Assembly (NCBI GenBank): GCA_030649165.1
Contig: JAUSGG010000024.1
Coordinates: 1 to 64,000 of the forward strand
Source: Armatimonadota bacterium
Lineage (GTDB): Bacteria; Armatimonadota; UBA5829; JAUSEB01
DNA length: 64,000 bases
Reading direction: 5' to 3'
In this document: positions 1-64,000 of the stretch, piece by piece
Layout of the letters: every line of letters starts with the position of its first letter
Position numbering within the stretch: position 1 is the stretch's first letter
The notes under the pieces: model-generated
Database searches by the model: none
Told to the model about the DNA's origin: nothing
The model's input: only the letters and a program-made list of their open reading frames with translations
Position numbers and translations under genes: made by a program

Positions 1-49
1 CTACGTGTGTTCGCCAACTGACAACCGTCAACCGTCCGTAGCGGCTCAG

Positions 50-186
50 GTAAGAGTACAGGAATGGGTAGAATTGTATCACCCTCACCCTAACCCTCTC
101 CCGTCAAGGGAGAGGGGATTACGCTCGTCTTCTTCCGAGGACGGAGGAATAACGACCGACAGTCTACCTAATCGTGAACAGTTACC
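50..186. repeat. 137-bp near-identical repeat, copy 1
   Basis: This stretch matches 52227-52363 with one difference (A at 58 versus T at 52235). It contains a reverse-oriented CCCTCTCCC/GGGAGAGGG hairpin (94-102 with 108-116) from the commonest repeat family here. In both places the copy ends just before a good sigma-70-like promoter. Such high identity 52 kb apart suggests recent duplication, conversion or selection. Confidence 0.9.
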
Positions 187-194
187 GGCTCAGC

Positions 195-223
195 TTGTGA
201 CAGCACAGCCGTTCTGCTATAAT
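195..223 (+). promoter_or_regulatory. promoter of the skp/envelope block
   Basis: A TTGTGA -35 (195-200) and a perfect TATAAT -10 (218-223) are separated by 17 bases. Transcription would start near 230, about 65 bases before the skp ATG. Assigned by consensus match only. Confidence 0.65.
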
Positions 224-296
224 AACTGGCGTTATACCACCCTGTGCCGGGCGGTCGTGTTCGGCCGGCGCCAATAATTCGAGGAGCAAAAAACAG

Positions 297-962
297 ATGA
301 TATCGCGAAGGCCTGTCTTCGTTGTCGCCGCGGCGGCCACATTTTTCGGCTGGATGCTGAGTGGAGCAGCTTATGGGGCGGACGCCCCGCCGCAAGTGGC
401 GGACGCGAAGGTCGGAATCGTTGACGTAAGCCGTGTGGAAGACGAGTACGTTGAAGTCAAGAATGCTGTTTCGCAGGTAGACACGATGAAGAACTCTCTT
501 GCGAGCATTCTGAAGATGCGGCAAAAATACTCCCTTCTGCCCGCGCAGGAGCTTGACGAGCTCGAAAAGCTCACGGGCATGGAAAAGCCTGAGGAAAAGG
601 ATAACGCCCGAGTTCAGGAGATCACCAAGAAGGGCGACGACTTGGCCGCCGAACTGGAGGCCCTGCGCAATAAGAAGGAACCGACCGACCAGGATAAGGC
701 GCGGCTGAACGAGCTGACCGATCTCAGCAGAAAGGCCACATCGGACGTCGAGGCGCGTCGCGCTCAGTACGATACGGACTTGCAGAATAAGGCCAAGGAT
801 CTTTTCGACAAAGCAAATGAGAAGATGAACGCCGCCATAGCCGAACTGGCGCGGCAGAAGGGCCTTTGGACCGTCTTGGCGAAGCCCTTCGTTCTCTGGG
901 GCGGCGCCGACCTGACCAACGATCTCATAGAGAAACTCAACAAGGACGCCAAGAAGCAATAG
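297..962 (+). CDS. skp: Skp/OmpH-family periplasmic chaperone
   Basis: A Skp-type chaperone holds unfolded outer-membrane proteins in the periplasm on the way to the BAM complex. The 221-residue product starts with a signal peptide (hydrophobic core about 8-25, likely cleavage after AAYG). The family strand KVGIVDVSRV follows at about 38-47, then a long charged helical, coiled-coil stretch (about 55-195). It is about 40-60 residues longer than E. coli Skp. GAGGAG at 281-286 is a good ribosome binding site. A lipoprotein gene follows after 4 bases and the lpx genes lie beyond, the company skp also keeps in proteobacteria. The family is clear from architecture; chaperone activity is inferred. 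Confidence 0.85.
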   Translation: MISRRPVFVVAAAATFFGWMLSGAAYGADAPPQVADAKVGIVDVSRVEDEYVEVKNAVSQVDTMKNSLASILKMRQKYSLLPAQELDELEKLTGMEKPEEKDNARVQEITKKGDDLAAELEALRNKKEPTDQDKARLNELTDLSRKATSDVEARRAQYDTDLQNKAKDLFDKANEKMNAAIAELARQKGLWTVLAKPFVLWGGADLTNDLIEKLNKDAKKQ

Positions 963-966
963 CAAA

Positions 967-2016
967 ATGGCTAATATCGGTGCGCGCATGATGCGCAGCT
1001 TTTTACTACTGGGCTTGACAGGCGTCGTCGTTTCGGCGCTGTCAGGCTGCAAAACCATGGTGGCCACGGATCGGCAATCATGGGTGGAGCCCGTCGCATT
1101 GCGCAAGACGCATAACGGGACGTGGCCGCGATTGACAGCGTCAACCGGCCGCGCGCCCGACTCGTCCTACGCTGAGGCGGACACGATAGAGCCGTACCGG
1201 ACCGAGCCCCCGGCCACCGACTGCGCGTTGATGGAATCGGCCCGGGATGATTTGCGTCGGAGCTTGCTGAACATAGCGGAAGAGCAGATTGTGCGGGAGA
1301 CCGCGCGTATGTCCGAGGGGACGTCCGCGCGTCTGGAAGCGCGGCGACAGGAGATCGAGGAAGCCAATAGACGGGAATACGCAGCCCTCAGCGAGAAGGC
1401 AGCCGGAGATTCCGCCGCTCGGGTACACCAGGTTCAAACAGAGCTCCAGGGGCCGCGTCTCAACCTCAGGCTCAAGCTGGCGGCGGTGAACGCCAGAACG
1501 GGTATGTTCGAAGGGAAGTTGGACAGGGAAGCCGGGAACAAGTCGGACTGGCTGAAGGCTGAGTTGGAGCGTTTGGACCTGAAGCAGGCGCAGAGCGTTC
1601 AGGAGATTCGGGATTCTGAGTCGAAGGAGATGTCCGAGTTAAAGGCGCGACAACAGTCCCGGCTTGAAGCGGAGATTGCCCAAATGCGCGACGACTACGG
1701 GGTTGAGATGGCGGAGCAGGCCAAGGCGCAGAGGAATCGGTTAAGAGCCGACCTGGCCGAAGAGGCTATCTCAATCGGCTTCGATCGATCTCCCCGTGGA
1801 TGCCTTGATCCGACAAGCAAGCTGTGCCGCGCTCTCAACGGCCTGAACAGCAGGGCTGCCGGCGTCGCGGAGCGCAAGTTCGACCGTGACCTTGCAGCGG
1901 CCCAGGCGTCCATGAAAAGTCGGCGAGATGAGATCAGAGAGCGTGAGGCGGAGGACTACAGTCTTACCACCGGAAACCTTGCGCGGGCTCGGCAGAGGAA
2001 TAGACCGGATTCATAG
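967..2016 (+). CDS. coiled-coil outer-membrane lipoprotein, function unknown
   Basis: The protein has a lipoprotein signal: a hydrophobic segment followed by the lipobox LSGC with Cys28, so it should be lipidated and membrane-anchored in the periplasm. The rest (about 80-340) is extremely rich in Glu, Arg, Lys, Ala and Gln with heptad-like spacing, so a long coiled coil is expected. An in-frame ATG at 988 is an equally plausible start. The gene follows skp by 4 bases and is probably cotranscribed. The Skp neighbour and helical character suggest another periplasmic chaperone or scaffold, but no known domain is recognised. Confidence 0.75.
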   Translation: MANIGARMMRSFLLLGLTGVVVSALSGCKTMVATDRQSWVEPVALRKTHNGTWPRLTASTGRAPDSSYAEADTIEPYRTEPPATDCALMESARDDLRRSLLNIAEEQIVRETARMSEGTSARLEARRQEIEEANRREYAALSEKAAGDSAARVHQVQTELQGPRLNLRLKLAAVNARTGMFEGKLDREAGNKSDWLKAELERLDLKQAQSVQEIRDSESKEMSELKARQQSRLEAEIAQMRDDYGVEMAEQAKAQRNRLRADLAEEAISIGFDRSPRGCLDPTSKLCRALNGLNSRAAGVAERKFDRDLAAAQASMKSRRDEIREREAEDYSLTTGNLARARQRNRPDS

Positions 2017-2034
2017 TAGGCGAGGCAGCGCCGT

Positions 2035-2200
2035 GACCTCCCCCTAGCCCCCTCCTAAGAGGAGGGGGGATCCCCTCTCCTTCCAGGAGAGGGCCGGGGT
2101 GAGGTCTGACTTGGCGATCGACTCTATCAGGCGGCTGATAGGCCGGGTTCATAATCAACCCCCTCTCCCTACGAGGGAGAGGGCTGGGGTGAGAGTGGAA
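2035..2200. repeat. two palindromic CCCTCTCCC-type repeats between the lipoprotein gene and lpxD
   Basis: 2035-2106 is a compound unit: a CCCCCTCCT/AGGAGGGGG hairpin followed by a CCCTCTCC/GGAGAGGG hairpin and a GGGGTGAGG tail. 2159-2200 is a single unit, CCCTCTCCCTACGAGGGAGAGGG plus the tail. The remaining bases to 2258 hold short CTGATCACTGTTCACTG-like direct repeats. No promoter or terminator is clear. Confidence 0.85.
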
Positions 2201-2258
2201 CGCATCAAACCTCATCCCTTGTAGACTGTTCACTGATCACTGTTCACTGTTTACTAAC

Positions 2259-3323
2259 ATGCGCACAACGGTTCGGGAACTAACGGAACTGGTAGGTGGG
2301 GAGCTGCGCGGCGACGGCGATTGCGAGATCACCGGCGTCTCGAGCATAGAAGAGGCCATGCCGGGCGACGTGGTGTTCGCCCAGGATGCCCGCTATCTTC
2401 GCGTGGCAGCGGCCTCCGCGGCCTCGGCGATAGTCGGCCCGGCGGACGCCCGCAACACGGGAAAGCCGCTCATACTGGTCGATGACCCCAAGTACGCCTT
2501 TGCCCGCATCCTCGAACTGTTCGCGCCCCGGCCGCGAACGGAGCCGGGCGTCCACCCAAGCGCTTGCGTCCAATCCGACCTGCGATGCGGCCAGGATGTT
2601 TCCATTCAGTTTTGCGCCTATCTCGGCGCCAATGTTGTCCTGGGCGACCGCGTCAATATCTCTCCCCACGCCTATATTGCCGACAACGTCACGATCGGCT
2701 CCGACGTCGTAATCCACCCCTTTGTCGCTATCCACCAGGGCGTTGTGATCGGCGACCGGGTCACGATTCACAGCGGCAGCGTGATCGGAAGTGACGGCTT
2801 CGGATATGTGATGGTTGACGGCATCGGGCACAAGAAGATACCGCAGATAGGAAATGTCATTATCGGTGATGACGTCGAAATCGGCGCCAACAGCGCAATA
2901 GACAGGGCGCGCACCGGCTCCACTGAGATAGGGTCCGGGACCAAGATCGACAACATGGTTCACATAGCCCACAACGTTAAGATCGGGAGGAACTGTCTGG
3001 TCGTAGCCCTGGTCGGCATTGCCGGGACGGTCACAATAGGCGACGGCGTCGTTCTGGCGGGCCAGGCCGGGGTTAAGGATAACGTGCAAATCGGCGACGG
3101 CGTGGTGGTCGCCGCGCGGGCCGGGGTCATCGGCGATGTCCCAAAGGGAGCGCGCGTGTCCGGTTTTCCCGCCAGAGACCATTGCGAACAGATGCGGGCC
3201 ACCGCCGCGCTGCAGCGCCTGCCGGAGTTGCTCAAGCTGATAGGGCGACTGGGAGACCGCATAGCGGCCTTAGAAGGACAGAAGACGGAAGATGATGTCG
3301 AGCGGCCAGAGTCCGGCGGTTGA
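2259..3323 (+). CDS. lpxD: UDP-3-O-acylglucosamine N-acyltransferase LpxD
   Basis: LpxD adds the second (N-linked) acyl chain in lipid A synthesis, acting on the product of LpxC with acyl-ACP as donor. The 354-residue protein has the LpxD N-terminal uridine-binding region (about 1-95), a left-handed beta-helix of hexapeptide repeats (about 100-320), and a short helical tail. The catalytic histidine is recognisable in HIAHNVKIG (His238). Length is normal. The gene overlaps lpxC by 32 bases, which suggests translational coupling. lpxD is separated from the two upstream genes by repeats, so a promoter may lie there, although none is obvious. Confidence 0.97.
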   Translation: MRTTVRELTELVGGELRGDGDCEITGVSSIEEAMPGDVVFAQDARYLRVAAASAASAIVGPADARNTGKPLILVDDPKYAFARILELFAPRPRTEPGVHPSACVQSDLRCGQDVSIQFCAYLGANVVLGDRVNISPHAYIADNVTIGSDVVIHPFVAIHQGVVIGDRVTIHSGSVIGSDGFGYVMVDGIGHKKIPQIGNVIIGDDVEIGANSAIDRARTGSTEIGSGTKIDNMVHIAHNVKIGRNCLVVALVGIAGTVTIGDGVVLAGQAGVKDNVQIGDGVVVAARAGVIGDVPKGARVSGFPARDHCEQMRATAALQRLPELLKLIGRLGDRIAALEGQKTEDDVERPESGG

Positions 3324-4134
3324 TCGCCAGCGCACCGTCAGGGAGAACGTCGGACTCAGTGGCGCCGGTCTGCACAGCGGCGAACCGTGTGAAGTCATCA
3401 TCCGTCCCGCTGACGCGGACGCCGGCATAATATTCGCAATAAACGGCGAAGAGATTCCCGCCAACGCGCGCAGCGTAACGGACACCGCCAGGGGGGTGTC
3501 ATTAGGCGCGAACGGTCAGCGCGTAATGACCGTCGAGCATCTTCTGGCGGCGCTTCGCGGCTGTGGAATCGACAACGCGCGCGTCGAGCTGACCGGTTCG
3601 GAGATACCGGCAGTTGACGGCAGTTCCAAACCGTTTGTGGATGCAATCGTGGCAGCGGGAACGCAAATCCAGGACCGGCCTCGGAAGATATACGAACTGC
3701 GCGAGCCGGTGTGTGTGATGAGCGGCGGCAGCTACATACTTGCCGCGCCGTCCGACAGGCTGTGTGTCAACTACGTTATGCGATATGCGCATCCGATGAT
3801 CGGCGCGCAGTCGTTTACGTTCGCTTTCGAACAGGAGGCGTTTCAGAAGGACATTGCGCCCGCCCGCACTTTCGTGTTATACGAAGAGGTGGCGAGTCTC
3901 ATCTCACAGCGGCTCGCGCAGGGAGGTAACCTGTCTAACACCATAGTCGTCTGGCAGGAGCGCCTGTCGTGCGACTTGCGATACCCGGACGAGTTCGCGC
4001 GGCACAAGGTCCTCGACGTGGTCGGTGACCTTGCGTTGCTTGGCGCGGCGCTTCGCGCCGATATCGTCGCCGTCAAATCCGGCCACGCGCTGAATGTCGA
4101 ACTGGTCCGGAGACTGATGGAGCTTGAAGGTTAG
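3292..4134 (+). CDS. lpxC: UDP-3-O-acyl-N-acetylglucosamine deacetylase LpxC
   Basis: LpxC is the zinc deacetylase that catalyses the committed step of lipid A synthesis. The key residues are present: zinc ligands His83 (in VEHLLAAL), His238 and Asp242 (in HKVLDVVGD), with Glu82 as likely base and His265 in the GHALN motif. The 280-residue length is that of a stand-alone LpxC; it is not fused to FabZ as in Bacteroidetes and Chlorobi. The next gene is nevertheless fabZ. Start codons at 3292 and 3295 lie inside the end of lpxD. Confidence 0.97.
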   Translation: MMSSGQSPAVDRQRTVRENVGLSGAGLHSGEPCEVIIRPADADAGIIFAINGEEIPANARSVTDTARGVSLGANGQRVMTVEHLLAALRGCGIDNARVELTGSEIPAVDGSSKPFVDAIVAAGTQIQDRPRKIYELREPVCVMSGGSYILAAPSDRLCVNYVMRYAHPMIGAQSFTFAFEQEAFQKDIAPARTFVLYEEVASLISQRLAQGGNLSNTIVVWQERLSCDLRYPDEFARHKVLDVVGDLALLGAALRADIVAVKSGHALNVELVRRLMELEG

Positions 4135-4145
4135 CGGCATAACAC

Positions 4146-4163
4146 GTGACGTTGAAGCGTCAC
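4146..4163. repeat. GTGACG/CGTCAC hairpin repeat
   Basis: GTGACG (4146-4151) and CGTCAC (4158-4163) form a six-base stem around TTGAAG. Read on the minus strand, the element shares the flank GGCAGCGTGA with 14008-14030, where the corresponding stem is GTGAGG/CCTCAC. The rest of the lpxC-fabZ gap holds a degenerate CCTCTCCCTC repeat (about 4257-4294). Confidence 0.6.
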
Positions 4164-4391
4164 GCTGCCTATCGGAAAGCAAGCTGAAGCAAGCTATAGG
4201 GCTAAAGTGAACGGTATTAAGGTTACGGACATGTCAATGGGAGAAGTTGCGCCAAATCCTCTCCCTCTATGCGACGGGCATTTGGTGAGGGTGGTAGTTC
4301 ATCAACATTCAACGTTCAACTTCTGAGACTGGTGGTCTTGCGCAATGGCTGTGCACACTGATTGCGATGCGATGGATGGGGGGCTGAATCT

Positions 4392-4883
4392 ATGCTTGAC
4401 GTAGAAGGAATCAGGGACGTGCTGCCGCACAGGTATCCATTCCTGCTTGTGGACAGGATACTCGAGCTTGTGCCCGGCAAAAAAGCGGTGGGGCTGAAGA
4501 ACGTCACCATCAACGAAGGGTTCTTCGAGGGACATTTTCCCGGCCACGCCGTAATGCCTGCCGTGCTGCTCGTCGAGGCGATGGCTCAGGTTGGCGGTGT
4601 GCTGCTGCTCTCGATGACCGGCAACAAGGGCAAGCTGGCGTACTTCGGCGGCATGGATAACGTCCGGTTCCGTAAGCCGGTCGTCCCCGGCGACAGCGTC
4701 GTCACCGAGGTCTTCGTGATTAAGAACAGCGGGCGGTTCGGAAAAGTGAAGGCAGTCGCAACTGTTGACGGTCAGACCGTTGCTGAGGGCGAGTTCATCT
4801 TCGCTCTGGTTGAGAGGGACCGGTCTCCATCGGAAGTCGGAGCCGGCAACGACGGAAGCGAAGCGCTGGAGCGTGTCGGATGA
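4392..4883 (+). CDS. fabZ: 3-hydroxyacyl-ACP dehydratase FabZ
   Basis: FabZ dehydrates beta-hydroxyacyl-ACP in fatty-acid elongation and competes with LpxA and LpxD for hydroxyacyl-ACP, which explains its place in lpx clusters. The 163-residue protein has the hot-dog fold signature with catalytic His48 (GHFPGHAVMP) and Glu62 (LLVEAMAQ). I chose the ATG at 4392 because MLDVEGIRDVLPHRYPFLL is the usual FabZ amino terminus and a GGGGG run lies about 8 bases upstream; an in-frame ATG at 4362 would add ten unconserved residues. The stop overlaps the lpxA start in ATGA. Confidence 0.96.
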   Translation: MLDVEGIRDVLPHRYPFLLVDRILELVPGKKAVGLKNVTINEGFFEGHFPGHAVMPAVLLVEAMAQVGGVLLLSMTGNKGKLAYFGGMDNVRFRKPVVPGDSVVTEVFVIKNSGRFGKVKAVATVDGQTVAEGEFIFALVERDRSPSEVGAGNDGSEALERVG

Positions 4884-5719
4884 AAACACAAGAGGTCGCA
4901 ACTACTGTCCAGGAAACTTCAATACATCCGACCGCCATAGTGCATTCGTCCGCCGAAATGGGCGTCGGAGTCTCAGTAGGCCCGTACTGCGTCATCGGCC
5001 CCGACGTGGTCATCAGCGATGGGACCAGCGTCGATTCGCACGCCGTGATCGAGCAGTGGACCAGCATCGGAAGGAACTGCCACATTGGCTGCGGCACCGT
5101 CCTGGGCGGCGCGCCGCAGGACCATAAATTCCACGGCGAGCGCAGTTACCTGATCATCGGCGACAACAACATTATCCGAGAGTACAACACCATCCACCGC
5201 GCGTGCGGCGAGGAATCCGTCACTCGAATCGGCAATGAGAACATGCTGATGGCTTACTGCCACATAGGCCATAACTGCGAGCTGCGCGATTACATAGTCA
5301 TGGCCAATATGGTCGGCATAAGCGGCCACGTTCTGGTCGAGGACAGGGTCGTTTTTGGCGGAATGGTGGGCGTCCATCAGTACGTGCGAATTGGAAAGCT
5401 GGCCATGATCGGCGGCTACTCAAAAGTCGTGCAGGATATTCCGCCGTTCATGATGGCGGACGGCCGTCCCACTCGGGTATACGACCTGAACGTCATCGGA
5501 CTCCGCAGGGCCGGCGTGCCGGCCAGAGTGCGAGCGGGTCTCAAACAGGCTTACAAGTTGTTATACCGCTCGAATCTGAACAGCACGCAGGCCATCGAAG
5601 CCATCGAGGCCGTCGAAAGCGAAGTGGAATCCAGTGAGGAAAGAGACTATCTATTGCAGTTCCTGAGGAACGTCAAGTTCGGGTTCGGCGGACGGCAATT
5701 GGAGATCAGGCGCAAGTGA
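4880..5719 (+). CDS. lpxA: UDP-N-acetylglucosamine O-acyltransferase LpxA
   Basis: LpxA catalyses the first, reversible step of lipid A synthesis, transferring a hydroxyacyl chain to UDP-GlcNAc. The product (279 residues) is a hexapeptide-repeat beta-helix (about 12-195) with the LpxA helical carboxyl terminus. The catalytic histidine is His131 in CHIGHNC, equivalent to His125 of E. coli; His128 matches the upstream conserved histidine. Length is slightly above the usual 255-265. It overlaps fabZ by 4 bases (ATGA), indicating coupling. Confidence 0.97.
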   Translation: MKTQEVATTVQETSIHPTAIVHSSAEMGVGVSVGPYCVIGPDVVISDGTSVDSHAVIEQWTSIGRNCHIGCGTVLGGAPQDHKFHGERSYLIIGDNNIIREYNTIHRACGEESVTRIGNENMLMAYCHIGHNCELRDYIVMANMVGISGHVLVEDRVVFGGMVGVHQYVRIGKLAMIGGYSKVVQDIPPFMMADGRPTRVYDLNVIGLRRAGVPARVRAGLKQAYKLLYRSNLNSTQAIEAIEAVESEVESSEERDYLLQFLRNVKFGFGGRQLEIRRK

Positions 5720-5739
5720 TCGGAGATGCGCCACGAAGT

Positions 5740-5860
5740 CCCCTCTCCCTACGAGGGAGAGGGTTAGGGTGGAACCTTTGGCAGAATCCACCGTTCCTGG
5801 GGAAAAGGGAGACGTAATCCCCTCTCCCTATGAGGGAGAGGGTTAGGGTGGAACCTTTCG
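5740..5860. repeat. tandem pair of CCCTCTCCC palindromic repeats overlapping the lpxB start
   Basis: Two units (5740-5780 and 5819-5860), each CCCTCTCCCTANGAGGGAGAGGG followed by TTAGGGTGGAACCTTT, lie about 79 bases apart. The second runs into lpxB: its GAGAGG (5835-5840) serves as a ribosome binding site and its GTG (5848) as probable start codon. Confidence 0.85.
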
Positions 5861-7047
5861 CAAGACACGAACGTTCAGACGCCGGCGCGCGCGAAGCGCC
5901 CAAAATCGCAATCATTACCGGTGAGGCATCCGGCGACCTGCTCGGTTCTCTCCTTGCCCGGCGGATCGGTGAGATGGCTCCTGACGCCGAGATGTGGGGC
6001 GCCGGCGGAAAACGCATGCGCGAAGCCGGCGTGGACCTGGTCTGCCCATCCGCAATAAGCGGCGCAATAGGAATTTCGGAGGCTTTTAAGCAGGTTCCGG
6101 GGCTTTTGCTGGAGTACTTCCGCGTCAGGCGAGCGCTGCTGGCGCGGCGGCCCGACGTGCTGACGCTCATCGACTTTGGCACGTTTAACAAGCGCGTCGC
6201 CGGTTTTGCTCGGCGTCACGGCATTCTGACAGTCTATTACATGCCTCCCGGAGCATGGCGACGGAAGGCGCGCAAGGGCCGCGTTCATCTGGCGGACAAG
6301 TTCATCACGCCATTTGAATGGTCCTGCGAGTCGCTGAAGAGCGAAGGGGCGGACGTGACTCTGGTCGGCCATCCGCTCCTGGATGTCGTCCACCCAGCGT
6401 TGAGCGAGAGCGAGTTTCTGGATCGGCTCGGCTTGAGGCCGGGCCGCCCTGTTGTTGCGCTTCTGCCGGGCAGCAGGAAACAGGAGATAAAGCATATCTG
6501 GCCCGTCGTGCTGAGGGCCGTAAAGCTGATCGAGGCGGAGATTCCGGGGCTGCGGTATGTGGTGGCCGCGGCGGGTCAGAGACAGGCCGTGCTGATCGAG
6601 AGCGCTCTGTCCGGCGCGAACGTTCCCGATATCAGAGTGGCGCACGGCATAACTTACGACGCGCTCGCTTATGCAAATCTGGCGATTACCGCGTCCGGCA
6701 CCGCCACGCTCGAAGCGGCTATACTGAACACCCCGATGGTCATAGTCTATCGGGGATCGTGTTTATCTCATCTGGAGTACCTGCTCCGCGGAAGAACTGT
6801 GCTGGAGGAGCATATTGGTCTGCCGAATATCATTGCGGGGAAACGAATATGCCCGGAACTTCTGAGCAAAGAAGCGACACCCGAGAAGATCGCGCGCTTG
6901 GCAATCGGCCTGCTGAAGGACCCTTCCAGCATGGCTGCGATGAAGCAGGAACTGCTGAAGGTTCGATCGTCTCTGGGGCAGAACGGCGGCGATGGGATAG
7001 CAGCGAGAGTTATACTGGAGGCCGCCGGCCGCGAGTTGACCGCATGA
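5848..7047 (+). CDS. lpxB: lipid-A-disaccharide synthase LpxB
   Basis: LpxB is the family-19 glycosyltransferase that joins UDP-diacylglucosamine and lipid X into the lipid A disaccharide on the inner membrane. Diagnostic motifs include KIAIITGEASGDLLG near the amino terminus, LLPGSRKQEIKHIWP in the middle and ITASGTATLEAAI in the carboxyl half. No ATG lies close to the conserved start. GTG at 5848 with GAGAGG seven bases upstream is the best choice, and ATG at 5830 is an alternative; both lie inside a palindromic repeat. The stop overlaps the next start in ATGA (7044-7047). Confidence 0.95.
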   Translation: MEPFARHERSDAGAREAPKIAIITGEASGDLLGSLLARRIGEMAPDAEMWGAGGKRMREAGVDLVCPSAISGAIGISEAFKQVPGLLLEYFRVRRALLARRPDVLTLIDFGTFNKRVAGFARRHGILTVYYMPPGAWRRKARKGRVHLADKFITPFEWSCESLKSEGADVTLVGHPLLDVVHPALSESEFLDRLGLRPGRPVVALLPGSRKQEIKHIWPVVLRAVKLIEAEIPGLRYVVAAAGQRQAVLIESALSGANVPDIRVAHGITYDALAYANLAITASGTATLEAAILNTPMVIVYRGSCLSHLEYLLRGRTVLEEHIGLPNIIAGKRICPELLSKEATPEKIARLAIGLLKDPSSMAAMKQELLKVRSSLGQNGGDGIAARVILEAAGRELTA

Positions 7048-7571
7048 TTTACCACCTTGCCCGCCGCAGAACGTTTTTCTTCCCCGTAGGGCTCGTCGTA
7101 ATGCTGGTTCTTGCCAAGCCGACCTGGCCCACCTACCTGGCCGGACTGCTTCTCGTCATTCTTGGCGAAATCGTTAGATTCTGGGCTGCCGGGCATATCC
7201 GGAAATCCATTTCGCTTACGTCGAGCGGACCTTTCGGCTGCGTTCGCAATCCGCTGTACGCCGGCAGTTTTGTTATGACCGTAGGCTATGGCGTCATATC
7301 GAACAGCCTTGCCGCGGCCGTGTTCGCGATCGTTTTGTTTGGTATGCTGCATACCGCGGCAATCCTGTATGAGGAGCGCCAGTTATCGAAGCTTTTCGGA
7401 CAGGAGTTTACCGAATACTGCAAGTCCGTGCCCAGGTTGTTCCCAAAATGGCCCAGGGGCGAGCCAAGGCAATACTCGTGGCGCCAGGCCATCGAGAACA
7501 GCGAGCATAAGTCGGCTCTGTTCGCCGCTGCCGCCGCGCTTGCATTCGCCGCGCGAGCGTTAGTGAGATAA
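7044..7571 (+). CDS. isoprenylcysteine carboxyl methyltransferase-like membrane methyltransferase
   Basis: A 175-residue integral membrane protein with four to five hydrophobic segments. It carries the signature of the ICMT/phospholipid methyltransferase superfamily: CVRNPLYAGS at about 75-84 and EERQLSKLFGQEFTEYCKSVPRLFP at about 111-135. Members use S-adenosylmethionine to methylate lipid or isoprenoid acceptors at the membrane. The start overlaps the lpxB stop by 4 bases and msbA follows after 5 bases, so it belongs to the lipid A operon. A lipid A or carrier-lipid substrate is plausible but not shown. Confidence 0.8.
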   Translation: MIYHLARRRTFFFPVGLVVMLVLAKPTWPTYLAGLLLVILGEIVRFWAAGHIRKSISLTSSGPFGCVRNPLYAGSFVMTVGYGVISNSLAAAVFAIVLFGMLHTAAILYEERQLSKLFGQEFTEYCKSVPRLFPKWPRGEPRQYSWRQAIENSEHKSALFAAAAALAFAARALVR

Positions 7572-7576
7572 ACATA

Positions 7577-9364
7577 ATGAGTGATCCGTCAAAGCAAGAG
7601 CGCAAAGTCTCCCCACAGAAGAGAGTCGCGAGCTACATCTTGAGGTACAAGAAGGTGTTCATCGGTGGCGCCCTCTGCGGCGCCGGGTCGGCCGTGGTCA
7701 TGATGCTGGTGACGTGGCTGATCAAGCTGTTCTTCGACGCGATGGAAATGGACAAGGGCCACGGCGGACACCACCTATTGATGATGGTATGCGTCGGAAC
7801 CATCGGCTGCTACGTGCTGAACTGGGTCTTCTCTTACGGCCAGACCTATCTTCTTTCTTTCGGGAGCAATCGAGTGGCCGCGGATTTACGCAACGACATT
7901 TATTCGCACATCCAAAGCCTGCCGCTCAGTTTCTTCGACCGCACCAGGACCGGTCACATCATCTCTCGCATCGCTAATGACATTGGGCTGATTCAGAACG
8001 GCTCAAACGTTATCGTCCCGCTTGTGCGCGCGCCACTGATCATCGTTGTCGGGCTCGGCATAATGTTCTTGACAAGCTGGAAACTGTCTCTCATTGCCGC
8101 GATAGTTGCGCCTTTGATGGCGTTGACGATAACTAAGATCGGCCGCAAGATGAAGACGCTTACCTCGCTCCTGCAGATCACGTTAGCCGATCTAACCGCG
8201 GCGCTGGAAGACGCCATGGTCGGCATGCGGGTCATCAAGTCGTTTGGCACCGAGGACTACGAGATTGATAAATTCGCGGAGCACAATCGTCGCAGCCTCA
8301 GAGCCACGATGCGGGGGGTCAAGAGGAACGCGGCGGTCACGCCTACTCTGGAGTTCCTGGGCGCGCTTGGAGCTGTTGGCGTGATATACTACGGAGCTTC
8401 GCTCGTGCAGCAACCGCACAGCCCTATGACCGTCGGCAGCCTCGTGCAGTATTTTGCGCTGCTGAACCTGGTCCAGGCGTCCGCCAGGCAGTTCGGCCAG
8501 GTGACCGTCACGTATCAGCAAACTATGGCGGGCGCCGAGCGCGTTTTCGAAATGATCGACGAGAAATCAGACCTCGTGGAAGCCCCGGACGCAATAACGC
8601 TTCCGACGGTCTGCGGTAGAGTGGAGTTCCGCGACGTTACTTTCGAATACAAGAAAGGCATTCCCGTTCTGCGGAACGTCTCGTTTACGATGGAGCCTGG
8701 CAAGGTCGTGGCCCTTGTGGGCCCGAGCGGCGCGGGCAAATCGACCATAGCTTATCTCATCCCCAGGTTCTACGACGTGCTGGACGGGGCCGTATTGGTT
8801 GATGGCGTGGACGTGCGGGAAGTCACCCTGAACTCCCTGCGCAAGCACATCGGCATCGTGCCTCAGGAAACCATTTTGTTCACCGGCACGGTGAGGGAGA
8901 ACATAAGCTACGGGCGATTCGACGCCACCGACGAGGAGGTCATCGAAGCCGCGAAGGCCGCCCGCGCGCACGAGTTCATAGCGCAGTTGAAAGAAGGCTA
9001 CAACACCATCGTCGGCGAAAGAGGCGTGGCCCTGTCCGGCGGCGAGCGGCAGCGTATTTCCATAGCGCGGGCCCTCCTCCGCAATCCGCGCATCCTGATC
9101 CTTGACGAGGCGACCTCTTCGCTGGACTCCACTTCCGAGTCCCTGGTGCAGGAGGCCCTGGAGCGGCTGATGCAGGGGAGGACCACGCTGGTCATCGCTC
9201 ACCGGCTTTCCACTATCACGAAAGCCGATCACATCCTGGCCATTCGTGACGGCCGCGTCGCGGAAAGCGGAACGTTTAGAGAGTTGCTCGCGGCCGGAGG
9301 GCTGTTCCATTCGCTTTACAACACGCAGTTCCGCCCGGAGCAAACCGGCCTGGCGGTTGACTGA
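7577..9364 (+). CDS. msbA: lipid A export ABC transporter MsbA-type
   Basis: A half-transporter with a six-helix exporter domain (about 20-330) followed by an ATPase domain (about 350-585). Walker A GPSGAGKS is at 382-389, the signature LSGGE at 486-490, Walker B LILDEA with Asp510 and Glu511, and the H-loop histidine at 542. Two copies dimerise to flip lipid A-core to the outer leaflet of the inner membrane. Position between lpxB and waaA/lpxK supports MsbA rather than a drug exporter. Length (595) is typical. Confidence 0.92.
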   Translation: MSDPSKQERKVSPQKRVASYILRYKKVFIGGALCGAGSAVVMMLVTWLIKLFFDAMEMDKGHGGHHLLMMVCVGTIGCYVLNWVFSYGQTYLLSFGSNRVAADLRNDIYSHIQSLPLSFFDRTRTGHIISRIANDIGLIQNGSNVIVPLVRAPLIIVVGLGIMFLTSWKLSLIAAIVAPLMALTITKIGRKMKTLTSLLQITLADLTAALEDAMVGMRVIKSFGTEDYEIDKFAEHNRRSLRATMRGVKRNAAVTPTLEFLGALGAVGVIYYGASLVQQPHSPMTVGSLVQYFALLNLVQASARQFGQVTVTYQQTMAGAERVFEMIDEKSDLVEAPDAITLPTVCGRVEFRDVTFEYKKGIPVLRNVSFTMEPGKVVALVGPSGAGKSTIAYLIPRFYDVLDGAVLVDGVDVREVTLNSLRKHIGIVPQETILFTGTVRENISYGRFDATDEEVIEAAKAARAHEFIAQLKEGYNTIVGERGVALSGGERQRISIARALLRNPRILILDEATSSLDSTSESLVQEALERLMQGRTTLVIAHRLSTITKADHILAIRDGRVAESGTFRELLAAGGLFHSLYNTQFRPEQTGLAVD

Positions 9365-9379
9365 AGGGAACGCGATCAG

Positions 9380-10060
9380 TTGTCAAAGCTTTCGCGCAAA
9401 ATAGCCGATTACGCGCTCTGGCGAATCGTCTGGTGGGCATCGAACCTCATCAGTCGCTCGCTCCGATTCCGCGTGGAGGGCTTTGACAGGCTTCTGGACC
9501 ATCTGGCGACCGGCAAAGGACTGGTCCTGGTTGTCTGGCACGGGCGGACTCTGCTGCCCATCTATTATTGCCGGAACAGGGGGTTCTGGGCCATTATATC
9601 CCTCTCCCGCGACGGAGAGCTGCAAAACCGTGTCGTCACGCGATACGGCTATCGCACGATTCGCGGCTCGTCCGGCAAGCAGGGAGCGAGGGCGTTCCTG
9701 GAGAGCGTCAGACGCCTGCAGGAAGGAGCAACGCTGTCGGTGACTCCGGACGGACCGAAAGGCCCGGACAGGCAGGTGCAGATGGGGACCGTCCTCCTGG
9801 CCCAGCGGTCGGGCTGTCCGGTCCTGCCCATTGGCGCGAGCGCTCAGCCCCGCAGACTGTTGGGGTCCTGGGACAGCTACATGCTCCCCAGGCCCTTCGG
9901 CCGCGCGGCCGTGGTCTTCGGCGAGCCTCTCTGGCCGCCAGGCGAAGCTTCGGGCGAAGCGTCTGAAAAATGGACGGCGGAGATCGAAACCGCTCTCCGG
10001 GAAGTAGAACAGCGAGCAGAGGCACTCGCGAAGCGGCAGGTGAATTCCCTCTCCCTATGA
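9380..10060 (+). CDS. DUF374 lysophospholipid acyltransferase-like protein
   Basis: The 226-residue protein belongs to the DUF374 branch of the acyltransferase superfamily, shown by VVWHGRTLLPIYY (about 51-63), SRDGEL, a GSSGKQGARA segment and VTPDGPKGP. Members occur beside waaA and lpxK in many diderms and are thought to acylate a lipid A precursor or phospholipid. Translation starts at TTG, 15 bases after msbA, behind AAGGGAA. Its last residues NSLSL and stop codon are encoded by a CCCTCTCCC palindromic repeat, so the original carboxyl terminus was altered or fortuitously fits. Confidence 0.85.
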   Translation: MSKLSRKIADYALWRIVWWASNLISRSLRFRVEGFDRLLDHLATGKGLVLVVWHGRTLLPIYYCRNRGFWAIISLSRDGELQNRVVTRYGYRTIRGSSGKQGARAFLESVRRLQEGATLSVTPDGPKGPDRQVQMGTVLLAQRSGCPVLPIGASAQPRRLLGSWDSYMLPRPFGRAAVVFGEPLWPPGEASGEASEKWTAEIETALREVEQRAEALAKRQVNSLSL

Positions 10061-10127
10061 GGGAGAGGGCTAGGGTGAGGGTGGAAGGTTGGGCTGAAGA
10101 CCCGCTGTAGCCCGAAGAGAAAAAGAA
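10046..10127. repeat. 82-bp repeat upstream of waaA, copy 1
   Basis: A CCCTCTCCC hairpin is followed by GGCTGAAGACCCGCTGTAGCC and then GAAGAGAAAAAGAA. The same composite recurs at 17171-17252 with about ten differences. Here it supplies the purine-rich region just before the waaA ATG. Confidence 0.85.
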
Positions 10128-10130
10128 TAG

Positions 10131-11432
10131 ATGGCTAACGACCTACTGACATACTACGCATACAATAGCCTTCTGGCCGCGCTTTCGCCGGTCATCGCCG
10201 GCTGCTGCGCCTGGTCCGCGGTCCGCGCGCGCCGGCCCGTGTCGGTCATCCGCCGGCAGCTCGGGCTCATAGCTTCCGACGTTCGCAACATCAGGTCCGA
10301 ACACCGCGTCTGGGTTCAGGCCGTATCCGTGGGCGAAGCCGTCGCCAGCGGCCCAGTGTTCAGCGAACTCCGGCGGCTTCTGCCGGACGTTGAGCTTACC
10401 CTTTCCACTACCACCACGGCCGGCCAGGAGATAGCTCGAAAAAGCGTCTCCGAAGCCGACAACGTCGTCTACTTTCCGCTCGACATCGTCCCGGCGGTGA
10501 AGAAGTCGCTCGACATCATCCGTCCGGACGTGTTCGTGTCGGTGGAAACCGAGCTCTGGCCGAATTTCCTCTATCAATGCAGGCGCAGGGGTATACCCGT
10601 CGCCGTTATCAACGGCATCATTTCCGACCGGACCTATCGCTGGCGCAAAAGGCTCGGCTGGATATACCGTTGGGCGTTAAGCGGTGTAGACAGGTTTCTA
10701 ATGCAGTCGCAGGACGACGCAGCCCGCGTCGTGGAGCTTGGGGCGCGTCCCGACCGGGTGGAAGTCGCCGGCAATTGCAAGTTCGATCAGCTTCCGCCCG
10801 ACCTTTCCGATGATGACCGGCGCGGCATACGGAGCAGCCTGGGAATCAGCAACGGCTCGCCCGCGCTCGTTGCGGGGAGCACTAATCCGGGCGAGGAAGA
10901 GCAGGTCCTGGACGCATATCGCGCGCTGAGGCAAACACAGGGCCGTCTTCGACTCATAATCGCGCCGCGTCAGTTGGGTCGGACCGAGTCGATACGGACT
11001 CTGGTGTCGTCGTACGGCTTCTCCTGCGGCAGGCGCAGCGATGCCGGCAGCCTGACCGGCGCTGAGGATGTCATCATTCTGGACACGATGGGCGAGCTCG
11101 CGTCCGTGTACGGCGTGGCGACCGTCGCTTTTGTCGGCGGGAGCCTCATACCCAAAGGAGGACACAATATCCTGCAGCCGATCGCGCACGGACGGCCCGT
11201 GATTTACGGTCCGTACATGCACAAAGCCAGAGACCTGGCTCGCATCGCCGGCGAGGCGGGAGTTGGCTTTCAAGTCGCTGATTCAGCCGAATTCGCGCGC
11301 GTGGCCGCCTCATTGTTGGACAATCCGGCGCGGCTCGATGAGATTCGCGATAAGGCGCAAGGCTTGATCGAACGCAACCGGGGGGCCTCGCGCCGATGCG
11401 CGGAGACGATTGCCGAGCTGTGTCCAAGGTAG
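10131..11432 (+). CDS. waaA: Kdo transferase WaaA (KdtA)
   Basis: WaaA transfers Kdo from CMP-Kdo to lipid IVA. The 433-residue protein shows the expected features: an amino-terminal membrane-associated helix, the catalytic-base motif SVGE (Glu69), ETELWPN (139-145), a nucleotide-binding region with AGSTNPGEEE (about 248-257) and GGSLIPKGGHN (about 338-348). All conserved positions are kept, in contrast to the second copy at 14811-16160. Start ATG 10131 is preceded by the purine stretch of a repeat. Its end overlaps lpxK. Confidence 0.95.
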   Translation: MANDLLTYYAYNSLLAALSPVIAGCCAWSAVRARRPVSVIRRQLGLIASDVRNIRSEHRVWVQAVSVGEAVASGPVFSELRRLLPDVELTLSTTTTAGQEIARKSVSEADNVVYFPLDIVPAVKKSLDIIRPDVFVSVETELWPNFLYQCRRRGIPVAVINGIISDRTYRWRKRLGWIYRWALSGVDRFLMQSQDDAARVVELGARPDRVEVAGNCKFDQLPPDLSDDDRRGIRSSLGISNGSPALVAGSTNPGEEEQVLDAYRALRQTQGRLRLIIAPRQLGRTESIRTLVSSYGFSCGRRSDAGSLTGAEDVIILDTMGELASVYGVATVAFVGGSLIPKGGHNILQPIAHGRPVIYGPYMHKARDLARIAGEAGVGFQVADSAEFARVAASLLDNPARLDEIRDKAQGLIERNRGASRRCAETIAELCPR

Positions 11433-12559
11433 AATCGAAGCCGGCGGCGAGTTACGCGCTGAGCTTAATCAGCGGGGAGGCGCGCGGGCCGGTCGCGGCC
11501 GCGCTCAGGGCGGCGCTTGCGCTCCTCGCGGTCCTTTATCGAATAGGGCTGGCGGCATTCCTGCTGCCCTATCGCCTGGGCATACGGAAGCGCAGGCGGC
11601 TTCCGCGCCCGGTGATCAGCATCGGCAACATGACTTTCGGCGGGACCGGCAAGACGCCGGCGGTCCGCACGATCGCCGCCGGGTTGCAGGCGCGGGGATT
11701 GCGCCCCGTCATACTCAGCCGCGGCCACGGAGGCCGGCGGCACGGCAGCCCGACCATCGTGTCGGATGGAGCGAAACGCCGCCTGTCCGCCGCGGAATCC
11801 GGCGACGAACCCGCGATGCTCGCGGATTTGCTGCCTGGCGTTCCGGTGGTTGTCGGCAAGAATAGATGGCGAAGCGGCCAACTCGCAATACGCGAGTTCG
11901 ATCCGGACGTGATCCTGCTGGACGATGCCCTGCAGTATTGGCAGTTGCATCGTGATGTGGACGTGGTTCTGATAAACGCCGTGGAGCCGTTTGGCTACGG
12001 GCGTCTGATGCCGCGAGGCGCGCTGCGTGAGCCGCTGGCCGGTCTGAAACGCGCCGATGTTGTCGTGATCACGAACAGCGACAGGGCGACATCCGATGGC
12101 CTGGCCGGCATAAAGCGCCGAATCGCCGGAATTGCGCCCGATTCGCTGATTGTCGAAGCGGTCCATAAGCCGGTAGGTCTGCGCTTCGTAAGCGGCGAAA
12201 CCGTCGGGATCGACTGGCTGCGGGGGCGGCAAGTCTGCTCCGCCTGTTCGATAGGCGCGCCCGGCCTGTTCGCAAACTCTCTCGCCGCGATGGGAGCGGA
12301 GGTCGTTCTGGAGTTCAACTTCCCGGACCACCATTTGTGGAGCGGGGATGAGATCGAGACCATAGCCGTCCGGGCCGCTGAAGTCGGCGCGGAAGCTATT
12401 TTGACAACGGAGAAGGACGCGGTGAAACTGCCCGCCGGGGAACTCCGCCTTCCGGTCCTGGCGGTAGACGTAATGATGGACTTTGGCGAGGCGGACGTCA
12501 TCAGCGCCGTAATGGAGAAGGCGCGCGTAATCCCCTCTCCCTTGACGGCAGAGGGTTAG
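11396..12559 (+). CDS. lpxK: tetraacyldisaccharide 4'-kinase LpxK
   Basis: LpxK phosphorylates the 4' position of the lipid A disaccharide on the inner membrane. An amino-terminal membrane helix (about 36-60) precedes the P-loop in GNMTFGGTGKTPAVRT (about 78-93). SRGHGG and the DDALQYWQLHRD motif (about 176-187) are also present. ATG 11396 lies inside waaA; GTG 11420 is an alternative. The final residues IPSPLTAEG and the stop codon are read from a CCCTCTCCC repeat (12532 onward). Length (387 or 379) is slightly above the usual 330-360. Confidence 0.93.
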   Translation: MRGDDCRAVSKVESKPAASYALSLISGEARGPVAAALRAALALLAVLYRIGLAAFLLPYRLGIRKRRRLPRPVISIGNMTFGGTGKTPAVRTIAAGLQARGLRPVILSRGHGGRRHGSPTIVSDGAKRRLSAAESGDEPAMLADLLPGVPVVVGKNRWRSGQLAIREFDPDVILLDDALQYWQLHRDVDVVLINAVEPFGYGRLMPRGALREPLAGLKRADVVVITNSDRATSDGLAGIKRRIAGIAPDSLIVEAVHKPVGLRFVSGETVGIDWLRGRQVCSACSIGAPGLFANSLAAMGAEVVLEFNFPDHHLWSGDEIETIAVRAAEVGAEAILTTEKDAVKLPAGELRLPVLAVDVMMDFGEADVISAVMEKARVIPSPLTAEG

Positions 12560-12643
12560 AGCCTGCCCTGAGCGAAGCGAATGGGGTGAGGGTGATACGG
12601 TAAGGTTTCGTCCGATCCTTCGGTAGCGACGCTGCCGAAGGAG
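12532..12643. repeat. degenerate CCCTCTCCC repeat plus GATCCTTCGG hairpin
   Basis: 12532-12596 is a CCCTCTCCC/AGAGGG unit that encodes the lpxK end, interrupted by a GCCCTGAGCGAAGCGAA insert before the GGGGTGAGGG tail. 12614-12643 is a hairpin CCTTCGGTAGC/GCTGCCGAAGG, one of six copies of this family (also near 17413, 29941, 35592, 35738 and 58116). Confidence 0.8.
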
Positions 12644-12670
12644 GGATTCCGGTGACCATTCGCTCATACA

Positions 12671-13594
12671 ATGAAAACACATCGTAAGCCGGTGAGGAAA
12701 AAGCTGCTGTTGTTCGCGGTCCGAAATGCGTGCCGGCCCATCGTTTGGGCGTTTAGCAGAACGCCTTGGGAAAGCGCCGGTCGGATAGCTCGTGTCCTTG
12801 GACCGCTGGCGTACTTCAGCAGCAGGCGATACCGTCGGGCCGCGGTCGCGAACCTGCGCGCCGCGTTTCCCGAAATGGGTGAGGCGGAAGCCCGGTCCAT
12901 CACCCGGCGAGTATTCTGTAACTTTTGCCGAGCTCTTGTCGAATTCTTTATTGTGCGTCGATTTGGCCCGTCCGATCTCGAGCGTGTGATGGAGCTTCAA
13001 GGCAAGGAACATGCGGATGAGGCGCTGAGAAGAGGCAAGGGCGCAATGATACTCACCGCGCACATGGGGAATTGGGAGGTTCTCGCCAGAAAGCTCGTGG
13101 CGGAAGGCTATCCTATGAATGTGATCGCAAGAGACAGCGACGATCCGACTATGACCGGCGTCATCAACAGCGCCAGGCGGCAGGGTGGGTACACCGTTTT
13201 CGAGCGGGACAAATCCGTGCGGTCGGCGATGCGTTGTCTGAAAGACAATCAGTTTCTCGGAATTCTGCCGGATCAGAACACGATTGGGAGTTGCGTTTTT
13301 GTGGATTTTTTCGGCCGCCCGGCGGCCACCGCCGCTGGAGCGGCCATGTTCGCCCTGAAGACCGGGGCGGCGATACTGCCGTCTTTCAACCATTGGGAGC
13401 CGCATACTAAGCGATACAGCGCCGTGATCTACCCGCCGCTGGAGACTCCACTGACCGGCGACACCGACCGTGACGTCGAGCTGATAACGGCGGCTTACAC
13501 GAAGATAATCGAAGCGGAGATTCGCAAATACCCGGACCAATGGCTCTGGCTGCACAGCAGGTGGAAACGTACGCGCGTAGCGGATGAGGCGTGA
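12671..13594 (+). CDS. lpxL: LpxL/HtrB-type late lipid A acyltransferase
   Basis: A 307-residue member of the lauroyl/myristoyl acyltransferase family, which adds secondary acyl chains to Kdo-lipid A. The catalytic HX4(D/E) motif is HMGNWE (about 121-126), and GILPDQN and HSRWKR near the end fit the family. It follows waaA and lpxK, the order of the pathway. Because only one such enzyme is in the window, LpxL and LpxM cannot be distinguished; the symbol is used for the family. Confidence 0.88.
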   Translation: MKTHRKPVRKKLLLFAVRNACRPIVWAFSRTPWESAGRIARVLGPLAYFSSRRYRRAAVANLRAAFPEMGEAEARSITRRVFCNFCRALVEFFIVRRFGPSDLERVMELQGKEHADEALRRGKGAMILTAHMGNWEVLARKLVAEGYPMNVIARDSDDPTMTGVINSARRQGGYTVFERDKSVRSAMRCLKDNQFLGILPDQNTIGSCVFVDFFGRPAATAAGAAMFALKTGAAILPSFNHWEPHTKRYSAVIYPPLETPLTGDTDRDVELITAAYTKIIEAEIRKYPDQWLWLHSRWKRTRVADEA

Positions 13595-14049
13595 GGACTG
13601 AGGTGTGAGTGACCTCCCCCTAACCCCCTCCTGAGAGGAGGGGGGACTCCCTCTCCTCGTAGGAGAGGGCTGGGGTGAGGTCCTTGCGCAGGTATGGGCG
13701 CATGCGGGAACTGACTTTGGTGATGTTCGATGAGTTGGTTGTATGAGGCCGTTCCCGCGGGATAGGTGTCCGTTTTCGAGGCAGGACTGAGGTATGAGGT
13801 GTGAGGTATGAGTGACCTCCCCCTAACCCCCTCCTGAGAGGAGGGGGAACATCGCTCCCTCTCCCTGGAAGGGAGAGGGTTGGGGTGAGGGTTGAAGCTA
13901 TCGCATTACACCGAGCGTTGACCGTTGCAACGAGGCCAACTCCCTCTCCATTCAGGAGAGGGTTGGGGTGGGGTTCTTCCGCGGCTTGCTTTAGTATGCT
14001 TTGACCGGCAGCGTGAGGCTTTAACCTCACGGCCCACGTTCGGGCCACA
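13595..14049. repeat. 455-bp repeat cluster between lpxL and the lolA-like gene
   Basis: No gene is seen. 13610-13682 and 13811-13894 are compound units that share a CCTCCCCCTAACCCCCTCC head. 13938-13976 is a single CCCTCTCC unit. 13701-13764 is a different element with arms GCGGGAAC/GTTCCCGC, also found at 17527-17585 and 58041-58105. 14008-14030 is the GGCAGCGTGAGG/CCTCAC hairpin just before the next start codon. Confidence 0.85.
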
Positions 14050-14799
14050 ATGAAAGGAACTGGTGTGTTAAGAAGATCGTCCGTATGGATTATTTCGGCC
14101 ATCCTGATAACGCTGGCGCTCCCCGCCGTCCTCGCGGCCGACCTGAGGCAGCAGGTGCGCGAGGCTACGTCGAAGTTCCGAGACTTGACGGTCAGCACCG
14201 TGAGCACGTACTCCAACGCAAAGGAGCTGGCTCGGATAGGCAAAAGCTTCGCGCGCGCCCACGAGTTCAAGAATGCGAAACTGAAGTACAAGGAGCCGGA
14301 TAAGTTCAAGATGGAGGGGACCATCGGCATGGTCCGCGTCCAGTATATCTCCTACAATGACGTGCAGGTCGTCCGCATTCCCAAGATTCATTACTCGAAG
14401 CGAGAGGACGTCTCGGATCAGCCGGGAAAGGCGCGATCTTGCCTCGATCTCGGGATTGTCACCGACGGCCTTTGGCAGACCCACGAGGTCAAGCTCCTGG
14501 ATAAGGAAGAAACGCCTTCGGGCGTCGTCTACGTGCTGCAGCTTACTCGTAACGGCGATCCGAGACCGAATCAGACTATATGGATTGACGGCCGGTTTCG
14601 CTTACTGAAGTGGGAAAAGCGCTACAAGGGAGGCACCCTTAAGGCGCGGTATATCTTTAAGGAACACCAATTGGTGGATGGAATCATCTGGGTTCCGTGC
14701 CGGACTGAAACCTATAACGTGAAGAACGCATTGGCCGGTGTCCTGGAAACCAAGGACGCGAAGGTAAACACGAATATACCTGACTCCGAGTTTCGATAG
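14050..14799 (+). CDS. LolA-like outer-membrane lipoprotein-sorting protein
   Basis: The 249-residue product has a signal peptide (about 1-30, cleavage near VLAAD). The body resembles the half-barrel LolA/LolB-like fold: FRDLTVSTVSTYSN, repeated beta strands, then a LLKWEKRYKGG turn and a late IIWVPCRTETYNV strand. Proteins of this superfamily bind lipoprotein acyl chains in the periplasm. It sits between lpxL and a second WaaA-like gene. The fold is a fair guess; binding of lipoproteins specifically is not shown. Confidence 0.65.
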   Translation: MKGTGVLRRSSVWIISAILITLALPAVLAADLRQQVREATSKFRDLTVSTVSTYSNAKELARIGKSFARAHEFKNAKLKYKEPDKFKMEGTIGMVRVQYISYNDVQVVRIPKIHYSKREDVSDQPGKARSCLDLGIVTDGLWQTHEVKLLDKEETPSGVVYVLQLTRNGDPRPNQTIWIDGRFRLLKWEKRYKGGTLKARYIFKEHQLVDGIIWVPCRTETYNVKNALAGVLETKDAKVNTNIPDSEFR

Positions 14800-14810
14800 G
14801 CGGAATAAGT

Positions 14811-16160
14811 ATGGCGCTCACAGGCACGAGGAACAACGAGCCGGTTGACGGCGCTCGACGCGAGTCCATAACAGCCGCAATCGCCGACGCCGCGGACAAC
14901 CTGCTGCTGGAAATCCGCGGCGGACTGTATGCGCTCGCCCATTCCCTGTTTTGGCGAACTCGCGAGCGCTGGCTCTCGGATATTCTTCGGAACCGCGACT
15001 ACATCCGCCGATGGAAAGGCGCGCTTCTGCTGTTTGCGCCCGTGTCCGGCGAAGTCATAACCGGCCTGCCGCTCCTCCGACTGCTCTCCGAACGGTGGCC
15101 GGGGACTCCGGTTCTGGTCTGCGCGACAACCAAGTCGGGACTGGCCGCGGCCAGGTCGGCGGGGCTGGAGGCGGCCCGACTGGCCGTTGACAGTCGCCGG
15201 CTGGCGCGCGGAATCGTAAAGGCCCTTGAGCCGAGAGGCATGATCATGATCCAGGCCTCGTGCACCGGCCTGCCCGTTAACCTGATCGCGGCTTTGGCCG
15301 CCGGCTCGCGGCCCGTGGTGGTCGTTAACGGTTCAGTTACGCAGAGAGACCTTCGGGCGTCCCGCGATGGAAAACGCCGTCGCCTGGGCGTGTATGGAAA
15401 CATCACGGCCTTTTGTATGCAAACTGAAAAGGATGCCGAAAGGCTGATAACGCTTGGCGCCGATCCTGAGAAAATTCACGTGGTCGGGAACATGAAAATG
15501 GACGCCGCGATCGAGGACGCCAAACTCGGCGCGTCTGAAGACCTCAGGCGAGAGCTGCATTTGAACGGATCGGAAGCCCTCATTGTGGCGGGGAGCACGC
15601 ATCCGGGCGAGGAAGAGGCGGTCCTGGAGGGATTCCGCGCGGTGGAACGCGCTGTTCCCGAAGCGCGGCTGATTCTTGCGCCAAGGAAGATAAAGAGGGC
15701 CAAATCCATATTGCAGACTTGCAGGCAAGCAGGCTTTTCCGCGGAGTTGCGCAGCAGTCTTCGGAGTTGCCCGCAGATCATCGTGTTGGATACCATGGGA
15801 GAGCTGCGATTGCTCTACGAATCGGCGGCGGTGGCTTTTGTCGGCGGCACGCTGGTTCCGGTCGGCGGACATAATGTGCTGGAGCCGGCGGCAAGGGGCA
15901 AACCGGTGCTGTTCGGGCCGTACGTTCATAATACCTCCGGCGCGGCCGAGGCGCTTCTGGAGGCGGGCGGGGCGTTCAAAGTCTGCGACGCGGACGATCT
16001 TTCTCGGACTCTGGTCGCTCTGTTTGACGACGACAATGCCCGCCGCGGCGCCGGCGCGCGGGCGCTTGAGGCAGTGCGGTCTCACGTCGGCGCAGCCGCG
16101 CTGTACGCGAAGAAAGTGGAAGAGCTGGTTGATCCTGCCGAAGTCTATTCTGCTCGTTAA
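14811..16160 (+). CDS. divergent second WaaA-like glycosyltransferase
   Basis: The carboxyl half is clearly WaaA-like: VAGSTHPGEEE, LILAPRKIKRA, VLDTMGEL and FVGGTLVPVGGHN match the waaA gene 3.4 kb upstream. The amino half is diverged. The catalytic-base motif is reduced to PVSGE (Glu81) and the ETELWPN motif is replaced by IQASCTGLPVN (148-158). It may therefore transfer a different sugar, add a further Kdo, or be inactive. The gene follows the LolA-like gene by 11 bases and its end overlaps the heptosyltransferase gene by 32 bases. Confidence 0.8.
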   Translation: MALTGTRNNEPVDGARRESITAAIADAADNLLLEIRGGLYALAHSLFWRTRERWLSDILRNRDYIRRWKGALLLFAPVSGEVITGLPLLRLLSERWPGTPVLVCATTKSGLAAARSAGLEAARLAVDSRRLARGIVKALEPRGMIMIQASCTGLPVNLIAALAAGSRPVVVVNGSVTQRDLRASRDGKRRRLGVYGNITAFCMQTEKDAERLITLGADPEKIHVVGNMKMDAAIEDAKLGASEDLRRELHLNGSEALIVAGSTHPGEEEAVLEGFRAVERAVPEARLILAPRKIKRAKSILQTCRQAGFSAELRSSLRSCPQIIVLDTMGELRLLYESAAVAFVGGTLVPVGGHNVLEPAARGKPVLFGPYVHNTSGAAEALLEAGGAFKVCDADDLSRTLVALFDDDNARRGAGARALEAVRSHVGAAALYAKKVEELVDPAEVYSAR

Positions 16161-17169
16161 GCTGTCTGCCATAGGCGACGTGGTTATGGCGACACCCGTC
16201 GCGGAGAGCCTCCGACGCGCCTTTCCGAGCGCCCGAATCGCCTGGTTGGTGGAAAGACGCTGCGCCGACGCCGTGATCGGCAATCCGCATCTGGACGAGG
16301 TACTGGTGTCCGAAAGGCTCCGCGGCCTTTCGTTTATTCCCACGCTCAAGACCGCGCTCGGCCTGAGAGCGCGGCGCTTCGACCTTGCAATCGACTTGCA
16401 GGGACTGGCGCGAAGCGCCCTCATGGTTCTTGCCTCAGGCGCTAAAAGCCGGATCGGGTTCGACAACGGACGGGAGTTCAGCCACCTCTGCTATAACGTT
16501 CGAGTCGGATGCGACGTCAAGCCTCACGGGATGGCCTGCCACCGCAAACTGTTGGAGCCACTCGGAATTGCGCCGGACGCGGCTTCTCGCCAAATGCTGT
16601 TTCCGCTGTCCGAGGACGACATCTCGGCCGCTCGCGAGCTTCTGTCCGCCCGCGGCCTGTCTGAGGATTCGCGTCTGGCCGCCCTCGCGCCGGCAACGAC
16701 CAGGGCTTACAAGCATTGGGTCGAAGACCGCTGGGCGGAGCTCGCCGACAGGCTTTCCGCGCAAATGGGAATGACTCCGGTCTTTCTCGGCGGTCCTTCC
16801 GACCGCGCTCTGATCGCGCGCATACAAGCGGCGATGAGCCGCCCGTCCGTGTCCCTGGCCGGCGAGACCTCCATCAAATCGGCCGCGGCCGTGGTGAAGC
16901 GGTCTCAGCTATCGGTCACTGTGGACAACGGACTTATGCACGTAAGCGTGGCCCTGGGAGCGCCGACTGTAGGGATTTGCGGTCCGACGACGGCGTGGAT
17001 GAACCACGTGGACCGGCCCAATTACCGCGTCGTGATGAAGGAGTTCGCCTGCGCGCCCTGCCGCAAACGAGTCACTTGCGAGCAGTTCGACTGCATGCGC
17101 GCCATCTCCGTCGACGATGTCGCGCGACTTGTGAATCACACATGGCGGCAGCTTGCGAATCCCCCGTAA
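16129..17169 (+). CDS. family-9 heptosyltransferase
   Basis: An ADP-heptose:LPS heptosyltransferase-type enzyme (GT9) of about 346 residues. It begins with the typical ILLVKLSAIGDVVMATPV strand and contains LAPATTRAYKHW, PVFLGGPSDR and VDNGLMHVSVALGAPTVGICGPT. It would extend the inner core on the cytosolic face. A TTG at 16129 behind GGAAGAG gives the proper amino terminus; no ATG fits. It overlaps the second WaaA-like gene. A CACAPCRKRVTC-like cysteine cluster near the end is common in the family. Confidence 0.88.
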   Translation: MILPKSILLVKLSAIGDVVMATPVAESLRRAFPSARIAWLVERRCADAVIGNPHLDEVLVSERLRGLSFIPTLKTALGLRARRFDLAIDLQGLARSALMVLASGAKSRIGFDNGREFSHLCYNVRVGCDVKPHGMACHRKLLEPLGIAPDAASRQMLFPLSEDDISAARELLSARGLSEDSRLAALAPATTRAYKHWVEDRWAELADRLSAQMGMTPVFLGGPSDRALIARIQAAMSRPSVSLAGETSIKSAAAVVKRSQLSVTVDNGLMHVSVALGAPTVGICGPTTAWMNHVDRPNYRVVMKEFACAPCRKRVTCEQFDCMRAISVDDVARLVNHTWRQLANPP

Positions 17170-17611
17170 TCCCCTCTCCCTACGAGGGAGAGGGTTAGGG
17201 TGAGGGTGGAAGTCTTGGCTGAAGACCCACTATAGCCCGAAGAGAAAAAGAACCATTCCTATGCTTCGGGACATGTTTTGGGAGTGTTCAAGAACCGTCA
17301 TTCCGAGGAGGAACGACGAGGAATCTGCTTTTTCGGAATGCAAGATCGTGCTCAAAAGCAGATTTCTCGCTCCGCTCCTAAGGAACTGGGCGCCGGAAAC
17401 GTCGTACTTGTGCGTCCTTCGGCAGCGTCGCTACCGCTCTGCTACCGAAGGATCGGTTGGTTCCCTTCCGAAATAACCCCGCCTGCGGGGTCGGATGCTC
17501 GAAATGACGTGAGCGGACGCTTCTATCATGCGGGAACGGCCTAATGAGGCTAACTGCCGGACCTCGCAAGAGTCAGTTCCCGCGGGCAACACTGATCGAC
17601 AAGGAAACCGA
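17170..17611. repeat. repeat-filled gap before the GT4 gene
   Basis: 17171-17252 is the second copy of the 82-bp composite that precedes waaA. 17413-17456 is a reverse-oriented CCTTCGG hairpin, and 17527-17585 is a reverse-oriented GCGGGAAC/GTTCCCGC element. The rest (17260-17410) shows no gene or clear signal. Confidence 0.75.
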
Positions 17612-18736
17612 TTGACTCTTAACACATTGCACATCGAGACAGGCCGCCACCTCTACGGCGGCGCGTTCCAGGCGGCTCATCTGGTGAGGGGTCTAATAGC
17701 CCGTGGACACCGCGCGGCATTGCTCTGCCCGGAAGGCAGCGGCATTCAGCGCGAGCTCGACGGGCAGGCCCCTGTGTACGCCGTGCCTTTCCGAAGCGCC
17801 GGCGAGCTCGGTTTCATCTTCCGCGCCGCCCGCGTAATACGCAGGGTGAAACCGGATATCGTCCACCTGCACAGCAGGCGCGGAGCCGACGTCCTCGGCG
17901 CGATGGCCGCCAGGTTGTGCCGCGCCCCGGCGGTGATCACTTCCCGCCGTGTCGACGATCCGATCCGCCGCAATCTCTGGAACCGCGTCCGCTTCGGCCC
18001 GTTGTGCGACCGCGTAGTCGCCATTTCCGAGGGAATCAGAAACGTCGTCATCGCCGGCGGCGTTCCTGAGAGCAAGGTCAGCCTCGTGCACAGCGCGGTT
18101 GACGTGGCGCAGTATCGGAAGCCGCGCGACCGCCGGTGGTTCGAAACGGAGTTTGGGCTGCAAGGCGACGAGCTGGCCGTCGGGGTAATCGCTCAGTTGA
18201 TTCGGAGGAAAGGCCACGCTTTTCTGCTGCGGGCCATGCCCGACATATTGCGCACGGTCCCCAAATGCAGACTCTTGTTTTTCGGTCAGGGCGGAGACGA
18301 ATCCGAGCTGCGCGATCTGGTTGACAGTTTAGGGTTGAGCGACAAGATCATCTTCGCCGGCTTCCGTACGGATATGGAGCGAATACTGCCGAACCTGGAC
18401 CTGGTTGCGCATCCCGCGCTTACCGAGGGGCTGGGAGTATCGCTGCTTCAGGCCGCGGCCGCCGGCGCTCCCATCGTGGCGGCCGCAGCCGGCGGTATTC
18501 CGGAAATCGTACTGCATCTCAAGACGGGATGGCTGATTCCGCCGTCCGATTCAGCGGCCATATCCGAAGCGGTCTGCTCGGCCCTGACGGACCGCGATCT
18601 CGCCCAGCGGTTGGCGCGAAACGCTCGAGAACACGTGGAGGCCAATTTCGGCCTCGATCAGATGATCGAGGGGAATCTGAAAGTGTACCGAGAGGCCCTG
18701 GCTGCACGAGGCCATAATAACATGGCGGGACTATAA
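17612..18736 (+). CDS. family-4 glycosyltransferase
   Basis: A GT-B enzyme with HLYGGAFQAAHLVRGL near the start and the GT4 donor-site region later: GVIAQLIRRKGH, LLFFGQGGDE and the E-x7-E-like stretch HPALTEGLGVSLLQAAAAGAPIV (written here in part). I place the start at TTG 17612, behind AAGGAAA, because the next residues are the conserved first strand. An upstream in-frame ATG at 17528 would add 28 residues read from a repeat. Probably an LPS-core or O-polysaccharide sugar transferase; the sugar is unknown. Confidence 0.85.
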   Translation: MTLNTLHIETGRHLYGGAFQAAHLVRGLIARGHRAALLCPEGSGIQRELDGQAPVYAVPFRSAGELGFIFRAARVIRRVKPDIVHLHSRRGADVLGAMAARLCRAPAVITSRRVDDPIRRNLWNRVRFGPLCDRVVAISEGIRNVVIAGGVPESKVSLVHSAVDVAQYRKPRDRRWFETEFGLQGDELAVGVIAQLIRRKGHAFLLRAMPDILRTVPKCRLLFFGQGGDESELRDLVDSLGLSDKIIFAGFRTDMERILPNLDLVAHPALTEGLGVSLLQAAAAGAPIVAAAAGGIPEIVLHLKTGWLIPPSDSAAISEAVCSALTDRDLAQRLARNAREHVEANFGLDQMIEGNLKVYREALAARGHNNMAGL

Positions 18737-18742
18737 GAAGGC

Positions 18743-19885
18743 TCAGGCTTGACCGAAGCGTCGATTGATGAGCTCTTGGAACCGCCTGGCCTGTGTTTGG
18801 ACGCTGAACTCCGCCTCAGCTCGCCGCCGTCCGGCCTCTCCCATGCGTTGTGCAAGGGCCGAGTCAGTGAGTACTCGTATTATTGCATGCGCGGCGTCTT
18901 CCGGGCTTAAGGGATCTACCAAGCTGCCAGTTACTCCGTCCACCAGGGCTTCGGGTACTCCCCCGGCCAATCCTCCTATCACAGGCCGTCCACAAGCTTG
19001 CGCCTCAAGGAGAACAATACCGAATCCTTCACAGTCGCCGTTCGGAAGGGTCCGGTTGATCAACGCGAAGACGTCGCAAAGGCGGTACAAGTCCGGCAGA
19101 TTCACATCCTCGACATCTCCGAGAAACAGCACGTGGTTCCGCATTCCCAGGCCCTCCGCAAGATCTTGAAGTTCGCGCAGGTAAGCGCCGGAACCTACAA
19201 TCGCATAGCAGGCTTCAGGCACGGCTCGTACAACGGTGGGGAGCGCCCTGATCATTGTGTCAAAGCCTTTGCGCTCGATTAACCTGCCAACGCTGAGAAT
19301 GATCTTCCTGCCCTCAAATCCGAGGCTGTTCGCAATCTTCGAATCCTTCAGGCCGGGAGTGAAGAAATCCACATCCACGGGGGGAGGGATAATCTCAATA
19401 CGGTCATCAGCAATTCCGAGGCGGAGCAGCAGTTCCTTCGTGTGCCTGCTAATCGTGACAACAACTTCAGCGTTGAGGAGGACTTTCCGCTTTAAGGCTA
19501 ATCGTTGGGGCTTCTGCTCAGGAGAGATGTCTTTACCGTAGCTGAAAACCAGGTATGGTCTCCCGGTCAGATGTTTCAAAGTGTAGCCAACTCGTCCATC
19601 CGGCGTCACGACGCCACAATGAACATAGCGAATGTTGTGTCGAGCGACGAGGCCGGCGGCTGTAACTACCATTATCAGGTGGCGAAGTTTTCGGGCGAAT
19701 CCCGGGCAGGTAGCCGTTGTTACAGCCAGATTCTGAGCAGCGTCGAACTCCTTGCCTCCGGGACGAGGAAGCGTAAGAACGTGAAACAGCCCAGTTGGCA
19801 AGCTGCTGTAAAGATCGTATATATAGTTTTGTATACCACCTCTGGCCGGTGGATAGTTTGCGGACACAAGCAAGCCTTGAGGCAT
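18743..19885 (-). CDS. family-4 glycosyltransferase
   Basis: A 380-residue GT-B glycosyltransferase. The amino end PQGLLVSANYPPARGGIQNYIYDL, given here only for orientation at residues 2-25, has the GG(I/V) loop of GT4 enzymes. Later come ILSVGRLIERKGFDTMIRA, YAIVGSGAYL and the donor motif CEGFGIVLLEAQACGRPVI. The gene converges with the + strand GT4 gene, with 6 bases between the stops, and is followed on its own side by a methyltransferase gene 26 bases upstream. Likely a mannosyl- or glucosyltransferase for a surface glycan. Confidence 0.87.
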   Translation of the reverse strand: MPQGLLVSANYPPARGGIQNYIYDLYSSLPTGLFHVLTLPRPGGKEFDAAQNLAVTTATCPGFARKLRHLIMVVTAAGLVARHNIRYVHCGVVTPDGRVGYTLKHLTGRPYLVFSYGKDISPEQKPQRLALKRKVLLNAEVVVTISRHTKELLLRLGIADDRIEIIPPPVDVDFFTPGLKDSKIANSLGFEGRKIILSVGRLIERKGFDTMIRALPTVVRAVPEACYAIVGSGAYLRELQDLAEGLGMRNHVLFLGDVEDVNLPDLYRLCDVFALINRTLPNGDCEGFGIVLLEAQACGRPVIGGLAGGVPEALVDGVTGSLVDPLSPEDAAHAIIRVLTDSALAQRMGEAGRRRAEAEFSVQTQARRFQELINRRFGQA

Positions 19886-19911
19886 CTCGGATTCTCCAGA
19901 CTAAACCCCGA

Positions 19912-20616
19912 TCAGATCTTCCTCGCGACTATTAAGAACTGATCCCCGGTTCTCCCACCGAAGGTGAGATTCTGAGCGATGGTGTTCAATAGGCGCAATT
20001 TCAGGCCGTACAACCTGGTGAATGATGCGGCATACGTGCATTTTACGGTACGGCAACCTGCCGACTCCAGAAAGGTCCGCACCTCGTTACTGGAAAAAGC
20101 CTGGATGTGGGTAGGGTCCTGCTTTTGGGCTTGGGAGAGTTTGGAAACCCCTGTGATCGCGCGCTGCGCCCGGCCGACTATGGACTCATACACCGGAGTT
20201 ACCACGAGTATTTTCCCGCCGGGCCTCACCTTTTGCAGGATATTGTCTAGCGCGGCCCGCGGATCGTCGAGGTGTTCTAAGACGTCAATCAAATACACCC
20301 AATCGTATAGGACGCTTGGCGTATAGTCGGCGAAAGAGCAACATTCGACATCATGCCCCTTGGCCTGACAAATCTTGACGTAATGAAGGCTAACGTCGAT
20401 TCCCTTTATGCGCTGGACACCCAGGTTCCTCAGGAGGTCGAGCCAGAAACCGTCTCCGCATCCTATTTCAAGAAAGGATTGGCTTGTATCCTCCGCGGCG
20501 AACCAGTCGACCAAAACACGTGTTACCGCTCTGTGATGGGCCTTGACTAGCCGATTTCGAGTCAGAATTCGTTCTGTTGCGTAATCTTCCCAATCGACTG
20601 ACGAATTTGAAACCAA
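19912..20616 (-). CDS. class I SAM-dependent methyltransferase
   Basis: The 234-residue protein has the Rossmann motif I FLEIGCGDGFWLDLL (about 48-62), IKGIDVS for motif II, and YLIDVLEHLDDP (about 112-123) before a VRPGGKILVVTP strand. This is the UbiG/COQ5-like methyltransferase_11 pattern. Together with the neighbouring glycosyltransferase it probably modifies a glycan or its lipid carrier. Substrate unknown. Confidence 0.85.
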   Translation of the reverse strand: MVSNSSVDWEDYATERILTRNRLVKAHHRAVTRVLVDWFAAEDTSQSFLEIGCGDGFWLDLLRNLGVQRIKGIDVSLHYVKICQAKGHDVECCSFADYTPSVLYDWVYLIDVLEHLDDPRAALDNILQKVRPGGKILVVTPVYESIVGRAQRAITGVSKLSQAQKQDPTHIQAFSSNEVRTFLESAGCRTVKCTYAASFTRLYGLKLRLLNTIAQNLTFGGRTGDQFLIVARKI

Positions 20617-21007
20617 CGTTTGCCCCCATCTGCATTCATCGCATCTTAGCTTTTGTGGCGCGGATTGTCAATCGACTTCAGGCGTCGGGGCGCTTCCCAT
20701 ATTCAAGGTGGCTAAGACACTCCGGATTTAACCACGAAAGCACGAAACGGATGTGGAAGGCGGAGCTAACCGTCGCTCAATAGGCGACCGTGAGACGGCC
20801 CTCCGAGACGCGACTGCCACCGGGCTGTAAAGCTAAGCGGTTCCAATCGCGCCCGAAACAGAAGACCAGGATTCCCAATCCGAACTGACCCGCCCCTTAA
20901 CCTTTTTCCCTGTACGCGAACGGGGCCGGGACATCCATCCCGACCCGTCCATCCACGAAGGAGTTCACTACGCTCTACTCCTCCGACTCCTTCGACTCTT
21001 CCGACTC
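20617..21007. other. 391-bp intergenic region without a recognised gene
   Basis: It holds a CCACGAAAGCACGAAA unit (about 20731-20746; related strings near 59950 and 62998). A structured GC-rich stretch (20770-20860) has GTCGC/GCGAC and CCGT/ACGG hairpins. A simple repeat of CCGACTC-like units (20973-21008) recurs as GAGTCGGA runs near 23952, 36164 and 61842. No downstream + strand gene would use a leader here. Confidence 0.6.
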
Positions 21008-23278
21008 CTAATCCACCGTCACCTTAAACTGCACCGTCCCGCTCCCACCGGCGGCAACGGTGGAAATCGTCCACCGCACCTTGTTCGCCGCGCTGTCGTA
21101 CGTCCCCGCGGACGTAGCTGAGCCGCTCACGTACGTGCAGTTTGCCGGTATCGCGTTCTCGATCGACACTGCTGTTGCGGCAGCATTCCCCGTGTTCCGA
21201 AAGGTGATTGTGTAAGTCACGGTGTCGCCCGGCTTGGGGCTCGCGTTATCGGCCGCGAGCGTAAGCGTGATATTCGGCGTTCCAGTGACCGGAGGAGGCG
21301 GACTGCTTCCCTGCTTTTTCAGCTTGTAGGCAAAACCCACGTCCGAAGCGCCGATGCTCACCGGTATCACGGCTGTTCCGTCGGAGTTCACGGTGATCGT
21401 CACGGCCTCTTTGATTTGCGTTGAAGCGTTGGTGTCCACCGTGCTGTAACGCTGGAGCGTATAGGTCCCAGTCTCCAGACCGGCAATCCTCACCGTTCCG
21501 CTCTGCGCGATTGGGTTTGGCGGCGCCGGAAGCGTGCTGCCGGGATAGCCCCAATCGCTGATCAGTCTGGCCCACACGTCCGTAAGGTTCTTCGCGAAAA
21601 AGTAAGCGCGGTCCCGGTTGTGCATCGACACGACCATAATCTGGCCGTTTGAGCAAGTCACCTTCGGGCTGGGGTTCGTGTCGTCGCTAACGGAATACGT
21701 GGTCTCCTGCGTCAGTCCCACAAACTCCTCACCCGCCATATAGTTCGCCAGCGGCTTGAATATCCACATCTTCTCCCCGCCGTTCTCATAGCCAGGCCCG
21801 CCAAGCATATAGCTCATCTTCCAGTGCGCGACCGACAGTCCGGCGAACATGCCCGCCCACATGGCGTCGCGGAAATGCCTCGCGCCCGGATCGTCCGCGT
21901 AGGCGGTGTTCCAATCGGGGAAACCGGACGATCCCGGGTATCGATAGATCAACCCAAACTCGTTCCACGAAAGCGGCTTCATCCACTTGTACCGCTTATA
22001 CTGCAGACGCGCCAGCCGGTCGGCGTAGACCGCCATGTCCATCCAGGGATAGGAAAGATTGGATCCCATCTTTTCCAGATTGGGACTGCTCGCTTTGATA
22101 CCCCAGCCCTGCGTGTATTTCGCGTAATCGTGATACTGCGAGAAATCCATCGCCGCGTTGTTGAATGGAACGCTCGTCGCCTGAAGCTCGCCCGATCCGT
22201 TGTCGCCTGAAGCGAGGTGGGGCTGCTCGGCGTAACCGTGAACGTAATTCGCCATCTCGATGTGCCAGTCATAGCTCGCGGAGCTTCCGCCGGTCTCATT
22301 GATGAAATCGAAGCTGAGGAAGTTCGTGGAGTATCCCCATCGCGCCAGCCAATACCGCAGCTTGCGCTTATATATCTCCTTGGCGGCGGACAATGTGAAG
22401 AACTCGGTCACGTTGGCGCACGGCGCTTCTCTTACGGTCAGCCGGACATACTGGCTGCTCATGTCTTTGATATAAGTCCAGTCGTCGAGGCACCAGACGA
22501 CGCGTATGTCGTTCGTCAGCGCTACGTTGAAGAAATTGTCGATGCTCAGCGCGCGGGTCATATTGTAGTTGTTAAGGCTCTTCACGCCGCCGTTCTTGTT
22601 GACGTCGTACGGCTCGATGTTCATACTGGTGAAGAACGCTCTCGTGTAGGTGGCGCCATTTGCCTTCATCTTCGGGAAGGCCAACTCCGGGCCGCCCCCC
22701 ATACTGTAGCCGGAATAGTCGGTCCCGATCGGGTAGAAGCCGGAACCGTCCGTAAATCGGAAGAACCGTCTGTCGTTCGGGTTGACCTCGATAAACCCGT
22801 GCCGCGAGCTTGACGCGCAGTTGAACGTTCGAGCAGTTGTACTGACCGTGTCGGCGCCGTACTTGACTCTGATGTAATAGCGCCACTGCCCCACGGTTGT
22901 GGGAGCAAAACGCAGTCTCCACGAAGTCGAACCGCTGGAAGACTGATACCAGAAGCACGGCCACTCCTGCGTCGCGCCGTCGGGAGCTGTAATGACCGCG
23001 TCTACCAGGATTCCCTTTTTATTGTAGTACTGACTTCCGAGGGCCGTGAGGTTTGGGTTGAAGGGATTGTAGTCCGTAAATGCAGTCCCCACGTTCGTGA
23101 TCTGAATGGTCGCTTCATATTTGTCGAATCTGGGAACGCCGGAACTCGAGTAACCGGACAGGTTGTCCGATACAATCGTCACCACCGGCTGGGCTGCAAC
23201 CGGATGCGGCGCGATTCCCCCGAGAATCAGGGCCGAGACGGCCACAGCCGCCATCAACAAGCTGGTTCCTTTGCGCAT
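21008..23278 (-). CDS. secreted DUF5060 glycoside hydrolase with carboxyl-terminal DUF11 domain
   Basis: A 756-residue secreted protein. Order: signal peptide (1-29), DUF5060-like beta domain (about 32-155), a TIM-barrel hydrolase domain (about 160-540), a beta-rich region with YTLQRYSTVD (about 590-655), a PPPP linker (about 663-668), and a DUF11-type repeat domain (about 673-756). Candidate catalytic acids are Glu328 in FDFINETGG and Glu440 in PLSWNEFGL, as in clan GH-A enzymes. It would cut plant or microbial polysaccharide outside the cell; the substrate cannot be told. AAGGAGTG lies just before the ATG. It stands alone. Confidence 0.8.
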   Translation of the reverse strand: MRKGTSLLMAAVAVSALILGGIAPHPVAAQPVVTIVSDNLSGYSSSGVPRFDKYEATIQITNVGTAFTDYNPFNPNLTALGSQYYNKKGILVDAVITAPDGATQEWPCFWYQSSSGSTSWRLRFAPTTVGQWRYYIRVKYGADTVSTTARTFNCASSSRHGFIEVNPNDRRFFRFTDGSGFYPIGTDYSGYSMGGGPELAFPKMKANGATYTRAFFTSMNIEPYDVNKNGGVKSLNNYNMTRALSIDNFFNVALTNDIRVVWCLDDWTYIKDMSSQYVRLTVREAPCANVTEFFTLSAAKEIYKRKLRYWLARWGYSTNFLSFDFINETGGSSASYDWHIEMANYVHGYAEQPHLASGDNGSGELQATSVPFNNAAMDFSQYHDYAKYTQGWGIKASSPNLEKMGSNLSYPWMDMAVYADRLARLQYKRYKWMKPLSWNEFGLIYRYPGSSGFPDWNTAYADDPGARHFRDAMWAGMFAGLSVAHWKMSYMLGGPGYENGGEKMWIFKPLANYMAGEEFVGLTQETTYSVSDDTNPSPKVTCSNGQIMVVSMHNRDRAYFFAKNLTDVWARLISDWGYPGSTLPAPPNPIAQSGTVRIAGLETGTYTLQRYSTVDTNASTQIKEAVTITVNSDGTAVIPVSIGASDVGFAYKLKKQGSSPPPPVTGTPNITLTLAADNASPKPGDTVTYTITFRNTGNAAATAVSIENAIPANCTYVSGSATSAGTYDSAANKVRWTISTVAAGGSGTVQFKVTVD

Positions 23279-24027
23279 GCTTTCACTCCTTACAATGCGA
23301 TTGGCCTGGCTGCCGTCGAATCAAGGTCAACCACCTGAAATATTTATTCCATAATTCAAGTGTTATAACACTGCCGGAATATGGCACAACATAAAGATTT
23401 GAAGCAGTCAGGCATAGGGCTGCGTCGCGCTTGCGTAAGAGAGGGCGGGCTTTCTCTGCTGTCCGTTCGGATTGGAAGACCTTCCATGGACATCATAGAA
23501 CAAGCTACTTCCGTTCAGCTTCGCGCAGATACTTGCGGCAGCCAACTAACGGCTGCCATTCTTTACGTTAGACGCCTGAGCTTGTTACAGAGTTCCCGCC
23601 TGCTCGCCACATTTCTGCCACTTTTGTCCATATAAGCTTCAATTATATGCCTGAATGCTTCGCCCTGAACAACCGGTCAGTTCCTACCAGAACATTTTCC
23701 CCCGCCAAACCGTCAGAACAAAAGGCGAAGCAAGAAAACCGGCGTCAAGCGGCCCAATAACTCCTCTTCCGCCAAGCGATCCGGTAACTCCCTCTCCCTG
23801 GAGGGGAGAGGGCTGGACGTTAGAGTGTAGCAGGCTACCGCGAGGCTGTCCCGGTAACTCCCTCTCCCTGGAAGGGAGAGGGCTGGGGTGAGGGTTGAAC
23901 GTTGAATGGCTGACGAGAGTCTACTCGGACGCAGAGGACCTGTTTCTGTGCTTCCGACTCGTCCGACTCCTTCGTTCTCGCCCTCCGGCTTGACTTCGGC
24001 TGAGCTGTGCGTTAGATTAGACTGTGG
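23279..24027. other. 749-bp intergenic region: divergent promoter area and repeats
   Basis: A 12-base perfect palindrome GTGTTATAACAC (23360-23371) lies about 85 bases before the hydrolase start and could be an operator. AT-rich bases 23335-23375 are the most promoter-like. 23786-23815 and 23856-23898 are CCCTCTCCC repeats, separated by about 70 bases. 23952-23990 holds CCGACTCGTCCGACTCC simple repeats. A short open frame at 23381-23635 has no support. Confidence 0.6.
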
Positions 24028-26115
24028 TTGCTCCCGCCTATGAACAACTGCGCGTGCAGGAGAATATCGTTGCTTAAGCTCCCACGGGTCATCATAGCTG
24101 TGCAAGCCCTCACGGCGCTTACCGTGTTGGTCTGTTATCTTCCGGCCTCGGCGCTCGAGGCCACGCTTCTTGCGCCGCCGTCGGGCGCCAAAGTCCGCGG
24201 GGCCAAGACAGAGGTTGCCATCGGCTACAACGCCGGCTCCACCGAATCCGTCACCCGCATCGAACTGCTGATCGACGACGTCAGCTATGCTTCGAAAGTC
24301 TTCGACGCGCCGCGCACTCGCGGTGTCGCTTCATTCATGTGGGACTCTCGCCAGGCTCCTAACGGAAAGCACAAGCTCCAGGCCAAGATATACAGCCAGG
24401 AGAAACTGCTGACCACTGTTGCCGGCTCGGTCGTATCCGCCAACGAGCCGGGCGCTGTTCGCGTCGCCGTGGCGAAATTCGAGAACGTCACGAGCGGCGC
24501 CGTCCTGTCCGGCGATAAGGAAGTGAGACTCAGCGTGACCGGCGTGGGGAGCAGTCCGATGGTCGCTGTCTTGGTCGACAAGAGCGTTAAGGCGATAAAG
24601 AACCAGCCGCCTTACAACTTCGTTCTGGACACCAAGAGCTTGCCTGAGGGCAGGCACATCCTTGAGGCTTACGCGCTCGATGACGCCGGCAACCGCATAG
24701 ACGCCCAGCCTCTGGAAATCTCGGTCAGGAATCTCGAGGCCGAACCCGCGGCTGCCGTCACCGCAAAGACTGCCCCAAAGTCGGAGGTCAAGGCAGCCGA
24801 GAAACCGCCGGCTCCTAAGAACTCCCTCTCCTCGCAGGAGAGGGGTGGGGTGAAGACTTCCGCGTCTGCCAGGACTGCCCAGACGCCGAAGCCCGCGGCG
24901 GCTCAGGCTCAGACGAAACCGCCTGCCCCGCTGCCGAAACCCGCTGTCGCGGCCAAGCCCGTGCCGCCTGTCGCGAAACCGACGTCCGTTCCCGCGGTCA
25001 AGACCGCCAAACCGCCTCCCGCAAAGTCACCCGCTGCCTTCGCCGCTGAACCTGTCGCGAAATCGGCGGACAAACAGCCGGCACATGTCGCGTCCCTGCC
25101 GCCAAAGAGCGCGCAGCCCAAACCCGTCGCGAGCGCCTCCGCCAAAGGAGCGGCAAAGCCCGCTTCCAAGCCGGCTGCCAAGCCGCCCGCGGTCGCGCCT
25201 GCTCGTATTTCCGCCGCGCCGGTCAAGGCCGCCGCGACGAGCGCGCCGATCGCATCCGCCACGCGTAACATTCAGCCGAAAAACACCCTCAGCCGGCCCG
25301 TGGAGACCGCCGAAGAGCCCAAGCCGGGCCATACCACTTTACCGCCCGTCAAGGTCGCTTGGGCCGCCCCCGCGTCAAAGAAGGCGTCCCCGTTAACCCG
25401 CGGAACCGCCGTCATCAACATGCCGGAGCCGGAGCCGCGGGACAGCGCGCCCCCGGACAAGGTCAAACCCGCCGCGTCCGCCGTCGCTCCGGCGCATGCA
25501 AATCCGCCGTCCGCTCCGTCTGTCACTAGACCGTCCGCGCCGCCGCCTGCCGCCAAGCCGGTCAAGCCTGTCGTCGCAGAGGCTGCGCCGAAACCCACGC
25601 CGAACAAACCGGTTGCTGTAGCAGTTTCGCCCAAACCCGCGCTGCCCGGTTCCGCCCCGGCCAAGCCCGCCGTGGCAGCGGTTGCGCCCAAACCCGCGCC
25701 GACGAGTTCCGCTCCAGTCAAGCCGGCTGTCGTAGCGGCCGCGGCCCCCAATCCGACGGTCAAGCCCCAGGCTGAGGCCGGCAGGCCGGAGCCAATTCGC
25801 GCCAGTGAAATGGTGTCGCTCAAAGCGCTTCAGCATGCGCCGAAGAAGATGATAGAGGTTTCGCTCAGGTGGGCGCTGGAGCAGGCGGGGTTGACAGTGA
25901 GCTTCGCCGGCGACGGTCAGATCATAAGAGGCGCCAACGCGAACAAACAGATCGAATTCCAGGTCGGCGCAAAGGAAGTGCTCGTTGACGACCACGTCGT
26001 CGTTCTGCCCTCGCCGATATCAACGGTGCGAGGCCGCGCGATGATCCCGCTCTCCTTCATCGTCGAGCAACTCGGCCTCGCGCTGAAGAATCCCCAGTTA
26101 CTGACCCCGCGATAG
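24028..26115 (+). CDS. secreted Ig-like / Pro-Ala-rich / stalk-domain protein
   Basis: A 695-residue exported protein. Order: signal peptide (about 15-42, ending PASALEA), two bacterial Ig-like domains (about 43-135 and 145-232), a very long Pro/Ala/Lys linker (about 235-590), and a copper-amine-oxidase-N-like stalk domain (about 640-690; VLVDDHVVVLPSP, MIPLSFIVEQLGL). Such proteins bind the cell wall or outer layers. In the linker the residues NSLSSQERGGVKT (24820-24858) are an in-frame copy of the palindromic repeat that otherwise lies between genes. A diverged copy of the last 185 bases survives at 34874-35058. Confidence 0.75.
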   Translation: MLPPMNNCACRRISLLKLPRVIIAVQALTALTVLVCYLPASALEATLLAPPSGAKVRGAKTEVAIGYNAGSTESVTRIELLIDDVSYASKVFDAPRTRGVASFMWDSRQAPNGKHKLQAKIYSQEKLLTTVAGSVVSANEPGAVRVAVAKFENVTSGAVLSGDKEVRLSVTGVGSSPMVAVLVDKSVKAIKNQPPYNFVLDTKSLPEGRHILEAYALDDAGNRIDAQPLEISVRNLEAEPAAAVTAKTAPKSEVKAAEKPPAPKNSLSSQERGGVKTSASARTAQTPKPAAAQAQTKPPAPLPKPAVAAKPVPPVAKPTSVPAVKTAKPPPAKSPAAFAAEPVAKSADKQPAHVASLPPKSAQPKPVASASAKGAAKPASKPAAKPPAVAPARISAAPVKAAATSAPIASATRNIQPKNTLSRPVETAEEPKPGHTTLPPVKVAWAAPASKKASPLTRGTAVINMPEPEPRDSAPPDKVKPAASAVAPAHANPPSAPSVTRPSAPPPAAKPVKPVVAEAAPKPTPNKPVAVAVSPKPALPGSAPAKPAVAAVAPKPAPTSSAPVKPAVVAAAAPNPTVKPQAEAGRPEPIRASEMVSLKALQHAPKKMIEVSLRWALEQAGLTVSFAGDGQIIRGANANKQIEFQVGAKEVLVDDHVVVLPSPISTVRGRAMIPLSFIVEQLGLALKNPQLLTPR
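24820..24858 (+). repeat. palindromic repeat inserted in frame in a coding region
   Basis: CCCTCTCCTCGCAGGAGAGGGG (in part) with the GTGGGGTGAAG tail matches intergenic units such as 13650-13682. It is 39 bases, 13 codons, so the reading frame is kept. Confidence 0.85.
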
Positions 26116-26571
26116 GACAAGGGCGATTAGGCCGGCCATTCTCTGGACCCGGTTTCGAGTCCCGGCCGGTCCACCAAACAACTAAAAATAAGGTTTCTCT
26201 CTAGCTAAAACGCCGGGATTCGCATCACCGGTGCTTTCGGCGTTCTACGCGCGGATGTCGTGCTCAGCGGCGATGTCCCAGCGATCTACAACAAGCCCGG
26301 CCTTTGGACTGGCTTCCCGGCCAGAACCACACATCGAGGCCCCGTTCTCTCTCTTTGCCGCCTTTTTCTCTGTCGCCTTTGGACTTTGGCATTCAAGTCC
26401 AAAGGGCGTTTCACGCTCAGGTTTGTGAGTTTTCGCAATCATTCCGCGCTCATGGGACTGGAGTAGTGGGTGTTGCTGGCGCGGAAGGAGGAAATGAGAG
26501 GCCGCTTGCACAATGGTAGTACAATACAAAACCGTGGTTCGTTTCGGGACAAGCTTCCCGAAACACCGTCC
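26116..26571. other. 456-bp intergenic region with repeat remnants and a tRNA-like 3' end
   Basis: 26151-26176 has the shape of a tRNA 3' end: loop TTCGAGT, five bases CCCGG, seven bases CCGGTCC, then ACCA, but no matching 5' half. 26210-26254 is a decayed copy of the terminator-like CGCCGGGGCTTT family. 26298-26330 resembles the GCCTTTGGACT family. 26540-26563 is the palindrome GTTTCGGGA/TCCCGAAAC. No gene is seen. Confidence 0.5.
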
Positions 26572-27411
26572 TCACTTAACCCACTCAACCCGAATGGGAC
26601 CGACTTTCTCATCAAGGATAAGGTGGGGTTCGAACTCCTCCCGAGCGCGCTTCACACCCAACGGATCACCGCAGAACACCTTCTCCCGAACCCACACTCC
26701 TGTCGACATGTCCACGGCGAATACGACCACGTTGCGGCCGTATCGAACCCGCAGAACTGCGTACCCATTCTGGGAAAGCTCCCCCGTGACAACGCGCACC
26801 AACTCTAGCTTCCTGGGTTTCGCCTCGCCGCGCAACTGGAGTTGGAAGGAAAACAGGTCCTCTAACCTATGTTTCCGTCCTCCGCTTATCTGGATGATGA
26901 GCTTTCCAGGGACCGGGGCATCACGTTTGGTCTCGATCCAGATGACTTTTTGACCCCGATAGATGCTGACCGACTTACTCTGCACTGTAGCCGGGCCCGG
27001 GAAGACCAGGAGTCCTTTCCCCTCCACCGTTACCGTCTCTTGAGCTGTGGCGAACACATTGCCAGTGGCGGAAAGCACGTAGACGACCTTGAGATCGCCC
27101 AGCGCGTTGCTGGGTGTGGTGCTCAGCGACACCGTGCCTGACAGGCTGTCCCCACGCGCCTGCGAACTCACGACGCTCCCGTTGTCCACGCGGCGCAGTT
27201 CAATGAGATCGGAGGAACTGGAATCAACAAGCGCGCTCACCGTATAGCGGACCTGCACCGAGTCGCCCTGCACCACAGCGACGACCTTCGTGCCGGGCGT
27301 GACCGTGTTCATAACGTCGAGAGTGACGGCTGGCCTAGCCTCCGCCCATAACGGGTCTGTCAGTCCGAGCGCGAGGAAAGCGACGACCAGCCAAAGGGGT
27401 ACCATCCTCAT
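26572..27411 (-). CDS. secreted protein of unknown function
   Basis: A 279-residue protein with a clear signal peptide (about 1-23, cleavage near LWAEA). The rest is beta-rich: a domain with alternating Val, Thr and Ser strands (about 30-125, perhaps Ig-like), then GLLVFPGPATVQSKSVSIYRGQ and a basic carboxyl half. I choose the ATG at 27411 because AGGAGG lies 9 bases upstream; a TTG at 27417 is too close. No family is recognised. It stands alone, convergent with the stalk-protein gene. Confidence 0.6.
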   Translation of the reverse strand: MRMVPLWLVVAFLALGLTDPLWAEARPAVTLDVMNTVTPGTKVVAVVQGDSVQVRYTVSALVDSSSSDLIELRRVDNGSVVSSQARGDSLSGTVSLSTTPSNALGDLKVVYVLSATGNVFATAQETVTVEGKGLLVFPGPATVQSKSVSIYRGQKVIWIETKRDAPVPGKLIIQISGGRKHRLEDLFSFQLQLRGEAKPRKLELVRVVTGELSQNGYAVLRVRYGRNVVVFAVDMSTGVWVREKVFCGDPLGVKRAREEFEPHLILDEKVGPIRVEWVK

Positions 27412-27681
27412 TGACAACCACCTCCTATGCGCGATGAGTCCTTGCAGACTCTATATGCCTTTCATAATCGTTCGACGGGTGGGGGGTTTTCACCTGCCAC
27501 GCCGGCCCGGAGGATGACACCGCTGCGCCTACAGACGACAGGCGCGATCTCGAAGCCTGAACGCCTCGCTGGTCCTGACCACTCGACGCTTTGGAAACAT
27601 TTCCCGTAGGTCTGTCGCGGAGGAGTCAGTGTTCAGATCGGGGATACCAACGTGCAGGCTTTGTAGATGTCGGTATTTCGG

Positions 27682-27692
27682 GAATCTTGTTC
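27682..27692. repeat. target-site duplication, left
   Basis: GAATCTTGTTC, repeated exactly at 29063-29073 on the other side of the IS element. Eleven bases fits the IS4 family. Confidence 0.85.
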
Positions 27693-29062
27693 ACTCTTGT
27701 CCAAAATAGGTTTTTGAGAAGGGCTGAGGCCTCCTTAGGCAGTATGTGTTTGTGACCGCAAACCAACTGCAAAGGAGTCTCAGCCTTGAAATCCAGTCTA
27801 AGCCTATTCGCCCAGATCGTGCAAGTCATACGACGAGCCAGATTCGCTCGCGTAGTTCGTCGGACCTCTGCTGAACGCCACAGCAAAGGGTTCAGCAGTT
27901 GGGATCAGTTGATCGCTATGTTGTTCTGCCAGTTTGCTCAATCCAAGAGCCTTCGCGAGATAACCGATGGTCTTGCTGTGACATGTGGCAAGCTCAACCA
28001 CCTCGGATTGCGCTCGGCTCCGGCGAAAAGCACCCTGGCATACGCGAATGCGCACAGGCCGTGGCAGATGTTCGAGCTACTGTTTGGCGAGTTGCTCACC
28101 ATCTGCAAGAGCGTAAGCCCGGGCAAAAAGCGCAAGTTCAGATTCAAGAATCGCTTGCTGAGCTTGGACGCCAGCATCATTGAGTTGTGCGTGACCATGT
28201 TCCCCTGGGCTGACTTTCATCACGGTAAAGGAGCAGCAAAGCTCCATCTGTTGCTGGACCACGGCGGCTACCTGCCTGTGTTTGCCGATCTCACCGAGGG
28301 CAACCGCAATGAACTAAAGATAGCTCAGAGCCTAAGACTACCCAAGGGAAGCATCGTCGCTCTGGACCGCGGCTATATAGACTACGGCCTGTTCCAAAGG
28401 TGGACCAACGAGGGTGTCTTCTTCGTTACCAGGCTCAAGGACAAGTCTCTTATCGAGGTCATCAAAGAGCGGCTCGCGCCAACCGGCGGCAACGTCCTCG
28501 TCGACGCCCTGGTTAAGATGACCGGCTACCTGGTCAAGAGAAAGTGCGCTTCCCACTTGCGAATCGTCGTCGTGTGGGACGAGCGTAGCGGAAAACACGT
28601 AACCTTCCTGACCAACAATTTCGCGCTGGCCGCATCTACCATAGCCGCGATCTATCGAGATCGCTGGGAGATCGAACTGTTTTTCAAGGTCCTAAAACAG
28701 CATCTCAAGATCAAAACCTTCGTTGGAACAAGCCTCAACGCCGTCAAGATACAGATTTGGACAGCACTGATCACGCTGCTCTTGATCAAGTTCATCCAGT
28801 TCAAGTCCAAGTGCGCGTTTGCGCTTTGCAGGCTCGTTGCGCTCCTGCGCTTGAACCTGTTTACATACCGAGACCTCTGGGATTGGCTGGCCAACCCGCT
28901 CGCGGTTCCACCATTGGAACCACCCCCACAGCTTGAGCTTTCGTTCTAGACAGCATATTCGAAAGCAGGGGGGGTAGAAATCCGACATGACAACAGAGAC
29001 ACCTAAGCTGAGATCACCAAACCTGTCCAAACAAGCTTCTTGCAGCTATTTTGGACAGCAAT
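27693..29062 (+). mobile_element. IS4-family insertion sequence, 1370 bp, apparently complete
   Basis: Terminal inverted repeats ACTCTTGTCCAAAATAGG (left) and, read inwards from the right end, ATTGCTGTCCAAAATAGC agree at 14 of 18 positions. Exact 11-base target duplications flank them, and a single full transposase gene lies inside. Removing the element restores TTTCGGGAATCTTGTTCCCGAAA, a palindrome of a dispersed repeat family, so it landed in the loop of a hairpin. The intact ends, frame and duplications suggest a recent insertion. Confidence 0.9.
27786..28949 (+). CDS. IS4-family transposase
   Basis: A 387-residue DDE transposase. Asp128 (in SLDASI), Asp194 (in ALDRGYIDY) and Glu297 form the catalytic triad. 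The IS4 signature Y-x2-R-x3-E-x6-K is exact in YRDRWEIELFFKVLK. The amino-terminal SSWDQLIAMLFCQFAQSKSLREI region is the DUF4372-type domain usual in this group. Translation starts at TTG behind AAAGGAG (27770-27776). No frameshift or stop is seen, so it could be active. Confidence 0.93.
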   Translation: MKSSLSLFAQIVQVIRRARFARVVRRTSAERHSKGFSSWDQLIAMLFCQFAQSKSLREITDGLAVTCGKLNHLGLRSAPAKSTLAYANAHRPWQMFELLFGELLTICKSVSPGKKRKFRFKNRLLSLDASIIELCVTMFPWADFHHGKGAAKLHLLLDHGGYLPVFADLTEGNRNELKIAQSLRLPKGSIVALDRGYIDYGLFQRWTNEGVFFVTRLKDKSLIEVIKERLAPTGGNVLVDALVKMTGYLVKRKCASHLRIVVVWDERSGKHVTFLTNNFALAASTIAAIYRDRWEIELFFKVLKQHLKIKTFVGTSLNAVKIQIWTALITLLLIKFIQFKSKCAFALCRLVALLRLNLFTYRDLWDWLANPLAVPPLEPPPQLELSF

Positions 29063-29073
29063 GAATCTTGTTC
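29063..29073. repeat. target-site duplication, right
   Basis: GAATCTTGTTC, identical to 27682-27692. Confidence 0.85.
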
Positions 29074-29218
29074 CCGAAACAGAACCGGCTTTGGACTTGA
29101 GAGAAAACCACCGTCGCTTTTGGCGCAGGGCACAATTCCTCCACCAGTTTAGATGTTAGAGGTTAGATGTTAGATGGCCTCGGCGTGATCGCCGGGGCTT
29201 TCGGCGTTTTACGCGTGG
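29071..29218. repeat. repeat units right of the IS element
   Basis: 29071-29150 is copy 1 of a family that includes GGCTTTGGACTTGAGAGAAA and CCACCGTC, also at 29868-29940 and 31240-31325. 29150-29175 holds GTTAGATGTTAGAGG-type simple repeats. 29176-29218 is a terminator-like hairpin GCCTCGGCG/CGCCGGGGC with a weakened T-run (TTTCGGCGTTTT). Confidence 0.75.
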
Positions 29219-29320
29219 AACTCATACAAGGACAGCGGTTTCACTGCAAGACCGTCTTGATACTGAGCCACTCGACTAACACCCTCTATGGCGACCTTCC
29301 CGGGGCAGTCCTGGAACGCA

Positions 29321-29677
29321 CTATTCTTTCGCGTAGTTGCTGGCTCCCGCCCAGTCTATCACCACAACCTCTTGGTCGCCTATCACCCAGGCGTCGTGCC
29401 CGGAAGGCAGCTTCGTAACCATTCCAGGCTCTGAGTCGAACTCAGTCCCATCGGCCATCACGATATGCATACATCCGGCAACTTGGTATTGAAAATGTGG
29501 AGCCTCACACCATTCAGTTCCCGCGATCGGTTTGACATGCTCCGACCAGCGCCAACCTGGTTCCAGCGTGAGTCTCCCCACTACTCCGTCCCCTATATGC
29601 AGAAGCTCCAGCTTGCCTTTTTCGAAGGTCCGAACTTCGTCCGGCGACTTGAAACTCTTATGCTCAGCGCTACCCAT
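29321..29677 (-). CDS. cupin-domain protein
   Basis: A 118-residue single-domain cupin. Motif 1 is seen in GWRWSEHVKPIAGTEWCEAPH with His and Glu side chains, and motif 2 in PSGHDAWVIGDQ. These beta-barrels usually bind a metal or small ligand; enzyme or sensor role cannot be decided. It lies alone between repeats, convergent with the IS element. Confidence 0.75.
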   Translation of the reverse strand: MGSAEHKSFKSPDEVRTFEKGKLELLHIGDGVVGRLTLEPGWRWSEHVKPIAGTEWCEAPHFQYQVAGCMHIVMADGTEFDSEPGMVTKLPSGHDAWVIGDQEVVVIDWAGASNYAKE

Positions 29678-29680
29678 CAC

Positions 29681-30069
29681 TGACTCCTATCTCGTCCAGA
29701 CAGATGATCATTTTCTCGATTCGTTTCCTGATCTCGCCGTATCGAGAAGCAGTTGCCTGTACGCAAGTGCTTGCTCTCTTGCTTACCCAGTTTCCGGTTA
29801 TGCAAACCCACTCCGGAGCGGACTCGCACGGATTCTTCTCGTTTCTTCGCGGTCTCTCGGGAAGCTTGCTCTCGAAATCGAACCCGGCCTTTGGACTTGA
29901 GAGAAAACCACCGTCACTTTCCGCGGAGGCAACAATTCCCGATCCTTCGGTAGCAAAGCGTCAGCGTCGCTGCCGAAGGATATAAGGACGTAAGGAAGCA
30001 ACGGCTTTACGCTGCCGCATTCCGGGTAACTATTAGGTGAGCATAAACTACTGAAAAGGGATACGCAGA
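29681..30069. other. 389-bp intergenic region before the RsbU-like gene
   Basis: 29868-29940 is copy 2 of the GGCCTTTGGACTTGAGAGAAA family. 29941-29981 is a GATCCTTCGG hairpin (CCTTCGG...CCGAAGG). Nothing else is recognised. Confidence 0.6.
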
Positions 30070-31206
30070 ATGGCGATTTCGGTGAGCAAGATGCCGAGGC
30101 AGAACTTGGAAGACCTCTTGCCTATGAGAAGCTTCTGGTGGCTTCTGGAATCGGCGCCGGATGGTATCATGATTGTGGATAGCGAGGGCCGCATCATGCT
30201 TGTCAACGCACGAGCGGAAAAGCTATTCGGTTATACGGAGGATGAGTTGATCGATAAGCCCGTCGAGATCCTGATGCCGGAGCGTTTTCGCCAGAAACAT
30301 GCCGAGCATCGCCAAGCTTACGAGTCAGCCCCCAGAACGAGGCCAATGGGGATCGGACTGGAGCTCTATGGTGTACGTAGAGACGGCAGCGACTTTCCCG
30401 TCGAGATCAGTTTAAGCCCGGTACAGACCAAGAAGGGATTGCTGGTGATGGCCATTATCCGCGACATCACCGACTACAAGCGTGAACACTTCATCTCCCA
30501 AACACTCCAGCAGGCATTGCTCTCTCCAGCGCCTGCTGACTTAAGTGGGATGAAGATGGCTTCGGCATACCATTCCGCCCACATCGGAGCTCTGGTTGGA
30601 GGCGACTTCTTTGACGTTTTCGCCATTCGGCCTGGATTGATAGGCATAGCCATTGGGGATGTATCCGGCAAAGGGACGGAAGCCTCAGTGCATACAGCCT
30701 TGGCGAAGTACTCGCTGAGAGCGTATGCCTATCAAGACCCGGTTCCATGCTCTGTAATGGAGAGGCTGAACAATGCGGTTTCCCACCAGTCAGAGCCCGA
30801 GGATTTCATCACGTTGTTCTACGGACTGCTCCGTATCAGAGAGGGGACCCTTTCTTTCGCGAACGCAGGGCACATGCCACCCCTCTACCTCGCTTTTCCA
30901 AGCCGTGAAGTATCGGAGTTGGCCATTCGCGGCGTGCCTTTAGGGGCACATCCCGAAACCCAATACCAACAGCAAGCAATAGACGTCAGGAGTGGCGACA
31001 GAATACTGTTCTACACGGACGGTGCAACGGATGCGCGGAACGGCAAGGGGTTCTATGGCGTAGATCGCCTGACGGAGTTCTTCCGTGACAGGCGGTTTGA
31101 GCAACCAAGCGATTTCCTTGCCCACCTGATGAAAACACTGGAGGACTGGTCCGAAGACCGATTGCGGGACGACATAGCGCTGCTCTTGGTTTCGATTGGG
31201 GAGTAA
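30070..31206 (+). CDS. PAS domain plus PP2C-type (RsbU/SpoIIE) phosphatase
   Basis: A 378-residue cytosolic signalling protein. A PAS domain (about 22-140; PDGIMIVDSEGRIMLVNARAEKLFGY, cited in part) is followed by a PPM/SpoIIE phosphatase domain (about 165-376) with the metal-site acids in GGDFFDVF, IGDVSGKG, FYTDGATDAR and DDIALLLV. Such proteins dephosphorylate an anti-anti-sigma factor in partner-switching stress control. No anti-sigma partners are adjacent. AAAAGGGA lies before the ATG. Confidence 0.9.
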   Translation: MAISVSKMPRQNLEDLLPMRSFWWLLESAPDGIMIVDSEGRIMLVNARAEKLFGYTEDELIDKPVEILMPERFRQKHAEHRQAYESAPRTRPMGIGLELYGVRRDGSDFPVEISLSPVQTKKGLLVMAIIRDITDYKREHFISQTLQQALLSPAPADLSGMKMASAYHSAHIGALVGGDFFDVFAIRPGLIGIAIGDVSGKGTEASVHTALAKYSLRAYAYQDPVPCSVMERLNNAVSHQSEPEDFITLFYGLLRIREGTLSFANAGHMPPLYLAFPSREVSELAIRGVPLGAHPETQYQQQAIDVRSGDRILFYTDGATDARNGKGFYGVDRLTEFFRDRRFEQPSDFLAHLMKTLEDWSEDRLRDDIALLLVSIGE

Positions 31207-31807
31207 GGGGACGAAGCTTTGAGGTGTTTCGGGAACCTTGTTCCCGAAACGAACCCAGCCTTTGGAGTTGAGAGAAAACCGTCGTCGATTCTTGCGGAGG
31301 GAACGCTGGCGCCACCAGGTTTAGAAGTCAGAAGGTAGGAGTGCCGTTGTTTCGGGATTTGAGGAGCGCCACCCGCCTTCCGCCCAGCAGTCCCACTCAC
31401 CATACGCTCCGGAAATCCCGAAACCCGCAATCTCATTGTCTGACACACTACATAGGGATGAGGTTTTGGGATTCTGCCTCCGCCAACACGGTTGTTGCCA
31501 ATTGCCAACCCGTACATATATGGTGGCAGTTGGCAACAACGAGACCGCGCCCGTGTGTCGCGTAGTTGCTTCCGCCAGGTTCTCTTGTTTCGGAATTTGA
31601 GGAGCGCCGCCCACACCTGCTGTCGTATAGAGTCGGATCGGAGACCCTGCCGGTTCTGTTTCGGGAGCGATGACACGTCGCGCCCGATCAAGGTAGGAGT
31701 TAGAGGCTGGAAGGCAGAACTCAGGAGTTAGAAGCTGGAAGGACCTCGGCGCGATTGCCGGGGCTTTTGCTGTTTTATGCGCGGAGATAGTGAGATTGGA
31801 GTTCATC
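31207..31807. repeat. 600-bp repeat cluster before the GH99-like gene
   Basis: 31227-31252 is the palindrome GTTTCGGGAA/TTCCCGAAAC. 31240-31325 is copy 3 of the GCCTTTGGA family. 31349-31424 is a full GTTTCGGGATTT hairpin element, and 31587-31625 is a truncated left half of another. 31491-31540 is a long near-perfect hairpin (see findings). 31743-31786 is a decayed terminator-like CCTCGGCGCGATTGCCGGGG unit. No gene is seen. Confidence 0.8.
31349..31424 (+). repeat. GTTTCGGGATTT hairpin element, copy 1 (76 bp, GGAGCG type)
   Basis: Outer stem GTTTCGGGATTT with AAATCCCGAAAC, GA opposite GG, then inner stem GGAGCG with CGCTCC, and a variable loop of about 36 bases. Confidence 0.9.
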
Positions 31808-33796
31808 ATGCATCGATTGGTATCTGCCTTTGTGCTCGCCTCGATTCTTGCTTCGGGGGTTGCGTATTCGGCTCAGCAAGACGTTCGGGACATCTACCCG
31901 GATACCTGGGTGGCTAGCGATGCTCTTGGGAGGACAATGCCGGGGTTTGTTGATGCGGGGCCGATGAAGAAGGATCAACGCCGCGTGGTGGGGATCTTCT
32001 ACATTACGTGGCACAGCGACTCGCTAAGCGCGCTGAAGAGCCCGTTTACGGCTGATGTCTCAAAGGTACTCGCCGGCGACCCGAGCGCCCGCCTCGATGC
32101 CAAGCATCCGCTGTGGACGGAAGGCTCGTATCACTGGGGCGAGCCTGAGACGGGCTATTTCCTGAGCAAGGATGAGTACGTCATCCGCAAGGATATGTCG
32201 ATGCTTGCCGACGCGGGCGTGGACGTGCTCGTGATGGACGTCACCAACGCGGTGCGGTACTGGGACGAGTGGGATGTTGTCTTTCCGGTGATGCGGAAGA
32301 TGAAGGCCGAAGGAAATAAAGTCCCCCAGTTCTGCTTCTGGGCGTTCAACGGTCCGGTGATCACCGTCGTGCAAGACCTGTACGAGAAGATATACAAGGC
32401 GGAGAAGTACAAAGACCTGTGGTTCATGTGGGATGGCAAGCCGCTTCTGCTCTACAACGGCAATCCGACCAGCGATGCCAATGGCGCGGGCGTGCAGAAC
32501 CCAAACCCGCATTACGACGCGTCCGCCGTAACAGACAAAAACAACCCCCATTACGGCGACCCCAATTACACTGAGCAGTATTACAAAGATTACACGAAAG
32601 AGGTGAAGAGCGCCTTCACGCTGCGCACCATGTGGTGGGGATACTACGAGTGGGCGGGGAAGCGCTTTGTCGGGACCGAAGACAACTGGAGTTTCGGCCT
32701 GGATATGGGGGATAAGCGGGTTAGCTCGATGAATCCGGACGATCTCGTCTCGGTCCATAACGGCAAGAGAGAAGAATCGGCCGTAACGCCCGCGCAGCAT
32801 CCGTCCAGCTTAGTCGGAAAGTCATGGACACTGGACAAGGGAGAACCGGAACTGAATGAGCAGGATCTGCCTGTGCCGACCTATGTGCCCTGGCTCGGCA
32901 AGACAGTCGAACACCCTGAAGGCTATGGAATCTACTTCCAGCAGCGATGGGATGAGGCGATCAAGAGTAACCCGCAATTCCTCTATATCAATGATTGGAA
33001 CGAATGGTCAGCCGGCAAGTATCAGCCGGCGGAGGGACAGACCACCGATTTCATGCGCCGCAAGAGCCCCTACTTCTTCGTCGATCAGTATAACGCTGAG
33101 TTCAACCGCTGCATCCAGCCGATGAAGGGCGGATACACCGACAACTACTACATGCAGATGGCTCAGAACATTCGGCGATATAAGGGTGTCCGACCCATAC
33201 CTGAGCTGCGCGGATATAGCGCGATCAAGATCGACGGGGATTCCAAAGACTGGAAGCAAGCGAAAGTTGAATACCGGGACACTATCGGCGATACCGCTCA
33301 TCGTGATTACAAAGGCTATGGCGGGCTCCACTACAAGAACGACTCAGGCCGCAACGACATCACCGCCGGCAAGGTTGCGGTGGATCGCGAGATGATCTAC
33401 TTCTATGCTGAAACGAACACCGCGTTGACACCGCACACCGGCCAAAACTGGATGCTTCTGTTGATCGATGCCGACAAGAATCCCAAAACGGGGTGGTTTG
33501 GCTATGACTACCTCATCAACAAGAGTATCGTGGACGCCAGGACCACCACAATCAGACGGTTTGACCCCAAGACCAAGTCATGGGTCGAGGTTGCGAAGCT
33601 GGGCTATCGCTACAAGGGGAAGACTCTTGAGCTGGCTGTGCCGCGCAAGCTTCTGGGGCTGGAGGGCGGCGCGTTCTCCTTCGATTTCCACTGGTGCGAC
33701 AATCCTGCCGATCTGACCGACCCGATCTCTCTCTGCGTCAATGGCGACAGCGCACCAAACAGGCGGTTTAGCTATAGGTGTGTGTGGCGGAAGTAG
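31808..33796 (+). CDS. secreted GH99/GH71-like glycoside hydrolase with carboxyl-terminal beta domain
   Basis: A 662-residue secreted protein. Order: signal peptide (about 1-22), a TIM-barrel domain like GH71/GH99 enzymes (about 45-430; GIFYITWH, MLADAGVDVLVMDVTN, YINDWNEWSAG), and a CBM9-like beta domain (about 465-662; DSKDWKQAKVEY, LLLIDADKNPKTGW, FDFHWCDNPAD). Enzymes of this kind cut mannan- or glucan-type linkages; the substrate is not evident. I use the ATG at 31808 with GGAG upstream; GTG 31790 is possible. A diverged copy of its last 165 bases is at 34708-34873. Confidence 0.75.
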   Translation: MHRLVSAFVLASILASGVAYSAQQDVRDIYPDTWVASDALGRTMPGFVDAGPMKKDQRRVVGIFYITWHSDSLSALKSPFTADVSKVLAGDPSARLDAKHPLWTEGSYHWGEPETGYFLSKDEYVIRKDMSMLADAGVDVLVMDVTNAVRYWDEWDVVFPVMRKMKAEGNKVPQFCFWAFNGPVITVVQDLYEKIYKAEKYKDLWFMWDGKPLLLYNGNPTSDANGAGVQNPNPHYDASAVTDKNNPHYGDPNYTEQYYKDYTKEVKSAFTLRTMWWGYYEWAGKRFVGTEDNWSFGLDMGDKRVSSMNPDDLVSVHNGKREESAVTPAQHPSSLVGKSWTLDKGEPELNEQDLPVPTYVPWLGKTVEHPEGYGIYFQQRWDEAIKSNPQFLYINDWNEWSAGKYQPAEGQTTDFMRRKSPYFFVDQYNAEFNRCIQPMKGGYTDNYYMQMAQNIRRYKGVRPIPELRGYSAIKIDGDSKDWKQAKVEYRDTIGDTAHRDYKGYGGLHYKNDSGRNDITAGKVAVDREMIYFYAETNTALTPHTGQNWMLLLIDADKNPKTGWFGYDYLINKSIVDARTTTIRRFDPKTKSWVEVAKLGYRYKGKTLELAVPRKLLGLEGGAFSFDFHWCDNPADLTDPISLCVNGDSAPNRRFSYRCVWRK

Positions 33797-33827
33797 AGAG
33801 TGACCTCCGGATCAGCAGGCAGCCATG

Positions 33828-33836
33828 TGGTATAAT
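33828..33836 (+). promoter_or_regulatory. extended -10 promoter of the nucleotidyltransferase pair
   Basis: TGGTATAAT is a perfect extended -10 (TGN plus TATAAT) 18 bases before the GTG start. GTGG (33827-33830) and CCAC (33839-33842) bracket it, a possible operator for autoregulation. No good -35 is seen, as expected for an extended -10. Confidence 0.6.
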
Positions 33837-33853
33837 ATCCACGGAGGGCGAGC

Positions 33854-34105
33854 GTGGAACCGCGTCTACATAAATCTGAAGTCCAACGTTGGTTGGCAGG
33901 TCAGCGCGAGTCTGAAAAGGTGATCCGGAAGGAACGCGTTAAGGCTCTGCTTAACCGCTCGCCTGATGAAGCATGGACGGTATATCTCTCCTTAACGGAT
34001 AGCTGGTTGGGTAACTCACCGGACGCGAGCAAGCCCTCGTACCTCTTGACAGCGATGCGCCGGGCGCTGGACCGGCGTTCCCAGAGGAAGCATCTTGTCC
34101 CATGA
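33854..34105 (+). CDS. small partner of a nucleotidyltransferase, possible antitoxin
   Basis: An 83-residue basic protein, predicted helical, starting at GTG behind GGAGGG. It overlaps the next gene in ATGA. Short helical proteins in this position often pair with MNT/AbiEii-like nucleotidyltransferases in toxin-antitoxin or defence modules. No sequence family is recognised; the role rests on context. Confidence 0.6.
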   Translation: MEPRLHKSEVQRWLAGQRESEKVIRKERVKALLNRSPDEAWTVYLSLTDSWLGNSPDASKPSYLLTAMRRALDRRSQRKHLVP

Positions 34106-34689
34106 GTATTCTGGATACCGCGGTCGATATAGCATCCTTCCTCGATGAGCAAGAAATCCCCTATGCCGTTATCGGAGGACTGGCAGTCCAATACTGGGGC
34201 GAGGCGCGAACCACCAGGGATGTTGACATAGTGGTTCTTGTATCCCCCGACAGGATCGAAGGTTTCCTCGACGCGGCTGTTCGCAGATTCAAGCCGCGTC
34301 TCCAGGACGCCGTCTCCTTCGCCCAAACAAACCGCATGCTCCTGCTGTCCGATGCTGGCGGAACGCCTGTCGACATCGCGCTGGGCATTCCAGGCTACGA
34401 AGAAGAAGTAATCCGGCGCGTCGTGACCGTGACACTCCCGAACAACCACGTCATCCGATTGATTGGCCCCGAAGACCTGATCATACATAAGTGCATAGCT
34501 GGAAGACCGAGAGATCGGGAGGACATCGAGAGGATCTTGGTGCGGCAACGACTCTCGGTTGACATCGACTATATCCGGCAGTGGCTGGGTGAATTCGTTG
34601 ACCTGATAGAGGATCACGATGTCGTCTCGATTTTCGAGAGTGCGCTCGAACGGGCAAGCGCAGAGCTGGCACAGGATACCGAAGCTTAG
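34102..34689 (+). CDS. MNT/AbiEii-like nucleotidyltransferase
   Basis: A 195-residue protein of the nucleotidyltransferase fold. IGGLAVQYWG (24-33) provides the GG motif and TTRDVDIVV (37-45) the D-x-D pair (Asp40, Asp42). A third acid is in TPVDIAL (about 90-96), and IGPEDLIIHKCIAGRPRDREDI is the usual follow-up helix. Such enzymes add nucleotides to RNA or protein and act as toxins or antitoxins when paired. It is coupled to the small gene upstream. Confidence 0.8.
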   Translation: MSILDTAVDIASFLDEQEIPYAVIGGLAVQYWGEARTTRDVDIVVLVSPDRIEGFLDAAVRRFKPRLQDAVSFAQTNRMLLLSDAGGTPVDIALGIPGYEEEVIRRVVTVTLPNNHVIRLIGPEDLIIHKCIAGRPRDREDIERILVRQRLSVDIDYIRQWLGEFVDLIEDHDVVSIFESALERASAELAQDTEA

Positions 34690-34707
34690 AAGAGCGACAG
34701 GCATTAA

Positions 34708-34873
34708 CGGCTGTCCTTCGCCCAGTCTCTTGGACTCGGAAAGCAGCGCATTTACCTTCGATTTCCACTGGTGCGACAATCCTGCCGATCTGATCGACCC
34801 GATCTCTCTTTGCGTCAATGGCGACAGCGCTCCGAACAGACGGTTCAACCACCGGTGTATCTGGCGGAAGTAG
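34708..34873 (+). pseudogene. fossil 3' fragment of a GH99-like gene
   Basis: In frame from about 34739 it encodes AFTFDFHWCDNPADLIDPIS and ends RRFNHRCIWRK, stop at 34871-34873. It matches the carboxyl end of the GH99-like gene (33632-33796) but is diverged, so it comes from a paralogue rather than from a recent copy. No amino-terminal part is present. Confidence 0.8.
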
Positions 34874-35058
34874 GCGCCAACGCGAACAAGAGCATCGAGC
34901 TTCAGGTCGGCGCGAAGGAAGCGCTCGTTGACGACCACATGGTCGTTCTGCTCTCGCCGATCGCAACGGTGCGAGGCTGCGCGATTATCCCGCTCTCCTT
35001 CATCGTCGAGCAGCTTCGTCTGCCGCCGAAGAACCCCAAGCTACTGACCCCGCGATAG
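34874..35058 (+). pseudogene. fossil 3' fragment of a stalk-domain gene
   Basis: It matches 25931-26115, the last 185 bases of the stalk-protein gene, including VDDHMVVLLSP, IIPLSFIVEQL and LLTPR plus stop. It is joined directly to the previous fossil at TAG/GCGCC and lies in another frame. Confidence 0.8.
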
Positions 35059-35210
35059 ACCAGGCCCGACCGTTCGCCACCGAAACAGTTCAGTGAGGCA
35101 ACCACGCCCGCTGTGCCGGGAACGCTACGCCGAGCAGGCAGAGCCGTGCTTTGAAAGAATAAGTGAACCCAAGGCAAACAATTGGCGACGGTAAGTGGCC
35201 GCCTGTGTCT

Positions 35211-35582
35211 TCAAGATTTGCACCTACGGTAAGACGCGGTTACTTTGTTGCAGAGGGAAACCAGAGAACCGATCAAAATAGCAACCAACCCGATCGGCCA
35301 CATCAAAAGAAGAGTCACGCAGGCCCATAGAAACAATCGACCAAGCCACCCTCCCATCTGCTCGGGCTTCATAACGAACCCGCATAGTATCAGTGGAATA
35401 TTGATTGGCCAAATAAAGAAGACGATAAAGGCAAGTAAACCGAATAGCCCGATGATATCCATCCACCAAGGCAGAGGCGTCGCGGCATTTGCTGATCTTT
35501 CCCTTTCCAGCCTTTCCTCTTCTTTTCTCTCTATCTCCGCCTGCAAGTCGAACTCACCATACCAGTCCGGCACAGTAGACAC
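35211..35582 (-). CDS. small membrane protein of unknown function
   Basis: A 123-residue protein starting at GTG 35582 behind GAAAGGGGG. An acidic/basic helix (about 12-32) rich in Glu and Arg precedes two to three membrane segments (about 43-63, 82-102 and near 100-115). An upstream in-frame extension to 35786 would be read entirely from hairpin repeats and is unlikely to be used. No family recognised. Confidence 0.55.
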   Translation of the reverse strand: MSTVPDWYGEFDLQAEIERKEEERLERERSANAATPLPWWMDIIGLFGLLAFIVFFIWPINIPLILCGFVMKPEQMGGWLGRLFLWACVTLLLMWPIGLVAILIGSLVSLCNKVTASYRRCKS

Positions 35583-35591
35583 CCCCTTTCC

Positions 35592-35778
35592 GATCCTTCG
35601 GTAGCAAAGCGGCAGCGACGCCGCCGAAGGACGCACCGCTGTGCGTTGTTTCGGGATTTGAGGGTTGGGCGTCACACTCGTGCGGTTATAGTACAACCTC
35701 ACATCCCGACCCGGAAATCCCGAAACGGGGCGCTCCCGATCCTTCGGTAGCAAAGCGGCAGCGGAGCTGCCGAAGGAG
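35592..35778. repeat. GATCCTTCGG hairpins flanking a GTTTCGGGATTT hairpin element
   Basis: 35592-35632 and 35738-35778 are direct copies of the GATCCTTCGGTAGCAAAGCG hairpin. Between them 35648-35726 is a full copy of the other hairpin family, giving a nested-looking composite. Confidence 0.85.
35648..35726 (+). repeat. GTTTCGGGATTT hairpin element, copy 2 (79 bp, GGGTTGGG type)
   Basis: Outer stem as in copy 1; inner stem GGGTTGGG with CCCGACCC; the loop contains GGTT/AACC arms. Confidence 0.9.
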
Positions 35779-35842
35779 TCAACCAAAAGCCGGAGATGCG
35801 CATCCCCGGCTTACGTCTATCTGCTATTTCTCTCGCCGACCG

Positions 35843-36085
35843 TCAGTTCTTACTCGCCGCATCCTTCGTGGACGACTCTGAATCCTCGCCGGCCGACGAC
35901 TTATCCGGCTTGCGGTAATCGTTGATGTGGAAACCAGACCCTTTGAACACAATGCCGACCGGGAACATTACCTTGCGCACCTTGCCGCCGCACTTCTCGC
36001 AGTCGGTCAGCGGGGCTTCAGTTATTTTTCGTATCACTTCAAACGAATGGCCGCATTTGGTGCACTGGTATTCGTAAGTCGGCAT
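35843..36085 (-). CDS. FmdB-family zinc-ribbon protein
   Basis: An 80-residue protein beginning MPTYEYQCTKCGHSFEV with two CxxC pairs (Cys8/Cys11 and Cys29/Cys32), the FmdB regulatory-protein signature, and a disordered Ser/Asp/Lys tail. These proteins are common and poorly understood; a nucleic-acid or metal-linked role is likely. Transcribed away from infC. Confidence 0.9.
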   Translation of the reverse strand: MPTYEYQCTKCGHSFEVIRKITEAPLTDCEKCGGKVRKVMFPVGIVFKGSGFHINDYRKPDKSSAGEDSESSTKDAASKN

Positions 36086-36127
36086 TGTCTGGCCTCCGTC
36101 CGGCGGTAAAACCTGTCAATTGAGCTT

Positions 36128-36157
36128 ATTATAGCAGAGTCCGCCGCCGCACATCAA
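36128..36157 (-). promoter_or_regulatory. promoter of the fmdB-like gene
   Basis: On the minus strand TTGATG (36157-36152) and TATAAT (36133-36128) are 18 bases apart, about 40 bases before the ATG. Confidence 0.55.
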
Positions 36158-36278
36158 CACTCGGAGTCGAAGGAGTCGGATGAGTCGGACTCGTCCAACA
36201 ACCAACAACCAACAACTCCCTTCCCATCCGTGTTCATCTGTGTTCATCTGCGGTTAAGATGCGCGGAATCAAAACCTG

Positions 36279-36307
36279 TTGACAACATTCAGCCCTTTCG
36301 CTATACT
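36279..36307 (+). promoter_or_regulatory. promoter of the infC-rpmI-rplT operon
   Basis: A perfect TTGACA (36279-36284) and TATACT (36302-36307) with a 17-base spacer. The leader to the AUU start would be only about 28 bases. Confidence 0.8.
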
Positions 36308-36341
36308 ATGCAGGACAACTTTAGATTTCTGAGGTGACTGG

Positions 36342-36851
36342 ATTATCAATAAGGATCTCAGGGTCAATGAGAGGATTCGCGCGCGAGAGGTTCGACTTAT
36401 CGACGAGAACGGAAGTCAGGTAGGAGTCGTGCCGGGCCGCGAGGCTCTCGATCTGGCAAGGGAACGTGGGCTTGACCTCATCGAGGTTGCGCCGGCCGCG
36501 AATCCGCCGGTTTGCCGTATTATGGACTTCGGCAAATGGAAGTACGAACAGGCTAAGCGGGAGCGTGAGGCGCAGAAGAAACAAAAGATGACCGAGATGA
36601 AGGGCGTCAAGATGCGCCCCGGAACCGCCGAGCATGACTTTCAGTTCAAGCTCAAAAACGTCCTAAAGTTCCTTCAAGAAGGGGACAAAGTCAAAATAAC
36701 CGTCATTTTCCGGAGCAGGGAGATCACTCATCCCGAATTCGCCAGGCGGTCTCTCGATAGACTCGCGGAAGCGACGACCGGCATAAGCATTGTAGAGAGG
36801 CCGCCGGGAATGGAAGGCCGGACTATGACGATGATACTGAGTCCGAGATAG
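36342..36851 (+). CDS. infC: translation initiation factor IF-3, AUU start
   Basis: IF-3 binds the 30S subunit, checks initiator tRNA pairing and keeps subunits apart. The frame is open from the ATT at 36342, giving IINKDLRVNERIRARE, the normal IF-3 start, with GAGGTG 5 bases upstream. No ATG or GTG lies at the right place; the first GTG (36429) would cut off the conserved amino terminus. An AUU start is the known basis of IF-3 autoregulation in E. coli. The rest contains DLIEVAPAANPPVCRIMDFGK and the carboxyl domain with GDKVKITVIFRSRE. Length 169, typical. Confidence 0.93.
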   Translation: MINKDLRVNERIRAREVRLIDENGSQVGVVPGREALDLARERGLDLIEVAPAANPPVCRIMDFGKWKYEQAKREREAQKKQKMTEMKGVKMRPGTAEHDFQFKLKNVLKFLQEGDKVKITVIFRSREITHPEFARRSLDRLAEATTGISIVERPPGMEGRTMTMILSPR

Positions 36852-36891
36852 CGATTCCGCCATAAGGCGGACAAGCGAAAGGGAGCAATCC

Positions 36892-37089
36892 GTGCCTAAA
36901 ATGAGGACCAGAAAAACCGCGGCAAAGCGATTCGAAGCCACCGCCAGCGGCAAGATTCTTAAACGTAGGACCGGCAAAGGACACCTTATGCTGAAAAAGT
37001 CGCCATCCAGAAAACGGCGGCTGGATATTAAGTCGCAAGCTACCTCCGGAGAGAAGAGGCAGATCAGGCGGATGGTGCCCTACCTCTGA
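36892..37089 (+). CDS. rpmI: 50S ribosomal protein L35
   Basis: The 65-residue basic protein MPKMRTRKTAAKRFEATASG with KRRTGKGHLMLKKS is L35. It starts at GTG behind AAAGGGAG, 40 bases after infC. Standard infC-rpmI-rplT order. Confidence 0.97.
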   Translation: MPKMRTRKTAAKRFEATASGKILKRRTGKGHLMLKKSPSRKRRLDIKSQATSGEKRQIRRMVPYL

Positions 37090-37094
37090 CCCAA

Positions 37095-37170
37095 CCTGTC
37101 CCCTCCCCTTGGGGGGGGGTTAAACCTGTCCCCCCTCCTTGTAGGAGGGGGTTAGGTTAGGGGGAGGTTA
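37095..37170. repeat. CCCCTCC-type repeats between rpmI and rplT
   Basis: Two adjacent hairpin units (CCCCTCCCC/GGGGGGGGG and CCCCCCTCC/GGAGGGGG) with a GGTTAGGGGGAGG tail lie inside the ribosomal operon. Confidence 0.8.
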
Positions 37171-37222
37171 CACGGCGCGGAACGACACTCATCCTCCGAG
37201 GATTCACGATAGGAGACCGTAA

Positions 37223-37585
37223 ATGCCACGCGTAAAACGCGGAATCATGACCCATAAGCGTCACAAGAAAACGCTTATCAGAGCCAAAGGATACTGGGGC
37301 GGCCGCAGCCGCCTGTTTAAGACTGCAAAAGAAGCAGTCATGCATGCTTTTCAGTACGCTTACCGTGACCGCCGCACGAAAAAGCGGGACTTCCGCCGTC
37401 TGTGGATATCCCGAATCAGCATCGCTTGCAGGCTGAACGGAATCACCTATAGCAGGTTTATTGAGGGGTTAAGCAAAGCTGGGAATGAAATGGATCGAAA
37501 GGTTCTGGCGGATTTGGCTGTCAGGGACGCCGAGGCGTTCGCCAGCATCGTCGAGAGCGTTAAATCCCAGCCCGCAATCGCGTAA
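37223..37585 (+). CDS. rplT: 50S ribosomal protein L20
   Basis: The 120-residue protein has the L20 motif [33 protein letters not shown] and the carboxyl domain [20 protein letters not shown] (in part). L20 organises early 50S assembly and, in other bacteria, represses its own operon. Length is normal. Confidence 0.97.
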
Positions 37586-37948
37586 GAGAGTTTCTGGTCA
37601 AACAATAATTATCGCCCTACGTCCAATAGCTGTGATCGATCGCTGATTCATGACGGTTGTGTACAACCCGTCGCTGAACACTGGTTGGCGCTGTGAGTCC
37701 GCGCGTGATCTTGGCAATTGGACGTTGGTCGTTTTAGTGGGTAAGAGCTCACGATTGGCGAGTACAACTCTTTTCGTCGCTCACTCTCGGGAGAAGACGA
37801 GCGTAATCCCCTCTCCCTTGAGGGAGATGGCCGTTGTTTCGGGATTTGAGGGTTGGGAGCCATACATTTCGGGTTGCATGAAGCCTTTGTTTCCCAGCCC
37901 GGAAATCCCGAAACGGGCGCTGTATGAGAAGTCTAGTAGGTCTGATCA
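37586..37948. repeat. gap between rplT and pheS with repeats
   Basis: 37806-37830 is a truncated CCCTCTCCC unit that abuts a full GTTTCGGGATTT hairpin (37836-37914). The first 200 bases show no gene, promoter or terminator that I can support. Confidence 0.7.
37836..37914 (+). repeat. GTTTCGGGATTT hairpin element, copy 3 (79 bp, GGGTTGGG type)
   Basis: Outer stem exact; inner stem GGGTTGGGA with TCCCAGCCC (one G-T wobble); the loop has GGTT/AGCC arms. Confidence 0.9.
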
Positions 37949-38983
37949 ATGAGTGAAACCGGGGTCCGCGATAGTTTGGACGAGTTGAAGACCGCCGCGA
38001 AAAGCAGTATCGCGGAGGCTTCGTCGCTGTCCGAATTGGCGGACATCGAGACAACATACCTTGGCAGGAAGGGGCAGCTTACACAGCTTCTCAGGGGCGT
38101 CGGAGAACTGCCGCCGGAGGAGCGTCCTACTTTTGGCCGTCTTGTGAACGAAGCAAGGGCCGGGCTGGAGCAGGCGCTTGCGGACCGCCGGGCCGCTTTG
38201 GCCGAAACCGAAGGCGCGCAGCGGCTGCGGGCCGAGGCGCTGGACGTCACGCTGCCCGGCCGCTTCTATACGGTCGGACGACAGCATCCGCTCAGCGCCA
38301 CGATGGACCGCATCAAGCGAATTTTCCTTGGCCTTGGATACGAGATAGTGGATAGCCCGGAGATCGAGCGCTATCATTACAATTTTGAGTCGTTGAACTA
38401 TCCTGAAGAGCATCCGGCGATGGACGAGCAGATGTCTTTCTATGTGACCGACGATCTGCTGCTCAGGACCCAGACCACCGCCGTGCAGGCGCGCATTATG
38501 GAGAGCAGGCAGCCGCCGCTTCGCATCTGCACGATGGGACGCTGCTACAGGAGCGATGAGGTCGATGCGACGCACAGCCACACTTTTCATCAGGTGGACT
38601 GCTTCGCCGTCGATGAAGACATCACATTTGCCGATCTTAAAGGAACTCTGTATAATTTCGCCAGGGAGATGTTCGGCCCGGACACGCAGGTGCGCTTCCG
38701 CCCGGACTATTTCCCCTTCGTGGAGCCGGGCGCCGAAGTGGCAATCACCTGCGTGATCTGTGGAGGCGAGGGCTGCGGCGTGTGCAAGTCCACCGGCTGG
38801 CTCGAACTGGGTGGCGCCGGGATGATTCATCCCAACGTCTTTCGGCAGGTCGGGATCGATCCTGAGCAGTACTCGGGATTCGCTTTCGGTCTGGGAATCG
38901 ACCGCATGCCCATGATGATGTACCGGATCGATGATCTCAGGCTTTTCCTGGAGAACGACATAAGGTTTCTGCGACAAGTGTAG
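37949..38983 (+). CDS. pheS: phenylalanyl-tRNA synthetase alpha subunit
   Basis: PheS forms the catalytic half of the heterotetrameric enzyme. An amino-terminal coiled coil (about 10-85) is followed by the class II catalytic core (about 105-340): GRQHPLSATMDRIKRIF, LRTQTTAVQARIM, GRCYRSDEVDATHSHTFHQ and FAFGLGIDRMPMMMY. Length (344) is typical. pheT follows with a hairpin repeat between them. Confidence 0.97.
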   Translation: MSETGVRDSLDELKTAAKSSIAEASSLSELADIETTYLGRKGQLTQLLRGVGELPPEERPTFGRLVNEARAGLEQALADRRAALAETEGAQRLRAEALDVTLPGRFYTVGRQHPLSATMDRIKRIFLGLGYEIVDSPEIERYHYNFESLNYPEEHPAMDEQMSFYVTDDLLLRTQTTAVQARIMESRQPPLRICTMGRCYRSDEVDATHSHTFHQVDCFAVDEDITFADLKGTLYNFAREMFGPDTQVRFRPDYFPFVEPGAEVAITCVICGGEGCGVCKSTGWLELGGAGMIHPNVFRQVGIDPEQYSGFAFGLGIDRMPMMMYRIDDLRLFLENDIRFLRQV

Positions 38984-39029
38984 GGGCGAACCTTGTGTTC
39001 GCCCAAGCGAACCTGTCGGTAGGACCGTT

Positions 39030-39107
39030 GTTTCGGGATTTGAGGAGCGACAACCTACCCGCGGTTCAAACGGACTAAGCGCTGAATCGCTCCGGAAATC
39101 CCGAAAC
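39030..39107 (+). repeat. GTTTCGGGATTT hairpin element, copy 4 (78 bp, GGAGCG type)
   Basis: Lies between pheS and pheT. Inner stem GGAGCGA with TCGCTCC. Because pheT has no evident promoter of its own, the element is probably transcribed. Confidence 0.9.
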
Positions 39108-39144
39108 AACAGATCGGTCGGTGGTTGAAAGAGAAAGCAGTAGT

Positions 39145-41238
39145 ATGAAGCTTTCCGTGGAATGGTTGAAGGAATTCGTGGGCTTCGATTGCTCTATCGA
39201 TGAGCTGGCGAAGTCCCTGACGATGGCCGGCCTCGAAGTTGAGGACATCGTTACCTACTCCCCCGACGAATTGGCGCGTCTGGGCGGAGGTCGTGAAGGG
39301 CCGTCCGGCCCGGTATTCGACGTCAAAGTTACCCCCAATAGAGGCGATTGGCTGTCCGTCATAGGCGTCGCGCGTGAAGCCGCGGCGATTCTTGCGACAA
39401 AGTTGACGGTCAGTGAGGCGACCGCCGAGGGCGCGCCGCCGCCCACGTCATCGGCCATCGAGGTGACCATCGTGGCTCCCGACTTGTGCCGCCGGTACGC
39501 CGCCGGACTCGTCAGAAACGTCACGATCAAGGAATCTCCCGACTGGCTCAGGAACCGGTTGATCATGGCCGGTATGCGCCCGATCAATAATATCGTGGAC
39601 ATTACGAACTACGTAATGATCGAGTACGGCCAGCCTCTGCATGCGTTCGATTATCACCTGCTCAGAGGCGCGGAGATCATCGTGCGCCGCGCCGCGCCCG
39701 AAGAGGTAATGGCGACAATCGACGGTCAGCAGCGCGAGTTGTCCTCCGATATGCTGATGATAGCCGACCGGGACCGCGCCGTGGCCGTAGCGGGAGTGAT
39801 GGGCGGGGCCGATACCGAAGTCGCTGAGACAACCAGGGACGTGTTGATCGAGTCCGCCAATTTCGATCCCGTTTCCATAAGGCGCACGTCCAAGACGCTG
39901 GGCCTTACCACCGAATCTTCCTATCGGTTTGAGCGGGCCGTGGACCCGTCAATCACGGTGGCGGCCCTCAAGCGGGCGGCGGAGCTGATGCGGGACCTCG
40001 CGGACGGCGAGATCGCCGAAGGGGTAGTGGATGCCTACCCGGCCGAAATCCAGCCGCTGACAATCGAACTTCGTCCCGAACGTGCGAACAAATTGCTTGG
40101 TTGGAACATAGAACCGTGCGAAATGGCACAATTGTTGCAGCTACTTGGTATGTCTGTTCGCTTGAATAACCCCCTCCAAGTGACCGTGCCCACCTTCCGG
40201 TCGGACATTACCGAGGAGATCGATCTCATAGAAGAGATCGCCAGGCTTCACGGTTTTGACAAGATCGAGACCACGCTGCCGGAGTCGCCTTCTCAAGGGC
40301 GGGAGTGCGAAGTCAACCTTTTCGAGGATCGCCTGAGACAGCTTCTTCTCAGGTGCGGCGCTCAGGAAGTAATGACTCACAGCATAGTAGACTCTTCGCT
40401 CGTGGAGAGAACGGGACTCGCCGAACGGGTCGTGCACATTCGGAATCCTCTCCGCGAAGACTTGAGCCGGCTCCGGGTGATGCTCATCCCCGGCCTTTTG
40501 GAAACGCTGTCGAGAAACGCGGCCTTTGGGGCCAAAGACTTAGCCATTTTTGAGATCGGGCGCGTCTATCATTATGGACGAGATGGCCTGATTGCGCAGA
40601 ATAGATCTGTCGCCGGGGCCTTGATCGGTTCGCAGTGGGCCGGCGCGTGGAACCTGGACAGGTCCGCGCTGGAGGCGGACTTCTATCTGTGCAAGGGTGT
40701 CGTAGACGCTTTGCTGGATTCTCTGGAGATTCGGGAGCGTGAATACACCGCTGCCCAATCGCCGCTTCTGCATCCGACCAGATCGGCCGTCGTGCGGAGC
40801 GGAGGAGCGGAGATCGGCATACTCGGCGAAGTCGAAGCGTCCGTGCGGGAGTCGTTCGACCTTCGTGGACGACCGTACGTCTTCGAGCTCGATTTCGAGA
40901 CTTTAAGGTTTCAAGCGGGGCGTCGGAGAGTATACCGTCCGGTAGCTCGGTATCCGGCGATATACCGCGATCTGTCCGTCGTCGTCGATGAGGACAGGCC
41001 GTACGCCGAGGTCAGGAATGCTATCTCGGAAGCCGGCGGCGAATGGATAGAGCGCGTAGAGCTTCGTGAGGTTTATACGGGACGGCCGTTGAGTCCCGGA
41101 CAGAAAAGCCTGCTGTTGTCGCTGGCTTTCCGGTCGGTCGAGCGCACGCTGACGGACCAGATCGTGAACGATCAGATGGCCCGGATAAAAGATCGACTGA
41201 CGGCGGAATTGTCGGCGGCTATTAGAGGCGCAGAATAG
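39145..41238 (+). CDS. pheT: phenylalanyl-tRNA synthetase beta subunit lacking the tRNA-binding insert
   Basis: The 697-residue PheT has the B1 start MKLSVEWLKEFVGF, goes straight from LEVEDIV to VFDVKVTPNRGDWLSVIGVA, and so lacks the EMAP-like tRNA-binding domain (about 100 residues) present in most bacterial PheT. The B3/B4, B5 and catalytic-like domains and the carboxyl FDX-ACB domain (about 600-697; RYPAIYRDLSVVVDED) are present. ATG 39145 is the conserved start; GTG 39121 would add eight residues. Confidence 0.95.
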   Translation: MKLSVEWLKEFVGFDCSIDELAKSLTMAGLEVEDIVTYSPDELARLGGGREGPSGPVFDVKVTPNRGDWLSVIGVAREAAAILATKLTVSEATAEGAPPPTSSAIEVTIVAPDLCRRYAAGLVRNVTIKESPDWLRNRLIMAGMRPINNIVDITNYVMIEYGQPLHAFDYHLLRGAEIIVRRAAPEEVMATIDGQQRELSSDMLMIADRDRAVAVAGVMGGADTEVAETTRDVLIESANFDPVSIRRTSKTLGLTTESSYRFERAVDPSITVAALKRAAELMRDLADGEIAEGVVDAYPAEIQPLTIELRPERANKLLGWNIEPCEMAQLLQLLGMSVRLNNPLQVTVPTFRSDITEEIDLIEEIARLHGFDKIETTLPESPSQGRECEVNLFEDRLRQLLLRCGAQEVMTHSIVDSSLVERTGLAERVVHIRNPLREDLSRLRVMLIPGLLETLSRNAAFGAKDLAIFEIGRVYHYGRDGLIAQNRSVAGALIGSQWAGAWNLDRSALEADFYLCKGVVDALLDSLEIREREYTAAQSPLLHPTRSAVVRSGGAEIGILGEVEASVRESFDLRGRPYVFELDFETLRFQAGRRRVYRPVARYPAIYRDLSVVVDEDRPYAEVRNAISEAGGEWIERVELREVYTGRPLSPGQKSLLLSLAFRSVERTLTDQIVNDQMARIKDRLTAELSAAIRGAE

Positions 41239-41255
41239 GAAAGGAGAGGGTGTAG

Positions 41256-41903
41256 TTGACGGACGAAAAGCGCGCTGATCTGCGGGAGATCGAATCCGCA
41301 ATATGTCAGCTCCGAGACATCGCCTCCGCGAAGGTCATTGGCGGACCGACCGGAGCGATCGAGGAGATACACGTGTTGACGGAATCGTCTCGCCCGCCCA
41401 AACAGATTGTGAGGGACATCGAATCCGCGCTCATGGCAAAACTGGGCGTTCAGATCGACCACAAGAAAATAAGCATAGCGCAGGTTCAGGGCAATCAGAA
41501 ACCGGAACGTCGCCGGCTCAGGTTTTCGGATGTCGCAATATCGGTGAATGGAAACCGCGCGGATGCCACCGTTCATCTGTCTAACGATGGGACGGTTTAT
41601 ACCGGAACCTCCGATGGCCACAGCTCGGCGCACAGCCAACTGCGTCTGATTGCTACCGCGACGCTGCGGGCCGTTGAGAATTCCGGCGCCGCGGACGGAA
41701 CTATGGTAGTCGAGGACCTCAGCGCCGGCACCGTGCTGGCCGGTAAGACGATTGTCGTGGTCGTGACCAATATGATCACCGATCGTGGCGAGGATCTCTT
41801 GTCGGGATCCTGCGTAGTCAAGCAAGACCTTTGGAAGGCGGTGGTGAACGCGACGCTGGACGCAGTCAACCGGCGTTTGTCGGTCGCGTCAATAGAAGAT
41901 TAG
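41256..41903 (+). CDS. conserved two-domain protein of unknown function
   Basis: A 215-residue cytosolic protein starting at TTG behind AAGGAGAGGG. The first half has EIHVLTESSRPPKQIVRDIESALMAKLGV (about 37-65, cited in part) with the look of a small alpha/beta domain. The second half is a beta-rich domain with a repeated pattern around SNDGTVYTG, LIATATLRA and KTIVVVVTNM. It follows pheT by 17 bases and is likely cotranscribed. I do not recognise the family. Confidence 0.65.
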   Translation: MTDEKRADLREIESAICQLRDIASAKVIGGPTGAIEEIHVLTESSRPPKQIVRDIESALMAKLGVQIDHKKISIAQVQGNQKPERRRLRFSDVAISVNGNRADATVHLSNDGTVYTGTSDGHSSAHSQLRLIATATLRAVENSGAADGTMVVEDLSAGTVLAGKTIVVVVTNMITDRGEDLLSGSCVVKQDLWKAVVNATLDAVNRRLSVASIED

Positions 41904-42318
41904 TCATCAGATATGGATCGGCGGCTTGGCGAGACGAGCGATGTAACACCCCGAGCGGAGCGATAGACAGCCTGTCGAGCGGCACAGGTATGTTACTCGC
42001 GAAAGGGGTTGAAAGACGTGAAGACGTTAGTCAAGGCAATGTTGGCAATAGCCACGCTAGGACTCACCTGCGGCGCTATCTGGCACATCTGGCCTCCGGC
42101 CTAGTACGTGAAACGTGCAAGCTGAAAACGCAGGTGTTCAGCTAGTTGAGATAGATCAACCCGAGCCGTCGGTCCATAATATATACATCGCCCACATTTT
42201 CACCGGGGCGGCATGCTCCCGCGGATATGGCATAATTACTTAGTAGTTGCGTCCCGCGGTTTCCGGCTTGTCTGTCAGGTAGTAGCAGGCGCGGTTGAAC
42301 ACCTGAGGAGAATAGACC
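41904..42318. other. 415-bp region with structured leader, tiny open frame and HD-GYP upstream sequence
   Basis: GCGATGTAACA (41938-41948, one bulged T) can pair with TGTTACTCGC (41991-42000), enclosing GC-rich bases with a CCTGT/ACAGG hairpin (41971-41975 with 41984-41988). GGGG and a short frame (42018-42104) follow directly. I cannot match it to a known riboswitch class. 42105-42318 shows no clear promoter; CATAAT at about 42230 is the best -10. Confidence 0.45.
42018..42104 (+). CDS. possible 28-residue membrane peptide
   Basis: GTG start with AGGGGT nine bases upstream, product VKTLVKAMLAIATLGLTCGA followed by IWHIWPPA. It is a single hydrophobic helix with a basic start. It comes right after the structured leader. 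Codons look ordinary, but a frame this short may be chance. Confidence 0.35.
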   Translation: MKTLVKAMLAIATLGLTCGAIWHIWPPA

Positions 42319-43884
42319 GTGCAACAGCAGTACAGGGCTTACAGAATATTCAGAATCGTGATCATCGGGCTTTGTGTGACGATGGCTATCCCGACGGTCA
42401 TGATCTGCCAGAGTACACATGTCCCCTGGTCTCAACTACTTTTTCTGATCGCGATCGCCACGCTGTGCGAATTGGCCCCGGTAGCCCTTGGCGCTAACTA
42501 CGCGGAAGTTACGCTCACCCTGCCCCTCGTGATCATGGTGATGCTCGTCTACGGGACGCTGCCGGTCATCATACTCGGCCCCTCGGCGTTTATCCTCGCG
42601 AGCGCGCTTGGCTGGTCCAGCGCGCTTCTGTCACATAGGTTTACGGTGCCTTCCACACAGCGCACCGGCTTGAGCAGCCGACTGCGAGCGCTGATCTTCA
42701 ACGTGATTCTGGCGTGGGTCGGACGTCCGTGGGTTGGGAGGCATTCGGGCTCTTTTGGCTGGGTGATCTTGAGTGTCCTGTACAACGCATCCCATTTGTG
42801 TCTGAACATCGTCTTTGCATCTCTCGTATATACGCTGGCCGGCGGCGCGCTATTGGGATCGCCCGCAATCTCTGAACTCAGGACATTGGGATGGGTCCAG
42901 ACCATAGCGGCCGCGGTGGCCGCCATGACCGTCTTCTTTGCGAGCGACGCGGGGATATACGGCGTCGCCACCGCGTTGTACGAGAGCCTTCCCGCCTACA
43001 CCAGGACCTTGGGCGGGTTCGTCCTCAGATGCCAAATGTTGTTCCGCCAGACTATCGCTTCGGTGTACAAGAGCGACGTAGTGCTTACGGTCCTGGGAGC
43101 GGTCCTGACATTCTTGTACCTCAGGATCGGTACGACGGCGGTTATCGTCTTGTTTGGTTCGCTTTACATGATCCGCGACGCGATCCGGCAAACTTTCCAA
43201 CAGATTCAGACTTATCGAGATACGGTCACCACGCTCGGAACGTATATGCAGCGTTACCACCCGTACACCAGAGGCCATCTGAAGCGGGTTGCCGACCTGA
43301 GCGAGCGCCTGGCCAAGGAGCTGAGACTCCCTTTGGAGTCGGTCATGATGATGCCGGACGCGGGAATGCTCCACGACATCGGCAAGGTCGGCGTCAGCGA
43401 AGACATACTCGACAAAGTGGGAAAGCTGACGGACGACGAATGGACGGTGATCAAGCAGCACCCTGTGAAGGGCGCTGAGATAGTCAGTCATCTGCCGTTT
43501 CTGGACAAGATCGTCGACTGGGTCAAGTACCACCACAAGTGGGCGGACGGAACGGGGTACCCCGACGACGGCAAGAAGGACGGCCAGATACCGATCGAAG
43601 CCACCATCATTGCAGTCGCCGACGCCTTCGACGCGATGACGGACGACCGCGACCTCTCCGTCGATTGGCAGTGCGATACCTGCGGGCACAGGCCGGACGA
43701 TGGGGGCCGGCCGGAATTTTGCCCCCAGTGTGGTGTGGAGAAGAAAAGAGTGTACCGGGAGCCGCTGAGTTTGAACGACGCCATAGACCAGCTCAGACGG
43801 GGAGCCGGCTCGCAGTTTTCGCCCAGGGTAGTCAAAGCCTTTCTGCGGATGCTGGAAAGAGATGGGGTGCACATAGATGGATAA
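42319..43884 (+). CDS. membrane HD-GYP protein with zinc-knuckle insert
   Basis: A 521-residue protein. Eight or so membrane segments (about 8-290) precede a carboxyl HD-GYP phosphodiesterase domain (about 305-515), the type that cleaves cyclic di-GMP. The metal motif is intact: GMLHDIGK with His352-Asp353, HP, HH and DGTGYP (about 410-415). After ADAFDAMTDDRD the usual DRPYR motif is split by a four-cysteine knuckle, Cys452-x2-Cys455 and Cys468-x2-Cys471, and sequence resumes at YREPLSLNDAI. It starts at GTG, and its end overlaps the next HD-GYP gene by 8 bases. Confidence 0.85.
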   Translation: MQQQYRAYRIFRIVIIGLCVTMAIPTVMICQSTHVPWSQLLFLIAIATLCELAPVALGANYAEVTLTLPLVIMVMLVYGTLPVIILGPSAFILASALGWSSALLSHRFTVPSTQRTGLSSRLRALIFNVILAWVGRPWVGRHSGSFGWVILSVLYNASHLCLNIVFASLVYTLAGGALLGSPAISELRTLGWVQTIAAAVAAMTVFFASDAGIYGVATALYESLPAYTRTLGGFVLRCQMLFRQTIASVYKSDVVLTVLGAVLTFLYLRIGTTAVIVLFGSLYMIRDAIRQTFQQIQTYRDTVTTLGTYMQRYHPYTRGHLKRVADLSERLAKELRLPLESVMMMPDAGMLHDIGKVGVSEDILDKVGKLTDDEWTVIKQHPVKGAEIVSHLPFLDKIVDWVKYHHKWADGTGYPDDGKKDGQIPIEATIIAVADAFDAMTDDRDLSVDWQCDTCGHRPDDGGRPEFCPQCGVEKKRVYREPLSLNDAIDQLRRGAGSQFSPRVVKAFLRMLERDGVHIDG

Positions 43885-44563
43885 TCACATCGTCGTAGAC
43901 CTCCCGGCGATCGTTGCGATTATCGCCGCGGCGATGATAACGATCGGAAGCGCTTACTGGTCAAGAATGGCTCTGCCGAGACAGATCGACCAGGCGTATC
44001 GCGCGTCGCTCCACGCCTTGGCCGCCGCGGTCGAAACCAAGGACTCGGGCACAGTGGGGCACGCTCGCAGAGTCGCCGACTATTCAGTTGCGATAGGACG
44101 GGAACTCGGGCTGTCGCCGGCCGAGCTGCAGCGTATCGAACACGCGGCGCTTCTTCGCGACATTGGAAAGGTGAACATTCCCCACTCGCTGCTCAATAAG
44201 AGCGAGGCCCTTACCGAGGAAGAATTCGATATCATCAAGAGTCACTCTAAGATAGGCGCGGACATCGCTTCTCAAACGCCGTTTCTTGCCCGATGCGCCG
44301 ACATAATCACTCATCATCACGAGCGCTGGGACGGCAGCGGCTACCCGGCCGCCCTGCAGGGCGAGGACATTCCTCTGTCGGCCCGCATTGTCGCGGTCGC
44401 TAACGACTACGACGCGATGACTTCGGACAGGCCGTACCACAAGGCTTTACGCGGACCTGCCGCCGCGCGTATAATCAGGGAAGGCGCGGCTGAGGCTTAC
44501 GATCCCGCCGTCGTCGATATGTTTCTCAGGATACTGGAGAAAGAGGGGACCATTCTCACGTAA
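43877..44563 (+). CDS. HD-GYP protein with Arg in place of the metal-binding His
   Basis: A 228-residue protein with one amino-terminal membrane helix (about 8-27) and an HD-GYP domain (about 38-225). HAALLRDIGKV has Arg94 where the HD motif's His is expected (CGC for CAC), while HHH, DGSGYP and NDYDAMTSDRPYHKAL are kept. It may bind cyclic di-GMP without cutting it, or use another ligand. Coupled to the intact HD-GYP protein upstream, so the pair could be enzyme and sensor. Confidence 0.85.
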   Translation: MDNHIVVDLPAIVAIIAAAMITIGSAYWSRMALPRQIDQAYRASLHALAAAVETKDSGTVGHARRVADYSVAIGRELGLSPAELQRIEHAALLRDIGKVNIPHSLLNKSEALTEEEFDIIKSHSKIGADIASQTPFLARCADIITHHHERWDGSGYPAALQGEDIPLSARIVAVANDYDAMTSDRPYHKALRGPAAARIIREGAAEAYDPAVVDMFLRILEKEGTILT

Positions 44564-45144
44564 TGATAGAGGCTATACTGCTGTCTCTCATCGTCGCGTA
44601 CGTCAGGAAGGGCAATATCAGGCGTTTGGGCGAGCTGGACCTCCGCCACACCTGGCTGATCTTCGCTGCCGCTGTCTTCATTGGCCTCCTTTTCATCTTC
44701 ACAAAGTACGTTCCAGGGATGGCGTTCCTGGGCAGGCTGACGTCGGTCTCGCACCTCGCCGCATATCTCGTAGCCCTTATAGTCATTGTGCTCAACCGCC
44801 GTTTGCCCGGAATGGCTCTCGTCGGGCTCGGAGCGGCGCTCAATTTTGCGGTTATTTCCGTCAACGGGGGCAAGATGCCGGTTTCGTACGAGGCGGCCAA
44901 GTACGCCAATATGGAGAAGGCCCTGCGTAACGACCTCGTCCGTCATTGCAGGATCGACGAGAACACCCGACTGGCTGTTCTCGCCGACGTCATCCCGCTG
45001 AAATGGCCGTCGTTTCACCCCGGGGTCATGAGCGTCGGCGATATCATTCTAGATGTCGGATTGTTCGTCCTTGTTCAGTACGGCGTCTGCCCGCGAAAGC
45101 GAAGCGTCAAGGAGCTTGTCGGGGGAGCAGATCCCGCCGGCTGA
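44563..45144 (+). CDS. DUF5317 membrane protein
   Basis: A 193-residue protein with four to five membrane helices and the DUF5317 hallmark NGGKMPVS (about 105-112), then DVIPLKWPSFHPGVMSVGDIILDVG. The function is unknown. The start overlaps the stop of the HD-GYP gene by one base (TAATG). A three-gene operon with two HD-GYP proteins suggests a role in a membrane process under cyclic dinucleotide control. Confidence 0.8.
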   Translation: MIEAILLSLIVAYVRKGNIRRLGELDLRHTWLIFAAAVFIGLLFIFTKYVPGMAFLGRLTSVSHLAAYLVALIVIVLNRRLPGMALVGLGAALNFAVISVNGGKMPVSYEAAKYANMEKALRNDLVRHCRIDENTRLAVLADVIPLKWPSFHPGVMSVGDIILDVGLFVLVQYGVCPRKRSVKELVGGADPAG

Positions 45145-45149
45145 CATTC

Positions 45150-45300
45150 TCCCTCTCCCTGGAAGGGAGAGGGAACGTGCTATTGTGAGCCGCCGTATTC
45201 CCCCTCTCCCTGGAAGGGAGAGGGCAGGGGTGAGGGTTGAAGTGATCTAACCTCCAACCTCTAACTTCTAACCTCTAAACCGGGGTGAGGGTTGAACCTA
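45150..45300. repeat. CCCTCTCCC repeats between the DUF5317 and GT39 genes
   Basis: Units at 45150-45172 and 45199-45240, a CTAACCTCTAACTTCTAACC simple repeat at 45249-45278, and a GGGGTGAGGGTTGAA tail (45282-45297). Confidence 0.8.
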
Positions 45301-45320
45301 CCGCTATGACCCGCTGACCT

Positions 45321-46973
45321 ATGCCAAAGAAACCTTCCCAACCTGATCGGGGCGACATCTACAGCTCGATCCTCCTCTTAATCCTCATCATCGGGCTCGC
45401 TCTAAGAATATGGGGGATCTTCTGGACCCTCCCCACGTCCGGTGGCTATTCCTATCACCCCGACGAGATTTTCCAGATCGCGTCCGCGGAGAAGATCGAC
45501 CTGGGCGCGCTTAATCTGAACCCTCAGTTTTACAACTACGGCGCGATGTATATGTACCTGGTCAGCGCTCTCATGTCGCTCGGGGCGAGCGTTGGACTGA
45601 CAAGTCGCCTTGTCCTGGTGGACTGGTATCTGATCGCCCGATTGCTGACAGCGCTCCTGGGCGCCGTGACACCATACCTGGTCTTTCTGACCGCATCGCG
45701 CCTGTTCGATCGCAAGGTCGGTCTTGCCGCCGCGCTTCTGGCCGCGATTACGCCCGTCGCGGTCGTTCACTCGCATTTCGCGACGGTCGACGCGCCGGCG
45801 ACTTTCTGGGTGGCGGCCTGCCTCGCAACGTCGGCTCGGCTTGCGCGCGGGGCGTCGATCCGGTCCATCATATTCGCCGGCCTGTTCGCGGGATTCGCGG
45901 GAGCGACGAAGTACACGACGGCGATAGTCCTCATCGCCCCGCTCGTCGCATTGCTCGCGGAGCGCGAAGCGCCGTTCTCGAAGAAGCTGCCGCCCGTTGG
46001 GCTGGCGATTGCCGCGGCCCTCGCCGGCTTCGTAATCGGCAACCCCGGCTGCGTCCTCTGGGCCGACCAGTTCGGGAAGGGCTTTCTCTATGAGTTCTCC
46101 CACGCACGGCAGGGACACGGACTCGTCTTCGTGAACACCGGGCCCGGCTGGCTGTTCCACATTCGAAGCTCACTTCTGTACGGGTTGGGACTCCCGTATC
46201 TGCTGCTTTCTCTCGCCGGGCTGTGCGTGATCGCCCGGCAGCGGCGAAGGGAGAGTTGGTTCCTTCTGGCCTTCGCGCTCGTATACTTTGCCACGATCAG
46301 CCTGTCACCGGTCCGATTCGCCCGCTACGTGATCCCGCTTACACCAGTCCTGGCGATTACGGCGGCCGCCGCAATCGTGAACGGCTTCGACTCCATCGCC
46401 CGTCTCAGATGGGGAAGGCTCCGCGCCAGGCAGACCCTGCTGGTCTCCTGGCTCGTCGTCTGTGTAGGCGCGCTGTACTACACGCTCAGCTACTCGATGG
46501 CTCTTGACCGGCTGTTTGATGACAAGGACCCGCGGTTCGAGTCCGTTGCCTGGATCAAGGCCCACGTTCCAAAAGGCTCTGCGATTGCGCTGCCGACGAG
46601 GCCGTGGTTTTACAGCCCGGCGTTCAGCGAATGGTTCACGCATCCGCTGCCGGAGGAGCGTTTCCTCGGTTTGTCGAGGGTCAAGGATTACCGGCTGCTC
46701 GCAAATCCGGATTTGGAATGGGACTCCGACCTGCTTCGCTCGGCGCGCCCGGACTATGTCGTCGTGTCGGATTACGAGGACCTGGACGCCGTGCGCGCCA
46801 AGGACCCCGCCGCGCTGGAGTATCTGCGCATACTGCGCGCCCGCTACGCCGTCGCCGCGGTGATAGCGGATAGGCTGCGCGGAGGAGGTCTCGATTTCGG
46901 AACGCCCGAGCATTTGCCGCACGATCTCAAGTACGCGTCTCCGCGGCTGACGATATATAAGAGGCGGACCTGA
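45321..46973 (+). CDS. family-39 (PMT/ArnT-like) membrane glycosyltransferase
   Basis: A 550-residue polytopic protein with about ten membrane helices. The first loop carries YHPDE (about 49-53), the acidic motif of GT-C enzymes, and RLLTALLGAVTPYLVF is typical of family GT39. These enzymes move a sugar from a polyprenyl phosphate carrier to lipid A or protein on the outer face of the inner membrane. xerD starts at its last base (TGATGG). Confidence 0.85.
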   Translation: MPKKPSQPDRGDIYSSILLLILIIGLALRIWGIFWTLPTSGGYSYHPDEIFQIASAEKIDLGALNLNPQFYNYGAMYMYLVSALMSLGASVGLTSRLVLVDWYLIARLLTALLGAVTPYLVFLTASRLFDRKVGLAAALLAAITPVAVVHSHFATVDAPATFWVAACLATSARLARGASIRSIIFAGLFAGFAGATKYTTAIVLIAPLVALLAEREAPFSKKLPPVGLAIAAALAGFVIGNPGCVLWADQFGKGFLYEFSHARQGHGLVFVNTGPGWLFHIRSSLLYGLGLPYLLLSLAGLCVIARQRRRESWFLLAFALVYFATISLSPVRFARYVIPLTPVLAITAAAAIVNGFDSIARLRWGRLRARQTLLVSWLVVCVGALYYTLSYSMALDRLFDDKDPRFESVAWIKAHVPKGSAIALPTRPWFYSPAFSEWFTHPLPEERFLGLSRVKDYRLLANPDLEWDSDLLRSARPDYVVVSDYEDLDAVRAKDPAALEYLRILRARYAVAAVIADRLRGGGLDFGTPEHLPHDLKYASPRLTIYKRRT

Positions 46974-47860
46974 TGGACCGAATGGCCCAGCGGTTCCTCG
47001 ATTATCTACTGGTGGAGCGGGGGCTGTCGCGGAACACGATAGCCTCCTACGGACTGGATATCGCCCAGTTCATCGCGTACGCCGCCGGGCGCGACGTGGG
47101 ATCGCCCCAGGCTCTGACCGAGGAGCTGATCCTGGGCTACACCGCATGGCTGCTCGAGAAGAACTACGCCGCCACCAGCGCCGCCCGCAAGTCCTCCGCC
47201 GTCAAAGGTCTCTGCAGGTTCCTCTATACCGAGAAAGCCATCGAGAAAGACATAGCCGCTGTCATCGAACACCCTCAGACGCCGAAAAGGCTGCCGGACA
47301 CGCTTACGAGGGATGAAGTCATCTCGCTGCTGAGCCGGCCGGACGTCTCGACGGACGGCGGTCTGAGGGATCGCGCCATACTCGAAACGCTATATGCCAC
47401 GGGCCTGCGGGTTTCCGAGCTCATCGGGCTGACCGTGGGCTCGGTCGATCTCGAAATCGGCTTCGTCCGATGCATAGGGAAAGGCTCGAAAGAACGCATA
47501 ACGCCCATCGGTGAGATAGCCTCGGACTACGTCCGGCAATACGTGTCCCGATGCCGCCCCGCTTTGGTGGGAAGCGCGCGCGTGGACGGGCTGTTCCTGT
47601 CGCGCCGGGGGAAGCCCCTGTCCCGCGTTTCCATCTGGAAGCTGATCCGCAAGTACGCTCTCCAGGCGGGCATCACCAAGCCGCTCACGCCCCACACGCT
47701 GCGCCACTCGTTTGCGACACACCTGCTGGAAGGCGGCGCGGACATAAAGTCGATCCAGGAGATGCTCGGCCACGTCAGCATCGCCACAACGGAGATTTAC
47801 ACTCACGTCAGCAGGGAGCAATTGAAGCGCGTGTACAGGGAGTCGCATCCACGGGCGTAG
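46973..47860 (+). CDS. xerD: tyrosine recombinase XerD/XerC
   Basis: A 295-residue recombinase with the SAM-like core-binding domain (about 1-90) and catalytic domain (about 105-290). All active residues are seen: Arg146 (TGLRVSEL), Lys173 (GKGSKER), His241 and Arg244 (HTLRHSFATHLL), His267 (LGHVSI) and Tyr276 (YTHVS). No integrase-type amino-terminal arm is present and it is in a housekeeping setting, so chromosome-dimer resolution at dif is likely. Only one gene is in the window, so XerC or XerD is open. Confidence 0.9.
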   Translation: MDRMAQRFLDYLLVERGLSRNTIASYGLDIAQFIAYAAGRDVGSPQALTEELILGYTAWLLEKNYAATSAARKSSAVKGLCRFLYTEKAIEKDIAAVIEHPQTPKRLPDTLTRDEVISLLSRPDVSTDGGLRDRAILETLYATGLRVSELIGLTVGSVDLEIGFVRCIGKGSKERITPIGEIASDYVRQYVSRCRPALVGSARVDGLFLSRRGKPLSRVSIWKLIRKYALQAGITKPLTPHTLRHSFATHLLEGGADIKSIQEMLGHVSIATTEIYTHVSREQLKRVYRESHPRA

Positions 47861-48206
47861 CGGCTAGCTGTTAGTTGTTGGTTGTCAGTTGTCGGTTCAC
47901 TGGTCACTGATGCCATTTCCGCCCGGTATTGCGCTGTTTCGGGGCGGTTTCGTATCAGGACTAAGCTATTCCGCGCACGTTTCAGCGCGTTTCCGCACGT
48001 TTTACTGTCGTTTTACCTGCGTTTTCAAATACCCCGGTTCGGGTCGCTGCTGAGTCACGATCGACACACTAACGGCAACGATCCAAATCGGGCGGAGGAC
48101 GCGGATGGGAGGGCTTTTGGCTATCGGCGGCGGGCTCGTCCACGCTCCCAACGCCGGCCGGCAGAGGCAGGAGTTCCGCCATCAACTGTCTAAGGTATCT
48201 GCAACC
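47861..48206. other. 346-bp gap with helically phased CGTTT tracts
   Basis: CGTTT or CGTTTT begins at 47978, 47988, 47998, 48009 and 48020, a spacing of 10, 10, 11 and 11 bases. GTTGGTTGTCAGTTGTCGGTT simple repeats lie at about 47873-47898. No gene, and no dif-like site that I can support. An in-frame ATG at 48105 could extend the methyltransferase, but the extension is unlike the family. Confidence 0.6.
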
Positions 48207-49808
48207 ATGAGAAATACCTTGTTCTACGGCGACAACCTGGACATTATGCGCGAGCACATCGCGGACGAGTCGGTCGATCTGATCTACCTCGATCCGCCTT
48301 TCAACTCCGCGCGGGACTATAATGTGCTCTTTAAGCAGGCAAAGCGCGATGAGAATCAGGCCCAGATAGCAGCGTTTTCGGACACGTGGCAGTGGAGCAA
48401 GCGGCGATACGAGGAGTTCTTCGACGACAGCGGGAACAGCGAGTTGTTCAACCTGGTCGAGTCGCTTTACCGCATCCTCGGCCAAAGCGAGATGATGGCA
48501 TATCTGGTTATGATGGCGCCCAGGCTAATGGACATACGCCGCGTGCTCACCCGTACGGGCAGCGTGTGCTTGCACTGTGATCCTATCGCGTCGCACTATC
48601 TGAAGGTAATGCTTGACGTGGTTTTCGGCCCCAGGAGCTTCCGCAATGAGATCATCTGGAAGCGCACCACATCACACGGCAACGTGGTCAACAAACATGG
48701 GTGGATTCACGATACCATTTTATGGTACACCAAGAGCAACCGGTGGACTTGGAATCAGCAGTATTCGGAGTATGACCCAGCTTACATCGACAGCACATAT
48801 CGCTTTGTGGAGAAAAACACCGGACGAAGATATACGCTCGACAATATTACGGCGCCAATGTCGCGCGCGTCTCGGGGACAGATTTACGAGTGGAAAGGCT
48901 ATCGGCCCGGTCCGTCTCGTTGTTGGGTATACGCGACAGAGAAGATGGAAGAACTCGACCGCCAGGGTCGGCTTCACTACACCAAGACCGGAGGCGTGAG
49001 ATATATTCGTTATCTGGATGAGATGCCCGGTACCAAGACCCAGGACATCTGGACTGACATTCCAATAGCGGCCAGAAACGAATCGTTAGGGTACCCTACT
49101 CAGAAACCTCTCGCCCTGCTCGAGCGAATCCTGAAGGCATCCTCCAACCCGGATGATGTGGTCCTCGATCCCTTCTGCGGCTGCGGTACCGCCGTAGTGG
49201 CCGCGGAGAAGCTCGGAAGGAAATGGATGGGCATAGACATCACGTTTATTGCCATAGACCTGATGATCAGCCGTCTGGCTAAGGACTTCGGCCTGAAGCG
49301 AGGCCACGATTACGACGTTATTGGTGATCCTAAAGACGCTTATTCCGCCCGCAAGCTGTTCGAGGAAAGCCCGAAACAGTTCGAGATATGGGCGATAGGG
49401 CTGGTCGCCGGTGTTCCCCAGCCGGAGAAGAGCGCGGACAGGGGTGTTGACGGCAAGGTGTACTTCATGGACCTGGAGGGCAATCTGCAATGGGCGGTAT
49501 GTCAGGTCAAAGGCGGGCATCTGACACCGACCGTTATCCGGGATCTTTCTCACGTTATCCAGCGCGACAAAGCGGCAATGGGCTTTTTCATCTGCCTGGG
49601 AACGCCCACAAGAGGAATGTATCAAGAAGCGGAGGAACTCGGCTTTTTCGAGGCCCCCAGCGGACGGAAAATCCCCAAGCTCCAGATACGCACGATTGAG
49701 CAATTGCTGGAAGGCAAGGAGTTCGACTACCCGAAAGGTTACTCCCTGAAGAGCGGCGGAAAACGGCTGGCGCGCGAGGGGGAGCAGACGGAGCTGGGGT
49801 TGGAATGA
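48207..49808 (+). CDS. DNA methyltransferase fused to an Mrr-like nuclease domain
   Basis: A 533-residue protein. The methyltransferase part (about 1-390) has motif IV LDPPFNS (Asp29) before motif I VLDPFCGCGTA (Asp321), the beta-class order of amino-methyltransferases, with a long target region between. The carboxyl part (about 395-510) resembles an Mrr-type PD-(D/E)xK nuclease: GVDGK with Asp415, then QVKGG with Gln433 and Lys435. It could be a single-protein restriction-modification enzyme. I take ATG 48207 as the start since MRNTLFYGDNLDIM is the usual amino end. No separate restriction or specificity gene is nearby. Confidence 0.8.
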   Translation: MRNTLFYGDNLDIMREHIADESVDLIYLDPPFNSARDYNVLFKQAKRDENQAQIAAFSDTWQWSKRRYEEFFDDSGNSELFNLVESLYRILGQSEMMAYLVMMAPRLMDIRRVLTRTGSVCLHCDPIASHYLKVMLDVVFGPRSFRNEIIWKRTTSHGNVVNKHGWIHDTILWYTKSNRWTWNQQYSEYDPAYIDSTYRFVEKNTGRRYTLDNITAPMSRASRGQIYEWKGYRPGPSRCWVYATEKMEELDRQGRLHYTKTGGVRYIRYLDEMPGTKTQDIWTDIPIAARNESLGYPTQKPLALLERILKASSNPDDVVLDPFCGCGTAVVAAEKLGRKWMGIDITFIAIDLMISRLAKDFGLKRGHDYDVIGDPKDAYSARKLFEESPKQFEIWAIGLVAGVPQPEKSADRGVDGKVYFMDLEGNLQWAVCQVKGGHLTPTVIRDLSHVIQRDKAAMGFFICLGTPTRGMYQEAEELGFFEAPSGRKIPKLQIRTIEQLLEGKEFDYPKGYSLKSGGKRLAREGEQTELGLE

Positions 49809-49879
49809 TTTGGCCTGTAGCCGCAGCGCAACGACCGCACGGTAACCGACAGGCCGGCTCGGTTTCCCGCGAGATTCCC

Positions 49880-49957
49880 GTTTCGGGATTTCCGGGTGGG
49901 GACGTGAAGCTGCCTGTTATCGCATTATGTACGACGCCCAACCCTCAAATCCGAAAC
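49880..49957 (-). repeat. GTTTCGGGATTT hairpin element, copy 5 (78 bp, GGGTTGGG type)
   Basis: In reverse orientation. One base is lost in the left arm (GTTTCGGATTT), and the inner stem GGGTTGGG with CCCCACCC has one mismatch. The rest of the gap to 50080 shows nothing else. Confidence 0.85.
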
Positions 49958-50080
49958 AACAAACCATTCAGTTAGTGGCTGGAGGACCGTTTTCTTCCGG
50001 GTCTCCGTTTGCTTCGGGACGAAAAGCGTGTCCCGAAGCATAGAAAAGACGAAGCAGCCGGCAGGCAAGTGAGGGTACAA

Positions 50081-51946
50081 ATGCGAGTACTAATGACATT
50101 GGCTGTTGCAGCGGTGATCGTCGCTTGCCCGCTCTTGGGCGCGGCCACAGCCGATTCCGAGGCTCCGGTTGACCCGCGCCTCTCGCGGAAGGTCACCTAT
50201 GAGGCCAAACACAAGCCGGTCAAGGTGATCCTGGCCGATTTGTCCCGAATGACCGGTATCACACTCAAGGCCGGGATCACAACGCGGGACTGGCAAGTGC
50301 GGGACCGGCGGATGAACATCTTCGTCAAAGACCTCCTGCTTCTGAGCCTGATGAACTCAATGGCTCGCGTGATGGACTTCACGTGGGACAAGAACACGAG
50401 GCTTGATCCACCGACCTACCGCATGTACATGGACAGGAAGAAGCTGGCGGCGGCGGAGGCGGCCAAGACCAGGGCGGACCAGAGCTTCCGGCGGCACATG
50501 ATGGAACAGCGCGCCAAGTTCGTCGACTACGTTAAGAACCCGCCTGACTATTCACCCGCCGAGCTTGAGAAGCTGAAGGAAGAGAACCCGTATCTGTATC
50601 TTCTCCGCCAGCGCGGGACGGACAGGCTGATGAAGGCGTTCCTGGAGGAAGTCCCCGGATACGAGGAAGCTTTCATGACCTATGAGCGCATCCTGAATCC
50701 TCCGGCCCGCATCCTGTCGGATTCGACGCTCGATCTACTGCTCTCGTGCATGAAAGCCAAAGCCTCTGTGCCGGGAACCAGATGGGGCGGAGGGGCGCCG
50801 TTTCCGGCGGACGTGGATATCGAATGGCTGAAGAAAGGCCTGGTGCGGTTGACCGTACCCACTCCGGAACTGGTGCGCACTGATACGCGGTGGTGCTTCG
50901 GCGGCCTGGGGGCGATAGTAGGACCCACTGAGTTTTACATCGAGGAGCTTAGGGATCCCGAGGATCCCTTTGGCCAGGCGCTTGCGAAAGCCGAGATCGA
51001 GTCGATGGAGCGGAATGCCCCATACTACGAGGTCAGACGCCAGTCATGGCCCGAGATGGAACGGCTGTTCAGAGAGGACGCCAGGAAGAGGGAGGAGTCG
51101 GAGGGTTGTGAACCTCTTGTCGAGCATGTCGACAAGCCCTGGCTGCGGGAAAAGGTGAAACTGCGGCTCGACAAGGATGATCCCATGAGTCTGCGAAACG
51201 TTCTGGACTCGCTGGCGGAGGCGTCCGGTTACAACGTGGTCTCGGACAGCTTCAAACTGACCTTCGTTGTGGGCAATATGAGCGCCGTTGAGCAGGAGTT
51301 GACGGATACCCTTGCGGTGATCTCCGACTACTACGGCTACAACTGGAACAAGCATGGCTCAATCCTGGAGTTCAGGGACCGCAACTGGTTCAGAAGGCGA
51401 AGGACCCAGATTCCCGACGAGTGGATGGAACGCTGGAAAGCCAATTTCAAGGCAAACGGCGAGGCCGTGCTTGATGACATCGCCCAAATGGCCGCGCTCC
51501 CCTTCGAGCAGTTGGACGAAAACGTGGACACGGAGCCGGTCTTTCAGATGTCTGATGGGTTTATCTGGACCATACGAAATGGACGTGGAATGCTGAGGGT
51601 CTACAACTCGTTTAGCCCATCGCAGCGAAAAGCGCTGTTGAGGACCGGAGTCGAGTTCGGGGGGCTCACGCCCGAGCAGCGGGAACTGGCCGTGGACGCG
51701 TTTGAGCCAATGGACACGATGGAATGGAACCCGCCCAGGTTCTGGGAGGACCCCGACGAAAGATTGGTGTTTACGGGACGCTTCGACCGTCCCGCTGAGG
51801 GCGAGCCCACCTTTATCCTACGAGTCACCGGAAGGCAGGGAAAGGTTTACGTTGAAAAGGCCATCGCGCTGCGGAAGTACGTAGAACCGCCAAAGCCGGC
51901 GCCGGAGAAGGAAGAAGCGCGGAAGAATACGTCGGCTGGGAAGTAG
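50081..51946 (+). CDS. secreted protein with two STN/secretin-N0-like domains, function unknown
   Basis: A 621-residue exported protein: signal peptide (about 1-24), an STN-like domain (about 38-110; KVTYEAKHKPVKVILADLSR), a long charged helical middle, a second STN-like domain (about 370-450; VKLRLDKDDPMSLRNVLDSL) and a Glu/Lys-rich tail. I use ATG 50081, since the upstream ATG at 50009 gives a charged stretch before the signal. STN domains are found at the start of secretins and TonB receptors; no barrel follows here. Standalone. Confidence 0.65.
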   Translation: MRVLMTLAVAAVIVACPLLGAATADSEAPVDPRLSRKVTYEAKHKPVKVILADLSRMTGITLKAGITTRDWQVRDRRMNIFVKDLLLLSLMNSMARVMDFTWDKNTRLDPPTYRMYMDRKKLAAAEAAKTRADQSFRRHMMEQRAKFVDYVKNPPDYSPAELEKLKEENPYLYLLRQRGTDRLMKAFLEEVPGYEEAFMTYERILNPPARILSDSTLDLLLSCMKAKASVPGTRWGGGAPFPADVDIEWLKKGLVRLTVPTPELVRTDTRWCFGGLGAIVGPTEFYIEELRDPEDPFGQALAKAEIESMERNAPYYEVRRQSWPEMERLFREDARKREESEGCEPLVEHVDKPWLREKVKLRLDKDDPMSLRNVLDSLAEASGYNVVSDSFKLTFVVGNMSAVEQELTDTLAVISDYYGYNWNKHGSILEFRDRNWFRRRRTQIPDEWMERWKANFKANGEAVLDDIAQMAALPFEQLDENVDTEPVFQMSDGFIWTIRNGRGMLRVYNSFSPSQRKALLRTGVEFGGLTPEQRELAVDAFEPMDTMEWNPPRFWEDPDERLVFTGRFDRPAEGEPTFILRVTGRQGKVYVEKAIALRKYVEPPKPAPEKEEARKNTSAGK

Positions 51947-51992
51947 GGATGTGTATCAGGTCAGGTGTTGGGTGACGGGGGCGGAGTATTTC

Positions 51993-52032
51993 GGTCTCGC
52001 TGCTTCGGCTGTGCTGCCGAAGCAGCGAGACC
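51993..52032. terminator. strong hairpin after the STN-like gene
   Basis: GGTCTCGCTGCTTCGGC (51993-52009) pairs fully with 52016-52032 around TGTGCT. Only TTCTT follows, so it is a weak intrinsic terminator at best; it may instead stabilise the mRNA end. Confidence 0.5.
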
Positions 52033-52226
52033 TTCTTGATCTCCTGAATGAGAGGCAACGGGACATGGATGTCCAGAGACGCGAGCCCCGGACATGGATG
52101 TCCCGAGCTATCACGGTTTGCGACATTGCGACAGCCGTATATATAGTGTCTGTCGTGTCGCAATGCGCCGCTATCGGAGTTGGCATGAGCCGTGAACCAT
52201 CAACCATGAACCATACCACCAACCTT

Positions 52227-52363
52227 GTAAGAGTTCAGGAATGGGTAGAATTGTATCACCCTCACCCTAACCCTCTCCCGTCAAGGGAGAGGGGATTACG
52301 CTCGTCTTCTTCCGAGGACGGAGGAATAACGACCGACAGTCTACCTAATCGTGAACAGTTACC
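52227..52363. repeat. 137-bp near-identical repeat, copy 2
   Basis: Same as 50-186 with one substitution. It ends 29 bases before the -35 of the guaB promoter. Confidence 0.9.
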
Positions 52364-52392
52364 CAACCTTTCTGTGTTACCCAACCTTTCTG

Positions 52393-52421
52393 TTGACACT
52401 ACTCCACCCGTCTGGTAGTAT
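52393..52421 (+). promoter_or_regulatory. promoter of the guaB3-guaA-hpt operon
   Basis: Perfect TTGACA (52393-52398) and TAGTAT (52416-52421) with a 17-base spacer, about 32 bases before the start codon. Confidence 0.75.
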
Positions 52422-52453
52422 ATCTCGAAAAGCCCCCCGGAGGAACGCAAACG

Positions 52454-53614
52454 TTGGAGGTTAACGTCGGCGGAAGAAAGACAGCCAAAAGAGCCTATGG
52501 TTTTGATGAGGTCGCGGTCGTACCGTCCACAGTAAGCGTGGATATCGCGGATGTCGATACGGGCTGGTACATCCACGATCTGTGCTTCTCGATTCCCATC
52601 CTCGCGTCCGCAATGGACGGAGCAGTCGATGTCCGATTGGCCGCGGAACTGACCAGATTAGGCGGGCTGGCCGTCCTGAACCTCGAAGGCGTTCACTCCC
52701 GGTACGAAGATCCCTATGCCGCAATTGATAAGATAATCAGCGCCGACGCCGACGGCGTAATCCCTGTCATACAAGATATCTATAAGGCCCCCATCAAGCG
52801 CGAGTTGGCGGCGCGAACGGTCAAAGAGATGAAAGCGGCCGGGGCCAAGGTGGCGGTGTCCGCCACGCCCGTGGTCGCCGAGGATTTGGCCGAAGCGGTC
52901 TTCGAGGCCGGGGCGGACATATTTGTTATCCAGTCCACCGTCACCGCGGTAGAGTACGTTTCGCGCAACAGCTCCGGTGTCTCGATCACCGACTTCTGCA
53001 GGAACTCTCCGGTCCCCGTCATCGTCGGTAATTGTGTAGACTACGCGGGCGCCACGGCTTTGATGAAGGCGGGCGCGGACGCCGTCCTGGTGGGCGTTGG
53101 GCCCGGAGCGGCGTGCACGACTCGTAAGGTATGTGGCATAGGCGTGCCGCAGGTGACGGCCACCGCGGATTGCGCCGCCGCGCGCGATGACTACGAGGCG
53201 GAAACCGGCAGATACGTGCCGATGATCACCGACGGCGGTATGCGCACCGGCGGCGATATAGTCAAGGCGATAGTGAGCGGCGCGGACGCGGTCATGATCG
53301 GTTCGCCGATCGCCGGCGCCGCGGAGGCCCCGGGCAAGGGGTACCACTGGGGGATGTCCACATTCCATCCCGGCCTCCCAAGAGGCACGCGCATTAACGT
53401 AGGGATTCAGGGAAACCTGGAAGAGATTCTCTATGGCCCGGCCAAGACCGACAACGGGACAATGAACCTCATTGGGGCTCTGAGACTGGCAATGAGCTAT
53501 TGCGGCTCCAAAACCATAAAAGATTTGCAGAAGGCGGAACTCATAATAGCGCCTGCCTTGCCTATGGAGGGCAAGACGCAGCAGCGCGCGCAAGGTGTCG
53601 GCCAATGGCGTTGA
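52454..53614 (+). CDS. guaB3: IMP dehydrogenase, GuaB3 type
   Basis: A 386-residue TIM barrel without CBS domains. The catalytic loop [13 protein letters not shown] has Cys221, followed by GIGVPQVTA, and the barrel contains [18 protein letters not shown]. It begins [15 protein letters not shown]-like near the amino terminus, as GuaB3 of actinobacteria and cyanobacteria. It would oxidise IMP to XMP for GuaA, whose gene overlaps its end by 10 bases. Translation starts at TTG. No classical guaB is in the window. Confidence 0.85.
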
Positions 53615-55161
53615 AGGGCCGGAACTCCTCTCCACGGCAGTTGGTCATAGTACTCGACTTCGGAGCGCAGTACAGCCAGCTCATCGCAAGGCGGATCAGA
53701 GAATGCAAGGTCTACTGCGAAATCCTGCCTTACGACACGCCTCTCAAAGAGCTGCTGGCTCGCGAGCCGGTGGGGATAGTCTTCTCCGGCGGGCCGTCGA
53801 GCGTGTATGAGGAAAACGCGCCTTCGTGCGACCCCAAGCTTTACGAGGCCGGAGTCCCGATCCTCGGCATTTGCTACGGAATGCAGTTGATGGCGCATCA
53901 GCTAGGCGGAGGTGTTGCGCCGGGCGCGCGGCGAGAGTTCGGCAAGACCGAACTGGACGTGCTGGACAGCTCCGACCTTTTCGCCGGCCTCAACCCGGAA
54001 CTTATCTGCTGGATGAGTCACGGGGACGCCGTTCAAAGTCCGCCACCGGGGTTCAAGGTCACCGCGCGGACGATGAACTCGCCGGTCGCGGCGATGTCGA
54101 ACGCGCGGCGCAAGCTGTACGGAGTGCAGTTTCACCCGGAAGTCGTCCACACGCCGTGGGGCGTTGAGACGATTCGCAACTTTCTCTATCAAGCGTGTGG
54201 CTGCAAAGGCCTCTGGACGATGGAGTCCTTCGTTCAGCAGGCGACCGAGTGGATACGTGAGGAAGTCGGCGACAAGTCGATCATCTGCGGTCTGAGCGGC
54301 GGGATCGACTCGGCCACGGTCGCGGCCCTGGTCCACAGAGCGGTGGGAGACCAGCTTACGTGCATTTTCGTCGATCACGGGCTTATGAGGATGGACGAGG
54401 GCTCGAAGGTCCGCGAGACGTTCGAAGAGTTCTTCAAGATGAAGCTGGTGTACGCCGATTCGGCCGAAAGGTTCCTCGTGCGATTGGACGGCGTGAGCGA
54501 CCCCGAACTCAAGAGGCGGATAATCGGCGAGGAGTTCATCCGCGTGTTCGAGGAGGAGTCGAAACGGCTCCCCCAGGTGGACTACCTGGCGCAGGGCACG
54601 CTTTATCCCGACGTTATCGAGAGCGGGACGCGCTCCGCGGCAAAGATCAAGACACACCATAACGTAGGTGGGCTTCCGGAGAATATGGACTTCAAGCTGG
54701 TGGAGCCCCTGCGGAACCTGTTTAAGGATGAAGTAAGGGCGCTTGCGGAAGAGCTCGGGCTGCCGTCGGATATGGTATGGCGCCAGCCTTTCCCTGGTCC
54801 CGGACTGGCAATCAGAATACTCGGAGAGGTCACCAAGGAGCGCCTCGAAATTTTGAGGCAAGCCGACGCGGTGGTTGTGGAAGAAATAAAGCGAGCCGGT
54901 ATGTATCGCCGCGTATGGCAGGCGTTCGCGGTTCTCGCCCCCATCAAAAGCGTCGGCGTTATGGGCGACCAGCGCACCTACGAAAACACGATTGTCCTCC
55001 GGGCCGTGACGAGCGAAGACGCGATGACCGCCGACTGGGCCAGGCTGCCCTACGAAGTCCTGGAGCGAATAAGCAACAGGGTCATAAACGAGGTCAACGG
55101 CGTCAACAGGGTCGTGTTCGACATAAGCTCCAAGCCGCCCGCGACTATCGAGTGGGAGTGA
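53605..55161 (+). CDS. guaA: GMP synthase (glutamine-hydrolysing)
   Basis: A 518-residue enzyme turning XMP into GMP. The class I glutaminase domain has Cys90 (GICYGMQ), His177 and Glu179 (QFHPEV). The ATP-pyrophosphatase domain has the P-loop [13 protein letters not shown] (about 229-241), and the dimerisation domain ends [11 protein letters not shown] 53605 is chosen from the family start; more upstream frames would run through guaB. Confidence 0.97.
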
Positions 55162-55167
55162 TTAACG

Positions 55168-55722
55168 ATGGACCAACATCAGGATATAGCTCAGGTGCTC
55201 ATAACCGAGCAAGAGATATCGAATCGCATCAAGGAACTGGGGATCGAGATTTCCAGGGACTATGACGGCAAAGAGCTTGTCCTCGTAGCCATACTAAAGG
55301 GGGCCGCGATATTCCTGGCCGATCTCGTCAGGGAAATATCGATACCGCTTTCCTTTGATTTCGTCGCCATTTCCAGCTATGGGGCGGACAGCCGATCGTC
55401 CGGTGTGGTGAGGCTTCTGAAAGACCTGGACGAAAGTATCGAAAGCAAACACGTATTAGTTGTAGAGGACATCGTGGATACCGGTTGGACTCTGCGACTC
55501 AGCTACATAGTGGAGAATCTTCGCTCGCGCAAGGCCGCCAGCGTCCGCGTATGTACTCTTCTCGATAAGCCTAGTCAACGCAAGTTAGATGTGGGTATAG
55601 ATTACTACGGATTCACCGTTGAGGATAAGTACGTGGTTGGATACGGCCTCGATTTCAACGGAAAATACCGTAATTTGCCCTACATCGGGGCGCTGAAGCC
55701 GGAAGTTTACGGCGGAGGATAA
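55168..55722 (+). CDS. hpt: hypoxanthine phosphoribosyltransferase
   Basis: A 184-residue type I phosphoribosyltransferase that salvages hypoxanthine and guanine. The PRPP loop is VLVVEDIVDTGWTL (about 93-106), LVAILKGAAIFLADL the first loop, and DKYVVGYGLDFNGKYRNLPYIG (about 154-175, in part) the purine-binding end. It follows guaA by 6 bases, so synthesis and salvage are controlled together. Confidence 0.95.
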   Translation: MDQHQDIAQVLITEQEISNRIKELGIEISRDYDGKELVLVAILKGAAIFLADLVREISIPLSFDFVAISSYGADSRSSGVVRLLKDLDESIESKHVLVVEDIVDTGWTLRLSYIVENLRSRKAASVRVCTLLDKPSQRKLDVGIDYYGFTVEDKYVVGYGLDFNGKYRNLPYIGALKPEVYGGG

Positions 55723-55742
55723 AAAAAGTCTGGTTGCAGCGC

Positions 55743-55771
55743 TAGACAAAACGCCGCAATGTGTCTATAAT
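55743..55771 (+). promoter_or_regulatory. promoter of rho
   Basis: TAGACA (55743-55748) and perfect TATAAT (55766-55771), 17 bases apart, about 190 bases before the start codon of rho. Confidence 0.75.
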
Positions 55772-55778
55772 ATATAAT

Positions 55779-55827
55779 GTTGGACTTGATGAATCCTCGT
55801 CCAACGTGCGCCCCGATTGAGCGGGGC
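55779..55827 (+). promoter_or_regulatory. two-hairpin leader of rho, possible attenuator
   Basis: GTTGGAC (55779-55785) pairs with GTCCAAC (55799-55805). GCCCCG (55810-55815) pairs with CGGGGC (55822-55827), followed by CTTCTTG, like a weak intrinsic terminator. Rho is autoregulated by attenuation in its leader in E. coli; the same is a reasonable guess here. Confidence 0.55.
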
Positions 55828-55963
55828 CTTCTTGCAACCATCTGCTTGTTGGTCCCTGTGAGTACAGGCAACCCAAGTTTGTTATTTTTCTATCGCCCTG
55901 CATATTACCAGATGTGTACGCGCGAGATAACCTATTCCCATTTATTTATCCCATGCCAAAGAG

Positions 55964-57244
55964 GTGACGACAGTGGAGGCGCTACAATTAGCGGAACTCG
56001 AAACTAAGAGCCTGGAAGAGCTTCAGGATATTGCGAAGGAGCTCGGGATCGAAAACGGCAACGGAAAGAAGCAGGATCTCGTATTCAAGATACTGCAGAC
56101 ACAGACCGAGCAAAGCGGTCTCATCTTCGATCAGGGCTGTCTGGAAACCCTTCCCGACGGGTGGGGGTTCATGAGGCACAACAACTTTGCGCCGGCTGCG
56201 TCCGACGTCTATGTGTCCCTGTCGCAGATCAAGAGGTTTGGTCTGAGGACGGGCGATTCCGTGTCGGGACAAGTGCGTCCGCCGAAGGACACGGAGAAGT
56301 ACTACAGCCTGCTGCGGGTCGAGGCCGTGAACAGCCAGGACCCGGAGACCTCGCGGCAGCGCAAGAATTTCGACGATCTGATCCCGATATACCCCAACGA
56401 GCACATAATACTGGAAACCTCGGCGGAAAACATATCGGCCAGGTTCATCGATCTCATTGCTCCGATCGGCAAAGGTCAGCGGGGACTCATCGTCGCGCCG
56501 CCAAAGGCAGGCAAGACCACGCTGCTCAAGACCATCGCGAACAGCGTCACCAAGAACCATCCGGAGATATACCTGCTCGTCCTGCTCATCGACGAGCGTC
56601 CCGAAGAGGTCACGGACATCAGGCGGTCGGTTGACGGCGAGGTCGTGAGTTCCACGTTCGACGAACTGCCCGAAAACCACATGCGCGTTGCGGATATGGT
56701 TCTGGAGAAATCCAAGAGGATGGTGGAGTCCGGCAAGGACGTTATGGTGCTGCTCGACAGCATAACCAGGTTGTCCCGCGCATCCAACCTCACAGTTACG
56801 CCCAGCGGCCGGACACTCTCCGGCGGTTTGGACCCATCCGCGCTCTACAGGCCAAAGAGATTCCTCGGCGCGGCCCGCAACATCGAGGAAGGCGGAAGCC
56901 TTACCGTTATCGCGACCGCGCTGGTGGAAACCGGCAGCCGCATGGACGACGCCATTTTTGAAGAGTTCAAGGCTACCGGCAATATGGAACTGGCTCTTGA
57001 CCGGAACCTGGCCGAGCGGAGGATTTTCCCCGCGGTCGATATCAAGAGGTCCGGGACGCGTCACGACGAGCTTCTTTTCGACCGCGACACTCTGCAGCGC
57101 ATCTGGCAATTGCACAGGCTCTTGGCCGCGCTCGGGGTGGTGGAGGCGACGGAACTTCTCATCGACCGGCTGGCTCATACCAAGTCAAACAAGGAATTCC
57201 TGAAGATAGTCGATAAGACTATGAAGAGCAGCGATCTCGATTAG
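55964..57244 (+). CDS. rho: transcription termination factor Rho
   Basis: A 426-residue hexameric RNA-dependent ATPase. Rho_N helix region (about 12-45), RNA-binding cold-shock domain (about 50-122), Walker [14 protein letters not shown] (about 176-188), Walker [15 protein letters not shown] with Asp265, and the carboxyl KSNKEFL motif. GTG 55964 and GTG 55973 are both possible starts; GAGGTGAC just upstream suits the second. Confidence 0.97.
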
Positions 57245-57305
57245 CTGAAACCCTCGCCGGGTAACTTAGAATCGAGTAGAAGCAATCAGCGAGAGGAAGC
57301 GCGAC

Positions 57306-57857
57306 GTGGTAGAAGAGCCTGGATTTGAGGAAGAAGAGCCCGGAATCCCCGACGAGCCAATGGGCGGAGAGGGTTTCCCGGAAGGCGACATGGAAAGTAT
57401 GCCGCCGCCGGGCGGCATGCCCGAAGACCGCGGCGAGCCGACCGAAGAGCACGAAGTCAAGGTCATGGGCGTCTATGAGCAGCAGGAGCAGGGAGGCCGC
57501 TCGACTGCGTTCGTGCTGCTCCGGGATAACCTCGGCCGCTCCGTCCTCATAATGATAGGCAAGTTCGAAGCGTTCGCCATTTCCATCGCGCTCGAAGGAA
57601 AGAGCGCCGACCGGCCTATGACTCACGACCTCATAAACAACATTATCTCCCGCATGGGTGGCAAGGTCGATCGAATCCTCGTAGACGATCTCTTCCAGAG
57701 CACTTACTACGCCAAGATCGACGTAGCCATAGACGGCAAAGTCGTCCAAATCGACTCCCGCCCCAGCGACGCTATCGCCGTTGGAATTCGGGCAAAAGCC
57801 CCGATCTTCATGGCGGAGTCCGTGCTGCAACAGGCGGCGGTGCAGGAAGACATTTAG
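57306..57857 (+). CDS. bifunctional-nuclease-family (DUF151) protein
   Basis: A 183-residue protein: an acidic, Pro/Gly/Glu-rich disordered start (about 1-48), then the BFN domain (about 50-180; VLLRDNLGRSVLIMIGKFEA, RPMTHDLINNII, IDSRPSDAIAVGIRAKAPIF). Plant members have DNase and RNase activity; bacterial roles are unclear. It starts at GTG, 61 bases after rho, and is followed by a strong terminator, so the two form one transcript. Confidence 0.88.
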   Translation: MVEEPGFEEEEPGIPDEPMGGEGFPEGDMESMPPPGGMPEDRGEPTEEHEVKVMGVYEQQEQGGRSTAFVLLRDNLGRSVLIMIGKFEAFAISIALEGKSADRPMTHDLINNIISRMGGKVDRILVDDLFQSTYYAKIDVAIDGKVVQIDSRPSDAIAVGIRAKAPIFMAESVLQQAAVQEDI

Positions 57858-57888
57858 AGGTTGGAAGTTAGAGGTTAGAGGTTAGAAG

Positions 57889-57916
57889 GCCCCGGCGATC
57901 ACGCCGGGGCTTTTTT
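57889..57916 (+). terminator. Rho-independent terminator
   Basis: GCCCCGGCG (57889-57897) and CGCCGGGGC (57902-57910) form a perfect 9-bp stem with loop ATCA, followed by TTTTTT. Decayed relatives with the same outline are at 26210, 29176 and 31743. Confidence 0.9.
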
Positions 57917-58190
57917 GCTGTAGTCCCGGAAGAACAAGCCGAAGCATCGGGAACACCGGCAAGTGAGGGGCATGGGTTCAGGGGAGAACGCAGATGAACA
58001 CAGATATCCGCCGATGAACGCGGATGGGAGGATTGCGGGCACTGCAGGAACTGACTTCGGGTCAGCGCCGGACGTTGGATGATGGAGGCCGTTCCCGCGG
58101 GATAGAACTGTTGCGCGTCCTTCGGCAGCGTCGCTGCCGCTTTGCTACCGAAGGATCGGATACTCGCCGTTCGTCCCGAACGTGCGCAGA
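57917..58190. repeat. repeat cluster after the terminator
   Basis: 57978-58028 holds CAGATGAACACAGAT-type ten-base units, also at 36224-36258, 61233-61278, 61336-61370 and 63169-63212. 58041-58105 is a GGAAC...GTTCCCGC element. 58116-58158 is a reverse GATCCTTCGG hairpin. No gene. Confidence 0.75.
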
Positions 58191-58454
58191 TTATGCCCGG
58201 TACGCCTCATCCCGGCGCAGCGCGCCATACACCCGCACCAATCGGAGATCGTCGTGAATACGATAGAGGATTCTGTAATCGCCCACGCGGATTCTCCACG
58301 CAGGCTCGCGCTGTCCTTTGAGTTTCGAGCATCCTTCCAGACGTGGATCAGCCTGCAGATGCTCCAGTTGCTCGATAATGCGCTCTCGAACAGTGGGCTG
58401 CAGCGACTCGATCTGCTTGGCCGCCCTGTGATCGACTTCGACGCGATATCTCAC
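58191..58454 (-). CDS. RelE/ParE-family toxin
   Basis: An 87-residue protein with the RelE fold signature: YRVEVDHRAAKQIESL, LEGCSKLKGQREPAWRIRVGDYRILYRI and a conserved Arg-rich centre. Members cleave mRNA on the ribosome or poison gyrase; the GDYRILY pattern favours RelE. The start overlaps the antitoxin stop in ATGA. Confidence 0.9.
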   Translation of the reverse strand: MRYRVEVDHRAAKQIESLQPTVRERIIEQLEHLQADPRLEGCSKLKGQREPAWRIRVGDYRILYRIHDDLRLVRVYGALRRDEAYRA

Positions 58455-58657
58455 GACGCTTTCTTCAGCAAGCTCTTTTGGAGTTCGTTCAGACCGACAA
58501 ATCCCTGCGATGAGGCTTCTGCTTCGTCAACATACTGAGCGTCACGGAGATCCTCAAGTTCGCGAACCATCGCGTCGAATTCGCCGATGGGCAGGACGAT
58601 TGCTGTTCGTCTTCCTTTTCCGTCTACGATGTATTTTGCACGTGTCTTGGTTGTCAT
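58451..58657 (-). CDS. Phd/YefM-type antitoxin
   Basis: A 68-residue antitoxin with the VLPIGEFDAMVRELEDLRD helix of Phd/YefM proteins, which bind operator DNA and neutralise RelE-like toxins. ATG 58657 is preceded by TAGGAG. It is the first gene of the pair and lies next to a palindromic operator. Confidence 0.87.
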   Translation of the reverse strand: MTTKTRAKYIVDGKGRRTAIVLPIGEFDAMVRELEDLRDAQYVDEAEASSQGFVGLNELQKSLLKKAS

Positions 58658-58667
58658 GACCACTCCT

Positions 58668-58695
58668 ATGCCAAGTGTATTTTACCACATGGCAT
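58668..58695 (-). promoter_or_regulatory. operator-promoter of the toxin-antitoxin pair
   Basis: A 28-bp near-perfect palindrome, arms ATGCCAAGTG (58668-58677) and CACATGGCAT (58686-58695), matching at 9 of 10 positions. On the minus strand its centre contains TGGTAAAAT, an extended -10. Antitoxin binding would block the promoter. Confidence 0.75.
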
Positions 58696-59074
58696 CTGAG
58701 TTTGCAGGCGCCTTCGGGAAGCGTCGGCATTCTGCGGCTGATGGCTCGTTGTTTGGGGATTTGAGGAGCGCCGCCGAACGTATCGCCGCATACACCAAGT
58801 GAACTGCGCTCCGGAAATCCCGAAACCGACTACGCTACAAGAGGAGAATTGTGGCCCATCGCCTAAGACTTTGCTTGGCGCACCGAAACAACGGAAAATC
58901 CGCTTTTAGGCGTGACGCAACCAGAAAAAGCAGATTCCTCCACTTCGGTCGGAATGACATTCCCGCGAAACTGAACTCACTCCTGAACAGTTGTCCTGTT
59001 CTCGTTTCCTTTCACTTCCGCTATAATGGCTGAGGTATTGCCGCCCGCGGGTTCAAGCGCCGGCGTAGGAGGAA
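58696..59074. other. gap between the toxin-antitoxin pair and the deacetylase
   Basis: 58751-58826 is a hairpin element. 59022-59027 is TATAAT, a likely -10 for the deacetylase gene, without a good -35. The remainder shows no gene. Confidence 0.55.
58751..58826 (+). repeat. GTTTCGGGATTT hairpin element, copy 6 (76 bp, GGAGCG type)
   Basis: Left arm GTTTGGGGATTT has one mismatch; inner stem GGAGCGC with GCGCTCC; the loop has GTAT/ATAC arms. Confidence 0.88.
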
Positions 59075-59842
59075 ATGTTGTCTGAGCTGATCGAATCTCC
59101 CTATCCCAATGGCTGCCGCGGCGCCGTGTCGCTGACGTTTGACGACGGTCTGGACTGTCACCTCGACATCGCCGTGCCCGCGCTCAATGACCGCGGGCTG
59201 CCGTCAACGTTCTACGTTGTCGCGCGGGAGATGACGGCGGGCGCCGATGATTGGAAAGATCGGGCCGCGAAATGGAAGGAAGTCGTTCGCCAGGGCCACG
59301 AGATCGGCAACCACTCCGTCTCGCATATATGAAGCACGGGTTTTAGCAGCTCCCGGGTGGAGCGCAGTCTGGAAAACGTATCGCTTGAGGAGATCGAGGC
59401 GGACGTGCTGGAAGCGGAGCGCAGGCTGAACGAAGCGCTTGGGCCGGCCCAGCGGAGTTTCTCCTACCCCTGTTACCAGGCTTATGTGGGCGACGGTCTG
59501 ACGCGGCGGTCCTACGTGCCGGTTATCGCCCGGCATTTCACGGCCGCGAGGGGCAGAGGCGAGTACGCCAACTATCCGCTGACTTGTTCGCTTACGTATT
59601 TGTGGTCGTATCCGGTGGAGGAGATGACGGGGCCGCGGATGATCGATCTGGTCAAGCGCGCCGTTTCAAACGGACAGTGGCTCATACTGACGTTTCACAG
59701 CATTGGCGACGGGCATCTTCCGGTTGCCCAAAACACGTTTGTGGAAGTGTGCGATTTCCTGGCGCGGAATCGCAGTGATATCTGGGGCGCGCCGGTCGTC
59801 GAGGTCGCGCGCCGGGTTGCTGATTGGCGGAAGTCGGCGTGA
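59075..59842 (+). pseudogene. NodB-type polysaccharide deacetylase with one in-frame UGA
   Basis: The frame is continuous over 255 codons apart from a TGA at 59330-59332. Before it: SLTFDDGLDCH (metal Asp pair) and GHEIGNHSVSH (zinc histidines). After it: STGFSSSR, SYPCYQAYVGDG and LILTFHSIGDG. In this subfamily the motif is usually HPCS, so the TGA stands where Cys is expected (TGC). Either a nonsense mutation, a sequencing error, or read as selenocysteine. GGAGGA precedes the ATG. The second half lacks a good start of its own. Confidence 0.75.
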
Positions 59843-59871
59843 CTGATTTCAGATCGCGGTTATACTCGGCC

Positions 59872-59954
59872 GTTTCGGGATTTCCGGGTTGGGAGCTGCA
59901 AAGTTTCCCTGGATAGCCGATAGGTTTAACGCCCCAACCCTCAAATCCCGAAAC
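59872..59954 (-). repeat. GTTTCGGGATTT hairpin element, copy 7 (83 bp, GGGTTGGG type)
   Basis: Reverse orientation. Outer 12-bp stem exact; inner stem GGGTTGGG with CCCAACCC exact; the loop is the longest seen. It lies 45 bases before the aminotransferase gene. Confidence 0.9.
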
Positions 59955-59999
59955 ACCGGGAAACACGAAATAAAGAACATGAGAGAAGAGGTAGGTTAG

Positions 60000-61214
60000 A
60001 TGGCGAAATTGGCGGTTTTGGGTGGAACGCCCGTAGCGGAGAACGGGATGCATGTGGTCTGGCCGGAGATCGGCGACGAAGACCGAGAGGCGTTGCTGCG
60101 GACCTTCGAGTCGCGCAATTGGTGCAGGTTTGGGCTCCCCGACGACATCTGCGAGGCGGCCAAGTTTGAGCGCGAATGGGCAGCCTACCACGACGCGAAG
60201 CGATGCATAGCCGTCAATAACGGCACCGCGGCGTTGATGTGCGCCTTCCGAACGCTCGGTATCGGTCACGGCGATGAAGTCATCGTGCCCGCGATCACGT
60301 TCACGGCGACCTCGGACGCGGTGGCGTTATGTGGAGCAGTTCCCGTGTTTGTGGATATGGACCCCGAGACCTACCAGATCGATGCCGGCGCCGCGGAGGA
60401 TGCGATTACAGGGAAAACAAAGGCCATCTGCGCAGTCCATTATGCCGGTTATCCCGCTGACCTCGATCGACTGTCGGCATTGTCGGCGAAGACGGGCATT
60501 CCGGTCATCGAAGATTGCGCCCACGCCCAGGGAACGGCCTGGCGCCGGAAGAAGGTCGGCGCCCACGTCACGGCCGGCTGCTTCAGCTTCCAGCAGAGCA
60601 AGAGCCTGGCCTCGGGCGAAGGCGGCGCCGTAGTCACCGACAACGACGATTTGGCCGATGCGCTTTGGGCCGTCCACAACCTTGGCCGGACCATGGAAGC
60701 AAGGCGGTATGACCATACGGCTCTCGGTTACAATTTCCGTCTATGCGAGTTCGAGGCCACGATCCTGCGCACTCAGCTCAAACGTCTGCAGGAACAGACT
60801 GAACGCCGGATGCGGAACGGCGCGGTTCTGGGGGAAGCGATAAACGCGACTGAGGGTCTCCGGACTCTCAAGGCGGACGACCGCATCACCCAGCGCGGCT
60901 ACTATTTCTACATAGTCCGCTACAACGCCGACGAGTGGGGCGGCATCCACCGTAACAAGTTCATTAAGGCGATGTGCGCCGAGGGGGCGCACTCGTTTGC
61001 CGCCTACGGCCAGCCTGTGCACCAAAACGCCAGCTACATCAACGGAGTTGTCCCGCACCGCGTCGCCGGCTGCCCCAATGCCGAGCGCGCCGCCGCGGAG
61101 GAGCAGGTCGCCTTCGGAAGCCACGCGCTGCTCGACAAGGCAAACGTGCGGATCATCATCGACTCCCTGGTGAAGGTCAGGGAGAACCTGGATGAGCTGC
61201 GGCGGGTGGAGTGA
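60000..61214 (+). CDS. DegT/DnrJ/EryC1/StrS-family aminotransferase
   Basis: A 404-residue PLP enzyme of the sugar-aminotransferase family. NNGTAALMCAFRTLGIGHGDEV binds the cofactor phosphate, VPVIEDCAHAQG carries the ring-binding Asp, and CFSFQQSKSLASGEGGAV holds the PLP lysine. RRYDHTALGYNFRLCEFEA is the usual later motif. It makes an amino sugar nucleotide for a glycan, or transfers an amino group in secondary metabolism. No sugar-nucleotide genes adjoin. Confidence 0.9.
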   Translation: MAKLAVLGGTPVAENGMHVVWPEIGDEDREALLRTFESRNWCRFGLPDDICEAAKFEREWAAYHDAKRCIAVNNGTAALMCAFRTLGIGHGDEVIVPAITFTATSDAVALCGAVPVFVDMDPETYQIDAGAAEDAITGKTKAICAVHYAGYPADLDRLSALSAKTGIPVIEDCAHAQGTAWRRKKVGAHVTAGCFSFQQSKSLASGEGGAVVTDNDDLADALWAVHNLGRTMEARRYDHTALGYNFRLCEFEATILRTQLKRLQEQTERRMRNGAVLGEAINATEGLRTLKADDRITQRGYYFYIVRYNADEWGGIHRNKFIKAMCAEGAHSFAAYGQPVHQNASYINGVVPHRVAGCPNAERAAAEEQVAFGSHALLDKANVRIIIDSLVKVRENLDELRRVE

Positions 61215-61383
61215 CGGAGACTTAGGTTCAGGGGAGAACGCAGATGAAGACGGATGTCCGCCGATGAACGCGGATTGTTGAGACTTCAATCCTGCGCTTC
61301 GTCTGGAATGTGACGTTCCCTGCTTCGCGACGAGGCCGTTCCGCGTTAATCTGCGTTCATCGGCGGTTTCAAATGCTCCCGTC
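61215..61383. repeat. ten-base CAGATGAA-type repeats after the aminotransferase gene
   Basis: 61233-61278 and 61336-61370 are opposite-facing runs of the AACGCAGATGAA / TTCATCGGCGG family; together they could form a large hairpin that spans the gap. Confidence 0.6.
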
Positions 61384-61815
61384 TCAAGCCCGCGCGTGGC
61401 GTGGGCCGATATGCGCTCCGGCTCTGGTTGCCGCGTATATTATCGCTATACCGATGGCCGCGCGGATGAGTCCTGCCACCCACGTCATCGTCACCTGCGA
61501 GCCGTGCGGGCGGTTCAGGAAGAACCCGTAGACCGAGTCCCGCATACCTGCCGGGTTGATTAGCAGCGCGACACCGCCGAGAGTCATCAATACTCCCAGG
61601 ATAAGCACGAACGGCCTGAGCCCCACAAGACGCCGCACTGCGGCCAGTGTCAGCACGATCCCGATTGCCAGAGCGACGACACCCACGATCCGCAGACCCT
61701 GCGCGCTCAGTATCGAGGGCATGACCCGCAGCCACCAGGACACCGCCGCGACCTGGGACAGGCCCACAAGAGCCACAAGCGCTCCAACAATAAGCACGAT
61801 TCGACGTAGAACCAT
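61384..61815 (-). CDS. small four-helix membrane protein, function unknown
   Basis: A 143-residue protein with four membrane helices (about 5-25, 40-62, 67-88 and 115-135). I take ATG 61815 because GGAGGG lies 6-11 bases before it; a longer frame upstream is read from simple repeats. No family recognised. Confidence 0.6.
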   Translation of the reverse strand: MVLRRIVLIVGALVALVGLSQVAAVSWWLRVMPSILSAQGLRIVGVVALAIGIVLTLAAVRRLVGLRPFVLILGVLMTLGGVALLINPAGMRDSVYGFFLNRPHGSQVTMTWVAGLIRAAIGIAIIYAATRAGAHIGPRHARA

Positions 61816-61841
61816 GATTTCACCCTCCGTCGTGGGAGAAG

Positions 61842-62063
61842 GAGTCGGAAGAGTCGGCGGAGTCGAACGAGTCGGAGGTTTGCCTCCGCACATTCCCGAC
61901 ATCGGGGCGCACATCTCCCATTTGAACTACGGATTCGTCTGTCCGCCGGTTCCTTGACTCATCCGGCGCCCCAGGCGGCCGAAGTAGAAACGTAGGCGGA
62001 CAAGAGTCGAAGGAATCGGACCGATAGGACTGATGGGACTGATGGGACTGATGGGACTGATAG
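61842..62063. repeat. GAGTCGGA simple repeats and a 9-bp tandem repeat
   Basis: 61842-61882 has GAGTCGGA-like units. 62024-62063 has four copies of ACTGATGGG. Nothing else is seen in this 250-base gap. Confidence 0.7.
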
Positions 62064-62067
62064 TAGA

Positions 62068-62904
62068 CTACAGCCCCTTCCTTCCGCTCACCTTCTCCGC
62101 CTCCAGCGAGTCGGCGATCTGCTGCCGGGCCTCGTCAATAATGTCCTGGACGTCTTCCGTTGAGAACACGCGCTGGTCGAAGGACCTGTTTTCGAGGGTT
62201 TTCAGGAACGCCTCGAACTCCTCGAAATACGAGCCGTATATGTGGAATGAATCGGCGATGTGCGTGTACTGGCCGGGACGGATTTCACGGCCAAGCTCCC
62301 TGGTGAGCCGTTCGGCGACGGCGCGCTGGAGATCGGTGAAGGCGTACATATTCATAAAAGCGGCCTTGAACGCGTCGTTGCTGCGCATGTGGGCGTTCAA
62401 GACAAGCTCATCTCCGTAGACGCGGAACCACAGCCGCTGCAGGCAGGCGGGGTCGGCGATTCCCGTGTCCTCCCACGGTTTCCAGGTGATGGCCTGGGCG
62501 CGGCGGGTGTGCGGGGCTTTGATCAGTTCTTGCGTCAACCGCTCGATCTGGTCAATCGGCTCCGACAGGCCGGGGACCGAATACGCCGCGAGGCGTTCGT
62601 GGTAGGTATACTCCCACTTGCCGGCCGCGGGATCGACCCAGTGGTCGTGAATGCCGTCCACCATCTCCTGCCGATAGGCTTCGAGCTCCACGATCCCTCC
62701 GGGGAAGCAGCGGTGAATGCGCGGCTCGGCCATCGAGTCTTCGACGACGATCACCGCAATAGCATCGCGGCTGGGCGGATCGCCCGGTTTGTCGTACTGG
62801 GTGGCGATCGCCGCGCCTTCACGCCACGTCCTGACGACGGCGTTCTCCCACGCTTCGGGCAGCGTCCGCGCCGAGACCGAGATTACGGGAAGTGTTTGAG
62901 TCAT
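62068..62904 (-). CDS. thymidylate-synthase-like protein
   Basis: A 278-residue protein related to thymidylate synthase/dCMP hydroxymethylase. A Cys154 in DPACLQRLWFRV corresponds to the catalytic cysteine, AHMRSNDAFKAAF (171-183) to the RxND nucleotide motif, and GQYTHIADSFHIYGSYFEEFE to the late HxY motif. It is shorter and more divergent than standard ThyA and resembles archaeal-type members. ATG 62904 behind GGAGGA. It may make dTMP or a modified pyrimidine. Confidence 0.7.
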   Translation of the reverse strand: MTQTLPVISVSARTLPEAWENAVVRTWREGAAIATQYDKPGDPPSRDAIAVIVVEDSMAEPRIHRCFPGGIVELEAYRQEMVDGIHDHWVDPAAGKWEYTYHERLAAYSVPGLSEPIDQIERLTQELIKAPHTRRAQAITWKPWEDTGIADPACLQRLWFRVYGDELVLNAHMRSNDAFKAAFMNMYAFTDLQRAVAERLTRELGREIRPGQYTHIADSFHIYGSYFEEFEAFLKTLENRSFDQRVFSTEDVQDIIDEARQQIADSLEAEKVSGRKGL

Positions 62905-62922
62905 TTGTTGAGTCTCCTCCAA

Positions 62923-63213
62923 GTTGAGATTGAGAGTTTAGAGTTGAGAGAGCCGGCTTGCCCTCAGGTCGGCCCAGCAGAGCCGGAACCGGAATCTATC
63001 ACGAAAGCACGAAAACACGAAATCGGAGCGGTTGTTTCGGGATTTCCGGGTTGGGATGCAAGGTTCTTCTTTAACCCTATAGGTATGACCCCCAACCCTC
63101 AAATCCCGAAACACCGGACGCACTTGCGCATGAGAGGCCTACGCCGAACCACGTGTTTCGTTCGTATCGGCGTTCATCTGTGCGCATCCGTGTTTATCTG
63201 TGTTCTTCTTCAA
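62923..63213. repeat. repeat-filled gap before the last gene
   Basis: 62998-63026 holds CACGAAAGCACGAAAACACG. 63034-63112 is a hairpin element. 63169-63212 is a CATCTGTG-type run. No gene. Confidence 0.7.
63034..63112 (-). repeat. GTTTCGGGATTT hairpin element, copy 8 (79 bp, GGGTTGGG type)
   Basis: Reverse orientation. Both stems exact; the loop has GGTT/AACC arms. Confidence 0.9.
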
Positions 63214-64000
63214 TCACTCCGTCGCTTTCAGCTTGAACCGCAGCTTTTCGCCGAACGGCGAGCGGTTTTCGGCGACCATCCACACGGCTACCTGCGTCTC
63301 ACGGCTGATGGGAGATAGCTCGAACTCCGGGAACTCCACGTCCGCCAGCCAAGCCGTCCGGGCCGGCAGAGGCCATTTCTGCCGGGCTGTTTCCCCATCT
63401 CCGGCGCAGAGGTACACGCCGCCGTTGTCCTTGCCCGCTTCGGCGGGCGTGAGCCAGGCGGATTCGGCGGTGTTGCCGACGCTTGCCCGCGCCTTCACGG
63501 GCTGCCCCGCGGTAACCGTGACCGCGGCGCCGTCCTTCACCTCGATCCATTGGCCACTGGAATCCTGAATCTGAAGCCAGTTGAACTCAGCGTTCAGATA
63601 TTTGGGCGGATTGTGGCCGTCGATCGGCGTGTTTCCGACGGCGATCATGGGCGTGTTCGACGAGTCCGTTCCGGTTCCCTTGGTCTTCAGCCCAGCGCCT
63701 TTTCCTTCGTCCAATGCCTCGATGTACGCGTCCATTCCGCGGAACCACATCGCCGAAAGTCCGCGCGGGTGCAGATCGCGGTCTACCTGAATCCAGACCT
63801 CGGCGGGTTTGCGGTCGCGGGGCGTCTTGAAGCGGTCCGCGACCTTCTTGTATTCGAGCGCCGCCGGCCTCGGCGCCCGGTCGGGACCGATGAGGCCGAA
63901 GTCGCTGTCCTCGTCGATGCGATGCCCGCCGGGCCACCACCAGCCGGCCCCGCCGTTAACGTCGGTCTCGAAGAACATCTTGTGCATATTGCGGTAATAC
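63214..64000 (-). CDS. carboxyl-terminal part of a glycoside hydrolase, cut by the window end
   Basis: The frame is open to the last base of the window. The visible part starts YYRNMHKMFFETDVNGGAGW, continues with WWPGGHRIDEDSDFGLIGPD, as at the end of a GH-A TIM barrel, and ends with a beta-rich domain (AVTVTAGQPVKARASVGN). This looks like a secreted glycosidase of the GH5 or GH39/GH42 type. Catalytic residues lie beyond the window. Confidence 0.6.
   Translation of the reverse strand, partial: YYRNMHKMFFETDVNGGAGWWWPGGHRIDEDSDFGLIGPDRAPRPAALEYKKVADRFKTPRDRKPAEVWIQVDRDLHPRGLSAMWFRGMDAYIEALDEGKGAGLKTKGTGTDSSNTPMIAVGNTPIDGHNPPKYLNAEFNWLQIQDSSGQWIEVKDGAAVTVTAGQPVKARASVGNTAESAWLTPAEAGKDNGGVYLCAGDGETARQKWPLPARTAWLADVEFPEFELSPISRETQVAVWMVAENRSPFGEKLRFKLKATE

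Follow-up and report, generated by a model that had tools for sequence, protein, structure and literature searches.

A candidate selenocysteine codon at an invariant cysteine position of a CE4-like deacetylase gene in an Armatimonadota genome

Known selenoproteins are for the most part redox proteins rather than hydrolases. The word "deacetylase" is absent from a 2026 review that lists 119 prokaryotic selenoprotein families or subfamilies (PMC13188914) and from the deep-Sep paper (PMC12013277), and our literature searches for a selenoprotein deacetylase returned nothing relevant. Among the predicted selenoproteins that have been described are MerB-like and metal-binding proteins, for which selenocysteine (Sec) has been proposed to lie near a metal or to act as a metal ligand (PMC13188914). 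The published model of the bacterial SECIS element (bSECIS) specifies a loop of 3-9 nt with a G in the first two loop positions, a stem of 4-16 bp, a spacing of 16-37 nt and a folding energy of -7.5 kcal/mol or lower (PMC13188914).

Here we describe a gene for a NodB/CE4-like polysaccharide deacetylase with one in-frame UGA, located in a stretch of 64,000 nucleotides (herein the window) from an Armatimonadota bacterium. We consider it reasonably probable, from the sequence and its relatives, that the UGA at codon 86 of this otherwise intact gene is read as Sec, and the gene appears more likely to encode an unrecorded type of selenoprotein than to be broken; if confirmed, the deacetylase would constitute a new selenoprotein family. 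The probabilities that we attach to Sec insertion, mutation, error and other readings are matters of judgement, not computation.

The deacetylase gene and its invariant cysteines

The features of the locus are as follows.

59067-59072, + strand: strong Shine-Dalgarno sequence, AGGAGG
59075-59842, + strand: gene for a NodB/CE4-like polysaccharide deacetylase, 255 codons before the stop, with one in-frame UGA
59138-59149, + strand: TFDD, motif 1 (residues 21-25 read TFDDG; D23 and D24 conserved)
59312-59326, + strand: H-S-V-S-H, motif 2 (residues 80-84), with the two expected metal-ligand histidines
59330-59332, + strand: in-frame UGA, candidate selenocysteine codon 86 (Cys in 60/60 relatives)
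59346-59365, + strand: SECIS-like hairpin, GCAGCTCC-CGGGT-GGAGCGC, loop at 59354-59358, -8.3 kcal/mol
59471-59473, + strand: Cys133 of YPCYQ, motif 3 region (Cys in 60/60 relatives), a possible partner of residue 86

The frame runs from ATG 59075 to a TGA stop at 59840, the single internal TGA lies in frame with both, and no frameshift was found within 59075-59842. Because the Shine-Dalgarno sequence stands 2 nt from ATG 59075 and 5 nt from TTG 59078, the latter may be the true start. When read through the UGA, the product is one Polysacc_deac_1 protein (PF01522, 66.7 bits against a cut-off of 23.1, 2.5e-18) that aligns end to end with its relatives; an AF2 model, built from seven sequences and with Cys placed at position 86, has a mean pLDDT of 89.9 and many PDB matches with the CE4 deacetylase fold. 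By the roles of these residues in CE4 enzymes, the metal ligands would be D24, H80 and H84, and the catalytic base would be D23. No named NCBIfam equivalog scored above its cut-off for the product, an Rfam scan of the region returned nothing relevant, and the gene is the single member of its subfamily in its own genome at E <= 1e-30.

The collection of relatives covered 291 genomes in the phylum, 64 in another group and GTDB contigs, and 60 distinct relatives were aligned, the window's own sequence not being counted. All 60 have Cys at residue 86 and again at residue 133; no other Cys is invariant in the family. In a leave-one-out comparison of the columns that are at least 90% conserved, the window protein keeps 41 of 42, with D172S as its sole deviation; one deviation in 42 is typical of intact relatives, and there is no excess past the UGA. 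The initial annotation is thus borne out in placing a UGA at a conserved Cys position of a gene that is intact on either side of it. It had also taken a change of the neighboring Pro (to ATA) as a sign of decay, which the relatives contradict: residue 85, Ile in the window, varies among intact genes (Pro is commonest with 33, followed by Thr with 21; Ile and Leu occur twice each, Met and Ser once each), and ATA supplies 1138 of 4776 Ile codons and so is not rare here. Of the two outcomes that it had foreseen for orthologues, Cys at the same codon was found throughout and UGA in none of them; searches of the phylum's 290 other genomes, of 64 genomes in another group, and of GTDB and viral contigs gave no second UGA-bearing relative. 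In G001, the closest relative within this family of genomes, the deacetylase gene has no match.

Apparent extra stops in three relatives were rejected, one being the protein's own terminal stop (L168, position 249/249) and the other two having no stop within the aligned core (L050 and L172). A NodB-like group from one family of the phylum (L022, L024 and L025) carries GHEIGNGSLIGAALPDGS in place of GNHxxxHxC around residue 80 and TYDG in place of TFDD; the metal ligands are thus lost, and its members are perhaps pseudoenzymes.

Several other elements lie close to the gene. It is adjoined by a ParE-type toxin gene (PF05016; 58191-58454, - strand) that is preceded immediately by a likely antitoxin frame, and the product encoded at 62068-62922 (- strand) contains part of a thymidylate synthase domain (PF00303, 47 bits). 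Just past the deacetylase gene, at 59870-59960, is a palindrome-like intergenic repeat of ~90 bases (TTTCGGGATTTCCGGGTTGGG...CCCAACCCTCAAATCCCGAAA), with further copies at 63034-63117, 37831-37919, 35644-35728 and 49878-49958. The copies are 75-84% alike and occur on many contigs of the genome, one of them upstream of selD (L045:1238-1321).

Selenocysteine machinery and mid-gene stops in the genome

The absence of selenocysteine machinery had been named in the initial annotation as evidence that would speak against recoding, and the genome proves to contain that machinery in full: a tRNA-Sec with a UCA anticodon (73 bits), selA (579.9 bits), full-length selB (382.6 bits) and selD (395.3 bits). 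UGA is also used within genes here, in SHGAG-U-ACK of selD (L045:1531-1533) and in CART-U-HAPT of an fdhA-type gene (L105:1729-1731), both of them textbook Sec sites; the hairpin loop is GUC for selD, and the apical loop is G-G-U-C-U (GGUCU) for the fdhA-type gene. Across the phylum, selD is present in 141 of 291 genomes, mostly with UGA. The assembly is metagenome-derived (5.48 Mb in 266 contigs, 99.3% complete, 2.5% contaminated), and the interspersed repeat adjoining the deacetylase gene recurs on many contigs, including that of selD, so the window belongs to one genome with the selD contig and did not stray in from another.

A thioredoxin-like gene elsewhere in the genome (contig C31, L151:6705-7274, - strand; PF13098, PF13899) has an in-frame UGA in FFNPG-U-GGCKKM and a TPR-like tail, and from this motif its product is a probable UxxC selenoprotein.

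The frequency of broken genes was gauged by screening ~834 kb (~15% of the genome, window included) for single stops flanked on either side by coding signal in the same frame. The screen relies on codon usage judged by eye and is of limited sensitivity, a stricter earlier setting having missed fdhA; it listed 40 sites, of which the real-looking interruptions are the UGAs of fdhA, the thioredoxin-like gene and the window, and the remainder, by inspection, are mostly pairs of adjacent genes in which a start codon follows closely on the stop. No TAA or TAG interruption was recognized in the ~834 kb screened, and 30 ABC-transporter domains were reported free of internal stops. Within the deacetylase gene, a stop can arise through 80 different single-base changes, of which 16 yield TGA; one of the 80 turns Cys86 into UGA and two strike either invariant Cys codon. 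As few stops occur in other genes and a single route in 80 leads from Cys86 to UGA, the position of the stop strongly favors Sec over a random stop.

Candidate SECIS hairpin and competing readings

The hairpin at 59346-59365 consists of a 7-bp stem, in which a single A is bulged, and a 5-nt loop with G second, lies 21 nt from UGA to loop, and falls within the published bSECIS limits in our own implementation of the model (PMC13188914). The hairpin layout described in the initial annotation is present, but it is not significant: the same limits accept 16.6% of random codons and 17.5% of Cys codons in this genome and 17.7% of sequences that encode this peptide with synonymous codons, a similar hairpin is found in 9 of 33 Cys-bearing relatives, and shuffled versions of the 46-nt stretch fold just as well (z 0.26). 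Its loop, CGGGU, is also unlike the G-G-U loop of this genome's fdhA and of many selD genes in the phylum. The hairpin is compatible with the bSECIS model but occurs at chance level and carries little weight; given a background rate of 17-18%, the weight of the argument rests on the UGA replacing an invariant Cys.

The reading of UGA as Sec is favored because the UGA matches an invariant Cys, the machinery is complete, UGA is used as Sec elsewhere in the genome, few genes are broken and the gene has no decay. Against it stand the single UGA-bearing example, the chance-level hairpin, the hydrolase fold and the context of the codon, which is UGAA, an efficient termination context. A recent nonsense mutation that turned the Cys codon into TGA, leaving an 85-residue fragment and a young pseudogene, would account for the lone example among all relatives and for the unremarkable hairpin; the youth of the lesion would also explain why the gene is otherwise intact, and the lack of a match in G001 implies that the gene is dispensable in the lineage. 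Such a mutation, however, must have struck one of two invariant Cys codons (2/80 routes) and yielded UGA, the very codon that this genome reads as Sec, and no mid-gene stop other than Sec-type UGAs was recognized in ~834 kb of the genome; we regard it as unlikely, though it deserves serious weight. An error of base calling, consensus or assembly is conceivable in a metagenome-derived contig from an assembly in 266 contigs, but it too would need to hit an invariant Cys codon and happen to give UGA, other genes seldom carry stops and there are no neighboring indels, so that we consider it improbable. Taken together, recent mutation or assembly error is a possibility of real substance that nevertheless falls short of an even chance.

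Other ways of accommodating the UGA, namely its reassignment (to Trp or Gly), its suppression, or expression in two pieces from GTG 59357, appear very improbable as a group. A reassigned code was rejected, as UGA ends ordinary genes (the deacetylase gene itself at 59840, and many UGA-terminated frames with the next gene directly after) and the relatives have Cys rather than Trp or Gly. Expression in two pieces could draw on the GTG start candidate 24 nt past the UGA, but the split would cut the middle of the catalytic domain. Of the two readings that the initial annotation had left standing, recoding stays viable, and mutation, which it had thought the simpler, now yields to Sec insertion as the better supported.

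Proposed role of residue 86 and comparison with known systems

Under the Sec reading, the organism's SelB/tRNA-Sec system would insert Sec at codon 86, with the hairpin at 59346-59365 presumably serving as the SECIS. Sec86 would replace the invariant Cys that lies two residues after H84, the second His of the metal-binding HxxxH, and would probably act at or beside the metal site. Both invariant Cys are expected near the active site, because residue 86 is H84 + 2 and Cys133 belongs to the motif 3 region (YPCYQ); Sec86 and Cys133 might then form a Sec-Cys redox pair, an alternative role of Sec86 being a metal contact. The gene neighbors in relatives include zinc-type dehydrogenases, Gfo/Idh/MocA proteins and members of the epimerase family, and in the window a DegT/DnrJ aminotransferase, which suggests a sugar-related small molecule as substrate. 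We tentatively propose, as a doubtful rather than a favored model, that Sec86 beside HxxxH pairs with Cys133 as a redox- or metal-sensitive control of a sugar deacetylase, and that this would be the first Sec in NodB/CE4.

Were Sec inserted, a hydrolase family would join the selenoproteins, a group made up mostly of redox proteins; it would hint at an unrecognized thiol function at the two invariant Cys of a widespread, uncharacterized deacetylase subfamily; and ordinary gene callers would have truncated this deacetylase. Were the UGA a mutation, the gene would be an ordinary young pseudogene.

Compared with FdhA and SelD, which depend on SelB and a bSECIS, the deacetylase likewise has an in-frame UGA at a family-invariant Cys in a genome with the full machinery, and its hairpin, 21 nt downstream, is within published limits (at the 17-18% background); it differs from them in its hydrolase fold, its one UGA-bearing member and a loop without G-G-U. 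The MerB-like and metal-binding selenoproteins have a fold different from that of the deacetylase, and the likeness to them is one of analogy only. With the NodB/CE4 family (PF01522) the protein shares the TFDDG and H-S-V-S-H motifs and, in the AF2 model, the CE4 fold. In contrast to classical CE4 enzymes, it looks cytosolic, the family's two invariant Cys (residues 86 and 133) have no place in the classical CE4 motifs, and motif 3 reads Y-P-C (YPCYQ) here and in the relatives, where the canonical RxPY/G does not occur. Because this absence of the canonical motif 3 is a feature of the subfamily, the protein, a predicted deacetylase, appears better called CE4-like than a classical CE4 enzyme.
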